Origin: Microcoleus sp. FACHB-68
Lineage (GTDB): Bacteria; Cyanobacteriota; Cyanobacteriia; Cyanobacteriales; Oscillatoriaceae
Assembly: GCF_014695715.1 (NCBI RefSeq)
Contig: NZ_JACJOT010000003.1
Location: forward strand, 186,001-250,000
Direction of reading: 5' to 3'
Length of the DNA stretch: 64,000 nt
In this document: positions 1 to 64,000 of the stretch, in pieces
Numbering within the stretch: the stretch's first letter is position 1
Layout of the letters: each line of letters opens with the position of its first letter
The notes under the pieces: generated by a model
What the model saw: only the letters and a program-made list of their open reading frames with translations
The model's database searches: none
Told to the model about the DNA's origin: nothing
Translations under genes and position numbers: made by a program

Positions 1-338
1 GGTGAATCTGTATCTGCCGGCACTTTCAAATCTAAACCGATGTAGAAAGCCAAATCCGGTTGAAATTCATCTACCCCTACTTTTCTAAAACTGCTATTCG
101 TTGCCTCAACAATTCGGATATTCTTAAGGGTAGCAAAAAGACTCACTACCTTAGAAATAATTGAATTCTTGCGTCCATGCCGAAAGCCTACTGGTGACAT
201 TTCAATCCTCATGTATCCGCGATGATAATAAAACCGGCTAGTTTCATATTTTGGATCGTCAGCAATGGCTAAAAATTCTTCCCAGCTTGCCTTTACCCAG
301 GCATCTGTTACAAAATCCCGCAGCGTTGGAGCAACCAT
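1..338 (-). CDS. Uma2-family (DUF820) putative endonuclease, N-terminal part
   Basis: This partial gene starts at ATG 338 and runs off the left edge of the window, so only about 112 residues are visible. A strong ribosome site (AGGAGG) lies 8 bases before the ATG and fixes the start. The peptide begins MVAPTLRDFVTDAWVKASWE and continues with YHRGYMRIEMSPVGFRHG and FQPDLAFYIG. The pattern of a start near 'W..F' plus 'M.P....H' and 'PD...Y' is that of the Uma2 family, a PD-(D/E)xK nuclease-fold group hugely expanded in cyanobacteria and of unknown cellular role. It lies about 100 bases downstream of dndD on the same strand, but its own ribosome site and the gap leave joint transcription open. 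Family assignment is good; function is not known. Confidence 0.75.
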   Translation of the reverse strand, partial: MVAPTLRDFVTDAWVKASWEEFLAIADDPKYETSRFYYHRGYMRIEMSPVGFRHGRKNSIISKVVSLFATLKNIRIVEATNSSFRKVGVDEFQPDLAFYIGLDLKVPADTDS

Positions 339-440
339 TGAGATTCCCTCCTGCATCATTTGTTTTTAATTATATTGTAGCGCCGGCATCTTGTCGGCAA
401 CCTTCTATCAGCAGTGAAAAACTTGTCTTACAAAAAGCTT

Positions 441-2513
441 TTAAAACTTGCGTTCTACTTCAAGAATTTCCGTATATTCAAACTCATTTGGACTTTGTCG
501 CACCAGTGGATAACGCACCCCATTTAACTCAATTGCATCTTCCTCACAATCGGGTTTGGGAGAATTGTAAGAAAGAACATATTCGTTACCAATACAATTT
601 GCCATTTCCTCAGCAACTTCACCCCGCCACTGAGTTTTTGTTACCAAAACAATTAACTGATTGGCTAATTTTGGAATTGAACTTGCCACACGCCGGCGCG
701 AAATTTCATCTAAACTTCCAAAGGGAGAATCCATGACGATAGGAAATGTGCTGCTATCTGGCCCCATTAGAGTATTTTTTTTACTCCATTCCCGCACCCG
801 ATCAATAATTCCTCCAATAAACGATAAACTGAGAATTTGATTTTCTCCCGTCGAAGCGGCGACATCTGCCTCTTCTCCTGCTGTATTCTCCACTAATTTC
901 AGGGCATATTTCTCTGTCAGCTTTGGAATATAGGGAGTAAACGAAATCGAGGAAAAAATTTCTCGCACCCGTTTTTCTAGCTGCAACCGAAACTGTTGTT
1001 CGAGGCGAGTTTTCACCTCTGTTAAACGATCCATCGCATCTTGAGTTGCTGCAATGCGTCGCTGTGCGAGTAATTGCCGGCTTTCATTCATTTGCTGTTT
1101 TTCAATTTGCTTAGCTAATTCTTTAATTTCCAATTTCAGGCTATTAAGCTGTTGCTCATTAGAACCTGTCTCTTTATTGAGTTCGCTGATTTTTTTATCA
1201 ATTTCATCTAAACGCTTTTGCAACTGACTCACATCTTCATCTGGAAAGTCTCGCAATTTTTTCTTCGTATCATCCAACTGCGTTTCAATGCGAGAAATTT
1301 CGGTGCGATATCGCTCAACATTTGCTTGCTGCCGATCCACTTCCTCCCAAAAATCAGGTACTTGTTTGTCAATTTCGCTCACCTGTTCACTCAAGCGAAT
1401 TGCCGTTTCTTCCACATCCGCAACTCCCGCTTTATCCATCCAAGCTTGCACCAAATGATGTGCGTGGGTGCCGTCTTTCAACTCTGCACCGCAGATACAT
1501 TGTTCCCGGTGCAGTAACTCTTCTACAAATGGACGCTTGATGCCGGTGGGTAACTCGCCTCGTTCCCGCAGCCCTTCAACAATGGCATGATATTCAGCCG
1601 TTATATCTGGCAACAAAACCGTAAAGCCTCGCGTTGAAATGGCTTTTTTGAGTCCTTCAGTCGCTTGCTTCAGTTGTTGCTGTAGCGACTCTTTTTGAGT
1701 TTCTAATTCAGTCCGCAGGCGCTGTAAATCCTCAGCACCGCCTAATTCTAGCAGTCGGCTGCTTAGGGTTGTTTTTAACTCCCCTTGGTTTTGAACCTCT
1801 CCCTCAATTTCTGCTTGCCGGTTTTGCAAACGCTCAACTTCTTTTTCTAACCTTTGCTTGGTGCGTAACAAATTTTGTGTTTGAGGATCGCCAATTCCTC
1901 TTAAATCAGTTTCTAAGGATTTTCTCGCTTCTCCCAAATGCCGAATCGCCCGATTTAATACCTCAATCCCTAGCAATTCTTTCGTTGCTTCCGCAATTTC
2001 TTCTTTTTTATCAGATCGAACAATTTGCTCAATTCTTTCACCATCAAAAAAGAAGTATTGATGTAAGCTTATAGGTAAAATTCGATTAATAATATCATCT
2101 GCCGGCTGCGGCGGTAGCATCCACCGGCCTTCATTTCCAGCAACTAGCATTTGTAACTTACTCTCGCCCTGCTCAACGTTGCCGGTTTCATTGCGGTAGG
2201 CACGACAAATACGCTTGGCTTGGTAGCGTTTGCTATCATGTTCAAAAATAACTTCTACAGAACACACAACAGCTTTTCCGACTTCAGCTTCTGTAATGGC
2301 GCGTTTATTGACCAGTTGAGTTTCCGCCGCAAATGCTGCACTGAATTTTTCATAAAGCGTCCAGGTAAAGGCATTCATCAGCGTCGTTTTCCCGGCACCA
2401 TTATTTCCGTGAATGATCGTAGTATTTCGCTGATCCCTGCACTCCAGCAAAATTTCTGGCGTTTTTCCATAAAACTGGCGAAAGTTACACAGCGTGATTG
2501 AAATCAGCTTCAT
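441..2513 (-). CDS. dndD: DndD-like SMC-type ATPase of the DNA phosphorothioation system
   Basis: 690 residues. The N-terminal start MKLISITLCNFRQFYG and Walker A GNNGAGKTT (about residues 36-44) are those of an SMC/Rad50-like ATPase. The segment FFFDGERIEQI (about 155-165) is typical of DndD. Coiled coils (about 200-290 and 375-480) flank a CIC-G motif (C339, C341), which may be a zinc-hook-like apex. The C-terminal half has a degenerate ABC signature (ENQILSLSF), Walker B VMDSPFG and a D-loop SLDE. In known Dnd systems DndD works with DndC and DndE to put sulfur into the DNA backbone and has ATPase activity. The start overlaps the stop of the preceding small gene by four bases (ATGA), so the two are translationally coupled. 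No dndC, dndB or dndE is visible in the window. Other SMC-like ATPases are possible but fit less well. Confidence 0.82.
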   Translation of the reverse strand: MKLISITLCNFRQFYGKTPEILLECRDQRNTTIIHGNNGAGKTTLMNAFTWTLYEKFSAAFAAETQLVNKRAITEAEVGKAVVCSVEVIFEHDSKRYQAKRICRAYRNETGNVEQGESKLQMLVAGNEGRWMLPPQPADDIINRILPISLHQYFFFDGERIEQIVRSDKKEEIAEATKELLGIEVLNRAIRHLGEARKSLETDLRGIGDPQTQNLLRTKQRLEKEVERLQNRQAEIEGEVQNQGELKTTLSSRLLELGGAEDLQRLRTELETQKESLQQQLKQATEGLKKAISTRGFTVLLPDITAEYHAIVEGLRERGELPTGIKRPFVEELLHREQCICGAELKDGTHAHHLVQAWMDKAGVADVEETAIRLSEQVSEIDKQVPDFWEEVDRQQANVERYRTEISRIETQLDDTKKKLRDFPDEDVSQLQKRLDEIDKKISELNKETGSNEQQLNSLKLEIKELAKQIEKQQMNESRQLLAQRRIAATQDAMDRLTEVKTRLEQQFRLQLEKRVREIFSSISFTPYIPKLTEKYALKLVENTAGEEADVAASTGENQILSLSFIGGIIDRVREWSKKNTLMGPDSSTFPIVMDSPFGSLDEISRRRVASSIPKLANQLIVLVTKTQWRGEVAEEMANCIGNEYVLSYNSPKPDCEEDAIELNGVRYPLVRQSPNEFEYTEILEVERKF

Positions 2514-2683
2514 CGAATTGATTCCTTAATAATCCTTAAAATATCGTCGTTAATATTGCGGGGATTTTTCATATAAAGTTTGTCTTTTTCCGCTGCCAAT
2601 ACCCGCTCAATAATTTGGCGAATTTCCGGCGGTGCGTTTAGAATTGGCTCTTGAATATCTTCTATACTTGAATCTTGATTCAT
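2510..2683 (-). CDS. Small Dnd-associated protein (57 residues)
   Basis: The open frame extends up to 2761, but the ATG at 2683 (MNQDSSIEDIQEPILNAPPE) is the likelier start, because the upstream part is compositionally unlike a protein N-terminus. The product is acidic and then helical (PEIRQIIERVLAAEKDKLY) and ends in DDILRIIKESIR. Small proteins of this size next to dndD are annotated in cyanobacterial Dnd loci as DNA-modification-system-associated small proteins; I assign it to that group from size and position, not from a confirmed motif. Its stop codon overlaps the dndD start by four bases, a strong sign of co-translation. Function unknown. Confidence 0.6.
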   Translation of the reverse strand: MNQDSSIEDIQEPILNAPPEIRQIIERVLAAEKDKLYMKNPRNINDDILRIIKESIR

Positions 2684-2947
2684 TGTTCCAACTTGAGAAA
2701 AAATGATTTTAACTTGAGTGATTTTTGAGCAGAGTTGTGTGCTAGAATAAAATGAAATCAAATAAAAAGCTTACTTCATAATAGAAATCCATGCTAATTT
2801 AAAATTTTTGCTACTATCCCATTATGATTATAGTACCATTAAAATAGCTAACTATTCTACAAGTATTTACAAATTTTTACCGCCGGCACCCCCCTTTTTC
2901 TTCAACTTCGCAGCAACAGCTTTATTCCTCACGGCAACCTGATTCCC

Positions 2948-4528
2948 TCAAATATCTAACAACCCATATCGGTTTTGAAGACTCAGTAATTTCACTCTTG
3001 CTTCTCCCGCATTATCTGCTAAATCTGCAAACTCTAAAAACCGGCCTAACTCTTTTCTTAACAAATTGCGTTCCACCTCCAACGTGTCTCGCCCCAAATC
3101 TGGAGGCATCACAATCATGTCAAATAAAGTTGCCCGTTCTTTCCCAGGATGGGGACGCAAAACCCGCCCGCGACGCTGAATAAATTGGCGGGGATTATTA
3201 CTACTTGCCAAAATAACAGCCGTTTGAATTGCTGGAATATCTACTCCTTCATCCAAACAGCGAATTGCCACCAATCCTTGCAATTCTCCCGATTCAAACT
3301 GCCGGCGCAAATTCTCCCGTTCTGCTAAAGGCGTTTCTGCGGTATAAGTATTGATCCGATAGCCCAATTCTCCCCCTAAAATTCGCACTACTTCTGCCAA
3401 TTGCCGGCTACTTCTCTGACTCAGCGCCCCCTCAACAGAACCATCGCCACAATAAAATAAGGTATGGGTTGTATCCCGGCGTTTTTCCATTAACTCCCGC
3501 AACGCTTTTAACTTATTTGCCGCCGCCCCAATTAACCGTGCTCGCTGCATCAGCAACGCCGTCACTGTTTCATTCGCCTCAAAATTTGTCTCTTCACTTA
3601 ATGCCCAACCAATTCTTGTGGTTAACCGGGAATACGTCCGGCTTTCTGACTCGGTTAAATCAACGAGAATGGGATGGTAAAGATAACGAACTAATGCACC
3701 TTGACGAATTGCATCTGCTAAGGTTAGTTCAGGTTGCAAAACCGGCCCGAAATAATCAAACACTGCATCCGTCCCCAATTCATCAAAATATCGTTCGGGT
3801 GTGGCAGACAGTGCTAACCGTAACCCAATGTTGCGAGGCAAGCTTTCCTCTAACTTTGGCGCACCTAAATTATGCGCTTCATCTCCGACAATGAGGGTTT
3901 TAACCGGCAGATATTTTAATTGCGATTGCAAGCCGTCGCCCATCAACGTAGCATTGGTTGTAATCACCGTGAGAAATGGTTGACTGCCGGCACGAACATT
4001 ATAAAGTTGAGTTGAAAGTTGACTCTGCCAATTACGCACACTTTCAAATGCTAAAATCGGCTGTAATCCAAACTTTTCACATTCAGATGCCCACTGTGTA
4101 ACCAAATGCCGGTAAGGACAAACCACCAATAACACTTGCAAACCGATTTTTCGATATAATTCTGTGACAATTGCCAGCGCCGTAATTGTCTTACCGCTGC
4201 CGGTTGCCATTTTTAAAGTTCCTCGCCCTTGGTTTGCCAACCAATTCGCAACCGCTTGCTTTTGATATTGTCGCAATTCAATAAAAGCCGGCATTCTCGG
4301 ACATCCTGCCGGCACATCACCATCAGCAGGATTGATATAATAACTGCCCTTTGCTTCCGCCAGTGCTAAAAGCTTATTGATAGAATTGTTATCATCCTGC
4401 GCCGGCACCCCAATTTCATATAAATTTTGAGAGTAACTGGCATTTTCAGAAACGACTTCAGCCTCAGCTTGCTTCTGAACTTTATAAATATTCTTAGAAG
4501 GTAACTTCACAAGCGATGCCCCTACCAT
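2948..4528 (-). CDS. DEAH-box helicase, DNA phosphorothioation-system restriction type
   Basis: 526 residues, superfamily 2 helicase. Visible motifs: Q-region LRQYQKQAV (about 85-93), motif I MATGSGKT (107-114), motif II DEAH (216-219), motif III LSATPERY, and in the second RecA domain GLVAIRCLDEGVDIPA (motif V) and FIQRRGRVLRPHPGK (motif VI). Length, gene neighbours and domain plan match the helicases annotated as DNA phosphorothioation system restriction enzymes, which sit beside dnd genes in cyanobacteria. The first 75 residues are poorly conserved in look. ATG at 4528; no strong ribosome site. It is the first gene of the minus-strand group that continues, after a 264-base AT-rich gap, with the small protein and dndD. 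A general ResIII-type helicase is the alternative if the Dnd link is wrong. Confidence 0.75.
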   Translation of the reverse strand: MVGASLVKLPSKNIYKVQKQAEAEVVSENASYSQNLYEIGVPAQDDNNSINKLLALAEAKGSYYINPADGDVPAGCPRMPAFIELRQYQKQAVANWLANQGRGTLKMATGSGKTITALAIVTELYRKIGLQVLLVVCPYRHLVTQWASECEKFGLQPILAFESVRNWQSQLSTQLYNVRAGSQPFLTVITTNATLMGDGLQSQLKYLPVKTLIVGDEAHNLGAPKLEESLPRNIGLRLALSATPERYFDELGTDAVFDYFGPVLQPELTLADAIRQGALVRYLYHPILVDLTESESRTYSRLTTRIGWALSEETNFEANETVTALLMQRARLIGAAANKLKALRELMEKRRDTTHTLFYCGDGSVEGALSQRSSRQLAEVVRILGGELGYRINTYTAETPLAERENLRRQFESGELQGLVAIRCLDEGVDIPAIQTAVILASSNNPRQFIQRRGRVLRPHPGKERATLFDMIVMPPDLGRDTLEVERNLLRKELGRFLEFADLADNAGEARVKLLSLQNRYGLLDI

Positions 4529-4558
4529 TTAAACTGTTGAATTAATTTTAGAAGGTGT

Positions 4559-4576
4559 TGCCTCTCAATAGAGGCA
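4559..4576. other. Small perfect hairpin upstream of the helicase gene
   Basis: TGCCTCT and AGAGGCA form a 7-base perfect stem around a CAAT loop. It sits about 30 bases upstream of the helicase ATG, so it would lie in the 5' leader of that minus-strand message. There is no T-run, so it is not a standard terminator. Regulatory role is only a possibility. Confidence 0.4.
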
Positions 4577-4711
4577 TCGAGAACAACACAGACTTTCTAA
4601 TCCTCGCGTCACTTATCTTGTTAAACCTGCCAACTCAGCATTTTCTCGGTTGGGGACAGACAGCTTTAGCGATTTAATGAAAGATGATCCTCAGAGGATG
4701 CCGGTGCATCA

Positions 4712-5443
4712 ATGACCTACAGCCTAAGAATTGCAGATATCCCCCTAAGCGAACGGCCTCGTGAGCGATTAATGTCTCATGGCCCTAAAAATCTAGCCAC
4801 AGCCGAACTGATTGCCATTTTATTAGGAACCGGCCAAGGGGCGGGAAAACTCTCTGCCGTCGGACTTGGGCAATACATCTTGCAAAAATTAAGCGAACAC
4901 CAGCGCGATCCTCTGGAAGTATTAAGAGATATCAGCGTCCAAGAATTAACGCAAATTCATGGAATCGGGCCGGCAAAAGCAACCACCATTTTAGCCGCCG
5001 TCGAACTCGGCAAACGCGCCTTTCAATCTCGCCCCTCAGATCGCACCGAAATTGACAGTCCCGCCGCCGCCGCCGCCGCCCTCAGTCACGAACTCATGTG
5101 GCAAAATCAGGAGAAATTTGCGGTACTGCTGTTAGATGTGAAAAATCGCTTGCTAGGCACTAAAGTGATTACGATTGGCACAGCAACGGAAACTCTCGCC
5201 CATCCCCGCGACATTTTCCGGGAAGTCATCCGCCAAGGTGCCACCCGTGCGATTATCGCCCATAACCACCCCACCGGCAGCGTCGATCCCAGTCCCGAAG
5301 ACATCACTCTCACCCGCCAACTGCTGGCTGGGGCGCAACTTCTCAGCATTCCCCTGCTGGATCATTTAATCTTGGGTAATGGCAACCACAAAAGCTTGCG
5401 CCAAACGACAAGTTTGTGGGATGAGTGTCCCCAGGCAGATTGA
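4712..5443 (+). CDS. radC: RadC family protein (JAMM/DUF2466)
   Basis: 243 residues, the usual RadC length. The N-terminal helix-hairpin-helix region contains [21 protein letters not shown] (helix-hairpin-helix GIGPAKA). The C-terminal JAMM metal motif is [15 protein letters not shown] (HxH...D). RadC was once linked to DNA repair, but its biochemical role is not established; the fold is that of a metal-dependent isopeptidase or nuclease-like domain. It stands alone on the plus strand, divergent from the helicase and upstream of a tRNA gene. A run of GCC alanine codons (near 5060-5080) gives an Ala-rich linker between the two domains. Identity is firm; function is not. Confidence 0.92.
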
Positions 5444-5559
5444 GTAGAATAAAGCCGGCATTCGGGGAGTTTCCCTTTACCCGTAGGAAAAATTTACAGC
5501 ACAAAATTTATTCAAATAGTTGATTGATTCATGCTGTCTGTGTTATATTAATTTTTCAC

Positions 5560-5631
<72 letters not shown>

Positions 5632-5774
5632 TTTAAAAAGTTTTATAGGGACACATTAAATGTTGTCGATGATACATTGATGTCGTCTCTTAGTAAATTA
5701 ATGCCCCTAAAGATTTGTGTGATCGCAGCTTTAGAAGAAGTAGGTTCTACAGAGGCAACTCAATTGTAAAGTGC

Positions 5775-8549
5775 TTAACTAACAGGCTCAGAAGGATAAC
5801 CCAATTTTGCCAACGCCTCTGCGGCAGCCCTACGCACGTATGAATTGTCATCTTGAAGTAGCGCCAATAGCCCTTGCACCACGGGTTGTGAAGCATTGCC
5901 TAACTCGCCCAACGCCTCTGCCGCTACCAAATGCACTTTCCAGTCGTCATCTTGAAGTAGTGCCAATAGCGATTGCACCAAAGCTTCTGAAGTATTGCCT
6001 AACTTGACCAACGCCTGTGCCGCTACCAAACGCACGTATGAACAGTCATCTTGAAGTAGCGCCAATAGCCCTTGCAGCACAGGTTCTGAAGCATTGTCTA
6101 ACTCGCCCAACACCTCTGCCGCTGCGAGACGCACGTATGACTTGTCATCTTGAAGCAGCGCCAATAGCGATTGCACCAAAGCTTCTGAAGCATTGCCTAA
6201 CTTGACCAACGCCTGTGCGGCTACGGAACGCACGTATGAATGGTCATCTTGAAGTAGCGCCAATAGCCCTTGCAGCACAGGTTCTGAAGCATTGCCTAAC
6301 TTGCTCAACGCCTGTGCCGCTACCAAACGCACGTATGAACGGTCATCTTGAAGTAGCGCCAATAGCCCTTGCACCACAAGTTCTGAAGCATTGCCTAACT
6401 TGCTCAACGCCTCTGCGGCTGCGGAACGCACGTGCCAATCGTCATCTTGAAGTAGCGCTAATAGCCCTTGCAGCACAGATTCTGAAGCATTGCCTAAATC
6501 AAGCAACGTCTGTTTGGCTGAGGAGCGCACGTCTAAATCTTCATCTGTTAGAAATTGGACAAGAGCAGGAGCGGCAAATTTAGCGACTGAACCACTTTCT
6601 CCGATTTTTTTAAGATCGTCCTGCCGATCTTTTACGGTTGCCCCTGGATCAAACAAGTTGCGGAGAAGACGTTGAATCCGTTGCTGCTGTCTTTCTTGTT
6701 CCAAAGCTTCTAAATCTAATCCTGCCAATTTACCAAGTTCGTCTGCTACGAAACTGGGTACTCTGACTTCTGAACCTTTAGCCAAACAACAATCCCTTAC
6801 TGCCAGCAAAAAGCCTTTAATTTCTTCTAGATTACCTGATTTTTTCTCTATTTCTGCTAGGAATGTGCGCCACTTTTCCCCATCGTCTTTGCAGTCGTCT
6901 TGTATCAGATATAGTGCAGCCAGATACTCAGCCAGCGGATCAAGGGCGAAGCGGATTTTGTCTCTGTCTTTTCTCTCTTCAGCGTATCCAATTGACTTGA
7001 GCAGACGGAGATGCTTCTCAAAATACTCAAGGCATGATGCTGCATTATTGCTCCCCAAGGCTTTAACCACTGCTTCGCGATCCACAGGAGAGGGTCTATA
7101 GCTTTGCTCCAGGCATTTCCAAGCAATTATCTTGGCATCCTGTTTAACGGTAGGATATTCATTTTTAGTATATCTTTCGCCTTGCTGATTAAGCTTTTCT
7201 AAGTGCGCCAGTATCAAGTCAGGGATGTTGTCCAGAGAACGCCCAGATGCGAAGGAATCCTGCTTGGTATTAATTATCTGCTGGGCATAAAGCTTTGCTA
7301 ACAAAACGGTAATCGTTTTCTTGTTACCTACAATGCTTGTTAGTTGGGCGCATTCTTGCGAAAGAAATTCCTGCGGCTCCGCCTCAAATAAATTTAACTC
7401 TTTGCATTTATTCAAGTATTTACTGATAAACTCCTCTAATTTTTTCTCCTCAATAATGGGGAGAGTCTTAATGTTGATGTCAATTCTATTGAATGTTTCC
7501 TCAATTCTTGAAGTAACGATTAAAGCATTTGCTGGAAAATCTCTGCGGTTAGGATCAATTCTCTTTTGAGTCTTTTCACTCATCTCCGAATAATGATCCA
7601 CAATCAATAGAACCCGTCGCTGTAGAAGAAGTTGTTCAACCAAGAATTCATCCACAATCTTTTGTTCACTGTCGATTAATTCCTGGATTTCTGCCACAAC
7701 TGCTTCCATTAAAGGCTTGATGCCTTCCTCAGTGTTTGCGTCAAGTTCTTCCTCTATTAAAACAGGTAACATCAAATGTTCGGCTAAGCGTTTTGACTTA
7801 TCCTGATTTTCCATTGCCCATTGAGCGATTTGACAGGCAATCGTTGTTTTCCCCGAACCTCCCTCGCCCCTAATCAGCACTCGCACTCGCTTGTCTTTTT
7901 TAAAAGTTTCACTTAAGGTTTCGGCAGTTATTTCATCAATTTCCTTACCATTTAATAACACTGGCAGAGAAACGTAATCCTTTCGCTCCTCAACCGTTTC
8001 ATTCTCCAAAAACTTTCTCTGAAAAGTCTCAAGATGTTTCTCAACCCAAGCATCTAATACCCTGGGGCGATACTTAAAACGCCGTAAAATCCCAACAGGT
8101 AGTTTAACCTCTGGGGTTATGGGTGTTTTAGGTAGGTTTAATTCTGCCGGCAGCCAAAGCAGCCACAGGGGACGAAACCGAAGAACTCCCAAGTAGAAAC
8201 CTGTGACAACCGCAAGCACTGACAAAGTTAAAATTAACGACGGTGCCGGCTCTTTCTCCTCATCAGATTCTTCCGATTTCTCCTCTACTTTCTCTTCAGC
8301 CGGTTGACTTTTCTCTTTTAACTCAGCAGAAGCACTTGGTTTAGGTGTAGCGGGTTTAACTAATGCCGGTGTAGCGCTTTGACTCGGTTGAGGCGTAGAC
8401 TTGGTCGTTGCTTGAGCGTAGTCCAGACTATTATCCAGCTTAGTGCCGGCGTTTACCAGGGAAAAGCTTGTTATCACTAAGGGAAAAGAAACACCCAAGA
8501 GGGCTAATTTCAGCAAAGCTAATAAACCCTGTTTAGACGGCTTGGCCAT
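5775..8549 (-). CDS. Membrane-anchored NACHT NTPase with C-terminal HEAT repeats
   Basis: About 924 residues from ATG 8549; an in-frame GTG at 8606 would add 19. Order: a hydrophobic segment (LLALLKLALLGVSFPLVI); a Pro/Ser/Glu-rich low-complexity stretch; a second membrane segment (LILTLSVLAVVTGFYLGVL); then a NACHT/STAND ATPase with Walker A RGEGGSGKTT (DNA near 7850-7870) and Walker B-like RRVLLIVDHYSE; a helical arm region; and one divergent plus seven near-identical 33-residue HEAT units (consensus GLLALLQDD..YVR.AAAEAL). NACHT proteins are signalling switches in which C-terminal repeats sense and the ATPase oligomerises; some bacterial NACHT proteins act in antiphage defence. The effector here would be the membrane-anchored N-terminus, not an enzyme. 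The gene ends 143 bases from tRNA-Val, convergent with it. The fold assignment is good; any defence role is inference. Confidence 0.85.
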   Translation of the reverse strand: MAKPSKQGLLALLKLALLGVSFPLVITSFSLVNAGTKLDNSLDYAQATTKSTPQPSQSATPALVKPATPKPSASAELKEKSQPAEEKVEEKSEESDEEKEPAPSLILTLSVLAVVTGFYLGVLRFRPLWLLWLPAELNLPKTPITPEVKLPVGILRRFKYRPRVLDAWVEKHLETFQRKFLENETVEERKDYVSLPVLLNGKEIDEITAETLSETFKKDKRVRVLIRGEGGSGKTTIACQIAQWAMENQDKSKRLAEHLMLPVLIEEELDANTEEGIKPLMEAVVAEIQELIDSEQKIVDEFLVEQLLLQRRVLLIVDHYSEMSEKTQKRIDPNRRDFPANALIVTSRIEETFNRIDINIKTLPIIEEKKLEEFISKYLNKCKELNLFEAEPQEFLSQECAQLTSIVGNKKTITVLLAKLYAQQIINTKQDSFASGRSLDNIPDLILAHLEKLNQQGERYTKNEYPTVKQDAKIIAWKCLEQSYRPSPVDREAVVKALGSNNAASCLEYFEKHLRLLKSIGYAEERKDRDKIRFALDPLAEYLAALYLIQDDCKDDGEKWRTFLAEIEKKSGNLEEIKGFLLAVRDCCLAKGSEVRVPSFVADELGKLAGLDLEALEQERQQQRIQRLLRNLFDPGATVKDRQDDLKKIGESGSVAKFAAPALVQFLTDEDLDVRSSAKQTLLDLGNASESVLQGLLALLQDDDWHVRSAAAEALSKLGNASELVVQGLLALLQDDRSYVRLVAAQALSKLGNASEPVLQGLLALLQDDHSYVRSVAAQALVKLGNASEALVQSLLALLQDDKSYVRLAAAEVLGELDNASEPVLQGLLALLQDDCSYVRLVAAQALVKLGNTSEALVQSLLALLQDDDWKVHLVAAEALGELGNASQPVVQGLLALLQDDNSYVRRAAAEALAKLGYPSEPVS
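5778..6476 (-). repeat. Seven tandem 99-bp units encoding HEAT repeats
   Basis: The 3' end of the NACHT gene is a direct tandem array with a 99-base period, with an eighth, more divergent unit just upstream (to about 6575). The units are very alike at the DNA level: the piece coding for LLALLQDD recurs almost unchanged in each. Differences cluster at the residues before VR (DWH, RSY, HSY, KSY, CSY, DWK, NSY). Open frames on the other strand here are shadows of the repeat. Confidence 0.92.
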
Positions 8550-9031
8550 AGATTTAGAATACGCAAAGCGATAAATTCTGATAAGAAAATGTGCCAATCT
8601 TAGCACATGACCTAAAAACGTAACCCCTGCGATTCTTGTTCAAGAATTTTTCAAAAGCTTCAAATACAAATCCGCGAGCATAAAATATTTGCGATCACAT
8701 CTGGCGATCACACCCCTATGTTGGCTAAAACTGCCACTCTATCCACCGAATCGGATCGCACTTCATCCCAACTCCCTGCAGAGGCGAGATTTCCCGCAAC
8801 CTCTGCGCCTCAATCCCACAACCCACCCAAGCGCCTCCAACTCCTTCCCACTCGCAAACCGATTGAGGTGAAACCTCTGCGAAAGTAAGAAAAATCTGGT
8901 TGATGGGTAAAACTACTGTTACTTGATCTCGCAACCGGCGGTGGGTATCACCCCTCAAAACTTTGGTAAAGTCTTGCTATATTTTCATATATATGGTTTA
9001 AGTACAAACTAAAAAATTAGAGGTAGGGGTA
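8550..9031. other. Intergenic region, no gene recognised
   Basis: About 480 bases between the NACHT gene and the next plus-strand gene. It holds two close GCGATCACA-type words (near 8690-8712) and overlapping open frames on both strands (8689-8871 and 8725-8958) that match nothing I know and lack ribosome sites. It should contain promoters for both divergent flanking genes. Confidence 0.5.
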
Positions 9032-9292
9032 GTGTACGCTTCACAGCAATGGTCACAACCTCCATTAGCGACTTTGGATGTTCCCAAGTTGCTCGATCCT
9101 TCCATACTTAAAGCAGCGAGAAAAATCTATCGCGCTTACCTGGAAGTTCATCCCGAATACAGCCAGCGTCCCCTCGGAGTCGCACTTGATCGATTTACTT
9201 ATCGGGGACAGCTCATTTTCGCCGGCAAGCCGATCCTGCTGCCCGATGAATGTTTTGTGCCTTTTGAGCAAATGGAATCAGAAATCTATTAG
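9032..9292 (+). CDS. Small conserved-looking protein of unknown function
   Basis: 86 residues, starting at GTG 9032 a few bases after the purine-rich AGAGGTAGGGG. The peptide is soluble and has a clear globular look (KAARKIYRAYLEVHPEYSQ, then GQLIFAGKPILLPDECFVPF). I do not recognise a named family. Codon use and GCCGGC content match the neighbours. It lies 69 bases before the prepilin peptidase gene on the same strand and may be co-transcribed with it. Confidence 0.6.
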   Translation: MYASQQWSQPPLATLDVPKLLDPSILKAARKIYRAYLEVHPEYSQRPLGVALDRFTYRGQLIFAGKPILLPDECFVPFEQMESEIY

Positions 9293-9361
9293 GAGCGCTT
9301 AAGCTAGGTCTTGACAAAAAATCTTACCGTCGCATTTTGATCATTTACATTTAAAATTTGT

Positions 9362-10189
9362 GTGTTTATTGATACATTCGTTGCGGTTGCATCGGGTCTG
9401 ATTGTCTTCCTGTTGGGATCTTCGATTGGCAGCTTCTTAAATGTCGTCGTTTACCGGCTGCCGGCAGGCTTATCACTGCTTTGGCCACCTTCTCGCTGTC
9501 CCCACTGCCTGAACCGGCTCAAAGCCTCGGAAAACGTGCCGGTTTTCGGTTGGTTGCGGCTGCGAGGGCGCTGTAGCCATTGCCGCAGCCCAATTTCCCC
9601 GCGCTATCCGATCGTAGAAGCCGCCACCGGCATCTTATTTTTACTCGTTTTCTGGACATTTGACGCCTCTTGGCAAACCGTGGGTTACTGGGCTTTTTTT
9701 AGCTGGTTGCTAGCGCTGTCACTCATCGATCTCGACACAATGACGCTACCCAACCCCCTCACCCAGTCGGGAGTCGTTGCCGGCTTAGCCTTTCAAGCAA
9801 TTGCCGGTTTTCTGCCGGCGAACTCCCCAACGGATACGATCAAACAACTCATGGCGGGCATCATCGGCGCAGTCGTGGGAGTCTGGCTCTTAGACATTAT
9901 CCGCTTAGTCGGTTCCCGAATTTTCAACAAAGAAGCAATGGGTGCCGGTGATGCTAAACTAGCCGCCATGATGGGCGCTTGGTTGGGCTGGAAGTATTTG
10001 CTCATCGCCGGCTTCCTCGCCTGTACCGTCGGTGCCTTTGCCGGTGGCGGCGCAATTGCTCTAGGTTGGCTAGAACGGAATAAACCCATGCCATTTGGCC
10101 CATTCCTCGCCATTGGTGCCGGTGTCACAGCACTTTGGGGCGAAGCGATTTTGAGTACCTACCTGCGGCTGTTTTTCCCAATTACCTAA
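9362..10189 (+). CDS. pilD: Prepilin peptidase / N-methyltransferase
   Basis: 275 residues, start GTG 9362. An aspartic membrane protease that cuts type IV prepilin leader peptides and methylates the new N-terminus. It has the N-terminal methylase domain with a four-cysteine zinc site (CPHC at about 47-50 and CSHC about 25 residues later), the IGSFLNVVVYRLP signature, six or more membrane segments, and both catalytic aspartate motifs (LIDLDTM and GAGDAKL, the GxGD motif). Full family length. The pilin genes it would serve are not in this window. Confidence 0.95.
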   Translation: MFIDTFVAVASGLIVFLLGSSIGSFLNVVVYRLPAGLSLLWPPSRCPHCLNRLKASENVPVFGWLRLRGRCSHCRSPISPRYPIVEAATGILFLLVFWTFDASWQTVGYWAFFSWLLALSLIDLDTMTLPNPLTQSGVVAGLAFQAIAGFLPANSPTDTIKQLMAGIIGAVVGVWLLDIIRLVGSRIFNKEAMGAGDAKLAAMMGAWLGWKYLLIAGFLACTVGAFAGGGAIALGWLERNKPMPFGPFLAIGAGVTALWGEAILSTYLRLFFPIT

Positions 10190-10256
10190 GTTTCAAAACG
10201 CAATCTTTTATCCAACTTGCCCGCATTTCCCCAGTTCCTCTTTTCAGGATGCCGTT

Positions 10257-10466
10257 GTGTCTTGGATTACCCTAAAAACCACACTTCACCGATGGGAAGC
10301 TGAATTAATGCAGCAAGTCCTCGCCGCGCATCAAATTCCCAGCCGCATTATTGATTTGGGGGCGGTATCTTATCTAGGAATGGGAAGTCCTGCCGCCTTG
10401 CAAGTTCGCTCACAAGATCAATGGACAGCGCTACTCCTGCTGAGTCCAATTGAGACAGAAGAGTAA
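10257..10466 (+). CDS. DUF2007 domain small protein
   Basis: 69 residues, start GTG 10257. The peptide MSWITLKTTLHRWEAELMQQ, then LAAHQIPSRIIDLG and LQVRSQDQWTALLLL, follows the DUF2007 pattern (a compact alpha-beta domain of about 70 residues, sometimes called a putative signal-transducing protein). It lies 67 bases after pilD on the same strand. Biological role unknown. Confidence 0.65.
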   Translation: MSWITLKTTLHRWEAELMQQVLAAHQIPSRIIDLGAVSYLGMGSPAALQVRSQDQWTALLLLSPIETEE

Positions 10467-10850
10467 TATCCTTGCCGGCGCTTTCTGTGCGGGTGGAGTG
10501 CCGGTTGAGTTAGCTAAACGTTGTGTATTGTCGCTTCCTTCGGGGCGTCACACTGCCCTATCTCTAGCGGCATAGCACAAGACAGTAGCGCCCAAAACCC
10601 CCATAAGCCGTTAAAAACAATCCTTTTAACCAGATGCCCCTAACAGCTATAGGATAGAAAGTCTAAAGGCTGAATGGATAGTGGCAGTGCGAATCCCATT
10701 TTCTCTTTGGTCAGTAAAAGATCCGACCTGATCGCCTTAAAAAGGGAAAAGCCTTATTTCAGCTTTTTTAAGGGGAACGATAGGTGGAACGAGCGATCAC
10801 GCATAAAAACCAAAAAGGTATAAGGATTTAGTGAGGAATTAGGCGTTTTC
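10467..10850. other. Leader/intergenic region upstream of accD
   Basis: 384 bases with no open frame of note. It contains a weak stem AAAAGC ... GCTTTT (near 10747-10767). The length is generous for a simple promoter, and a small RNA or leader element is possible, but I could not fold any known RNA family from it. Confidence 0.4.
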
Positions 10851-11792
10851 ATGTCTCTATTTGATTGGTTTGCAAATCGACGAAAAGCCGGCCCTATTAG
10901 TAACGACCGGCACGAACGTGAAATAGCCGACGGGCTGTGGAACAAATGTGAAGCGTGTGGCGTACTTACCTACACCAAAGACTTACGGGCCAACCAAAAA
11001 GTCTGTTTAGAGTGTGGCCATCACACACGAGTATTTAGTGATGAACGCATCCGGCAGCTCATTGATGCCAACAGTTGGATGCCTTTAGACGAGGGACTTT
11101 CCCCGACTGATCCCCTGAAGTTTTTCGACCGCAAATCCTACGCGGATCGTTTGCGAGAGTACCAAGAAAAAACCCGCCTGAAAGATGGCGTGCAAACCGG
11201 CATCGGTCAACTCGATGGCCTTCCAGTCGCACTGGGCGTCATGGACTTTCGGTTTATGGGCGGCAGTATGGGTTCAGTAGTGGGGGAAAAACTCACCCGT
11301 TTAATAGAATGCGCCACGCGAGAACGCTTGCCGGTGGTGATTGTCTGCTCCTCCGGTGGTGCCAGAATGCAGGAGGGGATGTTAAGCCTGATGCAAATGG
11401 CCAAAATCTCCGGCGCTTTAGAGCAACACCGGCAAGCGCGACTGCTTTACATCCCGGTTTTAACTGACCCCACCACCGGCGGCGTCACCGCAAGCTTTGC
11501 CATGTTGGGAGACATGATCCTAGCAGAACCCAAAGCCACCATCGGATTTGCCGGTCGCCGAGTGATCGAGCAAACCCTGCGTGAAAAGCTGCCCGAAAAT
11601 TTTCAAAGTGCCGAGGATCTCTTGCAGCACGGTTTTGTTGACGCAATTGTGCCCCGCACCCAGTTGAAAAACACCCTCGCCCAGCTACTTCGCCTGCATT
11701 CAACTCCCCTGCCACCCGCATCCCACCTCGTACCACTTCCACACACCCATCTGCTTGAGTATGACGGTGCCCGAAGAGTCAGAAGTGAATAG
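10851..11792 (+). CDS. accD: Acetyl-CoA carboxylase carboxyltransferase subunit beta
   Basis: 313 residues. It transfers CO2 from carboxybiotin to acetyl-CoA with AccA, the first step of fatty-acid synthesis. The N-terminal four-cysteine zinc ribbon is present (C33, C36, C52, C55: CEACG and CLECG). The crotonase-like core shows [15 protein letters not shown], then [16 protein letters not shown] and [10 protein letters not shown]. Length is normal. The N-terminus [12 protein letters not shown] is typical of cyanobacterial and plastid AccD. The last 25 residues are a Pro/His-rich tail. A run of degenerate heptamers follows the stop. Confidence 0.97.
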
Positions 11793-11799
11793 GATCTAG

Positions 11800-11976
11800 G
11801 AACTAGGGGCATGGGACTAGGGACTAGGGGCTAAAAGAGTGGGGACAAAATGCCCAATGCCCGATGCCCAATGCCCCATGCCCAATGCCCAATGCCCAAT
11901 GCCCCATGCCCAATGCCCAATCCCCCATGCCCCATGCCCAATCCCCCATGCCCAATCCCCCATGCCCCATTCCCCA
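11800..11976. repeat. Degenerate heptamer repeats (GGACTAG type, then CCCAATG type)
   Basis: First (11800-11832) comes a purine-rich run of GGGACTA/GGGGCTA words. Then 11850-11976 is a long array of CCCAATG / CCCCATG heptamers with drift. Such short tandem heptamers between genes are common in filamentous cyanobacteria. There are no unique spacers, so it is not a CRISPR array. Confidence 0.85.
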
Positions 11977-12088
11977 CCCTCTCGTAACTTCTGATACAGG
12001 TTGTTTTAAGAAAGGTGCCGCTCGGTGGCATGATATTGATATTAACGTGGCTCAATCTTACTTAACCTTTTAGCCAACCATCATTGTT

Positions 12089-12286
12089 ATGGGGTTTGCA
12101 GACCTGTCAATTGCAGAAATTGCAGAGGATTACAACCTACCTGTCGAGGACGTTTGTAGTCTGTGCGACCAGTTGGGTATTGCTTATAAAAACCCTCAGA
12201 CCCGTCTTGCTTTGGAGGATGCCAAGGCAATTATGGCTAACATCATGGCTCAACGCCAAGATGCCGGTTCTGATGGGGAAGCCTGA
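12089..12286 (+). CDS. Small protein with IF-2 N-terminal-like domain
   Basis: 65 residues, ATG 12089. The core LSIAEIAEDYNLPVEDVCSL, followed by a short helix with CDQLGIAYKNPQTRL, resembles the small helical N-domain of translation initiation factor IF-2 (IF2_N type: 'ELAKELNVSSKELIDLLNELG'). It stands alone, directly upstream of psbV with about 200 bases between. Too small to be a translation factor; a helix-turn-helix-like binding role is possible. Function unknown. Confidence 0.6.
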   Translation: MGFADLSIAEIAEDYNLPVEDVCSLCDQLGIAYKNPQTRLALEDAKAIMANIMAQRQDAGSDGEA

Positions 12287-12484
12287 GCGATGCCTTGCTG
12301 GGACGTTCTACCGCTGAGTTTCTCCGGTAAAATCCTTGTCCCTGCTGCAACGATGGGCCGGCTTTCAAAACTGTTCTGGAGACGTGAGCAGATGCAAGGC
12401 GTTTCCATAACAGCGGTTGAGCGAATTTTGAATCATAGCTGTGTTGAGCATCCAAAACTCTCGCCGAATTTTTTGAGGAAAACC

Positions 12485-12976
12485 ATGCTGAAAAGGTACA
12501 TCTGGCTTGTTGTGGCCACTGTATTCTTCACGTTTCAAATATTTGTTAGTGAAGCCGGTGCTGTCGAATTGGACAAAGCAACTCGCACCATCCCCCTGAA
12601 CGACAACGGTGAAACGGTTGTGCTGAGCGTCAAACAAGTAGAGAAGGGCAAACGCCTGTTTAACGATACTTGCGCTCAATGTCACATAGGAGGCGCTACG
12701 AAGACAGATCCCAACGTGGGACTGGGGCCAAATGCCCTAGCCGGCGCTACACCGCCGCGCGATAACATTGAAGCGCTGGTAGACTACATCAAAAAGCCCA
12801 CCACCTACGATGGGTTTCAGGACATTTCTGAATACCACCCCAGCATCGAAAGCGCTGACATCTTCCCAGAGATGAGAAATCTCACAGACAATGACTTGTT
12901 TGAAATCGCGGGTCATATTCTCATACAGCCGAAGATTGTGGGCGAACAATGGGGCGGCGGTAAAGCTATCCGCTGA
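12485..12976 (+). CDS. psbV: Photosystem II cytochrome c-550
   Basis: 163-residue precursor. ATG 12485 is preceded by GAGGA and gives the usual length; the frame is open further upstream but that part is not PsbV. Signal peptide to about residue 26 (cleaved after SEAGA), mature start VELDKATRTIPL. Heme c motif CAQCH (63-67). His118, which is mature His92, lies in DISEYHPSIESAD and is the known sixth heme ligand. PsbV is an extrinsic lumenal subunit that stabilises the oxygen-evolving cluster. It is followed by psbV2 and petJ, a gene order known from other cyanobacteria. Confidence 0.97.
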   Translation: MLKRYIWLVVATVFFTFQIFVSEAGAVELDKATRTIPLNDNGETVVLSVKQVEKGKRLFNDTCAQCHIGGATKTDPNVGLGPNALAGATPPRDNIEALVDYIKKPTTYDGFQDISEYHPSIESADIFPEMRNLTDNDLFEIAGHILIQPKIVGEQWGGGKAIR

Positions 12977-13121
12977 CACTTGATCTGTCAGCAATTGACG
13001 ACTGGGGAAAGTGTGAAGTGTGAAGTGGGAAACGTGTTTTCCCTTCTCCCTTATCCCTTTTCCCTTAATCATGCCCCTCATCCTGGCTCTGCTCATCCAA
13101 CATGAAAAGAGGTTCACCCCC

Positions 13122-13625
13122 ATGCTGCGCCGATGGTTTTCAGTTCGCACGCTGTTAACGGTTTTAGCTGCGAGTCTTATATTGATGGTGAGCTGCTTGC
13201 CGGCTCAGGCTGCCGGTGTCGATGCCTACGTGAGCCGGTATCTAAAAGCAACTGAGCCGGTGCCGCTAGAGGTGGATGATCAGGGCAACACGCGTCTGTT
13301 CTCTCCAGAAGATTTGTCTGCCGGCAAACGTCTGTTTACGCAAAGTTGCTTAAACTGCCATGTCGGGGGAGTCACTCTGCCCGATCCCACAGTGTCTCTA
13401 TCCTTGAGCGATCTTAAAGGAGCGACGCCACCGCGCGACCACATCAACGCCTTGGTTGCCTATTTTCGCCAGCCCATGACTTATGATGGCAGCGAACCAA
13501 CCTTTTGGTGTCGCGAGGTGCCCGAAAGTTGGATGTCTCAGGAACAGGTGGAAAATTTAGCAGCTTTTGTTCTCAGGGCTGCCCAAAAAGCTCCGGGATG
13601 GGGGACGGAAACGTTTGGCCTCTAA
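13122..13625 (+). CDS. psbV2: PsbV2, low-abundance cytochrome c-550-like protein
   Basis: 167-residue precursor from ATG 13122, preceded by AAGAGG. The signal peptide ends near PAQAAG (residues 28-32). Heme motif CLNCH (76-80). The shared PsbV segments GATPPRD and PMTYDG are present. At the place of the PsbV distal histidine there is a cysteine, C130 in TFWCREVPE, 50 residues after the heme histidine. The crystal structure of Thermosynechococcus PsbV2 shows His/Cys heme ligation with the same 50-residue spacing, so this protein probably has it too. Physiological role is unclear in the family. Confidence 0.92.
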   Translation: MLRRWFSVRTLLTVLAASLILMVSCLPAQAAGVDAYVSRYLKATEPVPLEVDDQGNTRLFSPEDLSAGKRLFTQSCLNCHVGGVTLPDPTVSLSLSDLKGATPPRDHINALVAYFRQPMTYDGSEPTFWCREVPESWMSQEQVENLAAFVLRAAQKAPGWGTETFGL

Positions 13626-13799
13626 TCGGCAGAACACAAAACCGTCTCTTAAGAAGAGAAAATGAGGCCGGCACTCAATAGCACTGTGCTTGTTCTGATC
13701 CCCCGCGATTGCCCTTAGGCGAATTAAGAGCGCATTCGGTGTCAACAAGCAAGATAAAATGAAGCTTGTGCGAAATTTGTTGAATAGAGGAGAACTCCG

Positions 13800-14132
13800 T
13801 TGAAAAGATTATTATCTGTTGTCGTGTTAGCCCTCGCAACGCTAACCTTTTTCCTAGGCCGTCCCGCCCTTGCCGGTGACGCCGCCAGCGGTGCCAAAGT
13901 ATTTAGCGCCAACTGTGCCGCTTGCCACATGGGCGGCGGTAACGTGGTTATGGCCAACAAAACCCTGAAGAAGGAAGCTCTGGAGAAGTACAACATGAAC
14001 TCTCTAGAAGCAATCACCACTCAGGTGAAGAATGGTAAAAATGCCATGCCGGCCTTTGGCGGACGTCTGAATGAGAAGCAAATTGAAGATGTCGCCACTT
14101 ACGTTTTAGAACAAACAGAAAAAGGCTGGTAA
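13800..14132 (+). CDS. petJ: Cytochrome c6
   Basis: 110-residue precursor. The start is TTG 13800, fixed by AGAGGAG a few bases upstream; there is no alternative in-frame ATG that keeps the signal peptide. Signal peptide cut after PALA (25), mature protein about 85 residues starting [10 protein letters not shown]. Heme motif CAACH (39-43); the distal ligand is Met83 in KNAMPAFGG. It carries electrons from cytochrome b6f to photosystem I in the lumen, in place of plastocyanin. The weak TTG start could keep expression low, but that is inference. Third gene of the psbV-psbV2-petJ cluster. Confidence 0.95.
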
Positions 14133-15014
14133 GTCGCGCTCGCTTTCGCTGTTACCAGTGACGCTGAGGGTGAAAGGTTAAAGGGGAAGAGTTAGTGTTT
14201 TCTGGCTTTTGTCTTTTGACTTTTCACTCTCTTTGTTTTGCCGGCTCAATGATATTTTAATTTAATTATCTTGACAAAATATTTAATTAATGATATTTTA
14301 TCAGTTTGAATAAATTTCAAGCCCAGATAATCCCTCAACTAACTTTGTCAGCAACCCATACCTCGCTATTTTAAATTCCTTTATAACCTATCTTTGTTGA
14401 ATTCATTTCTAGAAGACTCGTCTTTAGAAAATTTTTAATCATATTCCTTTTTACCAAACCAAGAAGCTGTAGGTTTTACGACTACAAACGCTTCCGAATT
14501 ATCTTAGCCGCAAATAAATTAAGAGACGGTGCCGGCAAATACAGAAACAGCTCCTAATTTTTTTTTACAACAATTGCTCAAGAAGAGTAAAAAATAGAAC
14601 AATAGCTTGTTTCTGAAAAAGCCAACAACACTTTAGATCCTTAATCAGTAGCACAGCAGCTAGATTTGTCCCAAGAAAACGCCCTCTTCGGTCAAGTCAC
14701 TAACGTTTCTCCATTGCGAGATGTAGAACCGGCAGGCTGAACCTCTGAACCACTGAGTAGCCTGGTGTTGGTGACACCGGCAGCGCCAGCAGAATCTTTT
14801 TTTCCAAAATTACGTCATCATTTAAAGATCGCTCCTGCCGGAAATCTCAGCATTGGACTATTCTCAAGAGTACCGCTCCCCCGTTGCTCTAAGGCTTTTA
14901 ACGATGCCGGCTCAGTGCTGTAAATGCTATTAAAGTGAGAGAAAGGGGCATCTCCAGATTTTTCGAGTGGTTTGATGTAGCGATTAATGTCCCGAATCTT
15001 GGAGGTTTTTTATT
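14133..15014. other. Long AT-rich intergenic region
   Basis: About 880 bases without an intact gene. The first part is AT-rich (for example around 14250-14420). The middle carries a probable porin remnant (14654-14740). The end should hold the promoter of the COP23 gene, whose ribosome site GGAGG is near 15001-15005. Confidence 0.6.
14654..14740 (+). pseudogene. Probable remnant of a cyanobacterial SLH/OprB porin
   Basis: A 28-codon open stretch ends in TGA and reads LDLSQENALFGQVTNVSPLR followed by DVEPAG. This looks like the N-terminal S-layer-homology entry of cyanobacterial iron-uptake/OprB porins, which usually read '...[18 protein letters not shown]...'. The stop replaces the expected continuation, and no porin barrel follows. 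The match is short, so this is a guess from pattern only. Confidence 0.35.
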
Positions 15015-15818
15015 ATGTCCCCACAGCTTAGATCCCGTAATGGTTTTTCGGTCTCGGCTATTAGAAATATCAGTTTATCGTTGAGCGCAGGGATGTTGCT
15101 GGTTGCCGGTGGTGCCGGCGCTGCGTTTAGCGCAACTGCACCCGTATTTATCGCCCAGTCTACACGCTCCAATGTGCGAATTCCGGAAGAACCACAAGCC
15201 GGCGATCCTTCAAATCCGGAAGCTGGTAGCCAAACGGCTGACGGCGCTCGGTTTACCTGTGAGTTAGTTAATGGGGAATACACAGTGATGTACCACCCAC
15301 AGACTCAAGATGGTGAATCTTACGCTTGGGCAACCCCAACTGCTTTGGGAGGTGGCTGGACACCGGAAGCTCGATGCAACGAAATTAGCCGCCGGTTAGA
15401 GGCTTACCGGCCTGATGGGTTGCAGGAGTTGCGGACTGCGGTTGAAAATAACTACAACACAATTTGTGTAACGACTCAGAATAATTCTGCCTGTCGGATT
15501 GTGCTGACAGTTCCTCCTGGCCAAGATCCCAAGATCACGCGAGATCGCGTATTCCAGAACTTAACAGTTGCCGACGGTGGCGGGCAAACTGATGCGGTGA
15601 ACACCTTCGTAGATGGTGGCGAGGCCGGCGAACTACTAGAACAGGTTTTAGGCGTAGACCCCTCTAAACTAGGAGAACGGAGCAATTCCCAGCTAAGACC
15701 TGACGGAATTAATTTGCGGCCTTTCCTTGATCGTGAGGATGGTGGCACTGGCACCAGATTACGCTCTGGCACGCCCAGCCGGCCCTCTCCCAGCCTGAAC
15801 CCGGACAATTTCCGCTAA
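15015..15818 (+). CDS. COP23-domain exported protein
   Basis: 267 residues, ATG 15015 with GGAGG ten bases upstream. An N-terminal hydrophobic signal (LSLSAGMLLVAGGAGAAF) is followed by a low-complexity linker and a COP23-type domain: RFTCELVNGEYTVMYHP, WTPEARCNEISRRLEAY, NYNTICVTTQNNSACRIVLT. The four cysteines could form two disulfides. COP23 was described as a circadian oscillating membrane protein in cyanobacteria; its function is unknown. The C-terminus is disordered and rich in Gly, Ser and Pro. Convergent with the LCP gene. Confidence 0.75.
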   Translation: MSPQLRSRNGFSVSAIRNISLSLSAGMLLVAGGAGAAFSATAPVFIAQSTRSNVRIPEEPQAGDPSNPEAGSQTADGARFTCELVNGEYTVMYHPQTQDGESYAWATPTALGGGWTPEARCNEISRRLEAYRPDGLQELRTAVENNYNTICVTTQNNSACRIVLTVPPGQDPKITRDRVFQNLTVADGGGQTDAVNTFVDGGEAGELLEQVLGVDPSKLGERSNSQLRPDGINLRPFLDREDGGTGTRLRSGTPSRPSPSLNPDNFR

Positions 15819-15866
15819 ATGGTTTGGCGTCCTTTGTCATTGGCACACTGACAAAGGACGCTTGAC

Positions 15867-17288
15867 TTACCAATTTTGACCGGGTTTGATTTGATCTTGC
15901 TGGGTCAGCCAATCCTGGCCCAGTTGGATCGTGATATCTGAACGCAGACTGCCGGTGCTTTCCACCCGCACTTCTCCAAATCCGAGAGAGTCGCGCAGGG
16001 ATTTTGCACTCTCCATATCTCCAGATTGAGCCACGATGCGCGTCACTTGTAGCGGTTCAGTCCAAGGCTTGGCTATATCCACATTCCGATAGCCGGCCTC
16101 ACGCAGGTTTGTGATTAACGCATCGACTGCGCTATCTTGGCCGGTGCTATCTTGAATTGCCACCCTAATTCGGCTTGGTTCAATGGCTTGGAAGCCGGCA
16201 GAGTCCTGGTTCATATCAAAGTGCTGCGTTACCAGAGCATCGATCCCCTCATAGCTAGGCAACCAGTAACTCGCTTGAAAGTCTTTTGCCTCGCTGAATT
16301 CACCGGGCACCATCAACATCTGGACATTCGCCCGCTGAGTTTGGGAGGCAAAACCCACTAAAGCCACCAACTCCTCAATCGTCAAGTTGGTGTCAATGTA
16401 TTCTTGGATCACGGAGAGAATTTTGGGCAGTCGAACCACCGTGGCTGGGCTTAAAGTCTGTTCCATCAAAGCTCTCATCAGGATCTGCTGCCGCTGAATC
16501 CGACCAATATCTCCCATGTCATCGTAGCGAAAGCGCATAAATTGCAGCGCTTGATTGCCGTTGAGCTTTTGTTTGCCGGCTTTCAGATTAATGTATAAAT
16601 GCTGGCTGTCATCCTGATATTTCATGTCCTTGGGAACGTAGACCGTCACACCCCCCAAAGCATCGACTAATTTTTCGACTGCCTGGACATTCACTCGGAT
16701 ATAGCGGTCAATGCCGATGCCTCCCAAGAGGTCACTGATTGTCTTCGCACTCAGCGCCGGCCCACCATAATAATTCGCTTCGTTAATCTTGGTGAGGCCA
16801 ACTCCCTCAACAAAGGTTCGCGTATCGCGAGGAATTGAAAGTACAGCTAACTTGTGGTTTTCTGGGCTAAACCGCACCAACAGATTGCTATCTGTAAGAC
16901 CGTCCAAGGAGTTCACCAGGGCGTGATACCCCAGCTGATTCTGCTGCTTGTCGTCTTCGAGGTCTGAAGTCAGCACTTTGGTGCCGAGAATGAGAATATT
17001 GACTGAGCGGGTCAGTTGTGGCATCTGCATACTCATTGAAGTTGAGATGCGTTCGCCTTGGCTAAACACTGCCGCATCCTCAGCACTAAGCCGGCTTTGC
17101 ATTAGCGGCGTACTTGAGAGCGACACAGCTAGCAGTGCACCTGCTGTAGCCGACAACATGGCCACACCCGTCAAGCCCAGCCCCAGCCACAGCCAATGTC
17201 CACGGGTTACTTCAATGGATTTGGGCATGGGGCTATTAGAGGCGGCTTCCCCGGTTGAATGCTGATTGGGTATGTTCTGAGCTGGCAC
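15867..17288 (-). CDS. LytR-CpsA-Psr (LCP) family glycopolymer transferase
   Basis: 473 residues. The start is GTG 17288, supported by GAGGAA eight bases upstream. A cytoplasmic Pro/Ser-rich N-terminus is followed by one membrane segment (WLWLGLGLTGVAMLSATAGA). The LCP domain shows NILILGTKV, DSNLLVRFSPENHKLAVLSI, PRDT, KINEANYYGG, FMRFRYDDMGDIGRIQRQQ, with the usual arginines and aspartates that bind polyprenyl pyrophosphate. A LytR_C domain lies at about 360-460. These enzymes attach polyprenyl-linked polymers to the cell wall. It is followed downstream, on the same strand order, by nothing before the convergent COP23 gene. Confidence 0.9.
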   Translation of the reverse strand: MPAQNIPNQHSTGEAASNSPMPKSIEVTRGHWLWLGLGLTGVAMLSATAGALLAVSLSSTPLMQSRLSAEDAAVFSQGERISTSMSMQMPQLTRSVNILILGTKVLTSDLEDDKQQNQLGYHALVNSLDGLTDSNLLVRFSPENHKLAVLSIPRDTRTFVEGVGLTKINEANYYGGPALSAKTISDLLGGIGIDRYIRVNVQAVEKLVDALGGVTVYVPKDMKYQDDSQHLYINLKAGKQKLNGNQALQFMRFRYDDMGDIGRIQRQQILMRALMEQTLSPATVVRLPKILSVIQEYIDTNLTIEELVALVGFASQTQRANVQMLMVPGEFSEAKDFQASYWLPSYEGIDALVTQHFDMNQDSAGFQAIEPSRIRVAIQDSTGQDSAVDALITNLREAGYRNVDIAKPWTEPLQVTRIVAQSGDMESAKSLRDSLGFGEVRVESTGSLRSDITIQLGQDWLTQQDQIKPGQNW

Positions 17289-17304
17289 GCTTATTCCTCA
17301 CACA

Positions 17305-17395
17305 CAAAAATAGGGGCTAGGGGCTAGGGGCTAGCGGTTAGGGGGAGAAGGGGATAGGGGGATAGGGGGAGAGAGGGAGAGGGGCGCTTTGGCAA
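17305..17395. repeat. Purine-rich heptamer repeats (GGGGCTA / GGGGATA)
   Basis: A run of GGGGCTA words turns into GGGGGAGA/GGGATAG words. A related pyrimidine-rich run (CCTAGTTCCTAGCCTCTAGG) lies near 17457-17477, so the two could pair loosely across the gap. Same style as the repeat at 11800. Confidence 0.75.
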
Positions 17396-17479
17396 GTCCG
17401 CACTTTTGTAGACCGACTTTCCACTCTCTTAAAAATGCTCTGTACCCACGCCCTCTTCCTAGTTCCTAGCCTCTAGGTT

Positions 17480-17893
17480 CTAAGGGAGACGATCGCCCAT
17501 CCGGCTGAACCACGGCAACCATACAGGCTGGCGTTTCCACAGACGAATCATTAAGCCAATACTGACCACAAAATAGCTAGAGGTCAGGACGCTACTTATT
17601 ATTAACAGGGGAAGCGTCAAGGTTTCCGAAGATTTGGCTCCTGTTTCTAACAAAATGTAAGTCGAGAGCCACACTAGGGCTAAGGTAACGGCTAATCGAC
17701 TTGCTGCCAGCTGTTCCCGGCTGCCCTGACGCCGGGACAAAGTCCAGAGGGATGGAAAAAAGCCCAGCACTGGAATTAAATACAGATATAGATGTAAATG
17801 TTGTGTGTGGGGATTGTCAAATGGATCGGGGTCTTTTTTCATAAAAATATTCTCAACTTGCGTTTGGCTTTTAGGTTTTTTGTTTTTTGTCAT
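17480..17893 (-). CDS. Small membrane protein of unknown function
   Basis: 137 residues, ATG 17893; a second in-frame ATG (MKKDPDPFDNPHTQHLH) could be the true start. After a His-rich polar N-terminus there are three hydrophobic segments (LYLIPVLGFFPSLW, LAVTLALVWLSTYILL, LLIISSVLTSSYFVVSIGLM). I do not recognise a named family. It lies between the subtilase-like gene (44 bases upstream) and the LCP gene on the same strand, which suggests a cell-envelope role, but this is weak. Confidence 0.65.
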   Translation of the reverse strand: MTKNKKPKSQTQVENIFMKKDPDPFDNPHTQHLHLYLYLIPVLGFFPSLWTLSRRQGSREQLAASRLAVTLALVWLSTYILLETGAKSSETLTLPLLIISSVLTSSYFVVSIGLMIRLWKRQPVWLPWFSRMGDRLP

Positions 17894-17937
17894 TTATTTT
17901 CGGTGGTGAGCAAAGAGTCAATGACGATGAGAAATGA

Positions 17938-19599
17938 CTAGGGTGCCGGCACTGTCCACCAGGCGAGGGCATAGGGTTGGGTTGCTTCATTGACTTGCTG
18001 GCGAAATTGCACGCGGATCTTATAGCGACCGGCTTGGGGAATGGGGTAAAAAATGTGTTCCACACTGTCTGCGGAACTAATGGAGGCTCGGATGCTCTTT
18101 GCTATGTCGTTTTCACCCTCTGGCATTAAGTAAAGGTCGAGGTTGTTCAAGCCGCGATCACGAAATTCTTCCCCTTCATCATACTGATCGTTTTTGTTGG
18201 TATCCTCTAGCTCAACCCGCCGGTTCCAGGCTAAGGTAATCGCGACAAAACTTCCCTGCTTTAAGGGTTCCTTCAGCCTATAGTCTCGGAAGGAATCCCC
18301 AGTTTTGAGTGTCGAGTTTTGAGTGTTCTCAGAAGTGTCTAAAACTGCGTTAACTGTGTTATAATCCCATCCCACTATTGGTACGGGAGCATCTGGCTTC
18401 CACTGGCCCGGATTGAACTGCTGGTAAGCTCGGAAGGCGTTAAGATGTCCGGTTCCGATTTGGGCGTGCAGGGGAATCGTTGGGTCTTTGTAGGCATCGG
18501 AGTTTAACCAGTCGCGGTTGTCTTTGTCTGTGACGGTGCGGGTCATATTTTGCAGCAGCCCGTCGCCACTGTCTTTGACTTTTTCTGCTGAGTTGAGCAA
18601 CACGACTTTCATGACTTCCTGGCGTCGCGCATCTAGGCTCCAGTGAGGCTGCCGGCTGCGGAGCTGACGATCGCCGAATTCTTGCAGCAGAGCGACCGTA
18701 GCGGTGACGTGAGGGGCCGCAAAACTGGTGCCGGTGGTGCGGGAGATACTGCCGTCTGGGTTGAGCATGGAGATATCCCGACCGGGTGCCACCAGACTGA
18801 TAGACCGGCGATCTCCAACATTTCCTTCTAAACCGGCCAGCCGGCTGGCAAATCCTGTAAATGTGCTGCCCAAGTTGGCGACATCAACTTTGGAAAATAT
18901 TCCTTGATCGAGGTTGGAAAAGGCAACATTGACGCCATTAAAGTTATCCGTGGGAATCGGAATTCCGCCTTTACCTTGATTGCCGGCAATCACATAAAGG
19001 ACATCGTGGACGCGGGCTGACCAATCGATGCATTGAGTGAGTGGGGCATTGCCATCTAAGACGGCATCAGGTCGGGGATCAAGGGTTAAGGGTTCGCCAA
19101 AGCTAAAATTAATGGCTCGCACGTCACCGCTATTTTGCTGGGCGACGTGCTGGGTGGCTAAACATTCGAGGAACTGCCGGTTTTTGGTGCGCGTACTAAT
19201 GGCAGATGAGGAGTAAAGTCTGGCTGCCGGCGCGACTCCCCGCAGAGCTTTGGCATTGCCGATCATGACACCGGCAACGCTTTGGGCGTGGGGATCAACA
19301 TTGGTATCTGATTTAGGCCGGTTATTGCCTTGAAAAACTCGCGTCACGGCAATCCCGGTATTTTGGGACATCTTTTTGTCTATGCCAAACTGGGCAGGCC
19401 GGCCTATTTCCACTTGGCCAATGGCGATTTTGCGACCGAGCAAGTTATAGGGGGGGTTCTGTAAGCGAGTGGCATCGATCCCGGCTTCTCCCACTGAGGT
19501 TTCTAGGGCTAAAACCGGCACAGATAAGCCGGCAGCGCCCAGACTCCAAACAGTCCACACCAGTTTTTTAACAATCTGCCGCTGATTTAAGGCTGCCAT
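17938..19599 (-). CDS. Subtilisin-like (S8) protein with altered catalytic Asp site
   Basis: 553 residues from ATG 19599. Signal peptide LVWTVWSLGAAGLSVPVLAL. The S8 fold shows the His motif DPHAQSVAGVMIG, oxyanion Asn IAGNQGKG, and Ser motif GTSFAAPHVTATVALL. Where subtilases have the Asp motif (V.DTG) this protein reads IGQVEIGRP, so a Glu stands in the Asp place. C-terminal part beyond about residue 400 looks like a beta-rich domain (LDLYLMPEGEN, GRYKIRVQFRQ). Probably a periplasmic or secreted protein. Activity is uncertain because of the replaced residue. Confidence 0.82.
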   Translation of the reverse strand: MAALNQRQIVKKLVWTVWSLGAAGLSVPVLALETSVGEAGIDATRLQNPPYNLLGRKIAIGQVEIGRPAQFGIDKKMSQNTGIAVTRVFQGNNRPKSDTNVDPHAQSVAGVMIGNAKALRGVAPAARLYSSSAISTRTKNRQFLECLATQHVAQQNSGDVRAINFSFGEPLTLDPRPDAVLDGNAPLTQCIDWSARVHDVLYVIAGNQGKGGIPIPTDNFNGVNVAFSNLDQGIFSKVDVANLGSTFTGFASRLAGLEGNVGDRRSISLVAPGRDISMLNPDGSISRTTGTSFAAPHVTATVALLQEFGDRQLRSRQPHWSLDARRQEVMKVVLLNSAEKVKDSGDGLLQNMTRTVTDKDNRDWLNSDAYKDPTIPLHAQIGTGHLNAFRAYQQFNPGQWKPDAPVPIVGWDYNTVNAVLDTSENTQNSTLKTGDSFRDYRLKEPLKQGSFVAITLAWNRRVELEDTNKNDQYDEGEEFRDRGLNNLDLYLMPEGENDIAKSIRASISSADSVEHIFYPIPQAGRYKIRVQFRQQVNEATQPYALAWWTVPAP

Positions 19600-19699
19600 T
19601 TCCAAAAATTTCTAAAGTTAGGTAATTCACTCAATTCTGATAACTATAAATATTTTGTTAAACTTATTACCACACAGGAAGCAGGAGACACCGCCAGCC

Positions 19700-20407
19700 A
19701 TGACTCAAACACCCTCAAGCAAATCTATTGTGATCGCTCCATCCATCTTATCAGCCGATTTCAGCCGTCTAGGAGAAGAAATTCAAGCGGTGGATAAGGC
19801 TGGGGCAGATTGGATTCACATCGATGTCATGGATGGTCGCTTTGTCCCTAATATTACAATTGGGCCACTGATTGTGGAAGCCGTTCGTCCTGTGACTACA
19901 AAGCCGCTGGATGTCCACTTGATGATTGTGGAACCAGAAAGGTACGTTGAAGATTTTGCTAAAGCCGGCGCGGATATTATTTCGGTTCACGCAGAGCATA
20001 ACGCTTCGCCTCACCTGCACCGCACGCTGTGCCAAATTCGGGAACTCGGCAAGCAAGCCGGTGTGGTACTCAATCCTTCTACGCCTTTGGAGTTGATTGA
20101 GTATGTGATCGAAGTCTGCGATTTGGTGCTGATTATGAGCGTCAACCCCGGCTTTGGGGGTCAGAGTTTTATCCCGGCTGTGGTGCCTAAGATTCAAAAG
20201 CTTCGCCAAATGTGCAATGAGCGCGGACTTGATCCGTGGATTGAGGTGGATGGTGGTTTGAAGGGCAATAACACTTGGCAGGTTTTGGAAGCCGGTGCCA
20301 ATGCCATTGTGGCCGGCTCTGCTGTATTTAAAGCGAAGGATTATGCTGAAGCGATTGAGGGAATTCGCAATAGCAAGCGTCCTACCCCTGAATTGGCGGC
20401 AGTTTAA
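19700..20407 (+). CDS. rpe: Ribulose-phosphate 3-epimerase
   Basis: 235 residues from ATG 19700; purine-rich GGAAGCAGGAGA precedes it. The frame opens earlier at 19655 but that part is not conserved. TIM barrel with the family motifs [27 protein letters not shown] (metal-binding His/Asp), [18 protein letters not shown] and EVDGGL. It interconverts ribulose-5-P and xylulose-5-P in the Calvin cycle and the oxidative pentose phosphate pathway. A strong hairpin follows the stop. Confidence 0.97.
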
Positions 20408-20415
20408 TTGAATGT

Positions 20416-20444
20416 CTCGTTCCCAGACTAAACCTGGGAACGAG
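20416..20444. terminator. Perfect 11-bp palindromic hairpin between convergent genes
   Basis: CTCGTTCCCAG and CTGGGAACGAG form an 11-base perfect stem around a 7-base loop (ACTAAAC). It lies between rpe (plus) and the DsbA-like gene (minus) and can stop both. There is no long T-run. The word CTCGTTCCCAG...CTGGGAACGAG resembles interspersed palindromes I associate with cyanobacterial genomes. Confidence 0.75.
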
Positions 20445-20453
20445 AATGCTTTT

Positions 20454-21329
20454 CTATGGGGTTTCTGTTTGGGGTTCAGCCGGCTGCTCTGTTTGTGCCG
20501 GTGCTGGAGTTGCACCGACGACGCGCTCTAAAGCTTTTTCTAATTCTGGTAGCTCAATGGCACCGGCAAGCGTTTCGCCGTTGAGGGTAAAGAAAGGCGT
20601 ACCAGAAATGCCCAAACTTTCAGCGAGTTGGACATCTTTTTGAATGGCAGCCTCGGCAGCCGCGCTTTGACGATCTTTGTTGAACCGAGCTTCATCAAGT
20701 TTCAAGTTTTTTGCAATTGTTCCATACAACGGCTCGCCTAACTTGTCTTGTTGGGTAAACAAGGCACTGTGATACTCCCAAAATTTGCCCTGCTGCTGTG
20801 CTGCCCATGCGGCTTTGGCAGCCGGTAGCGCCTCTGGATGCAACTGAGTTAGGGGCAAATGCTTGTAGGTTAACGTGACTTTATCCTTATGCTTGTCCAT
20901 AAACTGCTTCACAGTTGTGTGAGCTTTGGAGCAAAAGGGACATTGAAAGTCTGAAAACTCCACGAGTACGACTTTTCGATCCGCTGCGCCGGTGGCGGGG
21001 GAATCCCCGATCACTGAGGCAGGATTGACGATCATTTGCTGCAAAAATGTTTGGCGTGCCTGCTGAACCTGCTGCTGTTGTTGCTGTTGGTACGCCTGAA
21101 CTGACTCTACAACCACTTGCGGGTTTTCGCGAATGATCTGTAAAACTTGCGCTTTTAACGCTGAATCTGCTGCCGGCGTTGATTTGGCTGCCGGCTTGTT
21201 GGCTGTGCAACTCATTAAGGATAGGGAGATTGCCAGCACTCCAGCCAGCCAGAATGAGCGCTGAGGGCGGGATAAATGCCCAACTGTAAGGCGAAGGGTA
21301 GCAAGGCTATTCAAGAAAAACCGGCGCAT
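20454..21329 (-). CDS. DsbA-family thiol oxidoreductase lipoprotein
   Basis: 291 residues. Lipobox SLSLMSC with Cys41, so the mature protein is a membrane-tethered lipoprotein; a membrane anchor is the alternative. A glutamine-rich helix (about 80-100) precedes a thioredoxin-like DsbA domain with active site CPFC in FSDFQCPFCSKAHTTVKQF and cis-Pro GTPFFTLNGE. Such proteins oxidise or isomerise disulfides in the periplasm. The C-terminus is a Pro/Glu-rich tail. Convergent with rpe. Confidence 0.9.
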   Translation of the reverse strand: MRRFFLNSLATLRLTVGHLSRPQRSFWLAGVLAISLSLMSCTANKPAAKSTPAADSALKAQVLQIIRENPQVVVESVQAYQQQQQQQVQQARQTFLQQMIVNPASVIGDSPATGAADRKVVLVEFSDFQCPFCSKAHTTVKQFMDKHKDKVTLTYKHLPLTQLHPEALPAAKAAWAAQQQGKFWEYHSALFTQQDKLGEPLYGTIAKNLKLDEARFNKDRQSAAAEAAIQKDVQLAESLGISGTPFFTLNGETLAGAIELPELEKALERVVGATPAPAQTEQPAEPQTETP

Positions 21330-21514
21330 AGAAAACCTCGGATCGATTTTAGATTTTAGACTTGGGGAGCGGCAATTCTTAATACTTTACTGGCATCTTG
21401 CAGCCGGCCTGGAATAATTTTAGAGATTGTACAACTACAATTTGACCTATTCAATTTTATCTAATTCGATTCCTATTCGACGACTTTTTAGATAAATTTC
21501 ATAAATCTGACATT

Positions 21515-22945
21515 TTAAGGAATTTTAAGACGCTTTCCTTCTTCCAAGATTTCTTGAATCGTGACAAGTTGCAAGCGAGGGTAACTATTTCCCTTGGTTT
21601 TATCATGATGAAATCCATAAGTTTGAGCTTTTTCTACAAGAGCAATACTTTTTTTTAAGACAATGTAAATAACCAGACTAGCTTTTTGACTTATTATAAT
21701 TTCATGCATTTCTTCAATATCTGAAAAATTTATATTATTTTGTTTAAATTGCAATATTATTTTATGAAATTCTCCATGTTCTCCTAAAAAATAGACAACA
21801 CCTTCTATTCGTTGGTTGGAACGTTTTTTCTCTTGGATAAGCGCTTGGTTATTTGAATAGGTAAGAATCGCCCATTTGTCAAATTCATTGCGCCGGCAAT
21901 GGCTTTGATCGCTTGCCAGTGCGATTGCCGATTCCCTATCTTTGGGAATACCCATTAGTTGAATTTGGGATAGTATGTGACTGCCAAAAGAATTTTCAAG
22001 GCGTTTAAGAACCAGACTAATGCTTTGATAGGTAATATCGATTCCTATCCATTGCCGGTTAAGGCGCTGAGCAACGGCTAAAGTTGTCCCGCAACCGCAG
22101 TAAGCATCTAATACAACATCACCTTCATTACTGCTAACTTTGATAATCCGTTCTAAGAGCGCTTCTGGTTTCTGGGTTGGATACCCTAACCGTTCTTTAT
22201 CTTGCCGATTTAATGTTTCGATGTCTGTCCAATAGTCTTCAGCAATTTTTCCTTCATCTAAATAGTATTTATATAATTTACCTGTGATTTTATCAGTTTT
22301 TTGTTGATATTGCCGGCCTGCTGCATCTGTCCTAACTTTCATGTGAGAGTTTGGTTTTCTACAAATTGATGCAGCTTTTTCATTAAAGGTATATCTTTCA
22401 GCGCTTTTTGTGTAAAAAAAAATAATGTCATGCTTTTTTGCAAATTTCTTATTGCTTTTACCGCCAATTGAATAACACCAAACGATTTCATTTTTAAAAT
22501 CTCCACCGCTAGGACAAAAAACGGCATCAAGCAGTAGCTTAAGATAATGGCCGGCAGTCGGATCGCAGTGGAGGTAAAAACTCCCAGTTGGCTTTAAAAT
22601 ACGATGAATTTCAGTAACTCTCAGAGTAATACTGGCTAAATAAGCAAGTAAGCTGCCTTTGCCTAGAACTTTTGATAAGCCGGCCATTAAATCAATCGTT
22701 TGAGTTGTAAATTTATTTTGATAATTATCAATGATCTGGGAAAAGCCGGCATCTGCGAAATCATCCCAAGCCCAAGTATCTGTAAAGGCTTGCGTTTTCC
22801 ACTGATTTCCTTGGTTGTTATAAAGTTGGTAGTAGCTGCGGTTGGAGTTAAAAGGCGGATCGATATAGCATAAATCTACAGAGTTATCTGGGATAAACTG
22901 ACGCAGCATTTCAAGATTATCACCGTAAAATAATTGGTTCGTCAT
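21515..22945 (-). CDS. Solitary DNA methyltransferase (N4/N6, beta class)
   Basis: 476 residues. Catalytic motif DPPF at 29-32 (CYIDPPFNSNRSY) comes first and the AdoMet motif DAYCGCGTTLAVAQ (about 285-298) comes late, the order of beta-class amino-methyltransferases. YPTQKPEALLERII is the usual motif before motif I. The last 140 residues (from about 335) form an extra domain (IEGVVYFLGEHGEFHKIILQ ... ASLVIYIVLKKS) that I do not recognise; it could be a target-recognition or nuclease-like part. No restriction gene is adjacent, so it looks like an orphan. Target sequence unknown. Confidence 0.88.
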   Translation of the reverse strand: MTNQLFYGDNLEMLRQFIPDNSVDLCYIDPPFNSNRSYYQLYNNQGNQWKTQAFTDTWAWDDFADAGFSQIIDNYQNKFTTQTIDLMAGLSKVLGKGSLLAYLASITLRVTEIHRILKPTGSFYLHCDPTAGHYLKLLLDAVFCPSGGDFKNEIVWCYSIGGKSNKKFAKKHDIIFFYTKSAERYTFNEKAASICRKPNSHMKVRTDAAGRQYQQKTDKITGKLYKYYLDEGKIAEDYWTDIETLNRQDKERLGYPTQKPEALLERIIKVSSNEGDVVLDAYCGCGTTLAVAQRLNRQWIGIDITYQSISLVLKRLENSFGSHILSQIQLMGIPKDRESAIALASDQSHCRRNEFDKWAILTYSNNQALIQEKKRSNQRIEGVVYFLGEHGEFHKIILQFKQNNINFSDIEEMHEIIISQKASLVIYIVLKKSIALVEKAQTYGFHHDKTKGNSYPRLQLVTIQEILEEGKRLKIP

Positions 22946-23348
22946 AGAATAGAAACCGGGTAAATTAACCGATCTTAGGATAGCCGACGAGCCTAAGTCA
23001 TTTGATTAAATGTGGAGTGCAGACATCTTGCCGGTTTGCCGTTATCTTAGAAAGGATATTGATTCGAGTTTTCTATTTTTGGATACCGGCACGTCAGATT
23101 GGGCCAACATCTACAGCTTTGCAATCAAAAAATTTACGTTTATCAGAAGTCTACTCTGAGCCGGCAGTCGTTTCATAACAGTTTGACGGATTGACTGTAA
23201 GCGATAAATGCTCACCTGTCAGTTCTCGGTTTTAAATTTTAGATTGTATATTCGATTTAGAGATTTGTGCAAATTGCTTTAAAACCCAGATTTGGCGAGA
23301 TTGAATTAAAATTTCAGGGTTAGAGCCATAAAATTAATAGAAAACCGT
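22946..23348. other. Divergent intergenic region
   Basis: About 400 bases between the methyltransferase and the hybrid kinase, which point away from each other. Near 22974-22997 is a small inverted repeat CTTAGG ... CCTAAG. The last 100 bases are AT-rich. An in-frame TAA at 23307 shows that the kinase cannot start further upstream. Confidence 0.55.
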
Positions 23349-26168
23349 ATGGGAGCAAACAGCACTCACCCTACCCGGAAACTGAACACCGGCACTACCC
23401 CGATTAAAATTGGCGTGCTGCATTCCCTCACCGGCACCATGTCGATCAGTGAGATTTCCGTGAAAGATGCTACCTTGCTGGCAATTGATGAAATTAATGC
23501 CGCAGGCGGAGTTTTAGGATGCCGGCTCGAAGCAATTATTGAGGATGGGGCGAGCGATTTGCAAACCTTTGCCCAGAAGGCGAAGAAATTGCTGCAACAG
23601 GAACAGGTAGCCGTCGTGTTTGGCTGCTGGACTTCTGCCAGTCGCAAAGCCGTGCTGCCGGTGTTTGAAGGGTTGAATGGATTGCTCTTTTACCCCGTAC
23701 AGTATGAAGGTTTAGAGCAATCTCCAAACGTCTTCTACACCGGCGCTGTGCCCAACCAGCAAATTATTCCAGCGGTGGATTACTTATTCGCTCAGGGCAA
23801 GCGGAAAATTTACCTGATTGGCTCAGATTACATCTTTCCGCGTACCGCCAACCAAGTTATCAAAGCGCAATTGGCGGCACAGGGGGGAGAGTTGGCGGGA
23901 GAAGATTATATCCCCCTTGGCGGCACAGATTTCAGCACGACAATCGCCCATATTCAAGCCTCACAACCCGATGCAATTGTCAACAGTCTCAATGGCGATA
24001 GTAATGTCGTTTTCTTCCAGAAGTTGAGAGAAGCCGGTTTCACAGCCGAAGACTTGCCGGTGATGTCTGTGAGTTTGGCAGAAGAAGAAGTGCGAAACAT
24101 GGGGGCTGAAAATATTGCTGGACATCTGGTGGTGTGGAACTATTTCCAAACCATTGAGACAGAAGAAAACCGGCAGTTTGTCAAAGCTTACAAGGAAAAA
24201 TACGGTCAAAATCGCGTCACAGATGACCCCATCGAGGCGGCATATTTGGGCGTTTATCTGTGGAAGCAAGCCGTAGAGAAGGCGGGTTCAACAGACGTGG
24301 CGAAGGTGAAGGCGGCTGCTAAAAATATCGAGTTTGCCGCGCCGGGAGGCATTGTTAAGATAGATGGCAAAACCCAGCATACTTGGAAAATTGTGCGCGT
24401 CGGTAAGGTGAGAGCAGATGGTTTGATCGGGGAAATCTGGAATTCTGGAGAGCCGGTGTGCCCCGATCCGTTCCTCAAACTTTATCCCTGGGCGGCAGGA
24501 TTTTCTAACCGAAGGTTCCGGGGAGGAATTCGCACCTCCTTGATCGCGCTGTTTAGCGCCCTGGGAATGCTCACCTCGCTGGCGGTGTGGGTTGGGTGGA
24601 TCAGCGCAACGCAACTCAAAAGCGCGAGTGCAGCGCTCTCAGTGGCAAATGACGAGACAGCGCGGAAGCTGGTGCTAGAGGCGAGCGCAGCGGCAAATCA
24701 CAGTCAGTTTTTGTTGCTGCTGGCGCTGCTTTTAAATGTGGTGGGGATGCCGGTGGCGCTGCTTGTCGTCTCTCGGATTACCCGTGCCTTGGCTGAAGTG
24801 ACGCACACGGCTCAACTGCTGTCGAGTGGCGATTTGAACGTGCGATCGCCGGTGACTTCTGGGGATGAAATCGGGCTGCTTTCCTCAACTTTAAATACAA
24901 TGGCTCAGCAAGTAGGCAGCTTGCTTAAGGGTTTAGAAGTGCGAAGCCGGCAACTTGAAGAACGTAGCCTTGAGTTGCAAGCTGCTAAAGACGCAGCCGA
25001 AGCTGCCAGCCGCGCCAAAAGCACATTTTTGGCGAATATGAGTCATGAGTTACGCACGCCTCTCAACGCCATTATTGGCTACAGCGAGATGCTACAAGAG
25101 GAAGCCATAGATTCAGGCTATGGGGAGATGCAACCCGATCTCGATAGGATTTGCATCGCTGGAAAACACTTGCTAACAATGATCGGCGATATTCTCGATA
25201 TCTCGAAAATAGAAGCCGGCAGAATGATTCTTTGCCCAGAAACGTTTGATGTAGCGGATTTAATTGATGAGATTGCGGTGAGTTTCCGGCCTTTGATTGC
25301 AAAAAATGGTAACACTTTGACGGTCAATTGCGACCACAACCTCGGCACGATGTATGCTGACTTAACGAAACTGCGGCAATCACTTTTCAATCTGCTTAGT
25401 AATGCGGCTAAGTTCACTCACCAGGGCAAAATTACGCTGACAGTGAGTGCAGAAGAGGGCGATACTGAGGATTCATCGTTCATTGTTTTCTCTATCAGCG
25501 ACACCGGCATTGGCATAACGCCGGCACAGATGGCGAATCTTTTCCAGCCATTCACCCAAGCAGATGCCTCCATGTCGCGCACCTATGGAGGCACCGGCTT
25601 AGGGCTTGCGATTACTCAGAAATTTTGCCAAATGCAAGGCGGGGAAATTTCTGTTAAAAGCGAAGCCGGTTGTGGTTCTACTTTTACGATTCGCCTGCCG
25701 GTGGTAGTGAAAACTGAAGAAGAAACTGAGCCGGGTGATGCGGAAGTGAAGTCTCAAGTTTGGGATAGCCGTGTTCTGAGTCTTTCTACTACTGTACTGG
25801 TGATTGATGATGATCCGGACGCACGAGAACTGATTGCGCGTTGCTTGACTAAACAAGGGTTTCGCGTGGTGGCGTCGGCAGGTGGCGAGGTGGGATTGCG
25901 ACTGGCACAGGAATTGCGCCCAGATGCGATTATTCTGGATGTGATGATGCCTCGTATGGATGGCTGGGCGGTACTTTCAGCCCTTAAAGCCAATCCGAAT
26001 CTGGCTGATATTCCGGTGATTGTGCTGACGTTTGTGGAAGATAAAAATCAGGGATTTGCTCTGGGGGCGGCGGAATATTTGATCAAGCCGGTTGATTACA
26101 AAACTTTTACGGATCTTTTGAACAAAATTAGTGATCGCAATGCTTTAAGTTCATCACGCAGTGGTTAG
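23349..26168 (+). CDS. Hybrid histidine kinase with UrtA/AmiC-like ligand-binding input domain
   Basis: 939 residues. Order: a type I periplasmic-binding-protein domain (about 18-375) closely like the urea-binding protein UrtA and the amide sensor AmiC ([70 protein letters not shown]); membrane segment 1 (about 397-420); a loop of about 35 residues; membrane segment 2 (about 453-477); HAMP; short coiled coil; HisKA with phospho-accepting H566 ([10 protein letters not shown]); HATPase ([23 protein letters not shown]); receiver domain with D864 ([12 protein letters not shown]). No signal peptide precedes the ligand domain and none can be added, because of a stop at 23307. With two membrane segments this puts the ligand domain in the cytoplasm. 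Ligand (urea, short amide or amino acid) is inferred. Confidence 0.9.
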
Positions 26169-26253
26169 AATTCTACTGCTTTTCGGACACGACAATATTT
26201 GTTTTTTAACCGCTGATAAACGCAAATGAATTTGAGGATTGGATGCCGGCAAT

Positions 26254-26284
26254 AAAAAAAGGGCGATCATTCATGATCTCCCTT
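26254..26284 (-). terminator. Intrinsic terminator of the minus-strand gene at 26331
   Basis: Read on the minus strand, GGGAGATCAT and ATGATCGCCC pair with one mismatch around a 2-base loop, followed by a run of seven T. It lies about 50 bases after the stop of the 170-residue gene. Confidence 0.8.
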
Positions 26285-26330
26285 AAATACCCAGAAAAAC
26301 AACTTTTTTTGACCGCTTCGGAAGCTGAGC

Positions 26331-26843
26331 TTAGTGACGATTGCCCAACCACTTAGCGGCAACTACACCCACGATAGCAGCCACGAGGGGATTGCCCAGG
26401 AATTTCATTAAATCTGGCTTATCCGCTAATACTTCTTGGAAAACATCGGGGTGAGAGTGATAGGTAAAGGATGCTAGTTTAGCAACATCATCAGAAGTCA
26501 TGCGGCTGGCATGATGGGTTGAAAGTCCCAGTTGTTGCTCTAGCTGCTTGTCCTTAAGACCTCTCTTTTCCAAATGCTTGAAGAATTCGCGAGCAACATC
26601 ATCCCGTTCGTTGGGCTTAATTTGTGCGATTGCTTTTTGCAGTTCGGGTTCCAACTGGCTGGGAGGAATATTACTGTGTTGAAGAGACTTACCGAACAAT
26701 TGGCGACGCTCATTAGGCGTTGAGCGTTGAGCGAAATCGTCAAAATTTTGGTAATCTTGGGTTGGGGCATCGCTCATCATTTCGCTATCGCCCTGTGCCA
26801 AATCACTCATGATATGGCGTTTATATTGGTCGCTTGTACTCAT
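26331..26843 (-). CDS. Hypothetical protein with C-terminal hydrophobic helix
   Basis: 170 residues from ATG 26843, chosen because AGGAG lies nine bases upstream; the frame is open to 26954. A Met- and Asp-rich N-terminus (MSTSDQYKRHIMSDLAQGDS) is followed by charged helices (NERDDVAREFFKHLEKRGL, LEQQLGLSTHHASRMTSDDV) and a last hydrophobic helix (PLVAAIVGVVAAKWLG) that could anchor it to a membrane. I do not recognise a named family. It follows the lipoprotein gene on the same strand and near two CsbD genes, which hints at a stress-related group. Confidence 0.65.
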   Translation of the reverse strand: MSTSDQYKRHIMSDLAQGDSEMMSDAPTQDYQNFDDFAQRSTPNERRQLFGKSLQHSNIPPSQLEPELQKAIAQIKPNERDDVAREFFKHLEKRGLKDKQLEQQLGLSTHHASRMTSDDVAKLASFTYHSHPDVFQEVLADKPDLMKFLGNPLVAAIVGVVAAKWLGNRH

Positions 26844-26953
26844 TTTATTTTTCTCCTGCTTTGAGTCAATTGTTTTTTGCTCAGACATCAACTTTCCATG
26901 AATTGCGGCAACTTTCTTGATCCGCTTTTCAAAATGTCTGAAACTGCCTGTCA

Positions 26954-27394
26954 TTAGCCGGCTTTATAGTCAATTTTGTTTGACTGTTGATCGTACTTGG
27001 CTGTCAAAATTAGTTTCTTATCAGGGGCGTAAACTAACACGCTGACATCCTGATTAGGGAAATTGTGATGAAAGCCTTGGGCTAAGGAACGCGCTAAATC
27101 TTTTACTTCGTTTGGATTTACTTGCGGTGTAATTACAACACCCAGCTTGTTGTCGTCACGCACGTAAGCATCTTGAACCAGTCCTTTGGCAGTTTGCACC
27201 ACCCAAGCACCAAACTCTTGACCGGCTGCGCTATTACCCCGTTCTAATTGGGAATAAGCCAAGCTGCCGGTGTTGCCCGGTAAACTCGTTGGACTTTGGG
27301 CAGTCGTTGCTCCCCCACAAGCTGTTGCTGTGCTGAGAACTAATACTAAAACAAGCGCTATCAAAGCTTTCCGAATTTGTTGAAAGAAACCCAC
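26954..27394 (-). CDS. Small lipoprotein of unknown function
   Basis: 146 residues. Start is GTG 27394, preceded by AGGAGG at ideal spacing. Lipoprotein signal with hydrophobic run ALVLVLVLSTATAC and Cys26 as the lipid site. The mature part is a small alpha-beta domain (LGVVITPQVNPNEVKDLARS, VSVLVYAPDKKLILTAKYD). The general look resembles sporulation/YhcN-type small lipoproteins, but I cannot confirm this. It is likely co-transcribed with the 170-residue gene that follows about 110 bases downstream. Confidence 0.7.
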   Translation of the reverse strand: MGFFQQIRKALIALVLVLVLSTATACGGATTAQSPTSLPGNTGSLAYSQLERGNSAAGQEFGAWVVQTAKGLVQDAYVRDDNKLGVVITPQVNPNEVKDLARSLAQGFHHNFPNQDVSVLVYAPDKKLILTAKYDQQSNKIDYKAG

Positions 27395-27465
27395 ATTAAC
27401 CTCCTCTTAAAACTGTGTTTGTAAATTGACTTTTAGACCACCGTGTATTTAAAGCACTAAAAAAA

Positions 27466-27509
27466 GTCGAAGGGCTAGATAAGAAATGAGCTATCCAGCC
27501 GGCCTCGAC
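27466..27509 (-). terminator. Intrinsic terminator after csbD copy 1
   Basis: On the minus strand an outer GTCGA / TCGAC stem and an inner GGCT-GATA / TATC-AGCC stem with single mismatches form a long hairpin, followed by seven T (27459-27465). It lies ten bases after the CsbD stop. Confidence 0.8.
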
Positions 27510-27517
27510 AGCAAGGC

Positions 27518-27706
27518 TTATAGCTTGTCAATGGTGTCTTTGACTTTATCTTTCAGATCTTCACCAGCGTGGCGGGTTTGCCCTTCTGCTTGTTTCATTT
27601 TGCCTTCAGCTTTATCTTGAGGATCGCCGGTGACTTCACCCAGCGCTTCTTTAGCTTTGCCTTCAAGATTGCTGGCTGTTGCTTTGGCTCTATCTTCTAA
27701 GCTCAT
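27518..27706 (-). CDS. CsbD-family stress protein, copy 1
   Basis: 62 residues, highly charged and helical: MSLEDRAKATASNLEGKAKE, then ALGEVTGDPQDKAEGKMKQA. This is the CsbD pattern (general-stress protein in Bacillus, SigB-controlled there; molecular role unknown). No cysteine. It has its own terminator downstream, and shares an upstream 25-base element with copy 2, so the two may respond to the same signal. Confidence 0.9.
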   Translation of the reverse strand: MSLEDRAKATASNLEGKAKEALGEVTGDPQDKAEGKMKQAEGQTRHAGEDLKDKVKDTIDKL

Positions 27707-27769
27707 TTTGTTACTCCGTATTCGTTTGATATTGTTTTATCTACTTTCATCGTATTGGCTGAGCTTCAT

Positions 27770-27794
27770 CAAGCCATCTACCCGCAGGCGGATT
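27770..27794 (-). promoter_or_regulatory. Shared upstream element of csbD copy 1
   Basis: A 25-base element 64-88 bases before the csbD1 start. It matches the element at 28444-28468 before csbD2 in 20 of 25 positions; the plus-strand core is TCTACC.G.AGGC.GATT. The regions around it are not alike, so this looks like a conserved control site, not general duplication. Confidence 0.5.
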
Positions 27795-28116
27795 CAAGAC
27801 AAACGCTGTCTCCGACTCTTGGGGGATAGCTGGGGATCGCGTGTTTCCTTGTGAGTTTGCAGGACAAGATAATGAAAAAGCAGAATATCTCTGCTAATCA
27901 TCTGCTAAAGTTAGCCATCAATTAAAGATATCAAGTTTTTTTAAAGCTGTAGGCTCGAGATTTAGCGGCAGCCGCCCTCCTCTGCTACGCATTTATTTTT
28001 TTTGTCCAGATTGAACGGGATAAGGGGAGAGGAATGGGAGATTTGGTTGCATCCGATATAAATCACGAATCAAATGCGCTTTAGCTGAGCTTCTAAATCT
28101 TCTGTTTAATACAATA
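27795..28116. other. Intergenic region between the two csbD genes
   Basis: No gene seen. It holds promoter material upstream of the csbD1 control element and ends at the csbD2 terminator. It contains a short T-rich tract (TTATTTTTTTTGTCC, near 27990-28004). Confidence 0.5.
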
Positions 28117-28150
28117 AGGGTCTGGGTAGCGAATGAGTTACCCAGACCCT
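28117..28150 (-). terminator. Terminator after csbD copy 2
   Basis: Perfect 12-base stem AGGGTCTGGGTA / TACCCAGACCCT with a 10-base loop. On the minus strand it is followed by a T-rich stretch. It starts about 19 bases after the csbD2 stop. Confidence 0.85.
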
Positions 28151-28168
28151 CCAGTCAAAGTATGAGAG

Positions 28169-28351
28169 TTAGTCCAGCTTGTGGTCGATCTCTTCTTTCA
28201 ATTCTTCCGCAGCATGACAAGTTTGCAAATCAAGTTCCTTGGCTTTACCTTCAACTCGATCTTGAGGATCGCAAGTAATTTCACCTACCACTTCTTGAGC
28301 TTTGCCTTCAAGGTTCTCTCCAGCCACTTTTGCTCTTTCTTGGATGCTCAT
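28169..28351 (-). CDS. CsbD-family stress protein, copy 2, with cysteines
   Basis: 60 residues: MSIQERAKVAGENLEGKAQE, then VVGEITCDPQDRVEGKAKEL. Clearly a paralogue of the CsbD gene 460 bases downstream on the same strand. It differs in having two cysteines (one at the CDPQD turn where copy 1 has G, one in QTCHAAEE) and a more acidic C-terminus. AAGGAG lies before the ATG. Role in the family is unknown. Confidence 0.88.
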   Translation of the reverse strand: MSIQERAKVAGENLEGKAQEVVGEITCDPQDRVEGKAKELDLQTCHAAEELKEEIDHKLD

Positions 28352-28691
28352 AAGCTTTCTCCTTATTTTTGAGCGCTTTGAACTTAAGTGAAAGTTGCAA
28401 CTTTAATATTAAGTCTATTCTTAGCTTAAGCAATATAGTTGAGCCAGCCCTCTACCTGAAGGCTGATTAAATTCAGGAATTTTTATTAATTTTCTGTTAA
28501 AATAAGAGAATGATTGTATTAAAGTTTTTACGCTTGATAATTGTTAAAAAAGTTCATAAAAGCAGAATCTGAATTTGTCTGCCGGCCTGAAATGCTTTCT
28601 TTGCCTATATTAAGTAAAACATTCTCCCAGCCGGCCCTGTATCGGGCTGCCGGTGTTAACATCCAATTTGGAAGCCACTGCGAAAGACGTT
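28352..28691. other. Divergent control region of csbD2 and uvrB
   Basis: About 340 bases between the minus-strand csbD2 and the plus-strand uvrB. It contains the csbD2 upstream element (28444-28468) and an AT-rich part (28480-28560). An open frame at 28541-28765 runs into uvrB in another frame and is not supported. Confidence 0.5.
28444..28468 (-). promoter_or_regulatory. Shared upstream element of csbD copy 2
   Basis: Partner of the element at 27770-27794 (20 of 25 bases the same), 93-117 bases before the csbD2 ATG. The distance to the start differs by about 29 bases between the two genes. Confidence 0.5.
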
Positions 28692-30695
28692 ATGGTGCAA
28701 TTTCATCTCCAAGCCCCCTTTCAACCCACCGGCGACCAGCCGCAAGCCATCGCACAACTGGTTAAGGGCATTCAAGCCGGCCACCCCTATCAAACCCTGC
28801 TAGGGGCCACCGGCACCGGCAAAACCTTCTCGATCGCCTCAGTGATTCAGCAAATCCGCAAACCCACCCTCGTACTCGCCCACAACAAAACCCTGGCTGC
28901 CCAGCTCTGCAACGAATTGCGGGATTTCTTCCCGAACAATGCCGTTGAATACTTTGTCAGTTACTACGACTACTATCAACCGGAAGCTTATATTCCTGTC
29001 ACCGACACCTATATCGAAAAAACCGCCTCAATTAACGATGAAATTGATATGCTGAGGCACTCAGCCACTCGTTCGTTATTTGAGCGCCAGGATGTGATTG
29101 TCGTTGCTTCAATTAGCTGCATTTACGGCTTAGGAATCCCTTCTGAATATTTGAAAGCTTCTATCCCTTTAAAAGTGGGAAATGAAGTTAATCAACGTCA
29201 ATTGCTGCGAGACTTAGCCGGCGTGCAATATACGCGCAACGATTTAGATTTAGGTCGAGGGCGGTTTCGGGTTAAAGGCGATGTTTTAGAAATTGGCCCT
29301 GCCTATGAAGACCGAATTATTCGAGTAGAGTTTTTCGGCGATGAAATTGACGCCATTCGTTATCTTGACCCCGTAACCGGCAACATCTTGCAAAGCGTAG
29401 AAGCCCTAAATATTTACCCAGCGCGTCACTTTGTTACCCCACAAGATCGCCTAGATATTGCTTGCCAAGCCATTGAGTCGGAACTAGAAGAACGGCTGGA
29501 AGAATTGCAAAAAGAAGGGAAATTATTAGAAGCCCAGCGCTTAGAACAACGCGCCCGCTACGATCTGGAGATGTTGCGAGAAGTGGGTTACTGCAATGGC
29601 GTTGAAAACTATTCTCGTCACTTAGCAGGGCGGATTGCCGGTGAACCCCCAGAATGTTTAATTGATTATTTCCCGAAAGATTGGCTACTCGTGATTGATG
29701 AATCTCACGTTTCAGTCCCACAAATCCGGGCGATGTATAATGGCGACCAAGCGCGTAAAAAAGTGTTAATTGAGCATGGATTTCGCCTTCCTAGCGCAGC
29801 CGATAATCGACCCCTCAAAGCTGATGAATTTTGGGAAAAGGTCAATCAGTGTATTTTTGTTTCCGCTACACCCGGAGATTGGGAAATAGAAAAATCAGAA
29901 GGTCATGTAGCAGAGCAAGTGATTCGGCCCACCGGCGTGATTGATCCAGAAATTTTTGTGCGGCCAACATCCGGTCAAATAGATGATTTATTAGGAGAAA
30001 TTAAAGACCGAGTTGACCGGAAAGAACGCACGCTGGTAACAACTTTAACCAAGCGCATGGCGGAGGATTTGACAGAATATCTCCAAGAGCGCGGAATTAA
30101 AGTCCGGTATCTGCATTCTGAAATTCAATCGATTGAGCGCATTGAGATTCTCCAAGCGTTGCGTGAGGGTGAATTTGACGTGCTAATTGGCGTCAATTTA
30201 CTGCGAGAAGGATTAGATTTGCCAGAAGTTTCTCTCGTGGCGATTTTGGATGCAGATAAAGAAGGATTTTTACGGGCGGCGCGTTCCCTCATTCAAACCA
30301 TCGGGCGGGCGGCGCGTCATGTGCAGGGACAAGCGATTTTATATGCCGATAATCTCACCGACAGCATGATCAAAGCGATTGACGAAACGGATCGCCGGCG
30401 GGGAATTCAAACCGCGTATAATAAGCTGCACGGAATTACACCGCAGTCAATTGCCAAGAAATCAGGAAATGCCATTTTGTCATTTTTGGATTTGTCGCGC
30501 CGGCTCAACTCCCAGCAGTTGGAAACCGCTTGCGAACAGGCTGATGAGCTTTCTTTAGAGCAGATTCCTGAATTAATCGGCCAATTAGAAGCGCAGATGA
30601 AAGAAGCGGCGAAGAAAATGGAATTTGAGGAAGCGGCGAAGTATCGAGATCGCATTAAAAATCTGCGAGATCGAATGCTCGGCAATCACCGATAA
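28692..30695 (+). CDS. uvrB: Excinuclease ABC subunit B
   Basis: 667 residues from ATG 28692 ([20 protein letters not shown]); a GTG at 28653 would add 13. UvrB verifies DNA damage handed over by UvrA and loads UvrC. Visible: Walker A GATGTGKT, the beta-hairpin region [29 protein letters not shown], helicase motifs VSATPGDWE and [13 protein letters not shown], and the C-terminal UVR domain ([20 protein letters not shown]) that contacts UvrC. Normal length. It stands alone. Confidence 0.97.
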
Positions 30696-30721
30696 CCTTT
30701 CTCGGAAAGTAGCCCAGAGAT

Positions 30722-30780
30722 CATAGCATTCGGTTCAATAAGTATGCCTTAAATTAAACATATATGAACCGAATGCTATG
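30722..30780. repeat. 16-bp perfect inverted repeat after uvrB
   Basis: CATAGCATTCGGTTCA (30722-30737) and TGAACCGAATGCTATG (30765-30780) are perfect complements separated by 27 AT-rich bases. It could be the uvrB terminator, but the long loop and lack of a T-run also fit a small palindromic repeat element. Confidence 0.7.
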
Positions 30781-30931
30781 CCACTACAGCGATAGTTGCT
30801 TGATAATTATCCCTAACTTTTTTGATAACTATTTTCTTTTAGAGCAGCTTGCTGAAGGGTTTATGAAGTCGCTTAAGAAGTCAAAAAAGAGAAAGAATTG
30901 AGGTTAAACCGGCAACCCCAATTAAACCCAA

Positions 30932-31768
30932 TCAAACAACGCCATGCTGCTTAAACCAAGCCTGTAAGCGCTGCCAGCCATCCTCAGCCGCCTCTTGGCG
31001 ATAACTAGGACGGTAGTCAGCAAAGAAAGCGTGGGGCGCATCCGGGTAAAGAATAATTTCCGAACCACTGTTGCCGGCTTTCAACGCTTCCTCCATTTTC
31101 TCAACAGATTCATTGGGAATTCCCTGATCACTGCCGCCATAAAGCCCCAAAACCGGCACCTTCAAATCAGCAGCAATATCAATCGGATGCTGGGGCGTTA
31201 ACGGCTTAGATTCCCCCACTAAACGCCCATACCATGCCACTCCAGCTTTAACATTGGGATTATGAGCGCTATATAACCAAACCATTCGACCCCCCCAACA
31301 AAAGCCGGTAATTGCAAGTTTATCCGCATTGCCTTTGCTGGATGTTTTTGCCCAAGCAACCGCCGCATCTAAATCAGATAGTGCTTGCTCATCTGGAACC
31401 TTAGAAACAACTTGAGAAATAATTTCTTGAACATCACTAAGTTGGGAAACATCGCCTTGACGGGCAAACATTTCAGGCGCAATGGCTAAATATCCTAACT
31501 TTGCAAACCGGCGGCAAACATCTTGAATGTGTTCATGCACCCCAAAAATTTCTTGCACCACCAGTACAATGGGAAAATTCTCACCCGTTGCCGGCATTGC
31601 CCGATAAGCCGGTATTTCACCATCGGTGACAGGAATCATCACCTCACCCGCCACCAAACTTTCACTATCTGTCGTGATCACTTGAGCAGAAATTGGGCGA
31701 ACTGCCAACGCAAACCCAGCCGCCAAAGCACTCGTAATGATAAATTTCCGGCGTGTAAAATCAGGCAT
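30932..31768 (-). CDS. Dienelactone hydrolase family protein, Tat-exported
   Basis: 278 residues. The N-terminus [18 protein letters not shown] is a twin-arginine type signal. The alpha/beta hydrolase core has nucleophile Cys in GFCWGG, Asp in GGSDQGIP and His in [10 protein letters not shown], the Cys-Asp-His triad of dienelactone hydrolases, plus [14 protein letters not shown]. The natural substrate is not known; cyanobacterial members are probably general carboxylesterases. Convergent with uvrB. Confidence 0.92.
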
Positions 31769-32194
31769 TTGCTGTTCTCTTCTAAGACACCAGAAAGGAT
31801 TTTAACCGATTACCCAATGTCTAGTGGAACAACTGCGTATTTTTACAAGAATTAGGGTGCGGCTATTTTTCCAGGGCAACGCAACTGTTACATTCACAGG
31901 GTCTAATGCCTGAAGCGGATCTGCGCTTTGTTCTTAGCAGCATTAACCGTAAAACAGAAGTGCTTGCCTTTTCATCTGATCGCCGCGAGAAATGTTTCCT
32001 GACAATCGTAGTTTCTTCAACGTGAATCGCCTTAACCAAAGGTTAAACAGGGCTGATCTTTAAAAAAAAGTGAAAACCTTTACAGATTCTTCATAACTCA
32101 GATGTGGTGAACACCGTGGCGATCCGGCATAACAGTAATATCCAGGTCTTTTACTTGAGATGAGCAAGACCGTTGATTTTTAGATTCTCCCCCT
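31769..32194. other. Divergent intergenic region
   Basis: About 425 bases between the hydrolase and the DegT gene. A small dyad TTAACCAAAGGTTAA lies at 32032-32046, about 150 bases before the DegT start, and could be an operator. Nothing else recognised. Confidence 0.45.
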
Positions 32195-33343
32195 ATGACT
32201 AGCGCCTCTGTCAAAGTTCCGTTTGTTGACCTCACACTGCAACACCAGCCCATTCAAGCTGAGATAGAACAGGCGATCCAAACTGTGTTGCGGCGGGGAG
32301 ATTTCGTTCTGGGTGAGGCGCTGGCAGAATTTGAGTCCGCCTTTGCAGCAGCCTGCGGTGTGCCTTATGGCATTGGGGTTGCCTGTGGAACCGATGCCAT
32401 TGCCCTAGGATTGCAAGCCTGTGGCATCGACACCGGCGATGAAGTCATCTTACCGGCCAACACGTTTATTGCCACCTTAATCGGCGTCCTACGTGCCGGC
32501 GCGACGCCAATCTTAGTCGATTGTGACCCGCAAACTGCTCTGATAGACCTGGCAGCCGCCGAAGCCGCCATCACACCGAAGACACGCGCGATCTTACCCG
32601 TCCATCTTTACGGACAAATGGTTTCCCCGCGCCAACTACGAGACTTCGCCGGCACCTACAACCTAGTGATTTTTGAAGATGCTGCCCAAGCTCATTTAGC
32701 GGAACGAGAACGCTACCGCGCCGGCTCAATCGGCACTGCGGCAGCGTTTAGCTTCTACCCCAGTAAAAATTTGGGTGCCTTTGGAGATGGCGGCGCAGTT
32801 GTCACCGGCGATCCAGACGTGGCAAAAAAAATGCGAACCCTTCGCAACTACGGCGCACCGCAGAAATATTTACACACCGAAGTCGGGACAAACAGCCGGC
32901 TCGATACCTTACAGGCCGCTATACTCAAGGTCAAACTGCCCTATTTAGCCGGCTGGAACCGCGCCCGCAACGAAGCTGCCCAGCGGTATGACGCGTTACT
33001 TTCCCAGTTTGAGGGCATTAGTCCTATCCAAAACCAAAGCGGTGCCGGCCACGTTTACCATCTCTACACGATCCGCACCCTCGGTTCTGTCAGTCGCGAC
33101 GCGCTTCAAGAAGAACTCGCCAAAGTCGGCATCCAAACCGGCATCCATTACCCCATTCCTTGCCACCTACAGCCGGCTTACCAACACTTGGGCTACAAAC
33201 CCGGCGATTTTCCCCATGCAGAAGCCCTGTGCCAGGAAATTCTCTCGTTGCCAATGTATCCCGGACTGGAGGAGACACAAATTTCCCAAGTCGCTGCCGG
33301 TATTCAATCTTTCACCAGTCGCCAACCTGCAGCCCTTCGCTGA
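32195..33343 (+). CDS. DegT/DnrJ/EryC1/StrS-family sugar aminotransferase
   Basis: 382 residues. A PLP enzyme that makes amino-sugars on nucleotide carriers. Motifs: VPFVDLTLQHQPI at the start, GVACGTDAIALGLQACGI, EVILPANTFIAT, FEDAAQAH, and the PLP lysine in FYPSKNLGAFGDGG (about residue 189). Full length. It opens the polysaccharide-type locus with cyanoexosortase B and the SLBB/Wzc pair, so the amino-sugar is probably for a surface polymer; the exact sugar cannot be read from sequence. Confidence 0.93.
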   Translation: MTSASVKVPFVDLTLQHQPIQAEIEQAIQTVLRRGDFVLGEALAEFESAFAAACGVPYGIGVACGTDAIALGLQACGIDTGDEVILPANTFIATLIGVLRAGATPILVDCDPQTALIDLAAAEAAITPKTRAILPVHLYGQMVSPRQLRDFAGTYNLVIFEDAAQAHLAERERYRAGSIGTAAAFSFYPSKNLGAFGDGGAVVTGDPDVAKKMRTLRNYGAPQKYLHTEVGTNSRLDTLQAAILKVKLPYLAGWNRARNEAAQRYDALLSQFEGISPIQNQSGAGHVYHLYTIRTLGSVSRDALQEELAKVGIQTGIHYPIPCHLQPAYQHLGYKPGDFPHAEALCQEILSLPMYPGLEETQISQVAAGIQSFTSRQPAALR

Positions 33344-33428
33344 TTTTAGAGGGTTCAAGAGTCCCTTGTCTTTTGTCCTTAGTTGTTGGCAATGGACAAG
33401 ACAAGCCAAAATTCCCTGAGTTGACATC

Positions 33429-34313
33429 ATGCATATTGAGCGCAAAATTCCCGATGCTGTTGAGCGATACCTGTTCACCGGGCTGATCTTCAGCCTACTG
33501 GCCATTCTCTATGTACCCTTGCTGATGCACTGGTACTCTGGCTGGCTGAAAATCATTAAAATTAGCCTCGAACACGAATATTTCAGCCACGGGTTGATCG
33601 GGTTGCCCTTTGCCGCTTACATCAGCTGGATCAACCGAGAGCGATGGGTCAAACTAAGCGATCACACCCATCCTTTGGGTGGCTTCTTGCTGGGATTGGG
33701 GGGTGTCCTCTATCTCAGCGGGCTTCCGGATCTGGTTAATTTGTCTTTTCCAACGGTTCTTGCCGGCGTTTGTCTGTGGATCAAAGGCAAGGAAGGCATC
33801 CGGCTGCAAGCCTTCCCCTTGTTGTTAGTCTTGCTAGCCACTCCCACAGAAATTCCCTATTTAATTGCTCCTTATACCTTGCCCCTACAAAGCTTCATCG
33901 CCGGCACCGCAGGCTTTATCTTGACGCAATTTGGGCTGAATGTTACGGTGCAGAACATTAATCTATTTGTAGGAGGACGCATTGTTGAAGTCGCTCCCCA
34001 CTGTGCCGGTCTTAAAATGTTGTTCACCAGTCTTTATGTCAGCTTAATGCTGCTTTACTGGACTGACACTTATCGATCCCGTGGAACGACCCTCGTATTT
34101 TTGTGGCTAACTGTGGTGGTTAGCGTCACTGCCAATATTCTTCGCAACACCCTGCTTACCTTATTTTATGGAACCGGCCAAGAACAGGCATTTGATTGGC
34201 TGCACGAAGGATGGGGCGGCGATCTTTATTCTGCCGGTATGCTAGCACTGTTAATGGTCTTGCTCAATGGAATTGAAAAATTTAAAGAGAATTTTTATAT
34301 AGATTCCGATTGA
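33429..34313 (+). CDS. Cyanoexosortase B
   Basis: 294 residues, about eight membrane segments. Exosortases are transpeptidase-like membrane enzymes that cut and attach PEP-CTERM-type proteins. The catalytic triad is in place: Cys192 (APHCAGLKML), Arg239 (NILRNTLLTLF) and His259 (DWLHEGWGG). The gene name crtB used for this family clashes with phytoene synthase, so I give no symbol. Directly upstream of its partner gene. No PEP-CTERM target is visible in the window. Confidence 0.9.
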   Translation: MHIERKIPDAVERYLFTGLIFSLLAILYVPLLMHWYSGWLKIIKISLEHEYFSHGLIGLPFAAYISWINRERWVKLSDHTHPLGGFLLGLGGVLYLSGLPDLVNLSFPTVLAGVCLWIKGKEGIRLQAFPLLLVLLATPTEIPYLIAPYTLPLQSFIAGTAGFILTQFGLNVTVQNINLFVGGRIVEVAPHCAGLKMLFTSLYVSLMLLYWTDTYRSRGTTLVFLWLTVVVSVTANILRNTLLTLFYGTGQEQAFDWLHEGWGGDLYSAGMLALLMVLLNGIEKFKENFYIDSD

Positions 34314-34424
34314 TCCTCAGAATCACCTTAACCAGTGGGCATTTTGTTAGGGTTCAGTTCTCCACCGTTAGCTGTTAGCAAAGAGCTGACAGATTACAGT
34401 CAAGTGAAAATTAAAATTCTAGCT

Positions 34425-35159
34425 ATGCCCCTGTCTAAACTACTGCATCGATATCCACTGTCTAAAATTATCTTGCTGGGATTCCTACTAGGACTGATCG
34501 GCATAGGGGCAGTTCCTGGCTATTTTGCAGGAAACTGGCGCTGGGCAAGTCCCCCTCCAGTCCCCACTCTTGAACAGCTAAAAGGGTTGCGGAAAACAGG
34601 TTTAACCATTGCCGGTTGGCAGACACTACAGCAAGATACTGTCTTAATTGGCGGTCGCAATTGGTTACTGCTGGAAGTTCAGCACGCTCCCCAGACTAAA
34701 GCATTGATTCTGTTACTACCTCAATCTGATCCAAGTGATCAGCCGCAAGTTGAGTGGACAGACGTCAGCGGGTTGCAGCGCTGGATCTTAGATTCTTATA
34801 GTCAGATGCAGTTTACCGTTGCAGTTCCCCACGATGCCGACAGCCGTGGGGAGGCTAAATTTACAGCACAACAGGTTGCAACCGTCCAAGCCCGTTTTTT
34901 GCGAGCGAGGAACGAGCGGCAAACTTATGCAGTCTTGCAATGGTACGCTTGGCCTAACGGTGGCCATCCGGCACCGAGTCATTGGTTTTGGGCAGATCGT
35001 AGGGCGCAGTTATCGAACCGGCGCGTTCCTTGGGTGGCAGTGAGCATTCAGATTTCTATCGAACCTTTTGGCAATATTGAGCGATCCCGACAGTTGGCTG
35101 AATCTTTAGGTAAAACGGTTCAAGCGGCATTGATGGCCGGCCCTTTAGAGAATTTATAA
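34425..35159 (+). CDS. Cyanoexosortase B system-associated protein
   Basis: 244 residues from ATG 34425 (MPLSKLLHRYPLSKIILLGF); the frame opens earlier at 34335 but that part is not protein-like. One N-terminal membrane segment (IILLGFLLGLIGIGAVPGYF), then a soluble periplasmic domain ending in WVAVSIQISIEPFGNIERSR. Position right after cyanoexosortase B and the general plan fit the associated-protein family, similar in role to EpsI-type partners. Exact function unknown. Confidence 0.82.
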   Translation: MPLSKLLHRYPLSKIILLGFLLGLIGIGAVPGYFAGNWRWASPPPVPTLEQLKGLRKTGLTIAGWQTLQQDTVLIGGRNWLLLEVQHAPQTKALILLLPQSDPSDQPQVEWTDVSGLQRWILDSYSQMQFTVAVPHDADSRGEAKFTAQQVATVQARFLRARNERQTYAVLQWYAWPNGGHPAPSHWFWADRRAQLSNRRVPWVAVSIQISIEPFGNIERSRQLAESLGKTVQAALMAGPLENL

Positions 35160-35366
35160 AAAATGGGCATAATAAACCGTAAAATGCCTAAACCTAGCGC
35201 CTTGAATTCCTTTGCGATGTCGGGTTTTGTGAAGTGGATTGACGCTCACGGCTTCTCTAAAAAGTCGAAAAATTAACACGAATCTGGTACAAAATAGACT
35301 CAAAATTAAAAATAAATTATTAATAATTTCAGCTAAAAATAAACTTTTAATTGTCTGCATCTATTT

Positions 35367-37274
35367 ATGTTGAAACCGTCCGCTGTTTCCACTCAGAAGT
35401 TAACCGCGTTTTCCCTTGCCGGACTATATGCCGGCACCACAACTCTATTATTTACCGGCCTTGTTTGGATCGCCCCATCTCAAGCTTACCCCGCCAGCAT
35501 CCAGGCTCAAATCGGGCCGAATATTCCGGCTTCCCCAACACCGATTCCCAGCTACCCCCAACCAGCGCCACCGCCCCTGGAAATTCCCCGGCAGCCACCA
35601 CTCCAACCGATCCAGAACGCGCCTTTACCAGGATCAACCTTTGATGCCGGTCGAGCAGAGGACTATACTAACTATCGCTTAGGGCCGGGGGATCAAATTC
35701 AAATTCAAGTGCAGCGTTTTCCCGACCTAAATTTTGGGGGCGCGATTAACCCGGAAGGGAACATTGTCATGCCCTTAATAGGAAGCGTATTTTTAGACGG
35801 GTTAACCTTAGCAGAAGCCCAGGCAGAAATTCGCGGGCGGCTCAATCAGTATGTGGTCGATCCGGTGATTTCCCTGGCATTAGTGGTGCCGCGTCCGGTG
35901 GATGTAACAGTCGTTGGTGAAGTTGCCCAACCGGGTTTTTATGTCATTCCACCCAATATTTTACCGAGGGTATCTTCTGCGATCCTTCTAGCCGGCGGCA
36001 CTACCTCCGCCGCAGATTTGCGCTTTGTGCGGGTGCGCCGAACCTTACCCAACGGTTCCGTCGTTGAGCAAAATATTGATTTGCTCACGCCTTTGCAAAC
36101 CGGCAGCACCCCCCCCAGTATTCGGATAGAAGACGGCGATGCAATCGTCGTGCCAAAACAGACAATTCCTCAAGCTCAGGATTACGACACTGCGGCGCTC
36201 GCTAACTCGAATTTGGCGGCTAAAACACCCGTTGCCGTCAGCGTTACCGGAGAAGTGGGGCGACCCGGTTTGTATGCCCTGCAGCCCGGATTCTCGCGCG
36301 TGTATGACGCGTTGCTGGCTGCCGGTGGGGCTACAGCCGCCTCAGATTTAGCACAGGTGCGGGTGCGCCGTGCCCTAGGAAATGGTTCTGTAATTGAGCA
36401 AAATATTGACCTGCTCAGCGCTTTGCAAGGGGGCGTTCTGCCGGCATTTCCTCTGGCAGAAGGCGATGCGATTATTGTGCCCAAACGGGCTATCAGCTCA
36501 GATAGCGATCAGGTCAGCGAGTTAGTTGCCAATTCGACATTAGCATCCCAGGCACCCGTTCAAGTCACCATCACCGGCGAAATCGCAAAGCCCGGTTTTT
36601 ACCCGCTACAAGCCGGCGCAACGCGGGTTTCAGACGCTTTACTCACCGCCGGTGGCATTACCCAAAATGCAGACTTGCGGGTGGTGCGGGTGCGTCGGGC
36701 ACTCGGCGATGGGCGCTTCAGCGAGGAAACCCTCGACCTTTTTACCCCCCTGCAAACTTCAGCCGCTTTACCCGATTTGCGCTTGGCAACCGGCGATGCA
36801 GTGATCGTCCCCAGACTGGAACCGGGCCAAGATCGGGCCTATGACCGGCAGCTCGTTAGCCGCTCGACTCTGGCCAAACCCACAATCAACGTTCGAGTTT
36901 TAAGTTACGCTAGTGGTGCGGCGGGTACAGTTACGCTTCCCAGTGGCAGTACCTTTGTCGATGCCTTGAACAACGTTCCTCTAGACACCGCCAACCTGCG
37001 AAAAATCGCCCTGATTCGGTTTGATCCAGAACAAGGCAGAGCAGTCACCCTGGAAATTGACGGCAAAGAGGCACTTCGAGGCGAGCCGGCTCAAAATCCT
37101 CTCCTACAAGATAATGATGTAATTGTTATTGGTCGGAATTTTGTTTCTCGAATTACCTACGCCCTCAATACGTTTACTCAGCCTTTCCGCGATATTCTCG
37201 GTTTTCTCCTATTTTTTGATTCTTTACAAAATAGCGCTGGAAATATATTTGCCCCTCCGGGAAGCCGGCGATGA
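35367..37274 (+). CDS. Polysaccharide export protein with multiple SLBB domains (Wza-like)
   Basis: 635 residues. Signal/anchor LFTGLVWIAPSQA, a Pro-rich linker, then a Poly_export domain (YRLGPGDQIQIQVQRFPDLN) and three SLBB repeats (VTVVGEVAQPGFYVIPP; VSVTGEVGRPGLYALQPG; VTITGEIAKPGFYPLQAG), each followed by ADLR.VRVRR. A fourth, more divergent repeat lies near 520-600. Wza-type proteins form the outer-membrane channel for surface polysaccharides. It has more SLBB units than E. coli Wza (two). Followed by the Wzc-like gene. Confidence 0.93.
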   Translation: MLKPSAVSTQKLTAFSLAGLYAGTTTLLFTGLVWIAPSQAYPASIQAQIGPNIPASPTPIPSYPQPAPPPLEIPRQPPLQPIQNAPLPGSTFDAGRAEDYTNYRLGPGDQIQIQVQRFPDLNFGGAINPEGNIVMPLIGSVFLDGLTLAEAQAEIRGRLNQYVVDPVISLALVVPRPVDVTVVGEVAQPGFYVIPPNILPRVSSAILLAGGTTSAADLRFVRVRRTLPNGSVVEQNIDLLTPLQTGSTPPSIRIEDGDAIVVPKQTIPQAQDYDTAALANSNLAAKTPVAVSVTGEVGRPGLYALQPGFSRVYDALLAAGGATAASDLAQVRVRRALGNGSVIEQNIDLLSALQGGVLPAFPLAEGDAIIVPKRAISSDSDQVSELVANSTLASQAPVQVTITGEIAKPGFYPLQAGATRVSDALLTAGGITQNADLRVVRVRRALGDGRFSEETLDLFTPLQTSAALPDLRLATGDAVIVPRLEPGQDRAYDRQLVSRSTLAKPTINVRVLSYASGAAGTVTLPSGSTFVDALNNVPLDTANLRKIALIRFDPEQGRAVTLEIDGKEALRGEPAQNPLLQDNDVIVIGRNFVSRITYALNTFTQPFRDILGFLLFFDSLQNSAGNIFAPPGSRR

Positions 37275-37350
37275 GTTCTGAGTCCTGAGTGCTGAGTCCT
37301 GAGTGGGAGAGGGAAGAGTGGGAGAGTAGAAGAGTGGGGGAGGGGGAGAT
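37275..37350. repeat. Heptamer repeats (GAGTCCT / GAGTGCT, then GGGAGAG)
   Basis: A short array of TGAGTCC / TGAGTGC words right after the SLBB stop, turning into GGGAGAG/AAGAGTG words. The same word family occurs at 46216-46240, 50588-50625 and (reversed) 51330-51358. The end of the gap (37445-37475) has AAAATCTAA-type words. Confidence 0.8.
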
Positions 37351-37493
37351 AGATCAAGAAATCGGGAATTAAAGGAAAAATTGGTAAGTTAAATACTCAT
37401 TCGCGTCATAATTTAATTAATGGTTTACGTTTGAATAAATCAGCGATTTAAAATCCAAAATTTAAAATCTAAAATCTTCCGGAGCCGGCTGCT

Positions 37494-39695
37494 ATGACCC
37501 CACCAATTGTTAAGCGTTATCTGATTGCCGTAGGCAAATACAAATGGTTTGGAGTGGCTGCTTTTGTTGCGGTGTGCGGCGCTTCAGGGGTCGTGGCGAT
37601 CCAGCCCGAGCCGGCTCCTATCTATCTCGCTGAAGGATTGCTGACTTCTAACCGGCCTCTGGTGACTTTTGCAAAAACAACCCCTCAAATTCAAGAGCAA
37701 GGCTCGACAATTACGGAGGGGTTTCTGTTATCTCCTGAGGTGATCCAATCAGTGTCAGCTCAGATGAAGGAACCTCCGAATAATATTCAAAAAAATGCCA
37801 AAATTTGGCTGCCGAAGGAAGGGGCACCGCCGTTTATTCAAATTCAGTACATCGGGCCTGATCAAGATAAAGCAAAAGCAATGGTGGCTGCGCTGATGAA
37901 GGCAATGGTTGAGTATAGCAACAAGGTCAACTCAACCCGCGTGGATGTCACTGTTCAAGAAATTCAAAAACGGTTGGTGCCGGTAACAGAGACGCTGAAG
38001 GCGGCTGAACAAGAACTCGAACAGTTTGATCGCATTGAAGGGGCGGCGCTATCGGTGGCCCGGATTGGGGCTTTGCCAAGTGCGATTGCGACTTCTCAAG
38101 AACAGCAACGGCAACTACGACTTGCAATAGAGGGAACTGACGCGCAAATTCGTAGCTTGTCTAGCCGGCTGGGATTAACGCCGGATCAGGCTTATGTCTC
38201 TCAAGCGCTGAGTGCCGATCCGATTCTGGCGAACCTGCACGTGCAAATGCACACTACTGAGTCGGAAATGGAAATTTTGAAGCGAGATTTGCGCGACGAT
38301 CACCCCAGGATGGTGGAGTTGCGCCGCAAGCTACAAGCTTATGAGGAGTTGTTAAGCCAGCGCTCGGCTGAAGTGATCGGCGGAAATGGAGCGGCGGCAC
38401 CCCTGATGAGCGGTTCGGAAATCCGGCAAAACAGCAGTTTAGATCCGGCGCGGCAGCAGGTGGCAGGGTCACTAATGGGTTTGCAAACCGAGCGAGAGCG
38501 GCTGCAACAGCAATTGGAGGCGTCAGTTCGTACAGAACAGGAACTCAGGAATGAATACGCGAGTATTCCGAATAAGCAGCTAGAACGTGATCGCCGGCAG
38601 CAGCAGGTAGCGATTCAAAAGGCGCTTTACGATCAGATGCAAACGCTGTTAGCCGATACGCGAACCGCAGGGGCGGAAACGGTGAGCAGTTTGAGTATTG
38701 CGCCGCAAGGGATCAAGGTGGTTCGCCACAATAAACCGGGAATGGGGATTGTGATGACGCTGGCAGCCGGCGCTGTGGTGGGAATTTTCAGCGGTGGCGT
38801 GCTGATCTTTTTGCTGTCTATGCTAGATGGCAAGTTTTACACGATGGAAGAGGTGCGCGGATCTTTGCAGGAACGGGATGTGCCGCTTTTGGGAATTTTA
38901 CCGGCAGTGATGGTTTTTGACTTGGATCATCACGAGATGCCGGTGATGGTGGAGTTGGATTCTCCTTATCTGGAATTTTACGAGCGGTTGCGGACGAATC
39001 TGCGCCGCGTTAGTGAGAAACCTGTGAAGGTGTTGTTGCTAACCAGTGTTGGCAGAAAGGAAGGTAAGACGTTTTGTGCTTATAATTTGGCAATTGCTTC
39101 AGCAAGAGCCGGCAAACGCACACTGCTGATTGAGGCGGATTTGCGTTCGCCTTCTCAGGCACAATGTTTGAAGGTGGCTACCGATCCTGAAAATTCGATT
39201 GAGCCTCTGCGCTACTATGGCCAGCCAAATAGCTGCATTCGCTTGGTTCCGGAAGTAGAAAACCTTTATGTAGTGCCGTCACCAGGGCCGGTTCGGCAAC
39301 CGAGTGCGATTTTAGAATCCAGTGAGTTGCACCGCTTGCTCAAAGATGTTCGGGGCCGGTTTGATTTTGTCATTATAGATACGCCGGCGCTGAGTGCGTG
39401 CAATGATGCCCTATTGCTGGAACCTCACACCGATGGCATGGTGTTGGTGGCTCGACCGCTTTACACAGAATCGGGTTTAATGGCTGAGTATGTTGATTCA
39501 TTAACTGAATCGGAAGAAATTCAGCTTTTGGGAGCTATTATCAACGGCGCGGATACGACAGTGGAAGTTTACAGCACTGCAGCGTTCCCTGAGCCGGCTG
39601 ATTATGTGCCGATGAGTGGGCCACAGTCTCCTCAAGATGGACGCAAACCACAACGCCCTCAAGCTGAAGTGCATAACGTTAGGAATTTTAAATAA
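37494..39695 (+). CDS. Wzc-like polysaccharide co-polymerase with tyrosine-kinase domain
   Basis: 733 residues. N-terminal Wzz domain between two membrane segments (WFGVAAFVAVCGASGVVAI; GIVMTLAAGAVVGIFSGGVL) with a long periplasmic coiled coil (about 150-400). C-terminal BY-kinase: Walker A SVGRKEGKTF, Walker A' LLIEADLRSP, Walker B FVIIDTPAL. BY-kinases usually end in a tyrosine cluster; only two isolated tyrosines (VEVYS, ADYVP) are seen here, so self-phosphorylation may be reduced. Works with the SLBB exporter upstream to control chain length and export. Confidence 0.92.
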   Translation: MTPPIVKRYLIAVGKYKWFGVAAFVAVCGASGVVAIQPEPAPIYLAEGLLTSNRPLVTFAKTTPQIQEQGSTITEGFLLSPEVIQSVSAQMKEPPNNIQKNAKIWLPKEGAPPFIQIQYIGPDQDKAKAMVAALMKAMVEYSNKVNSTRVDVTVQEIQKRLVPVTETLKAAEQELEQFDRIEGAALSVARIGALPSAIATSQEQQRQLRLAIEGTDAQIRSLSSRLGLTPDQAYVSQALSADPILANLHVQMHTTESEMEILKRDLRDDHPRMVELRRKLQAYEELLSQRSAEVIGGNGAAAPLMSGSEIRQNSSLDPARQQVAGSLMGLQTERERLQQQLEASVRTEQELRNEYASIPNKQLERDRRQQQVAIQKALYDQMQTLLADTRTAGAETVSSLSIAPQGIKVVRHNKPGMGIVMTLAAGAVVGIFSGGVLIFLLSMLDGKFYTMEEVRGSLQERDVPLLGILPAVMVFDLDHHEMPVMVELDSPYLEFYERLRTNLRRVSEKPVKVLLLTSVGRKEGKTFCAYNLAIASARAGKRTLLIEADLRSPSQAQCLKVATDPENSIEPLRYYGQPNSCIRLVPEVENLYVVPSPGPVRQPSAILESSELHRLLKDVRGRFDFVIIDTPALSACNDALLLEPHTDGMVLVARPLYTESGLMAEYVDSLTESEEIQLLGAIINGADTTVEVYSTAAFPEPADYVPMSGPQSPQDGRKPQRPQAEVHNVRNFK

Positions 39696-39696
39696 T

Positions 39697-39737
39697 AGAT
39701 TTTAGATTCTAGATAACGTATCCAAAATCTAAAATCT
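39697..39737. terminator. AT-rich inverted repeat between convergent genes
   Basis: AGATTTTAGAT (39697-39707) and ATCTAAAATCT (39727-39737) are perfect complements. The right arm lies in a short array of AAATCTA words (to about 39747) that occurs again at 54500-54520. Probably stops both the Wzc-like and the rhomboid gene. Confidence 0.6.
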
Positions 39738-39742
39738 AAAAT

Positions 39743-40465
39743 CTAAAGTTGTTCAACCCTTGACTCTTTTGAATCATTAAATAAGCCAAGTACCGGCCCT
39801 AAAATGGCTCCAAAAACAAAGCCGCCGGCGTGTGCCCAATAAGCGATGCCGCCGCCTTGCATCCCGATATCTGCCGGCGCATTGAGACCCACAATCCCGT
39901 TAAATGCTTGCTGCACAAACCAAAAACCCAGAAAGAAGTAAGCAGGAATGCGAGCCACGGGTAAGAAGAAACCAAGGGGAATTAAGGTGACAATTTCAGC
40001 CTTGGGATATTTGAGAATATATGCTCCCATAACGCCGGCAATTGCGCCACTCGCCCCGAGGGAAGGAATGTCAGAGCCACTGGCAAAAAACCATTGAGTT
40101 AGGGCAGCAAGTACACCGCAACCGATGTAAAAAATCAGGTATTTAATACGACCTAAAGATTCCTCTACGTTGTTGCCAAAAATCCAGAGGAATAGCATAT
40201 TGCCGGCGATGTGGAGAAAGCCACCATGCAAAAATTGTGAGCTAATCAAGGTCAGCCATTCCGGAAAAGGGGAAGATCCCACTCTTGTTCCTTCCAAGAC
40301 CATTGTTAAGTCCCTAGGAACAACCGCCCAAGTCCTGAAAAATGACTCAAGCACAGGCGGGGGCAAAGTTATCTCATAAATAAATACCAAGATATTGGCG
40401 ATAATCAACCCGTAAGTAACGTATGGGGTGATGCGGACTGGATTTACATCGCGTAAGGGAACCAC
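39743..40465 (-). CDS. Rhomboid-family intramembrane serine protease
   Basis: 240 residues, GTG 40465 with GAGGAA eight bases upstream. Six or seven membrane helices. Catalytic Ser in LGASGAIAGVMGAY and His in YWAHAGGFVFG; the HGGFLHIAGNMLFLWIFGNN loop is typical. Cuts membrane proteins within the bilayer; substrate unknown. Convergent with the Wzc-like gene. Confidence 0.95.
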   Translation of the reverse strand: MVPLRDVNPVRITPYVTYGLIIANILVFIYEITLPPPVLESFFRTWAVVPRDLTMVLEGTRVGSSPFPEWLTLISSQFLHGGFLHIAGNMLFLWIFGNNVEESLGRIKYLIFYIGCGVLAALTQWFFASGSDIPSLGASGAIAGVMGAYILKYPKAEIVTLIPLGFFLPVARIPAYFFLGFWFVQQAFNGIVGLNAPADIGMQGGGIAYWAHAGGFVFGAILGPVLGLFNDSKESRVEQL

Positions 40466-40841
40466 AGTTGCTTTTCCTCACTATGATAAAGTTCCCAACA
40501 AGATACTCTATTTTGCCGGCTCTCTCCGTCTACCAATCGGCAGATTCTTGCATTTCAAAGTAAATCGTTTCAAGTTTAGATTGCTAAATTATTCTGATTT
40601 TGCAAAATTTTTAGGGGTTTAATAACAAGCTCTTTTTAGTCATGAAAAGTAAAATTACAAAAAAACAGACATTTAAATAAATAATCTGTTAATTTTGCTC
40701 AATTCATTGAATTCTTGATAAGAAGTAATTTGAAGCTTCATAAATGAATTTTTGGGAACCGATCCGTCAATCCTGAAACATCAATGTCAGGATTGATAGC
40801 TGGCTTCCGAAATCTTTTTAGTTAGTAGAGTGGTTAATCAA
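40466..40841. other. Intergenic region with a hairpin
   Basis: About 375 bases, AT-rich in the middle (40560-40730). It has a perfect 10-base stem TCAATCCTGA / TCAGGATTGA at 40767-40796, about 45 bases after the stop of the minus-strand hydrolase gene, probably its terminator, though no T-run follows. Confidence 0.6.
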
Positions 40842-41789
40842 TCAAAAGTGACCTGAATTACGCGCATCTAGCAACTCTGACTGCTCCAAAATCCACTGCT
40901 GCAAAATAGGATTAACCAGCTCTGGTGCTTCATCCTGGGGACAGTGGCCCACTCCCTCCAAGGGAATGAACTTCTGGACAGTGGAAAACTGGGCCAACTC
41001 TCGCCCCAACGCCACCGGCTCCCACGGATCTGCGGTTCCCCATAACATCAGCGCCGGACAAGGTAACTGAGGCAGCAAATCCTCTGGCAACGGCCCTTGA
41101 GAATAGGCGGTAAACGCCACAAATACGCCCACCGCACCCGGATCGCGGGCCGGCACGAGGAGCATCTCAATGAGTTCGTCCGTCACGGCTTCAGGGCGCT
41201 TGTAGGCTTGTAAAAGAATCTTTCGCACCGTTGCCGGTGTGGCAAGCCGGTTAAAAAATAGTTGACTTATCCAGTTGATCGCTAGAATTTTTTGTGCAAT
41301 CGGTGCGCCCAAGCTGCGATACCAGGGAAGTTGGGCGCGTTTGCGATCATGCAGCAGCCGCAAGGAACAGTTTAAAAGCGCCACCCCCAAGGCAATATCG
41401 GGATGAGCCACAGCCGCTTGCATTGCGGCAATACAGCCGATGGAATTGCCGACTAAAAAAGCGGGAGTGCCGGCAACTTCGCGGCAGAAATCTGCAATTT
41501 GCTGTCCCCACGTTTCAAAGGTGTAGGAAATATCAACGCCTGGAGTAGGTTTAGCTGAACCACCAAAGCCAATTAAATCTAAGGCGTAGACACGGCAATT
41601 GGCAGCCAACACCGGCAGGTTTTTGCGCCAGTGACCACAAGAAGCGCCAAAACCATGTATAAGCACAACAATCGGCCCGGCTTCGCCTTGGGTTTGGTAA
41701 CAGATGGGAAAGCCTCGCCAAGTCCAGGTGTAATTGGTTACTGTCGTGCCGGCAGCAGGAGTGGATGGGGTTGCAGCAGAGAAAGTCAT
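40842..41789 (-). CDS. Alpha/beta hydrolase
   Basis: 315 residues. Alpha/beta fold with oxyanion motif LIHGFGASCGHWRKNL, nucleophile Ser in VGNSIGC, Asp in WGTADPWEPV and His in EGVGHCPQDEAPELV, a complete triad. Closest in look to the cyanobacterial and plastid hydrolases of the haloalkane-dehalogenase/epoxide-hydrolase-like group. Substrate cannot be told. No signal peptide, so cytoplasmic. Confidence 0.9.
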   Translation of the reverse strand: MTFSAATPSTPAAGTTVTNYTWTWRGFPICYQTQGEAGPIVVLIHGFGASCGHWRKNLPVLAANCRVYALDLIGFGGSAKPTPGVDISYTFETWGQQIADFCREVAGTPAFLVGNSIGCIAAMQAAVAHPDIALGVALLNCSLRLLHDRKRAQLPWYRSLGAPIAQKILAINWISQLFFNRLATPATVRKILLQAYKRPEAVTDELIEMLLVPARDPGAVGVFVAFTAYSQGPLPEDLLPQLPCPALMLWGTADPWEPVALGRELAQFSTVQKFIPLEGVGHCPQDEAPELVNPILQQWILEQSELLDARNSGHF

Positions 41790-42004
41790 GGGAGAAAAAT
41801 TATCTAAAAGCTAATGGCCAATCGTCAGCGGGCGTCTTCTTAAGATTTTGTAATAAATTCCAAAAGAATGCCATTAGCCGCCCCACCCCTTTGATTGCGA
41901 TTAGGCAACCGCACATGGGTATTGGGGGTATCAGGAGGGTGTGCCAACCGCAGCACAGTATGTAAGGATCAAAATGTTGCAACTCGCTTTTTATTACTTC
42001 TGCC

Positions 42005-42916
42005 ATGCCGGTTCAAACTCCTGCTGCTTTGCAGCCATTTCTTGGGTCTGAGATCGAGGTTGCCTACGATGAGTCCCGCGTTGTCATTTTGCCCATTCCC
42101 TACGAAGCAACAACCACCTATCGGCGAGGTTGCGAAAACGGGCCGGCTCACCTTCTAAATGCCTCGGATCAGCTTGAATGCTACGACGAGGAATTAGATC
42201 GGGAAATCTGCTATGAAGTAGGAATTTTTACTCATTCCGCAATCGCAGATACCCGCAATGGCCAATCCGTTTCCTCTGAGGAGATGTTAGAAGTTACCAG
42301 TAAGACCATTTACCATCTGATTCAAGAAGGTAAATTTGTCATTGCCTTGGGTGGCGAACATAGCATCACCACCGGCGTTGTAGAAGCTTATCGGATGGCT
42401 TATCCAGATGAACCGTTTACCGTCATTCAAATCGACGCTCACGGGGATTTACGCCATGAATACCACGGCTCGATTCACAACCACGCCTGTGTAATGCGTC
42501 GGATCGTAGACATGGGTTTGCCGACAGTACAAATCGGCATTCGCAGCATTTGTAAAGAAGAAGCCGATTTGATCAAAGAAAAACAGCTGCCGGTGTTCCG
42601 AGCACGCGATATTGTCAGCCAACCCGATTGGATGGAACGCGCGATTGCCAGCATCTCAACGAAACGGGTGTTTTTCACCATTGATCTTGACGGACTTGAT
42701 CCCACCTTAATCCCAGGCGTTGGCACCCCTGAACCGGGCGGGTTAAATTGGTACAGCCTGACAACCTTTTTGCGGCGAGTGTGCGAGTCTCACGAAGTGA
42801 TTGGCTGTGACGTGATGGAATTAGCGCCGGTTACCGATTCGGTGGTTTCGGAATTTACCGCAGCCAAACTGGTCTATAAACTTATTGGATACCAAGCGAT
42901 GGCTCAAGGCTGGTAG
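42005..42916 (+). CDS. speB: Agmatinase / ureohydrolase
   Basis: 303 residues. Manganese ligands are all present: GGEHSIT, DAHGDLR, and FFTIDLDGLDPTLIPG. The motif GVGTPEPGGL is typical of the agmatinase/arginase superfamily. Agmatinase turns agmatine into putrescine and urea. Guanidine hydrolase and other ureohydrolases share this fold, so the exact substrate is less sure than the family. Confidence 0.9.
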   Translation: MPVQTPAALQPFLGSEIEVAYDESRVVILPIPYEATTTYRRGCENGPAHLLNASDQLECYDEELDREICYEVGIFTHSAIADTRNGQSVSSEEMLEVTSKTIYHLIQEGKFVIALGGEHSITTGVVEAYRMAYPDEPFTVIQIDAHGDLRHEYHGSIHNHACVMRRIVDMGLPTVQIGIRSICKEEADLIKEKQLPVFRARDIVSQPDWMERAIASISTKRVFFTIDLDGLDPTLIPGVGTPEPGGLNWYSLTTFLRRVCESHEVIGCDVMELAPVTDSVVSEFTAAKLVYKLIGYQAMAQGW

Positions 42917-42918
42917 CT

Positions 42919-42973
42919 TGTCATTTGTCATCGGTCAATTGCGTAAAACCGACGATGGCCGATGACAGTGACA
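42919..42973 (+). terminator. Long imperfect hairpin after the agmatinase gene
   Basis: GTCATCGG (42927-42934) pairs with CCGATGAC (42959-42966), and TGTCA (42919-42923) with TGACA (42969-42973). The loop can form a second stem (TCGGT / ACCGA). Starts three bases after the stop codon. Confidence 0.65.
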
Positions 42974-43013
42974 TGAGTTATTGTGATTTACGCGCTATGG
43001 AATGTGAGTTCTC

Positions 43014-43559
43014 ATGGAAATGACAGATACTCCGATTGGCAGCTACGCTCCCGATTTTGAACTGCCTGGAATTGACGATACAGTACATCATTTAGCCCGA
43101 TATCTTGAAAGTTTTCGGGCTGTAGGCGTCATATTCATGTGCAATCACTGCCCTTATGTGCGCCTGTATCTTGGCCGGCTCAAACAAATTCAAGCGGATT
43201 TTCAAGCTCAAGGCTTTACTTTAATCGGGATTAACGCCAATGACGCGATCCAGTATCCCGAAGATAGCTTTGAGAACATGAAAACTTTCGCAGCCAGCAA
43301 TCAACTGAATTTTCCCTATATTCGGGATGTCACGCAAGATGTGGCTCACTGCTTTGGAGCACAGAAAACCCCAGAGGTATTTTTGTTAGACACAAACGGC
43401 CTCGTGCGTTACCGGGGACAAATTGATGATAATGCCAATGACCCAGAAGCAGTGGGGGTGCCTTATTTACGGAACGCACTGACACAATTGCTTCAGGGAG
43501 AGCCGGTGAGTGTTGCCTTCACCGAAGCCATTGGTTGCTCTGTAAAGTGGAGACAGTAA
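43014..43559 (+). CDS. Thioredoxin-family (AhpC/TSA-like) protein
   Basis: 181 residues. Thioredoxin-like fold with active-site type CNHCPYVRLYLGRL (CxxC). The pattern GSYAPDFELPGIDDTVHHL and EVFLLDTNGLVRYRGQIDD is that of the redoxin/AhpC group common in cyanobacteria. No signal peptide. Likely a disulfide reductase or peroxidase; partner unknown. Sits between agmatinase and pyrH without clear operon signs. Confidence 0.88.
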   Translation: MEMTDTPIGSYAPDFELPGIDDTVHHLARYLESFRAVGVIFMCNHCPYVRLYLGRLKQIQADFQAQGFTLIGINANDAIQYPEDSFENMKTFAASNQLNFPYIRDVTQDVAHCFGAQKTPEVFLLDTNGLVRYRGQIDDNANDPEAVGVPYLRNALTQLLQGEPVSVAFTEAIGCSVKWRQ

Positions 43560-43711
43560 TTAGAGGAATGGGGCATGGGGCATTGAGGATTAGAGAGATT
43601 TCTCCTCTAGCCCCTATTTTTTCTTTGGGATTTTGAGTAGAAACGTTGCAAAATGCCCCTCTACTGCTATCTTAAGGTGGAGGAATTTGACGTTAATAAC
43701 ATAGTCGCAGC

Positions 43712-44440
43712 ATGGGGATAGTTTATCGGCGGATTCTGCTGAAGCTGAGCGGTGAAGCCCTAATGGGCGACCTGGGCTATGGCATCGATCCAGTAGTGGT
43801 TCATGAAATCGCTCAACAGGTGGCCGATGTGGTGGCTAGTGGCGTCCAAATGGCCATTGTAGTTGGTGGCGGTAATATCTTTCGGGGAGTCAAAGGGGCT
43901 TCTGCGGGGATGGATCGGGCCACAGCGGACTACATTGGCATGATTGCCACCGTCATGAATGCCATGACTTTACAAGATGCCCTAGAAAAAATAGGGGTGC
44001 CAACGCGAGTGCAAACAGCTATCGCGATGCAGGAAGTGGCAGAGCCATACATTCGGCGGCGTGCGATTCGCCATTTAGAAAAGGGACGGACTGTGATTTT
44101 TGGTGCCGGCTCTGGAAATCCTTTCTTTACCACGGATACAACAGCCGCTTTACGCGCTGCTGAAATTGATGCGAATGTAATTTTTAAGGCGACCAAGGTA
44201 GACGGGATTTATGATTCCGATCCTCATCTCAATCCGGGCGCTCGCCGGTTTCAAAGCTTGACGTATAGCCACGTTTTGACCCATGATCTGCGGGTGATGG
44301 ACAGTACAGCCATCGCGTTGTGTAAAGAAAACAGCATTCCTATCATGGTCTTTGATATTTCGGTCGGAGGTAATATCCGCCGAGCAGTTATGGGTGAATC
44401 TGTCGGAACAATTGTGGGAGGTTCTTGTGAAGTTAGCTGA
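43712..44440 (+). CDS. pyrH: UMP kinase
   Basis: 242 residues. Phosphorylates UMP to UDP; hexameric amino-acid-kinase fold. Motifs [44 protein letters not shown] and [19 protein letters not shown]. It overlaps frr by 14 bases, so the two are coupled, the usual pyrH-frr arrangement in bacteria. Heptamer repeats (ATGGGGC/ATTGAGG) lie upstream near 43568-43590. Confidence 0.97.
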
Positions 44441-44975
44441 CGTTGAAAGCCATATGCAAAAGGCCGTTGAGTCAACTCAACGCTCGTTTAATACGATTCG
44501 CACAGGTCGCGCGAATGCGTCGCTGCTTGATCGGGTGACGGTAGAGTATTACGGCACGCCAACCTCGCTCAAATCATTGGCGAATATCAGCACACCAGAT
44601 TCAAGCACAATCACGATTCAACCCTATGATCGCGGTAGCTTGAACACGATTGAGAAGGCAATTTCTCTGTCAGATGTCGGTTTAACGCCTAATAACGATG
44701 GCTCAGTGATTCGATTGAACATTCCGCCTCTGACCAGTGATCGCCGCAAGGAATTGGTTAAGATTGCTGCAAAATATGCGGAAGAGGGGAAAGTGTCGAT
44801 TCGCAATATCCGGCGTGATGGCGTCGATTCTACTCGCAAGCAGGAGAAGAATGGAGACATTACAGAAGATGAGTCGCGGGATTTGCAGGATAAAATTCAA
44901 AAGCTGACGGATAAGTACATCGCGAGGGTTGAGGAATTGCTAGCGGAAAAAGAAAAAGATATCACGACGGTCTAA
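44427..44975 (+). CDS. frr: Ribosome recycling factor
   Basis: 182 residues from GTG 44427, preceded by GGGAGG; the frame is open further up inside pyrH but the family starts [15 protein letters not shown]. Splits ribosomes after termination with EF-G. Motifs [34 protein letters not shown] and the tail [19 protein letters not shown]. Normal length. Confidence 0.97.
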
Positions 44976-45080
44976 AATTAAGGCGCAGCGCTCAAATGTG
45001 TGAAGTTGAGGAAGATTTTATCCGGTAACTTACACCTGAGAGCTGGCGATTAGTAATTAACAATTAACAATTACCTAAAG

Positions 45081-46208
45081 ATGTTTGATTGCATCATTGT
45101 CGGTGCCGGCCCTGCCGGTGGAACTGCTGCGTATCACTTGGCCAAGCGGGGACGCTCTGTTCTTGTGCTGGAAAAAGAATCTCTGCCACGATATAAACCC
45201 TGTAGCGGTGGGGTGTCTCCCGCGATCGCTGAGTGGTTCGATTTTGATTTTTCCCCAGCGATTTCTCTAAAAGTTAACCGGGTGCGTTGCACTTGGAAGA
45301 TGGAAGATCCAGTTGAAGTGGATCTGCAAGTCAAAGAGCCAATTTGGATGGTGCGGCGGGATGTATTTGACCACTTCCTGATCCAGCAAGCGCAAAGCCA
45401 GGGAGCGGAACTGCGAGACAATACGGAAGTCACCGGCATTGAGTTCAAAAATGACCATTGGCAAGTAAATACGGCAAATGGGCCGGTTGAAGGTCGTTAT
45501 TTGATTGCGGCGGATGGAGCTAAAGGGCCAATGGCCAAGTGGTTGCGCTTTAAGGAACCGAAAAAGCGGTTAGCCGGCGCAATGGAAATTGACTCAGCGC
45601 AAGCAGCAAGCAATCCCCTGGTCAATTTTGAATTTGGCTTGCAGAAAAATGGCTTTATTTGGAACTTCCCCAAAGCAGAGGGCTATTCCATCGGGATTAG
45701 CACTTTCCGAGGCGGTGATCCGAAAGATTTCAACAGCGTTTTAGCTGAATATGCGGCTGGGTTGGGTTTGAATGCCGGCACCAGCAAGCAATACACCCAC
45801 CCACTTTCTTTGTGGGATGGCAACCAAAAGCTTCATACCCAAAATGCAGTTTTAGCCGGCGAAGCAGCTTGTGTGGTTGATCCGTTTACGGCAGAAGGAA
45901 TTCGCCCCTCAATGTTTAGTGGTTTAAAAGCCTCAGAAGCAATTGATCGGGCACTTTCTGGTGCCGGTGATGCTTTGGAAAAATACACCCAGACGATCAA
46001 TGAAGAATGGGGCAGTGATATGGTTTGGGCGCAGCGCTTATCGGGCGTCTTCTTCCAATTCCCCGGTGTTGCTTACAAAGTCGGTGTCAAGCGCCCTGCA
46101 GCCACCCAGACGCTAGGTAGAGTGTTGTGCGGAGACTTGCGTTACTCTGATATAGCAGATCGTGCGATTAAACGCCTGAGTAAGAGTTTCTTAACGGGTG
46201 GCCGGTGA
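45081..46208 (+). CDS. Geranylgeranyl-reductase-family FAD oxidoreductase
   Basis: 375 residues. N-terminal FAD-binding dinucleotide motif VGAGPAGGTAAYHLAKRG; the second conserved block YKPCSGGVSP and the later GEAACVVDPFTAEGIRPSM are typical of the ChlP/BchP-like family, which reduces the geranylgeranyl chain of chlorophyll or related lipids. It is shorter than true ChlP (about 405 residues) and may be a paralogue acting on other isoprenoids. Follows frr by about 105 bases. Confidence 0.85.
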   Translation: MFDCIIVGAGPAGGTAAYHLAKRGRSVLVLEKESLPRYKPCSGGVSPAIAEWFDFDFSPAISLKVNRVRCTWKMEDPVEVDLQVKEPIWMVRRDVFDHFLIQQAQSQGAELRDNTEVTGIEFKNDHWQVNTANGPVEGRYLIAADGAKGPMAKWLRFKEPKKRLAGAMEIDSAQAASNPLVNFEFGLQKNGFIWNFPKAEGYSIGISTFRGGDPKDFNSVLAEYAAGLGLNAGTSKQYTHPLSLWDGNQKLHTQNAVLAGEAACVVDPFTAEGIRPSMFSGLKASEAIDRALSGAGDALEKYTQTINEEWGSDMVWAQRLSGVFFQFPGVAYKVGVKRPAATQTLGRVLCGDLRYSDIADRAIKRLSKSFLTGGR

Positions 46209-46350
46209 TTAGAATCTAAGTGCTGAGTGCTGAGTGTTTTTCAGTGCCCAGTGCCCATACCTTTAGGTTGGCGAAGCCTTGCCCAATGCTTAGTATTTCT
46301 GAGCAATGAATAGATGAGGGTGATGATGTATTTCTCCCCTCATTCTTTCC

Positions 46351-47133
46351 CTAAGCTCTATTCGATTGATAAGCCAGATACACAGCTTCTAGAAACACGT
46401 CAGCGCTGACTTTTTCTGGCAATTCTTCTAAGGCAATTACATTTTTAACCTGACTGGCTAGCTGCCGGCTTAATTCAGATTTGGCTTTGGGTTCCATCGC
46501 GCTACGCCGCTGCAAATACTCTCGAATAACGGCAAAGTCGTCTGGTAGCAAGGCGGGTAAATTGGCCAAATATGGCAACTGTTCTGCTAGCTGTTGTGCC
46601 GGCTCAGATATGGGAAAGCGTGCCGGTGCAACTGCTCGATCTGCTTGAATCACCACCGTGCCGGCTGCCATATCTCCTAAGCGTTTCTCCCGGCGAGTCA
46701 GCATAATCAAAACTGCTCCGATAAACAAAGTATCATCAACAGGCCGCAGCAGCGCCCGCAACGTCGCTTGTTGCAATCCAACTGTGCGCCCATCGTCCCG
46801 AATTACGCGAATCCCAGCAAAGCGTTTACCGGGTGTTTGCCCTTGCCATAAGGTTTCAAAGAAAACAAAATACCCCACATAGATAAAGAATGTAATCAGA
46901 ATCCAAATCGAGATTAGCCACAGTTCCAGATTGTTGCTATCGATCAGTGTGTCCAACAAATCAATTAGCTGAACTCCAAAGATAAACCAGACACTCACAA
47001 ACAAAAATAGAATTAACCCCCAGACTAAATAGTCTATTAGCAGCGCCAAAGCTCGATTCCCAATGCCGGCTAGTGTGAATTCCAGTTCTACACTTTCTGG
47101 TGTCTGAAGTGTGACCCGATTAAAAAAACGCAT
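46351..47133 (-). CDS. RDD-family membrane protein
   Basis: 260 residues. RDD domain with R and D residues in the first membrane segment (GIGNRALALLIDYLVWGLI) and WQGQTPGKRFAGIRVIRDDG before the third. A soluble C-terminus of about 100 residues (AVIREYLQRRSAMEPKAKSE). Transport role suspected in the family, not proven. First member on the minus strand of the RDD / SpoIIM / DUF58 / MoxR group. It follows the 305-residue membrane gene by 18 bases, so both are one unit. Confidence 0.92.
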   Translation of the reverse strand: MRFFNRVTLQTPESVELEFTLAGIGNRALALLIDYLVWGLILFLFVSVWFIFGVQLIDLLDTLIDSNNLELWLISIWILITFFIYVGYFVFFETLWQGQTPGKRFAGIRVIRDDGRTVGLQQATLRALLRPVDDTLFIGAVLIMLTRREKRLGDMAAGTVVIQADRAVAPARFPISEPAQQLAEQLPYLANLPALLPDDFAVIREYLQRRSAMEPKAKSELSRQLASQVKNVIALEELPEKVSADVFLEAVYLAYQSNRA

Positions 47134-47151
47134 GGCATCTAGTACAGATTA

Positions 47152-48069
47152 TTAAACTTCCCGATCCCGCAGTTTTAAACCTAAACCTTCTCGCCGGCTA
47201 CGAAGATCATAATATAAAACAGCTTTGATGGCTTGCCAGAACGGCAATACCAAAGCACTTCCTAATAAACCCGTAATTAAAGAAATGAAATACACAATCC
47301 AATAGCGGGGAGAATTTGGCTCAACTCCTACGAGAAAGAGCAAGGGTAAATAATTAGTAACCAAAACAAGAGGAACGGTTACTAAAAAACCAATCAGCAC
47401 AATACCTTGAATTCTAAAAGCTGAATTTTTACTTAATTCCCAACTTCTGTCAATACTCTGGCGGGTATTAGTTCCTTCCTCAACGGCCAGTGGAACTTCA
47501 GCAATCAGCCATCGAGCGAAAAACCAGGTCAATCCGAATAGGATTATGAATACCATTAGGAAAACAACTAAAGCAATGCCAATTCTACCGATTACCGATC
47601 CCAGGATTGACGCAACAATACCAATAACAATTCCTGCAGTAATGGCTAAGCCAAGGTATACCAAAGACAACAGTAATCCAATTTGAATGTTTAACGATAA
47701 AAAAGATCCAAGACGCGAATTAATTTTACTTTTGGCTGTTGTCACGCTTTCTGGTTGGTTAACCAATTCTCCAAAAGCTAAACGCGAGATGAGAGCAGAA
47801 AAAGCATAATATTTTGCAAGGCCATAAATTAGAAGCACTAACCCAATTGCAACAAGAACTAACGTAGCTAAAGGGTTAGCTTGAAAATAAGCAGGAAATA
47901 CACTCACAAGAGCGAGCAGCACCAAGGGAAGCATCACCCACAAAGACCCTTGGAGAGCTAATCCCAAATAGGACTTAAGATGAGAGCGGTAGATTCGCAC
48001 TCCCGCACTCACCACGTTACCGATACTCAGCGGTTGGATTGGACTTTGGGGACTAAGATTTTTAGACAT
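47152..48069 (-). CDS. Multi-pass membrane protein (glycerophosphodiester-phosphodiesterase membrane-domain-like)
   Basis: 305 residues with about six membrane helices. The segments IGNVVSAGVRIYRSHLKSYL at the start and AEVPLAVEEGTNTRQSIDRS, then WELSKN, are like the DUF975/YciC-type membrane domain. No catalytic domain. Divergent from the SpoIIM gene 93 bases away and directly upstream of the RDD gene, so probably part of the same system. Confidence 0.8.
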   Translation of the reverse strand: MSKNLSPQSPIQPLSIGNVVSAGVRIYRSHLKSYLGLALQGSLWVMLPLVLLALVSVFPAYFQANPLATLVLVAIGLVLLIYGLAKYYAFSALISRLAFGELVNQPESVTTAKSKINSRLGSFLSLNIQIGLLLSLVYLGLAITAGIVIGIVASILGSVIGRIGIALVVFLMVFIILFGLTWFFARWLIAEVPLAVEEGTNTRQSIDRSWELSKNSAFRIQGIVLIGFLVTVPLVLVTNYLPLLFLVGVEPNSPRYWIVYFISLITGLLGSALVLPFWQAIKAVLYYDLRSRREGLGLKLRDREV

Positions 48070-48162
48070 AAGTAAAATCCTCTCGTTGATGAGGACGTGC
48101 TTGCTTGACGCTATCTTAAGCTACCCTAGGCATAGTCACCGGCAAACCTTTAAGAAAACTTT

Positions 48163-49134
48163 ATGAATATTCAGCGCTGGATTGCGAGACGAGAACCGAA
48201 CTGGAAGCAGTTGGATGCACTTTTAATGCAAATTGAACAAAAAGGTTTGAAATCTTTAAACGCAGATGAAATCCGGCAAATGGCTAGTTTGTATCGTTCT
48301 GTCTCTGCGGATTTAGCGCGGGCGCGAACCCACCAAGTGGGAGAAAGTTTGGTGCGAGACTTGCAAATTTTGACTTCCCGCAGCTATAACCAAATTTATC
48401 AAGGTTCGCGCCGGCAGGAATGGCAAGCGGTGGTGGAATTTTATCGTTGGGGTTTACCGGCAGCCATCCAACAGAATTGGGCTTATATTGCCATTGCCAC
48501 GGCTATCTTTATGGCCGGCATTTTAATTGCTTGGTGGTTTGCATGGCAAGATCCCTTGTTCCTGTCGCTGATAGTGCCGGAAGAGTTAATTGAAAAGGTA
48601 CGAGATCGGCATGAGTTATGGATGGGTTCAATAGTTGGCGTTGAACCTTTGGCATCCAGTGGAATTATGGTTAACAACTTAAAAGTATCATTTACAGCCG
48701 TTGCCGGTGGCATTACTGCCGGGTTATTAACAGTTTTTATTCTCGCCTACAACGGACTTAGCATCGGCGCACTCGCCACTCTGGTTGGTCAAAATAATTT
48801 AGCGTATCCTTTTTGGGCGTTTGTATTTCCTCATGGTTCCCTAGAATTGCCGGCAATCTTTCTTGCAGGAGGTGCCGGTCTTATGATTGGCAGAGCGATT
48901 GTTTTCCCCGGTAAATACCGCCGCGCCGATGCTTTAAAGTTTTATGGGTCTCAGGCAGCGCAGTTAGTATTCGGTGTTGTGCCCATGCTGATCATTGCCG
49001 GCATCATTGAAGGGTTTTTCTCACCCAATCCAATAATTCCCGATCCACTTAAATACATTGTCGGAATAGGTTTGTTTGCCTTATTGATCAAGTATTGTAG
49101 CCGCAAGCCTGCAAGCCAATCATTTACTAATTAG
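48163..49134 (+). CDS. SpoIIM/DUF95 family membrane protein
   Basis: 323 residues. A soluble helical N-terminus (residues 1-105, with NADEIRQMASLYRSVSADLA) and then about five membrane segments with the conserved block FPHGSLELPAIFLAGGAGL. SpoIIM in Bacillus helps peptidoglycan hydrolysis during engulfment; in cyanobacteria it goes with RDD, MoxR and DUF58 genes and its role is unknown. The only plus-strand member of this group here. Confidence 0.92.
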   Translation: MNIQRWIARREPNWKQLDALLMQIEQKGLKSLNADEIRQMASLYRSVSADLARARTHQVGESLVRDLQILTSRSYNQIYQGSRRQEWQAVVEFYRWGLPAAIQQNWAYIAIATAIFMAGILIAWWFAWQDPLFLSLIVPEELIEKVRDRHELWMGSIVGVEPLASSGIMVNNLKVSFTAVAGGITAGLLTVFILAYNGLSIGALATLVGQNNLAYPFWAFVFPHGSLELPAIFLAGGAGLMIGRAIVFPGKYRRADALKFYGSQAAQLVFGVVPMLIIAGIIEGFFSPNPIIPDPLKYIVGIGLFALLIKYCSRKPASQSFTN

Positions 49135-49256
49135 TTATTAACAAGCTATCCTTAGACTTCTGCTTAACACTCCCTAATAAAAATCATTTTTTGTTAAGCA
49201 TTTTGGATGATAAATGATAACTTACGCTAAAATAGTCAGTCATTACTCTTGGAATA

Positions 49257-50582
49257 TTAAAGTTGATTTCTCGCCTTTAATTGTAAATAACGTTCGACTA
49301 ATTGATCGCTAATCTGATGAGCCGGCGCATCTAAAACCAGCACGCCTTTCTGCTTTAAATTCGCAAACGCAACTTGTCGCTGAGAGAGTAAATCTAAAGC
49401 AACCGCACGTGCATAAGTTGCAGACACATCCTCGGTGAAAGTGTGGGCGAGAAAGTCAACTTGAGGATCGCGCAGAGTCACACAAAATGGCAAATAGCGC
49501 GGCGTTAGGCGTGCCAAACCGGCAAGAAGTTCGGCTGAGGCAGTCACATCAACAATATCTGTAATTAACACCACCAGTGCTCGCCGAGTTTGCTGCTTCA
49601 CGAGATTTGTTACCGCACCTATATAATCGGGTTCTAATAACACCGGCTGAATCGGTGTGAGTCTCTCAATCAGCCGGCTGAGATGATGCTGACCCCGTTC
49701 TGGAGGAATCCAGGTGGTTACTTCGCGATCAAACACGCCAACCCCCACCCGATCACCCCGATTTAACCCAGCCAAAGCCAGCGCCAGCGTCGCATTCAAA
49801 CCCCAATCAAACCGCTTCAATCCTTGCACCTGTGCCGTCATCAGGCGTCCCCGATCCAGTAAAATCATCAAGGTTTGCTCATGTTCTGGCTCTAAAACCC
49901 TGACTTGCAGAGGCATCCGGCTGGGTACGCTAAACCGGCGTGCAGAGGCTTTCCAATCGATCATGCGGGGATCGTCGCCACTGCTGTATTCCCGCAATTC
50001 TGCAAATTCTGTCCCCATGCCAAATTTACGCGCTTGCTGCATATTGCCGGTTGATAGCAGTGTCAGGCGAATGGAAAGTGCCCGCAATGCCAACAAATCC
50101 GGATAAACAGCCACCTTTTGAGTTGCTGGAATTTTCCAATTATGCCAAGCCAAACCCCAAGCACCCAACTGACGCACTTGAATGTCTCCCCACGGATACT
50201 CACCTCGATGCGCCGGCTTAACGGTGTAAGTGAGTTCTTGAGTGGTGTTTGCCGGCAAGGAAGCCTGTAGTGCCGGCATCGAAACTTCAAACTCAACGGG
50301 GTAGCCGTCACGAATTTGAATATTTGCCGGCTGCTTACCTGATTGTACTGACAGAATAACTGGATTATCCCGCCCAATCGAGAGGCGTCCGAGGGGAGTG
50401 CGCGTGATTTCTACACGGTGACTTTTCAGCCGTAAGTTATCTAAAAACATCAATAACAAGATGCCGGCATCATATAGCAAAGTGCTGATGATGCTGACCT
50501 GATTGTTAAAGGCTATGGCGAGTGCCGGTGCGATTACAATGCCTAGAAGTAACAGTAAATAAACTCTTTGAGAAGGAATCAT
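49257..50582 (-). CDS. DUF58 domain protein
   Basis: 441 residues. Two N-terminal membrane helices (LLLLLGIVIAPALAIAF; ISTLLYDAGILLLMFLD), a beta-rich middle, and the DUF58 signature EFAELREYSSGDDPRMIDWK followed by a von Willebrand-A-like fold (TLMILLDRGRLM, ALVVLITDIVD). DUF58 proteins are the usual partners of MoxR ATPases. In most genomes it directly follows moxR; here a foreign-looking cassette of 780 bases separates them. Confidence 0.93.
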   Translation of the reverse strand: MIPSQRVYLLLLLGIVIAPALAIAFNNQVSIISTLLYDAGILLLMFLDNLRLKSHRVEITRTPLGRLSIGRDNPVILSVQSGKQPANIQIRDGYPVEFEVSMPALQASLPANTTQELTYTVKPAHRGEYPWGDIQVRQLGAWGLAWHNWKIPATQKVAVYPDLLALRALSIRLTLLSTGNMQQARKFGMGTEFAELREYSSGDDPRMIDWKASARRFSVPSRMPLQVRVLEPEHEQTLMILLDRGRLMTAQVQGLKRFDWGLNATLALALAGLNRGDRVGVGVFDREVTTWIPPERGQHHLSRLIERLTPIQPVLLEPDYIGAVTNLVKQQTRRALVVLITDIVDVTASAELLAGLARLTPRYLPFCVTLRDPQVDFLAHTFTEDVSATYARAVALDLLSQRQVAFANLKQKGVLVLDAPAHQISDQLVERYLQLKARNQL

Positions 50583-50587
50583 TTTTT

Positions 50588-51362
50588 AAGTGCTGAGTGC
50601 TGAGTCCTGAGTGCTGAGTAGGGAGTTAAAAGTAGAGAGTTTCTGTTTTCAGTTGGAAGTAAAGTTTAAGTAAAAAGTTGAGAGTTTTACTTTTGAGTGA
50701 GAAGTGGGAGTAGGGAGTCAGGGTTTAACTCCTAGTTTGAAACTTTGAGTTGGGAGTTTGGCGTTCCGAGCTATTTTTAATCTGCGATTGTTTTCTTTGC
50801 TTTTCAACCGAAGCTCGAAGACCACCAACGATTAGAGAAACTTCCCTTGCCAAGGTAAAGAATTGGTCAAACTCATCTTGGGTAAGATAGCCGGCATCAA
50901 AAGCCACGTAGAGTTGAGAACGCAGTTCAGCGCAAGAAGCTTTTGCGATGGAAAGAAACTGATGAAACTCTCCTAAAGAACTACGTTCAAAACCCTCAGC
51001 AATATTAGACATAATCGAAACAGCCGCTCGTTGTATTTGTCCCGAAAGTCCAAAATCTTTAGCGAAGGCACCTTGTTGAGTGATTTGATAAATCATTCGA
51101 GTTAGCACTCTCGCTTTTTGCCAAGCAATCAAATCCTCAAATCGTTCTATTTTACTCATTCGCAAATCTTCCTCAAAAGACTATCTTATTTTCGCTTTCC
51201 ATCCCAAATCAAAACAGAAAATCAGAACTCCCTACTCCCACTTCTCACTCCCTACTCCCACTTCTCACTCAAAACTCTCTACTTCCAACTCCCACTTCTC
51301 ACTCCCTACTCCCACTTCTCACTCCCAACTCAGAACTCAGAACTCAGCACTCAGGACTAAAA
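50588..51362. mobile_element. Candidate small cassette: four-helix-bundle gene between inverted heptamer-repeat arrays
   Basis: The gap between moxR and DUF58 has, on the left (50588-50750), an array of GAGTGCT / GTGAGAA / GGGAGTA words and on the right (51225-51360) the reverse complement of the same words. An exact 24-base segment at 50695-50718 is present, inverted, three times on the right (51227-51250, 51247-51270, 51301-51324). Between them is one gene whose 3' end runs into the left array. It splits a gene group that is normally contiguous. No transposase is present. Whether it moves is unproven. Confidence 0.5.
50725..51159 (-). CDS. Four-helix-bundle protein (S23 / IVS-type family)
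   Basis: 144 residues from ATG 51159, preceded by GAGGAAG. The core [20 protein letters not shown], then [20 protein letters not shown] and [20 protein letters not shown], is the four-helix-bundle family found in 23S rRNA intervening sequences and, in a related branch, as the Avd accessory protein of diversity-generating retroelements. No reverse transcriptase is near. The last 15 or so residues ([14 protein letters not shown]) are encoded by the flanking repeat and are not part of the domain. Confidence 0.88.
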
Positions 51363-51368
51363 AAGCAC

Positions 51369-52319
51369 TCATCTAGGCACCGGCACCTGATTTAACAGGG
51401 TGCTGACAACCGCATCAACCTGCAACCCATCTAACTGCGCTTCAGGCTTTAAAATCAGCCGGTGACGCAACAAAGGTGCAGCAATTGCCTTAATATTATC
51501 TGGAGTTACAAAATCGCGATCATTTAGCCAAGCATGAGCTTTACTTGCCTGTAACCAAGCCACAGCAGAACGGGGAGATGCACCCAACGCTAAATCAGGA
51601 TGCTGTCGCGAACGCTGTACCAAATTTAATAGATAATCCATCACATTATCTGCAACTTTAATCGCTCTCACTGCTTGACGCGCTTGCAAAACTTGTTCCA
51701 CCGTTGCCAAAGGTTTTAAACGTCCTAAATCAAAACGTCTCGACGGCGAACCGGCTTGAGAATTGAGCAACATTTGCTTTTCTGCTGCCGCCTCTGGATA
51801 ACCGACAATCAGCTTAAATAAAAACCGATCTAACTGCGCTTCTGGCAGGGGATAAGTCCCTTCAAATTCTAAAGAATTTTGCGTGGCCATCACCCAAAAT
51901 AGCTCCGGTAACGGCATACTTTCCCCATCCAAAGTGACCTGCTGTTCCTCCATTGCTTCTAAGAGTGCTGCTTGGGTTTTTGGGGGTGTTCGGTTAATTT
52001 CATCAGCCAATAATACTTGAGTGAAAACCGGCCCTTTTTTTAAAGTAAAATTTCGGGTGTTGAGATCAAAAATATTTGTCCCTAAAATATCTGCCGGCAA
52101 AATATCTGGCGTTAGCTGAATTCGCCGGAAATCTGCTTGCACCAATCTGGCAAGGACTTGAGCTAAAAGCGTTTTGCCGGTTCCTGGCACCCCTTCTAAA
52201 ATTACATGACCTCCGGCAAGCATTGCTACTAGCAACTGCTGCACCAGTGTTGATTGACCGACAACGATCTGGTTGAGGGTTTGGCTTAGGCGTGTAAATA
52301 CCGTGTTTGTGTCGCTCAT
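51369..52319 (-). CDS. MoxR-family AAA+ ATPase
   Basis: 316 residues. Walker A GVPGTGKTLL (about 43-52), Walker B VLLADEINRTPPKTQAALLE, sensor WVMATQNSLEFEGTYPLPEA and the arginine-finger region. MoxR ATPases act as chaperones that assemble or activate VWA and DUF58 partners. Order upstream to downstream on this strand is DUF4129, DUF4350, MoxR, cassette, DUF58. Confidence 0.95.
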   Translation of the reverse strand: MSDTNTVFTRLSQTLNQIVVGQSTLVQQLLVAMLAGGHVILEGVPGTGKTLLAQVLARLVQADFRRIQLTPDILPADILGTNIFDLNTRNFTLKKGPVFTQVLLADEINRTPPKTQAALLEAMEEQQVTLDGESMPLPELFWVMATQNSLEFEGTYPLPEAQLDRFLFKLIVGYPEAAAEKQMLLNSQAGSPSRRFDLGRLKPLATVEQVLQARQAVRAIKVADNVMDYLLNLVQRSRQHPDLALGASPRSAVAWLQASKAHAWLNDRDFVTPDNIKAIAAPLLRHRLILKPEAQLDGLQVDAVVSTLLNQVPVPR

Positions 52320-52417
52320 TAAATCTCTAACAGTGATTAGTTATTAAATAAATTGGAAAGAAGAAGGATCAGGAAATTGGGTAATCCGGAAATTTTATTT
52401 CCTAATCGCGGCTTATT

Positions 52418-53641
52418 TTAGCCCAAATTTCGACGGATTGTTTGCCATTTGCTCAACCAAATTAGCAACTCTTTCTCACGAATTCGCCGCTTTTGAGAAT
52501 GCAGATGGAGAAGTTTTTCAAGTTCAACCGGCGGTTGTCCCGTTTGCTGCACCCAAGCAGTGATCAGAGAATCGGGTTCAAGCAATGCCGGCCCTAATCC
52601 TAAAGCTTTTTGCAACTGAATCTGTTCTTCTTTGCCTACAATATCGAGGACAAATTCACTGCTGTTTGCTTTTTCCAAAATGCCGGCAGTGGCTTTAATG
52701 TACGCCTCGCTGTTGTCAACCACCGGCACCTCTAAAGATCGAGGCACTCCAAATCGCCGGTTTGCAGCCCAAATCGCGATCACCAGCACAATTACCGTTT
52801 GCAGGATGACAGGAAACAAAGGTGTGTTTGCCAAATAACTCAACAGGCTTTGCTGGGCTTTTTTACCTTCATCCCCTGATAATTCTTGGTAGCCGTGGAT
52901 ATATTCATCTACCCATATTTTATTATTCTCTTGAGTCAGCAACTGTGCCAGAAATTGATAATTTCCTGGCTCATCTTGATAGGCATTAGCTGCTAGATGG
53001 GGCGTCGCCGCCAAAATTAGCCGGCCTTTGCCTACTTTTTGTTGCCAAACGACTGCCCCGAAGCCATCGCCCAGAAGAGGTTCAGCGATGTTTCCTTCTT
53101 GTTGTGCCGGCAGATAGGGCTGATTTTTTGGCTCTCTGAGTTTTCGGCGTCGCGTTTCAATCTTAACTGGGCCAACCGCAGATTTTTGCAGTGTTGTAAA
53201 AGCGGCTTCTGTTATTCCACTGGGAACTCCCAAAATTACCAGCGTATTGCCTTTTTCAATCCATTGTTTCTCTTTTTTGCTAATCTTTTCCCCACTCATT
53301 TGGCTGTTAACTTGCAACAGGGTGATAGAATTTTGAAATTGAGATTTTTCCCCCTGTTCTTCAATAATCAATTCTGAAGCTTGAGTGGAAAATTCCGGTA
53401 AATCTGCTAAGGGTTTTTTCCAACGCTGAACCGGCGTTCCCCGTTTTTCCATAAAAGCGTACCAAGCGCCGTAGCCATCTGGAGATCGGCTGTAAGTAGA
53501 ACCGGCGCTTTGCTGGCTGGTACTCGGTGCTAAAAATAAGGTGAGCAGCGCTATTACCGCAATGGCGATCGCCCCCAGCATCCACAACCGACGCTTTGAA
53601 AGTTGTCTCACGGCTTTATCTCTCGATAAGCTTGCTGGCAT
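52418..53641 (-). CDS. DUF4350 domain protein
   Basis: 407 residues. One membrane helix near the N-terminus (LWMLGAIAIAVIALLTLFL), a periplasmic DUF4350 domain starting GYGAWYAFMEKRGTPVQRWK, and a second helix (FPVILQTVIVLVIAIWAANR) before a soluble tail. The start overlaps the end of the DUF4129 gene by 34 bases, so the two are coupled. Role unknown; always met with MoxR and DUF58. Confidence 0.88.
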   Translation of the reverse strand: MPASLSRDKAVRQLSKRRLWMLGAIAIAVIALLTLFLAPSTSQQSAGSTYSRSPDGYGAWYAFMEKRGTPVQRWKKPLADLPEFSTQASELIIEEQGEKSQFQNSITLLQVNSQMSGEKISKKEKQWIEKGNTLVILGVPSGITEAAFTTLQKSAVGPVKIETRRRKLREPKNQPYLPAQQEGNIAEPLLGDGFGAVVWQQKVGKGRLILAATPHLAANAYQDEPGNYQFLAQLLTQENNKIWVDEYIHGYQELSGDEGKKAQQSLLSYLANTPLFPVILQTVIVLVIAIWAANRRFGVPRSLEVPVVDNSEAYIKATAGILEKANSSEFVLDIVGKEEQIQLQKALGLGPALLEPDSLITAWVQQTGQPPVELEKLLHLHSQKRRIREKELLIWLSKWQTIRRNLG

Positions 53642-54219
53642 CGGTTAAAGTCATCAAGTGTTGCATCTGCATCACCAAAACACTGATCCTCGTGAGTTGC
53701 GATCAGAACTTGATAGGGCTGGACTTGTCCCGACTGCTGCTGCAATAATTGCCGGTATTCCCCATCGGTGCGGCTGGGTTCGCCCGGAACCACACCCGTG
53801 TCGTTTAAGCGCTGCAACATTGCCATATAAAGTGCTCGACAAGCTTGCCGGTAGTTCCCTTGCCGCTGAAATTCTTGCGCTTGCACCAGCCACAGATCCG
53901 CCGTTAAGGGGCGATCAGCTTTGGCTGCCGGCTCGATGTTTCCATTTCTGCGTCGTAAGTGGAATGTATCGAGGAGTGCCGGCCATTGCCCTAACAGTTG
54001 CAAAACCAGCCAGCTCACCAGCAAACCCACTAATATCCAGAATAACCCGTTAAATAACCAATATAGCCAGCCCCACTCAAGCGCCGTAGATGGCCAATTT
54101 ACCTCCGGGAGATTGGAGAATAATTTAGAAAATTGCAATGCCAGCCACTCTCCCACCTGTTGTTGGAATTGCTGAATTTGCCAGCCAAGGTTTGTTTTTT
54201 CAAAAGTCCCAGCAGACAT
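53608..54219 (-). CDS. DUF4129 domain protein
   Basis: 203 residues from ATG 54219 (MSAGTFEKTNLGWQIQQFQQ); the frame is open to 54297 but this start gives the usual beginning. One membrane helix (GLFWILVGLLVSWLVLQLLG). The C-terminal DUF4129 domain has AQEFQRQGNYRQACRALYMA, GEPSRTDGEYRQLL and THEDQCFGDADATLDDFNRC. First gene of the minus-strand MoxR operon. Confidence 0.88.
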   Translation of the reverse strand: MSAGTFEKTNLGWQIQQFQQQVGEWLALQFSKLFSNLPEVNWPSTALEWGWLYWLFNGLFWILVGLLVSWLVLQLLGQWPALLDTFHLRRRNGNIEPAAKADRPLTADLWLVQAQEFQRQGNYRQACRALYMAMLQRLNDTGVVPGEPSRTDGEYRQLLQQQSGQVQPYQVLIATHEDQCFGDADATLDDFNRCQQAYREIKP

Positions 54220-54523
54220 CATCAAAGCTCGCTCATGTTTGCCCATTGCGATTGAATTTAAATCGGCAAACTCTCTGCCGCCATTTAAAGGCATCATATA
54301 AATTGGAGTTGTGGCAAACGACTCGGCAACATCCTATCCGGTTGATTCTTCTCAAGTCTGAATGAATTTACCATAAGCTCAAACTCAATCAACTTATGAA
54401 TTTTACCAGCTTTTACCCTCGGCGGTCAAAATCAAAACCTTCCGAATATCTTTTTCTAATTTCAGCGCTCACCCCTGCTTTCAATTTGACAGGCGCATCT
54501 AAAATCTAAAATCTAAAATTAGT

Positions 54524-54982
54524 ATGATCATTTATTTTTACAAAGCTGGCGATGCTTACGGGTGCTTTTCAAACTTTTCTCCCCACGGAATTCACTTAGC
54601 CGGCAAAGACTGGCGAACTGTAGAGCATTACTATCAAGCGCAAAAATTTGCCGGCAGCGAAGATGAATTTATTATCCCCTTAATTCATAGCGCTGCGACA
54701 CCAGAAGAAGCCGCTGCAATCGGGCGCAATAAAAATCGCAAACTTCGCCCCGACTGGGAATCTACCAAATATATGATTATGCGAGAAGCCGTATTAACCA
54801 AATTTCTCACTCATGCCGATATCCAAGCCTTGTTGCTAGCCACCGGCGACGCAGAGATTGTAGAAGATTCGCCGACGGATTGCTACTGGGGTTGTGGCGC
54901 TGATAAAACCGGCCAAAATCATTTAGGCAAAATTTTGATGAGTGTGCGCCAGCAAATTCGGCAGCATTTGGCAGCCAGTTAA
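54524..54982 (+). CDS. NADAR-family protein (YbiA-like)
   Basis: 152 residues. FSNFSPHGIHLAGKDWRTVE, HYYQAQKF, IGRNKNRKLRPDWESTKYMI and the ending CYWGCGADKTGQNHLGKILM are the NADAR/YbiA signature. Family members act on N-glycosidic bonds of ADP-ribose derivatives or riboflavin intermediates; some remove ADP-ribose from guanine in DNA. AAATCTA repeats lie just upstream (54500-54521). Confidence 0.9.
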   Translation: MIIYFYKAGDAYGCFSNFSPHGIHLAGKDWRTVEHYYQAQKFAGSEDEFIIPLIHSAATPEEAAAIGRNKNRKLRPDWESTKYMIMREAVLTKFLTHADIQALLLATGDAEIVEDSPTDCYWGCGADKTGQNHLGKILMSVRQQIRQHLAAS

Positions 54983-55406
54983 ACTGAGATTATAATAATT
55001 TGCATATTCACCGGCTCTAACTTTTTACAAGGCAGGAGGAAAAATTATAAAATAAAAGAAAAACTTACACTTTTCACGCTTGTGCCAAATCTATCTTTCC
55101 CAAAGCCGGTTCAAAAATTCACAGCGCGATTTGCCCTTCAGTCGAAGTGGCCCATACTTTGAAACTCAATTGTAAAGTCCAGAATATCCGGTTGCTTGAA
55201 CTTCACCCCGAAAACTTAAATGTTGGCCTGATGAGAGAGCAGACTTCCAGCTAAGCATCTTTTAGAACCATCGAGGTAAGATCCACCTTTGACGATCCCC
55301 CCGACTTCTTCAGGCGAACTTCTGTCTTTGTTAACTTATCTTAATAAATAGTTAACTTGACTCACTTTTTGTCTATTTTTAAAACACTGTTCCCAGAATC
55401 TTACTC
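54983..55406. other. Intergenic region with a possible gene remnant
   Basis: About 420 bases. On the minus strand 55216-55326 is a 36-codon stretch (see separate entry). The sequence AACTCAATTGTAAAGT near 55162-55177 also occurs just before the NACHT gene end (near 5758-5773), meaning unclear. Confidence 0.45.
55216..55326 (-). pseudogene. Possible remnant of a formylglycine-generating-enzyme (SUMF1) domain
   Basis: The stretch reads PEEVGGIVKGGSYLDGSKRC and ends soon after at TAA. 'V.KGGS(Y/F/W)' followed by a Cys is the usual late motif of SUMF1-type domains, which are plentiful in cyanobacteria. There is no start codon and the rest of the domain is missing. Short match, low certainty. Confidence 0.25.
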
Positions 55407-58328
55407 ATGCCTGAGTTGGTAAAAAATACACAATCTGGTAATTACCGAATCAATGAAGCTTCGCGGATAAAAAAGATGAATTTCACAGATAATACAGAAT
55501 TACTTCAAGAGCGTCTAGATCGGGAAATTTTACTTTACCGAATCACCCACCGAATACGCGAGTCTTTAGATTTACAAGAAGTTTTAACGGCAACCGTCGC
55601 CGAAGTGCGAGCATTTTTAAATACAGATCGGGTGAAAATCTATCGCTTTCATAGAGATGAGAGTGGAGAAGTTATTGCCGAATCAATTTATAACAATCGC
55701 TTGCCATCCCTATTAGGGCTGAATTTTCCAGCCGATGACATTCCCCCTAACGCTCGCGAGTTGTTTCGCACGGCGCGTGTGCGCTCAATTGTGAATGTCG
55801 GGCAGCAGCAGATCGGTTTAAGCCCGTTGGATTGCATCGAAACCGGCAAATTCTTGGAAGCTGAAAATATCCGTTATCAATCGCTCGATCCTTGTCATGC
55901 CGCCTATCTAACGGCAATGGGCGTGCAGTCGTCTGTTGTGGTGCCGATCGTGGATGGTGATAGGCTTTGGGGATTGCTCGTCTCCCATCACTCGGAAACT
56001 TTAGAGATTTCTGAGCAACAGTTACAGGTGCTTCAGCAAATTGCCGATCAAGTCTCAATCGCCATCACGCATTCAATTCTGCTCAGTCAAGCTCGCGAAA
56101 AGCAAGCACGAGAAGCGACGATTAACCAAATTTCCGCCCTTCTCCACGCTCAGCCGAGCATTCAACTAGAAGCCGCGTTAGAAGCAGCCGTCGCTGCCTT
56201 TCAAGGAGCCGGTGGCAGGATTTACATCACGCCAGAGTACGCATCACAAAGTAATACATCTTTTGCTTGTACGGCTAAACTGTTTACCTGCGGCGAGCAA
56301 CCGGCGCTTTCAAAGCTAGGAAACAATGGGCTGCTTGAAGAACATCCCCTGTGGCAGCAATGGATTAGAGCCGGTTTTAAACCCACTCATCCACAAGCAT
56401 CTGGGCAAAGTAATCCCAACATTTGGGCACTTTCGGATCTCTATAAAGAATCACAGTTCCGTGTTTTAACGCCGGCATTTCAGCCCACTGCAATTCGGGG
56501 GTTGCTAGTCGTCCCCCTATATTACCGACAGCAGTTTTTGGGAATTTTGAGTATTTTTCGCAATGAAATTGATACAGAACGGTTGTGGGCGGGATGCTTT
56601 GATACTAACCAGAAACAAATGCTTCCCAGACACTCTTTTGAAGTCTGGCGAGAGTTGAAAAAAGGTCAGTCTCAAGAGTGGACGGCTGAAGAAATTGAAC
56701 TGGCTCAAGGGTTAGGTGTTCATTTTGCAATGGCAATTCAGCAGTATCTTTTATACCAAGAAGTGCGGGCTTTAAATGCTAACCTGGAGCGTCAAGTTTT
56801 AGAGCGTACGGCCCAACTCCAGCAGTCTTTAGACTATACGAAAGTTGTCCAACAAGTGACCGAGCAAATCCGCAGCACACTGGATTTAGAAACTATTCTC
56901 CAAACCATTGTGCGAGAAGTGCGAAATCTATTAAATGCAGATCGGGTGGTAATTTACCAGCTAAATTCCAATGGCAGTGGGGAAGTGACTGTTGAAGAAG
57001 TCAGGGGCAATTGGCGTTCGGTTTTAGGCATCCAAGCTGCGAGTGAGTGCATTCCCGATGATTGTGCCAGACTCTACCTGAAGGGAAAGACGCGGGCAAT
57101 TAATAATGTCGAGTTAGAAGAGATTAGTTCCTGTCACCGGGAGTTTTTAGAGAGTCTTCAAATTCAAGCGAATTTGATTGTCCCGATTCATATAGATTCA
57201 AAGTTGTGGGGATTACTGATTGCTCACCAGTGTCAGGAACCGCGTAATTGGCAGCCGGCAGAAGTGGAGTTGCTGCAACATTTAGCAATTCAAGCGGCAT
57301 TGGCAATTCAGCAAGCGGAACTGTACCAACAAAGTCTGCTATCAGCCATTTCTGCAAATGCTCAAGCTCAACAGTTGGCTGTGGCGCTTGAAGAAGTTCA
57401 GCAAATGCAAACCCAACTCGTTCAAAGTGAGAAAATGTCTTCTTTGGGTCAGTTAGTTGCCGGCGTGGCGCACGAAATTAACAATCCGGTTAACTTCATC
57501 ACCGGCAACCTGCTTCACACCACACAATACACGCGAGATTTGCTGGAGTTGTTAGAGACTTATCAGCAACATTACCCAAACCCAAATGTAGAAATTCTCG
57601 ATTTGATGGAACAGGTGGAACTAGATTTTATCCTTGAGGATCTGCCTAAAATGTTGTCCTCAATGCAACTGGGGGCCGATCGCATCCGCCAGATTGTCTT
57701 GTCTTTACGCAATTTTTCCCGAATCGATCAGTCAGAAATGAAGCCGGTGGATATTCATGAAGGCATTGACAGCACTCTGTTAATTCTGCACCACCGTGTC
57801 AAAGCTCGTTCAGACCGGCCAGCGATTCAAATCATCAAGGAGTATGCGCCATTGCCGCTTGTAGAGTGCTATGCCGGCCAGTTAAATCAAGTATTTATGA
57901 ACGTCCTTAGCAATGCGATTGACGCTTTAGATGAGTATGACAAGCTTCGATCTCAAGCGGAAATGGAAGCGACTCCTAATCAAATTACGATTTCTACTTT
58001 TCTCAAGAGTGGGGACATGGGAGAAGGAGGTGGAGAAACGCAAGGATCAGCCTCTAATTCTCAATTTGTGGCAATCTGCATTGCTGACAATGGGCCGGGA
58101 ATGCCAGAATCCGTAAGAGATCGAATCTTTGACCCGTTCTTTACTACGAAGGATGCCGGTAAAGGTACGGGGATTGGATTATCAATTAGCCGGCAAATTG
58201 TTGTGGAGAAACATGGCGGCGTGTTCAGGTGTACATCCCAATCGGGGCAAGGCACCCAGTTCTGGATAGAAATTCCGGTGCTACACACGCCAATGCTTTC
58301 TCAACAAAAAGTTGAATCCGTTTTTTAA
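55407..58328 (+). CDS. Cyanobacteriochrome-like sensor histidine kinase with three GAF domains
   Basis: 973 residues, no membrane segment. GAF1 (about 55-225) has the phytochrome-like ADDIPPNAREL and a Cys-His pair C163-H164 in DPCHAAYLTAMGV, the bilin-attachment pattern. GAF2 (about 240-450) lacks it. GAF3 (about 485-650) has C576-H577 in SSCHREFLESLQIQANLIVP and KLWGLLIAHQC, again the cyanobacteriochrome pattern. After a short coiled coil comes the kinase: VAGVAHEINNPVNFI (His), QVFMNVLSNAIDAL, ADNGPGMPE, FFTTKDAGKGTGIGLS. So one protein may carry two light-sensing domains. Bilin binding and colour are inferred. The kinase core is very like that of the gene at 60043. Confidence 0.88.
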   Translation: MPELVKNTQSGNYRINEASRIKKMNFTDNTELLQERLDREILLYRITHRIRESLDLQEVLTATVAEVRAFLNTDRVKIYRFHRDESGEVIAESIYNNRLPSLLGLNFPADDIPPNARELFRTARVRSIVNVGQQQIGLSPLDCIETGKFLEAENIRYQSLDPCHAAYLTAMGVQSSVVVPIVDGDRLWGLLVSHHSETLEISEQQLQVLQQIADQVSIAITHSILLSQAREKQAREATINQISALLHAQPSIQLEAALEAAVAAFQGAGGRIYITPEYASQSNTSFACTAKLFTCGEQPALSKLGNNGLLEEHPLWQQWIRAGFKPTHPQASGQSNPNIWALSDLYKESQFRVLTPAFQPTAIRGLLVVPLYYRQQFLGILSIFRNEIDTERLWAGCFDTNQKQMLPRHSFEVWRELKKGQSQEWTAEEIELAQGLGVHFAMAIQQYLLYQEVRALNANLERQVLERTAQLQQSLDYTKVVQQVTEQIRSTLDLETILQTIVREVRNLLNADRVVIYQLNSNGSGEVTVEEVRGNWRSVLGIQAASECIPDDCARLYLKGKTRAINNVELEEISSCHREFLESLQIQANLIVPIHIDSKLWGLLIAHQCQEPRNWQPAEVELLQHLAIQAALAIQQAELYQQSLLSAISANAQAQQLAVALEEVQQMQTQLVQSEKMSSLGQLVAGVAHEINNPVNFITGNLLHTTQYTRDLLELLETYQQHYPNPNVEILDLMEQVELDFILEDLPKMLSSMQLGADRIRQIVLSLRNFSRIDQSEMKPVDIHEGIDSTLLILHHRVKARSDRPAIQIIKEYAPLPLVECYAGQLNQVFMNVLSNAIDALDEYDKLRSQAEMEATPNQITISTFLKSGDMGEGGGETQGSASNSQFVAICIADNGPGMPESVRDRIFDPFFTTKDAGKGTGIGLSISRQIVVEKHGGVFRCTSQSGQGTQFWIEIPVLHTPMLSQQKVESVF

Positions 58329-58868
58329 CAAGTTTGGGGTAAATGTAGTTATTATTTGTCTAACTGGTATTTTGAAGGGACTTTCAAGTCTCTCTACAAA
58401 TGCCAGTTTTTCTCTAATTACTGCTTATAAAATTCGCGACTTTAATTGATGTCCTAAAAACCGGAAATTCAATAATAACAAAACGTGAAACTGCGCTGAA
58501 AAATATTCCTAACTAGGGGTGTGGTTCGTGAACTCTGCAAATGTCTGACAAAATGGCTTTGACTAAAAAAGGGAACCTTGTGTGCCCGCCCTTCACTTGT
58601 CTTGGATTTGTCTGTTTTTTAAAATTTATTTATATAAATAAATTTTACATTTATTTCACTGTTTAAAGGGATACAACCTTTGATGAAAACAGGTGAATTG
58701 CAAAAATAAATCAAACAAATTTAAATGGCAACTATCTTCATAAATATGTCTAAGTAGGTAGTAACTTTGAGTCAGGAGATCCCAGAGGTTGAGAGCACAT
58801 CAGACTGTTTCTGCCATGAATTTAATTGAAATGACTGTTAACAAACCCGATTACTCGCGCAAACCAGG
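58329..58868. other. Intergenic region before the kinase pseudogene
   Basis: About 540 bases, AT-rich, with a perfect 28-base palindrome at 58620-58647 and no open frame of note. It may be the old promoter of the pseudogene. Confidence 0.55.
58620..58647. repeat. 28-bp perfect AT-only palindrome
   Basis: The half TAAAATTTATTTAT is followed at once by its exact complement with no loop. Only A and T are used. It could be a protein-binding dyad or a cruciform-prone site. Confidence 0.8.
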
Positions 58869-59568
58869 CATCAAGCAGAAAAACTCGCTCAGAGGTTGCA
58901 GTATTTGCAGCAAACTCAACGGATGATGCCAACGGAAAAATTAGCAAATCGGGGGCAGTTGGTTGCCGGTGTAGCGCACGAGATTAGGAAGCCATTGTTT
59001 CTATGAAGTGGGGGCAGAACGTCTAGCGCTGGTGTTGTCGCTGCTGAAATTTTCTAACGTAGATCAAGATCAGAAGAAGCCGGTGAATATTCATGAAGGC
59101 ATTGACATTGCCCTATTGCTCTTGCAACACCGGCTGAAGGCGAAGACTCAGCGGGCGGGGATTGAGGTGGTTAAAGAATAGGGCGATTTGCCGCCGGTGA
59201 AGTGCTTTGCCGCCCAAATGAATCAGGTATTTATGAATATTCTCAGCAATGCCATTGACTCATTGGAAACAGTCTCTTCCCAGCGCAGGATCTCAATTCA
59301 CACGTCGCTAGGGGATGGGGGAAATGCTCACCAGACTCGCTCGGTTGTGATTCGCATTTGCGATAATCGCCCTGGAATGCCGGCAGCCTTGCGTCAGCGT
59401 ATTTTTGATCCCTTTTTTACCACAAAACAAGCCAAGGGAGCAACGGGGATGGGGTTATCTATCAGCTATCAAATCGTTGTTGAGAACCACGGCGGCACCC
59501 TCAAATGTGTCTCTGATGCCGGCGAAGGGACAGAATTTTGGATTGAAATTCCTATCGACCCTAAATAA
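58869..59568 (+). pseudogene. Decayed histidine kinase (third paralogue of the flanking kinases)
   Basis: The remains match the kinase core of both neighbours. First comes LANRGQLVAGVAHEIRKP, then TGA; the N-N of HEINNP is already changed to R-K. A deletion and frame change remove the part that should follow. It resumes at 59001 with EVGAERLALVLSLLKFSNVD, KKPVNIHEGID, and reaches a TAG at 59179-59181 in VVKE-stop-GDLPPV, where the neighbours read KEYGELP/KEYAPLP (Tyr codon to TAG). The end from 59188 is an intact ATPase piece (NQVFMNILSNAIDSL, FFTTKQAKGATGMGLSISYQ, ending EIPIDPK). No sensor domain is left upstream. Confidence 0.85.
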
Positions 59569-60042
59569 TTCGGGTTAAAATTAAGGAAGAAACAGCTTGT
59601 GGTTGCGCCGGCATCAACGCTCAAAGCATTATTTCAGTATATTTGCTGAACTAAAGGAGTTTAAGATTCCCTGCTGAGGCAACCTCTGAGATTGTGCTCA
59701 TTGAATCCCACACAGGCAAATTTTTCTTAAATCTTTTATACTTATTCTTACAGAGGTCACTTCTGATTTCAGAAGAACACAATAGACTTATAAGTTTTAT
59801 CAAATCAGGGAATGACGGGTGTCGGTGGGGGGAGTTTAGCTACATCAGGTAAAGAAGCAGGAAAATGGGCGACGCCAAATGAGTTGCTGGTAGTGCCGGG
59901 ATTTAAAATTACTGGAGATTGTCTGTTGATTTGTAGCGTCAGTCCCGTTATTTCTATGAACGCTGCCGGTTTGCAACAATTGGGGTGATGCCGGTGATTG
60001 TAGCACACTTTTACACAAGTTATACGAGGAGCAGTTAAGAAT
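59569..60042. other. Intergenic region before the phytochrome gene
   Basis: About 470 bases. It has a tight hairpin CTTCTGA-TT-TCAGAAG at 59760-59775 and a 58-codon open frame (59812-59988) that matches nothing I know. The last 40 bases hold the ribosome site (GAGGAG) for the next gene. Confidence 0.5.
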
Positions 60043-62547
60043 ATGAGTGGCCGCCAACTTGAAACCTCACAAAAAGTTGATTTAACGAATTGTGATAGAG
60101 AACCCATTCAAATTCCGGGAGCTATTCAGCCTCATGGGGTTCTTTTTGTCTTACAAGAACCCAATTTAGAAATCTTACAAGTTAGCAATAATACTTTACA
60201 ATTTTTCAACGTTCCCAGTCAGCAATTAATTAATCAAAATTTAAGCTTTTTATTAGGTAAATCTCAAGTAGAAGATTTAAAAAAAATCTTATCTCAGCCC
60301 GAATTAAAAACAGTCAATCCCTTTAAAGTATCAGCTATTCTTCCCTATAAAACTCTGTATTTTGATGGCATCGCTCATCGGGTAGATGGTTGTGTAATTC
60401 TTGAATTGGAGCCAATTTCCTATAAACCAGAAAATAGTTTTTTTAGTTTTTATAATTTGGTCAGAGACTCATCAACTAAAATTCAAAGCGCGTCAAATCT
60501 GCATAACCTGTGCCAAATCATTGTCAGAGAAGTGCGAGAAATTAGCGGGTTTGACCGAGTCATGGTCTATAAATTCGATGAAGAAGGAAATGGCGAAATC
60601 ATTGCTGAAGATAAACAAGAGAGCTTGCCTCCTTTTTTAGGGTTGCACTACCCGGTATCTGATATTCCCAAACAAGCCAGACTTCTCTATTGTTCCAACT
60701 GGCTAAGATTAATCGCAAATGTAAATTATTCGCCGGCGGAAATTATTCCCAAAAATAATCCGATTACTAAAAACCCCCTTGATTTAAGCTATTCTGTTCT
60801 CAGAAGCGTTTCGCCCATTCATATAGAGTATTTGAACAATATGGGCGTTAGCGCTTCCATGTCTATATCCTTAATGAAAGGGCAGAAACTCTGGGGACTG
60901 ATTGCGTGTCATCATCAATCACCTAAGTACGTTTGTTATGAGGTGCGGAAAGCTTGTGAGTTTCTAGGACAAGTGATGTCTTTAGATTTATCAGCTAAAG
61001 AAGAAAATGAAGATTACGATTATAAAATAGCCTTAAAATCGATCACTGCGAAGCTGATTGAGAGGATGTCCCTTGAAAGTAAGTTTGTTGAGGGATTGTG
61101 TAACGAAGAATCTCCAAATTTGCTGGACTTAGTGAGCGCTCAAGGCGCTGCTGTATGTTTGGGGGGTGAATGCAGGCTCATGGGTGAAACGCCGGCAGCA
61201 GAGGAGCTCAATCGCTTGCTCGCTTGGCTGCCAAAAAACTTTACTGAAGAAATTATTTATACAGATTCTTTAGCCCAAGTTTATCCAGAAGCAGAAGCGT
61301 TTAAAGACACAGCGAGTGGGTTACTGGCGATTTCTATTTCTCAGACACAAAATAATTACGTCCTCTGGTTTCGACCGGAAGAAATTCAAACTGTAAATTG
61401 GGCCGGCAATCCCAGCAAAGCAGTTGAAGTGGCAAATGATGGAACATTGCGCCTCTCGCCTAGGGGATCGTTTAAGCTGTGGCAAGAAACGGTTAAATTC
61501 AAATCTTTACCGTGGAAAAAGTGTGAAATTGAGGCGGCACTAGAACTTAGAAACGGCATGATTAAAATTGTGCTACGCAAAGCCGATGAACTTGCAAAAT
61601 TAAATGAAGCTTTGCAAGAATCAGAATCAAAAGAGCGAGAAAAAGCGAACCAGTTAGAAATTACTTTAGATGAACTGAAACGTACTCAAACTCAACTGGT
61701 TCAAACTGAAAAAATGTCTTCTCTCGGCCAACTGGTAGCCGGTGTGGCGCATGAAATCAATAACCCGGTTAACTTTATCTACGGAAATCTGACTCATGCA
61801 GATAAATACACCCAAGACTTGGTCGAGCTTTTAAATCTTTATACAAAACACTATCCCCAATCGGTGCCTGAAATTCAGGAGGAAAGTGAACTCCGGGATT
61901 TAAAGTTTGTGATTGAAGACCTACCCAAACTGTTAAAATCGATGAAAGTGGGGGCTGAACGCATCCGCTCGATTGTGCAGTCCCTGAGAACATTTTCCCG
62001 CGTTGATGAAGCCGAAATGAAGCCGGTGAATATTCACGATGGGTTAGATAGTACGCTGCTAATTTTGAGCAACCGGCTCAAACCGAAACCAGACCGGCCT
62101 AACATTCAGATCATTAAAGAATATGGCGAACTGCCACTGATAGACTGTTATGCCGGCCAGCTAAACCAAGTATTTATGAATGTTTTAGCCAATGCAATTG
62201 ACGCCTTAGAAGAGTATGATAAACATCGCTCACTGGCGCAGATGCGAGCAAATCCAAGTCAAATTACAATTAGCACTTCTCTACTAACTGCAAATCCCAG
62301 AAAGGGAAGTGAGGAAAAGTCCAAATTTGTGGCGATCCGAATTGCCGACAATGGCCCTGGTGTTCCTGAAGAATTACAGCATCAAGTGTTCGATCCTTTC
62401 TTCACCACAAAAGCAGTTGGTAAAGGCACGGGAATTGGCTTAGCAATTAGCTATCAAATTGTTGTGGAAAAACACGGCGGGAATTTTAAATGTGTTTCCC
62501 AACCCAACAAGGGAACAGAATTTTGGATTGAAATTCCCCTGAAATAA
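60043..62547 (+). CDS. Bacteriophytochrome-type (biliverdin-binding) sensor histidine kinase
   Basis: 834 residues: PAS (15-125), GAF (about 140-325), PHY (about 335-515) and kinase (about 560-834). Cys17 in LTNCDREPIQIPGAIQPHG is the biliverdin-binding Cys of bacteriophytochromes. The GAF has YPVSDIPKQARLLY and SPIHIEYLNNMGV; Ile stands where plant/Cph1 types have the Cys, as expected for the biliverdin type. The PHY tongue motif is PRGSF (RLSPRGSFKLWQETVK). Kinase: VAGVAHEINNPVNFIYG, NVLANAIDAL, ADNGPGVPE, FFTTKAVGKGTGIGLA. Like the CphB/AphB-type phytochromes of other cyanobacteria. No response regulator gene follows. Confidence 0.93.
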   Translation: MSGRQLETSQKVDLTNCDREPIQIPGAIQPHGVLFVLQEPNLEILQVSNNTLQFFNVPSQQLINQNLSFLLGKSQVEDLKKILSQPELKTVNPFKVSAILPYKTLYFDGIAHRVDGCVILELEPISYKPENSFFSFYNLVRDSSTKIQSASNLHNLCQIIVREVREISGFDRVMVYKFDEEGNGEIIAEDKQESLPPFLGLHYPVSDIPKQARLLYCSNWLRLIANVNYSPAEIIPKNNPITKNPLDLSYSVLRSVSPIHIEYLNNMGVSASMSISLMKGQKLWGLIACHHQSPKYVCYEVRKACEFLGQVMSLDLSAKEENEDYDYKIALKSITAKLIERMSLESKFVEGLCNEESPNLLDLVSAQGAAVCLGGECRLMGETPAAEELNRLLAWLPKNFTEEIIYTDSLAQVYPEAEAFKDTASGLLAISISQTQNNYVLWFRPEEIQTVNWAGNPSKAVEVANDGTLRLSPRGSFKLWQETVKFKSLPWKKCEIEAALELRNGMIKIVLRKADELAKLNEALQESESKEREKANQLEITLDELKRTQTQLVQTEKMSSLGQLVAGVAHEINNPVNFIYGNLTHADKYTQDLVELLNLYTKHYPQSVPEIQEESELRDLKFVIEDLPKLLKSMKVGAERIRSIVQSLRTFSRVDEAEMKPVNIHDGLDSTLLILSNRLKPKPDRPNIQIIKEYGELPLIDCYAGQLNQVFMNVLANAIDALEEYDKHRSLAQMRANPSQITISTSLLTANPRKGSEEKSKFVAIRIADNGPGVPEELQHQVFDPFFTTKAVGKGTGIGLAISYQIVVEKHGGNFKCVSQPNKGTEFWIEIPLK

Positions 62548-62632
62548 AATAGCCGGCATGAGGCAAGGCTGCGCCAACCTCAAGGGATGAGAATTGAAGA
62601 TAACTTCTGACTCATCCCCCATGCCTGATCTT

Positions 62633-64000
62633 TTATCGCTTCACTTTTTGTTTCCACTGGGTGATCGCTTTCTGAGCTTTCGCATAAGTTGGGGTAGAAG
62701 CCGGCACTAAATTGGCAGCTTCAATCGCCGCGCTGAATCGACCCCGTGCCGCTCGATACAGGGCAATTTCATTAAAGATCGCTGCACTCCACCGCGCGAT
62801 TAATTTCTGAGCTTCCCCGTATTTCGGTTGGCCGGCAGGAATTTGACCGGCAGTGGCGATCGCCAGGGTGTAAGAATCAAGCTGTCCCCGACGGATCGAG
62901 CCGGCAGCCGTAGTCAGCAACTTCTGATTTGCCTGCTGCATTTTAAATAGCTGTTGCCATTGACCGATCAGCTTTTGCGCTTGAGCGTTTAATTCTGGCC
63001 GATCTTGCGGCACAAGCTTAGCTGCTGCGATCGCTCCCTGAAAGTTTCCCTGCTTAGCGCGTCCGAGGGCAATATCCAAAATCACCCCACCCCAGCGCTC
63101 AATATTCTGCTGCGCTTCCGCGTAGAGTGGATCACTGGGGGGTATCTGGCCGGCAGTGACGATCGCCGAACTAAAATGCGAGGCTTGAACCGGCTGAATG
63201 GTCAGAATTGCCTTATCGAGAAGCGTTTGACTTGGCACCGGCTGAGCGGGTGGCGCTGCCGCCTGCGGCTTTTGAGCAGCGGAAGAGGTCTCTTTCGGCG
63301 CGGCTGCCGGCTGGTTTGCTTGATCGCTGCCGGCCACCATTGAGCTAGTCTCCGGTGTTGATAGGTTCACAATTGCCACCCGACTCACCGCCACACCCAA
63401 CAGCAACACAAACGCCGCCGCACCTCCCCACAGCAACCATTTTTGGGACGACACCGGCTCTTGAGATTTGGGAGTTTCCGAGGAATTGTCCGATAGTACG
63501 GGTGCAGTATCAGCCGGCTCAGCAGCCGGTTTTCCCATCTCCGAACCCGCACCAGCAGATTTTAAGGGAACATCCGGCGGCAGCGCAAAATTACCCGGTT
63601 CGTGACGACTCCCATTAAACCCATTGCCGCTAAGTGGGGAATACTCCACCGAAGGCGTCACAAAGCCATTGCCGAGGTGGGGTTCGCTGGAAGATGAAAA
63701 CCCGCTGGCGGCGGCCTTACTGGCGGTGACAGCGTCATTTTGCGGCCAAATTACCTGGTGGATTTTTTCACGCGGGTTGACCACCATCAGCGGTTCCTGC
63801 ACCGGCAGCCAGTGGTGTTCACTCAATTCTGGCAAGCGGTGGTTGAGATAGCGTTCCAAACTGTCGAGATCGACGCAGCGGTTATAGCGCAAACCTTCTA
63901 GAAGCGCTGCGGTAAACAAGCCGTGATGCAGCGCACTCACTTCGCGGGAAAATTGACCAGGCCGGCAAGAAAGCAGCGTCGGAATTTCCAAGCGTTTGGC
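62633..64000 (-). CDS. Caspase-family (peptidase C14) protein, C-terminal part
   Basis: Partial; the frame is open through the right edge, so the N-terminus and probably the catalytic His/Cys region lie outside. The visible start EIPTLLSCRPGQFSREVSAL and HHGLFTAALLEGLRYNRC, LPVQEPLMVVNP match the end of cyanobacterial caspase-like domains. Then come a Pro/Ser-rich linker, one membrane segment (KWLLWGGAAAFVLLLGVAVS), a Gln/Ala/Pro-rich linker and, at the C-terminus, helical repeats (FSSAIVTAGQIPPSDPLYAE; YTLAIATAGQIPAGQPKYGE; FSAAIEAANLVPASTPTYAK), each followed by 'AQ..I..W'. So a membrane-tethered caspase homologue with a repeat domain on the other side. Cell role is unknown. Confidence 0.75.
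   Translation of the reverse strand, partial: AKRLEIPTLLSCRPGQFSREVSALHHGLFTAALLEGLRYNRCVDLDSLERYLNHRLPELSEHHWLPVQEPLMVVNPREKIHQVIWPQNDAVTASKAAASGFSSSSEPHLGNGFVTPSVEYSPLSGNGFNGSRHEPGNFALPPDVPLKSAGAGSEMGKPAAEPADTAPVLSDNSSETPKSQEPVSSQKWLLWGGAAAFVLLLGVAVSRVAIVNLSTPETSSMVAGSDQANQPAAAPKETSSAAQKPQAAAPPAQPVPSQTLLDKAILTIQPVQASHFSSAIVTAGQIPPSDPLYAEAQQNIERWGGVILDIALGRAKQGNFQGAIAAAKLVPQDRPELNAQAQKLIGQWQQLFKMQQANQKLLTTAAGSIRRGQLDSYTLAIATAGQIPAGQPKYGEAQKLIARWSAAIFNEIALYRAARGRFSAAIEAANLVPASTPTYAKAQKAITQWKQKVKR

Follow-up and report, generated by a model that had tools for sequence, protein, structure and literature searches.

Mirrored heptamer arrays around a four-helix-bundle gene in the Microcoleus moxR-DUF58 operon point to a probable transposase-less mobile element present in many bacterial phyla

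In Microcoleus sp. FACHB-68 a small gene lies between moxR and a DUF58 gene, with short tandem repeats on both sides, and we asked what this arrangement is and how it came to occupy the operon. The analysed window comprises 64,000 nt (GCF_014695715.1, contig NZ_JACJOT010000003.1, positions 186,001-250,000, forward strand). A previous sequence-only reading had placed here, at 50588-51362, a small cassette lacking a transposase and ending in inverted repeats. The feature is real, but comparison with both sister genomes corrected its boundaries to 50597-51366. Its parts, in window coordinates, are as follows:

50597..51366, no strand: inserted segment, 770 bp, missing as a unit in both sister species, where the empty site is contiguous
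50583..50760, plus strand: left arm, a heptamer array with inward words AGTGCTG/AGTCCTG/AGTAGGG..., decaying toward the four-helix-bundle gene
51200..51364, minus strand: right arm, a heptamer array with similar words on the opposite strand, ACTCAGC/ACTCCCA/ACTTCTC...
50725..51159, minus strand: four-helix-bundle (4HB) gene, 144 aa, PF05635 23S_rRNA_IVP / TIGR02436, PDB 2gsc_A
50695..50718, plus strand: 24-nt block with exact inverted repeats at 51227, 51247 and 51301
50725..50760, minus strand: final codons of the 4HB ORF, in arm-repeat sequence
51369..52319, minus strand: moxR-type AAA ATPase gene (PF07726), intact, upstream operon neighbour
49257..50582, minus strand: DUF58 gene (DUF58 domain), intact, downstream operon neighbour

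The product of the 4HB gene (144 aa from its ATG) matches PF05635 with 120.5 bits (cut-off 33.8) and TIGR02436, "four helix bundle protein", with 109.9 bits (cut-off 24), and has a solved homologue in PDB 2gsc_A (E 3e-18). Domain matches bear out that the gene separates moxR (208.9 bits to PF07726) from DUF58 (100.2 bits); DUF4350 and RDD genes were also identified among the neighbours. The arrays are reverse complements of each other, as had been read: the segments 50583-50633 and 51314-51364 are 86 % complementary over 51 nt, and there are many further pairs. The 24-nt block likewise recurs inverted three times on the right, and has no other copy in the 64-kb window. The proposed derivation of the C-terminal codons from the left array also holds, the last ca. 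11 codons of the ORF being degenerate left-arm repeat, in which 50746-50757 matches the right arm exactly. In the predicted fold of the 801-nt sense strand, a long stem closes a loop that holds the 4HB ORF (MFE -309.8 kcal/mol; z -9.9, from 20 shuffles).

The empty site that had been suggested for relatives was found in both of the other genomes from this genus, whose moxR products are ca. 98 % identical to that of FACHB-68 and whose moxR-DUF58 junction measures 20 nt. In the 64-kb alignment, positions 50596 and 51367 are adjacent in both sister genomes, corresponding to a 770-bp insertion with nothing lost; the empty-site sequence reads TTTTAAATGCTGA up to the insertion point and ACTTATC after it. 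Target duplications had also been proposed, and none was seen in the comparison with both genomes. No 4HB gene occurs at this junction in other members of the family in which it is readable, and an arrangement conserved among relatives was rejected, the site being empty there. The lone arrays nearby in the window vary between species mostly in unit number, and an 843-bp stretch at 58573-59415, apparently truncated sensor-kinase DNA, is missing in one sister genome (G001). The surroundings of the second 4HB locus of FACHB-68 are remodelled by other insertions relative to the sister genomes, so there is no clean empty site there.

That second locus, the only other PF05635 gene of the genome, carries mirrored GGGGCAT arrays on its flanks. 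Inverted heptamers were thus present around another 4HB gene, as anticipated, but with a different word rather than the same one; mirrored arrays, whose words differ again, also flank the two nearest homologues of the 4HB gene, which lie at other loci. A 464-kb sample of the genome contained 34 arrays, and the only same-word inverted pairs at most 1.5 kb apart were those of its two 4HB cassettes. Elsewhere, in L158 (2763-4300), a second same-word inverted pair (ATTCGTA) was observed, its arrays separated by ca. 1.45 kb and without a noted PF05635 match.

For PF05635 loci at large, we then aligned the 450 nt on the left locally with the reverse-complemented 450 nt on the right and counted the loci whose best match had SW>=16, a threshold of our own choice applied to draft genomes. 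PF05635 was present in 112 of the 242 cyanobacterial genomes sampled, and 71 % of 92 cyanobacterial loci had matched inverted arms. Control genes reached 3.4 % of 232 in other genomes and 1.1 % of 274 in the own genome (506 genes when pooled; range of rates quoted, 1.1-3.8 %), mismatched pairs 3.8 %, the outer flanks of the cyanobacterial loci 0/88, and genes of Uma2, another abundant cyanobacterial family, 1/30. A set of 75 loci from Planctomycetes, Acidobacteria, Chloroflexi, Bacteroidetes, Clostridia, Verrucomicrobia and others, two of them cyanobacterial, gave 69 %, with 0/65 in the outer flanks; these loci were chosen by one search pattern (S-x-x-x-NIAEG type), so the sample covers one part of the PF05635 family. 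The repeat period among 133 matched cassettes was 7 in 105, 8 in 16 and 9 in 4. Around 30 % of 4HB loci, including decayed or non-heptameric ones, have no matched pair detectable at this score. One cassette (L144, genome G227) shows a conventional-looking 23-nt inverted end, CTGACAGGTGTAGGTTTTTTACA, in place of heptamer arms. The two strongest control matches, named by eye, were a leucyl aminopeptidase-like gene and a haemolysin-type repeat protein gene, neither of them heptamer-armed; the former (L132, 14260-15871) has long G-rich, non-heptameric inverted repeats on either side (score 65.5).

These genomes abound in heptamer arrays, and it could be argued that neutral tandem repeats simply accumulate beside poorly conserved genes, the mirror match being a by-product of low complexity. 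This we regard as very improbable: the rate is about 70 % at 4HB loci but 0-4 % for mismatched pairs, outer flanks, Uma2 genes and the other control genes, and matches in direct orientation are rarer (25 % in the cyanobacterial set, 9 % in the 75-locus set). The words are moreover private to each cassette: across 41 cassettes from 12 genomes, the two arms of one cassette match in 80 %, whereas a left arm matches the right arm of another cassette in the same genome in 8.5 %. Plain low complexity was rejected by the control sets as a source of the mirrored arms. The cassette reading was to fail if arrays proved as frequent where no 4HB gene is present; lone arrays are indeed abundant, evolving by gain or loss of units, but matched inverted pairs around a gene are nearly confined to 4HB genes. 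The description as a cassette with terminal inverted repeats and no transposase therefore stands, and extends far beyond the moxR-DUF58 locus.

After removal of same-site groups, arm words were shared in 51 % (23/45) of 4HB gene pairs at least 75 % identical and located at different sites, against 3.5 % of random pairs, and from this comparison the arms appear to travel with the gene. Read inward, the words have the consensus RGKNRTN, with G at position 2 in 87 %; the consensus lies above a column-permuted null and, only slightly, above a strand-flipped one.

The junction between cas6 (TIGR01877, 77.5 bits) and cas4 (TIGR00372, 179.5 bits) was readable in 16 of the 26 genomes searched within one genus, and it occurs in several states. 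It is empty in four species, holds arrays alone in two, a 4HB gene of subfamily A in three and one of subfamily B in seven, two of the latter copies being truncated; subfamilies A and B are 30 % identical. In one genome (L326, G233), an array-only inward pair also lies in frame within cas6, upstream of the 4HB site (VVMGNGASVIGNG...SQSPITNPQLPIPNYQS).

These observations bear on the converse order of events, in which short tandemly repeated repetitive (STRR) arrays arise by slippage between genes and serve as the target that 4HB genes enter by recombination between arrays. The two species with arrays alone at cas6-cas4 agree with it, as does the host word ATGCTGA at moxR-DUF58, which continues in phase into the left array (GTGCTGA). 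Inward array pairs also exist without a 4HB gene: different-word pairs less than 200 bp apart face inward (+,-) in 16 of 17 cases and outward in none, and distant pairs show no inward preference. The arms, however, are missing at moxR-DUF58 in both sister genomes, four species have neither gene nor arm at cas6-cas4, arm words track 4HB relatedness across different sites, and the arm pattern recurs across phyla. We consider it improbable that the arrays came first.

Cassettes were also found inside genes. Seven genomes carry one at apparently the same codon position of DUF1156 methylase genes, between PPVNP and GAQGLA, and four genomes in a second methylase type after GEPD/GQPD..V. Thirteen open host ORFs of 389-1164 aa span a cassette; related genomes with a copy at a shared position probably inherited it from a small number of insertions, and the independent events are therefore fewer than 13. 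Where scoring was possible (ten cases), the host is read in the +2 frame relative to the 4HB gene; 0.1 stops were observed in the overlapping host frame, where synonymous shuffling predicts 2.26. Among 154 other loci just 4 are open in this frame, and all four likewise lie within long ORFs. Of ten host ORFs scanned, four matched DUF1156, three N6_N4_Mtase and two Eco57I (one of these PglX-like with 443 of 500 bits, under the model's cut-off), and the one unmatched ORF still reads DPACGSASF, a methylase-like motif. The in-gene hosts are mostly antiphage or restriction-modification DNA methylases, and their frame stays open across the 4HB gene. Two further in-gene copies (L098, L104) have a broken host frame. 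A second loop of the DUF1156 genes, between HLYPKV and TVIAW, contains in-frame, array-only inward pairs in L105, L121 and L100 and is unoccupied in L046.

Most cassettes have tandem genes on their two sides (85 of 96 cyanobacterial cases, against a baseline of 64 %). By automatic ORF calls, 55 are in sense, 30 antisense and 11 between convergent or divergent genes in cyanobacteria; outside cyanobacteria the counts are 54 sense, 2 antisense and 16 other. About a third of the tandem-gene cyanobacterial cassettes being antisense, a strict need for sense transcription from the host is weakened. The antisense copies agree with an element that moves only as DNA, its arms acting as terminal inverted repeats (in DNA or as single-strand hairpins) for a putative host transposase or recombinase and the 4HB gene being cargo or a DNA-binding helper. 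The insertion at moxR-DUF58 is clean, has inverted ends and encodes no recombinase, which also favours it; array-only inward pairs resemble non-autonomous derivatives, and DNA-level movement of inverted repeats fits most of the data equally well. Against it stand the strong sense bias outside cyanobacteria (54:2), the lack of both a fixed terminal sequence and a target duplication, and arm words that differ within one genome, which a sequence-specific transposase would hardly tolerate. We view a purely DNA-borne element as unlikely, although it is the strongest of the alternatives.

We consider it probable that the cassette belongs to a pan-bacterial kind of mobile element without transposase, in which a 4HB gene occupies the loop of an inverted-array stem. 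On the comparative evidence, its mobility and arms are well supported, and movement as a unit that rides in operons as a stem-loop element is the best supported account. Related copies occur at different sites, one site has been re-occupied, and host frames are preserved. The cassette would insert blunt into transcribed units (there is no duplication at the one site compared in detail), usually in sense where two tandem genes meet, occasionally in frame within a large gene, and would be tolerated because the neighbouring genes or the host reading frame remain intact. Expression would probably come from the host transcript, which may fold into the predicted hairpin and be trimmed by RNase III as in rRNA intervening sequences (IVS). 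The Xanthomonas homologue is a homopentamer (PMC4990558). A pentameric 4HB protein might bind the arm repeats or the excised RNA; together, the arm consensus and the solved homologue are suggestive of a pentameric ring reading a core spaced by 7 nt. Copying could proceed through an RNA or single-strand intermediate with an enzyme acting in trans, possibly a reverse transcriptase; Avd, a relative of the 4HB protein, partners with one. The own genome has two reverse-transcriptase-like (RVT_1) genes whose products might act in trans (G000:C8:770609-771025 and C8:1280061-1280480), and the cassette is on contig C3. Slippage with intramolecular template switching between the arms would explain why both share one private word.

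PF05635 proteins, hitherto met chiefly as rRNA insertions, are widespread and their function is not known; the mirrored arms supply the family with a unit, a boundary and a test of movement. The element would join three things described separately, namely rRNA IVS, heptamer arrays and Avd-like helix bundles. Its overlap with open methylase frames is also uncommon, a mobile gene lying there within a host gene that is read in another frame. "23S rRNA IVP" came out as CRISPR-linked in a large survey (PMC10910872), a link that the 4HB cassettes between cas6 and cas4 in ten species could help to explain. We found no earlier description of 4HB genes within inverted heptamer arms in open-access PMC text.

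Several known systems share part of this anatomy. Like the cassette, MITEs and REP elements have inverted ends and no transposase; unlike them, the cassette has a conserved gene aboard and no fixed terminal sequence, its ends varying from copy to copy. Of the features of insertion sequences or MITEs, neither a target-site duplication (both empty sites have contiguous flanks) nor a fixed terminal inverted repeat across copies was seen. Rickettsia palindromic elements are palindromic inserts lying in frame in protein genes, of about 100-150 bp, geneless and without heptamer arrays. The cyanobacterial STRR or TAACTGA repeats are of the same unit and array kind as the arms, but the cassette arrays are inverted, matched and tied to one gene family across many phyla. 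Heptameric repeats of the TAACTGA type are known in cyanobacteria and Beggiatoaceae; their description covers direct arrays, with one inverted repeat noted, and does not mention S23 or a helix bundle (PMC4679880).

The family had been read as that of both rRNA IVS and Avd, of which PF05635 membership was confirmed. Avd, the reverse transcriptase partner in diversity-generating retroelements, has a homologous four-helix bundle fold (PMC10053308), which the 4HB protein shares, but this protein (P0001) does not match the Avd equivalog model (subfamily A reaches 23.5 bits, cut-off 80), and membership in that group was rejected on this score; among the neighbours identified, neither a reverse transcriptase nor TR/VR repeats were noted. 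The 23S rRNA IVS of Leptospira and Coxiella have, like the cassette, a PF05635-family protein in the loop of an inverted-repeat stem; in Coxiella, the S23p ORF is looped in a terminal-inverted-repeat stem cut by RNase III, and IVS, sporadic in distribution, have been termed a selfish element (PMC4990558). The moxR-DUF58 cassette has the same layout in its predicted fold, and sporadic distribution is common to both. IVS, however, lie in helix 9, 25 or 45 of 23S rRNA, whereas the cassette lies between moxR and DUF58, and no Rfam match was found at 49-53 kb of the window. Also unlike IVS, the arms are tandem arrays of 7-8 nt with private words, and the hosts are protein operons or, in frame, protein genes. 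The cassette is therefore IVS-like by anatomy and not an IVS by location. We tentatively suggest, at somewhat less than even chances, a new pan-bacterial class of mobile elements, in which a pentameric 4HB protein would read a heptamer code (an RGK core every 7 nt) in mirrored arms; the elements would propagate by way of RNA and settle in frame within antiphage genes, with array-only pairs as non-autonomous dependants and the rRNA IVS as a specialised branch.
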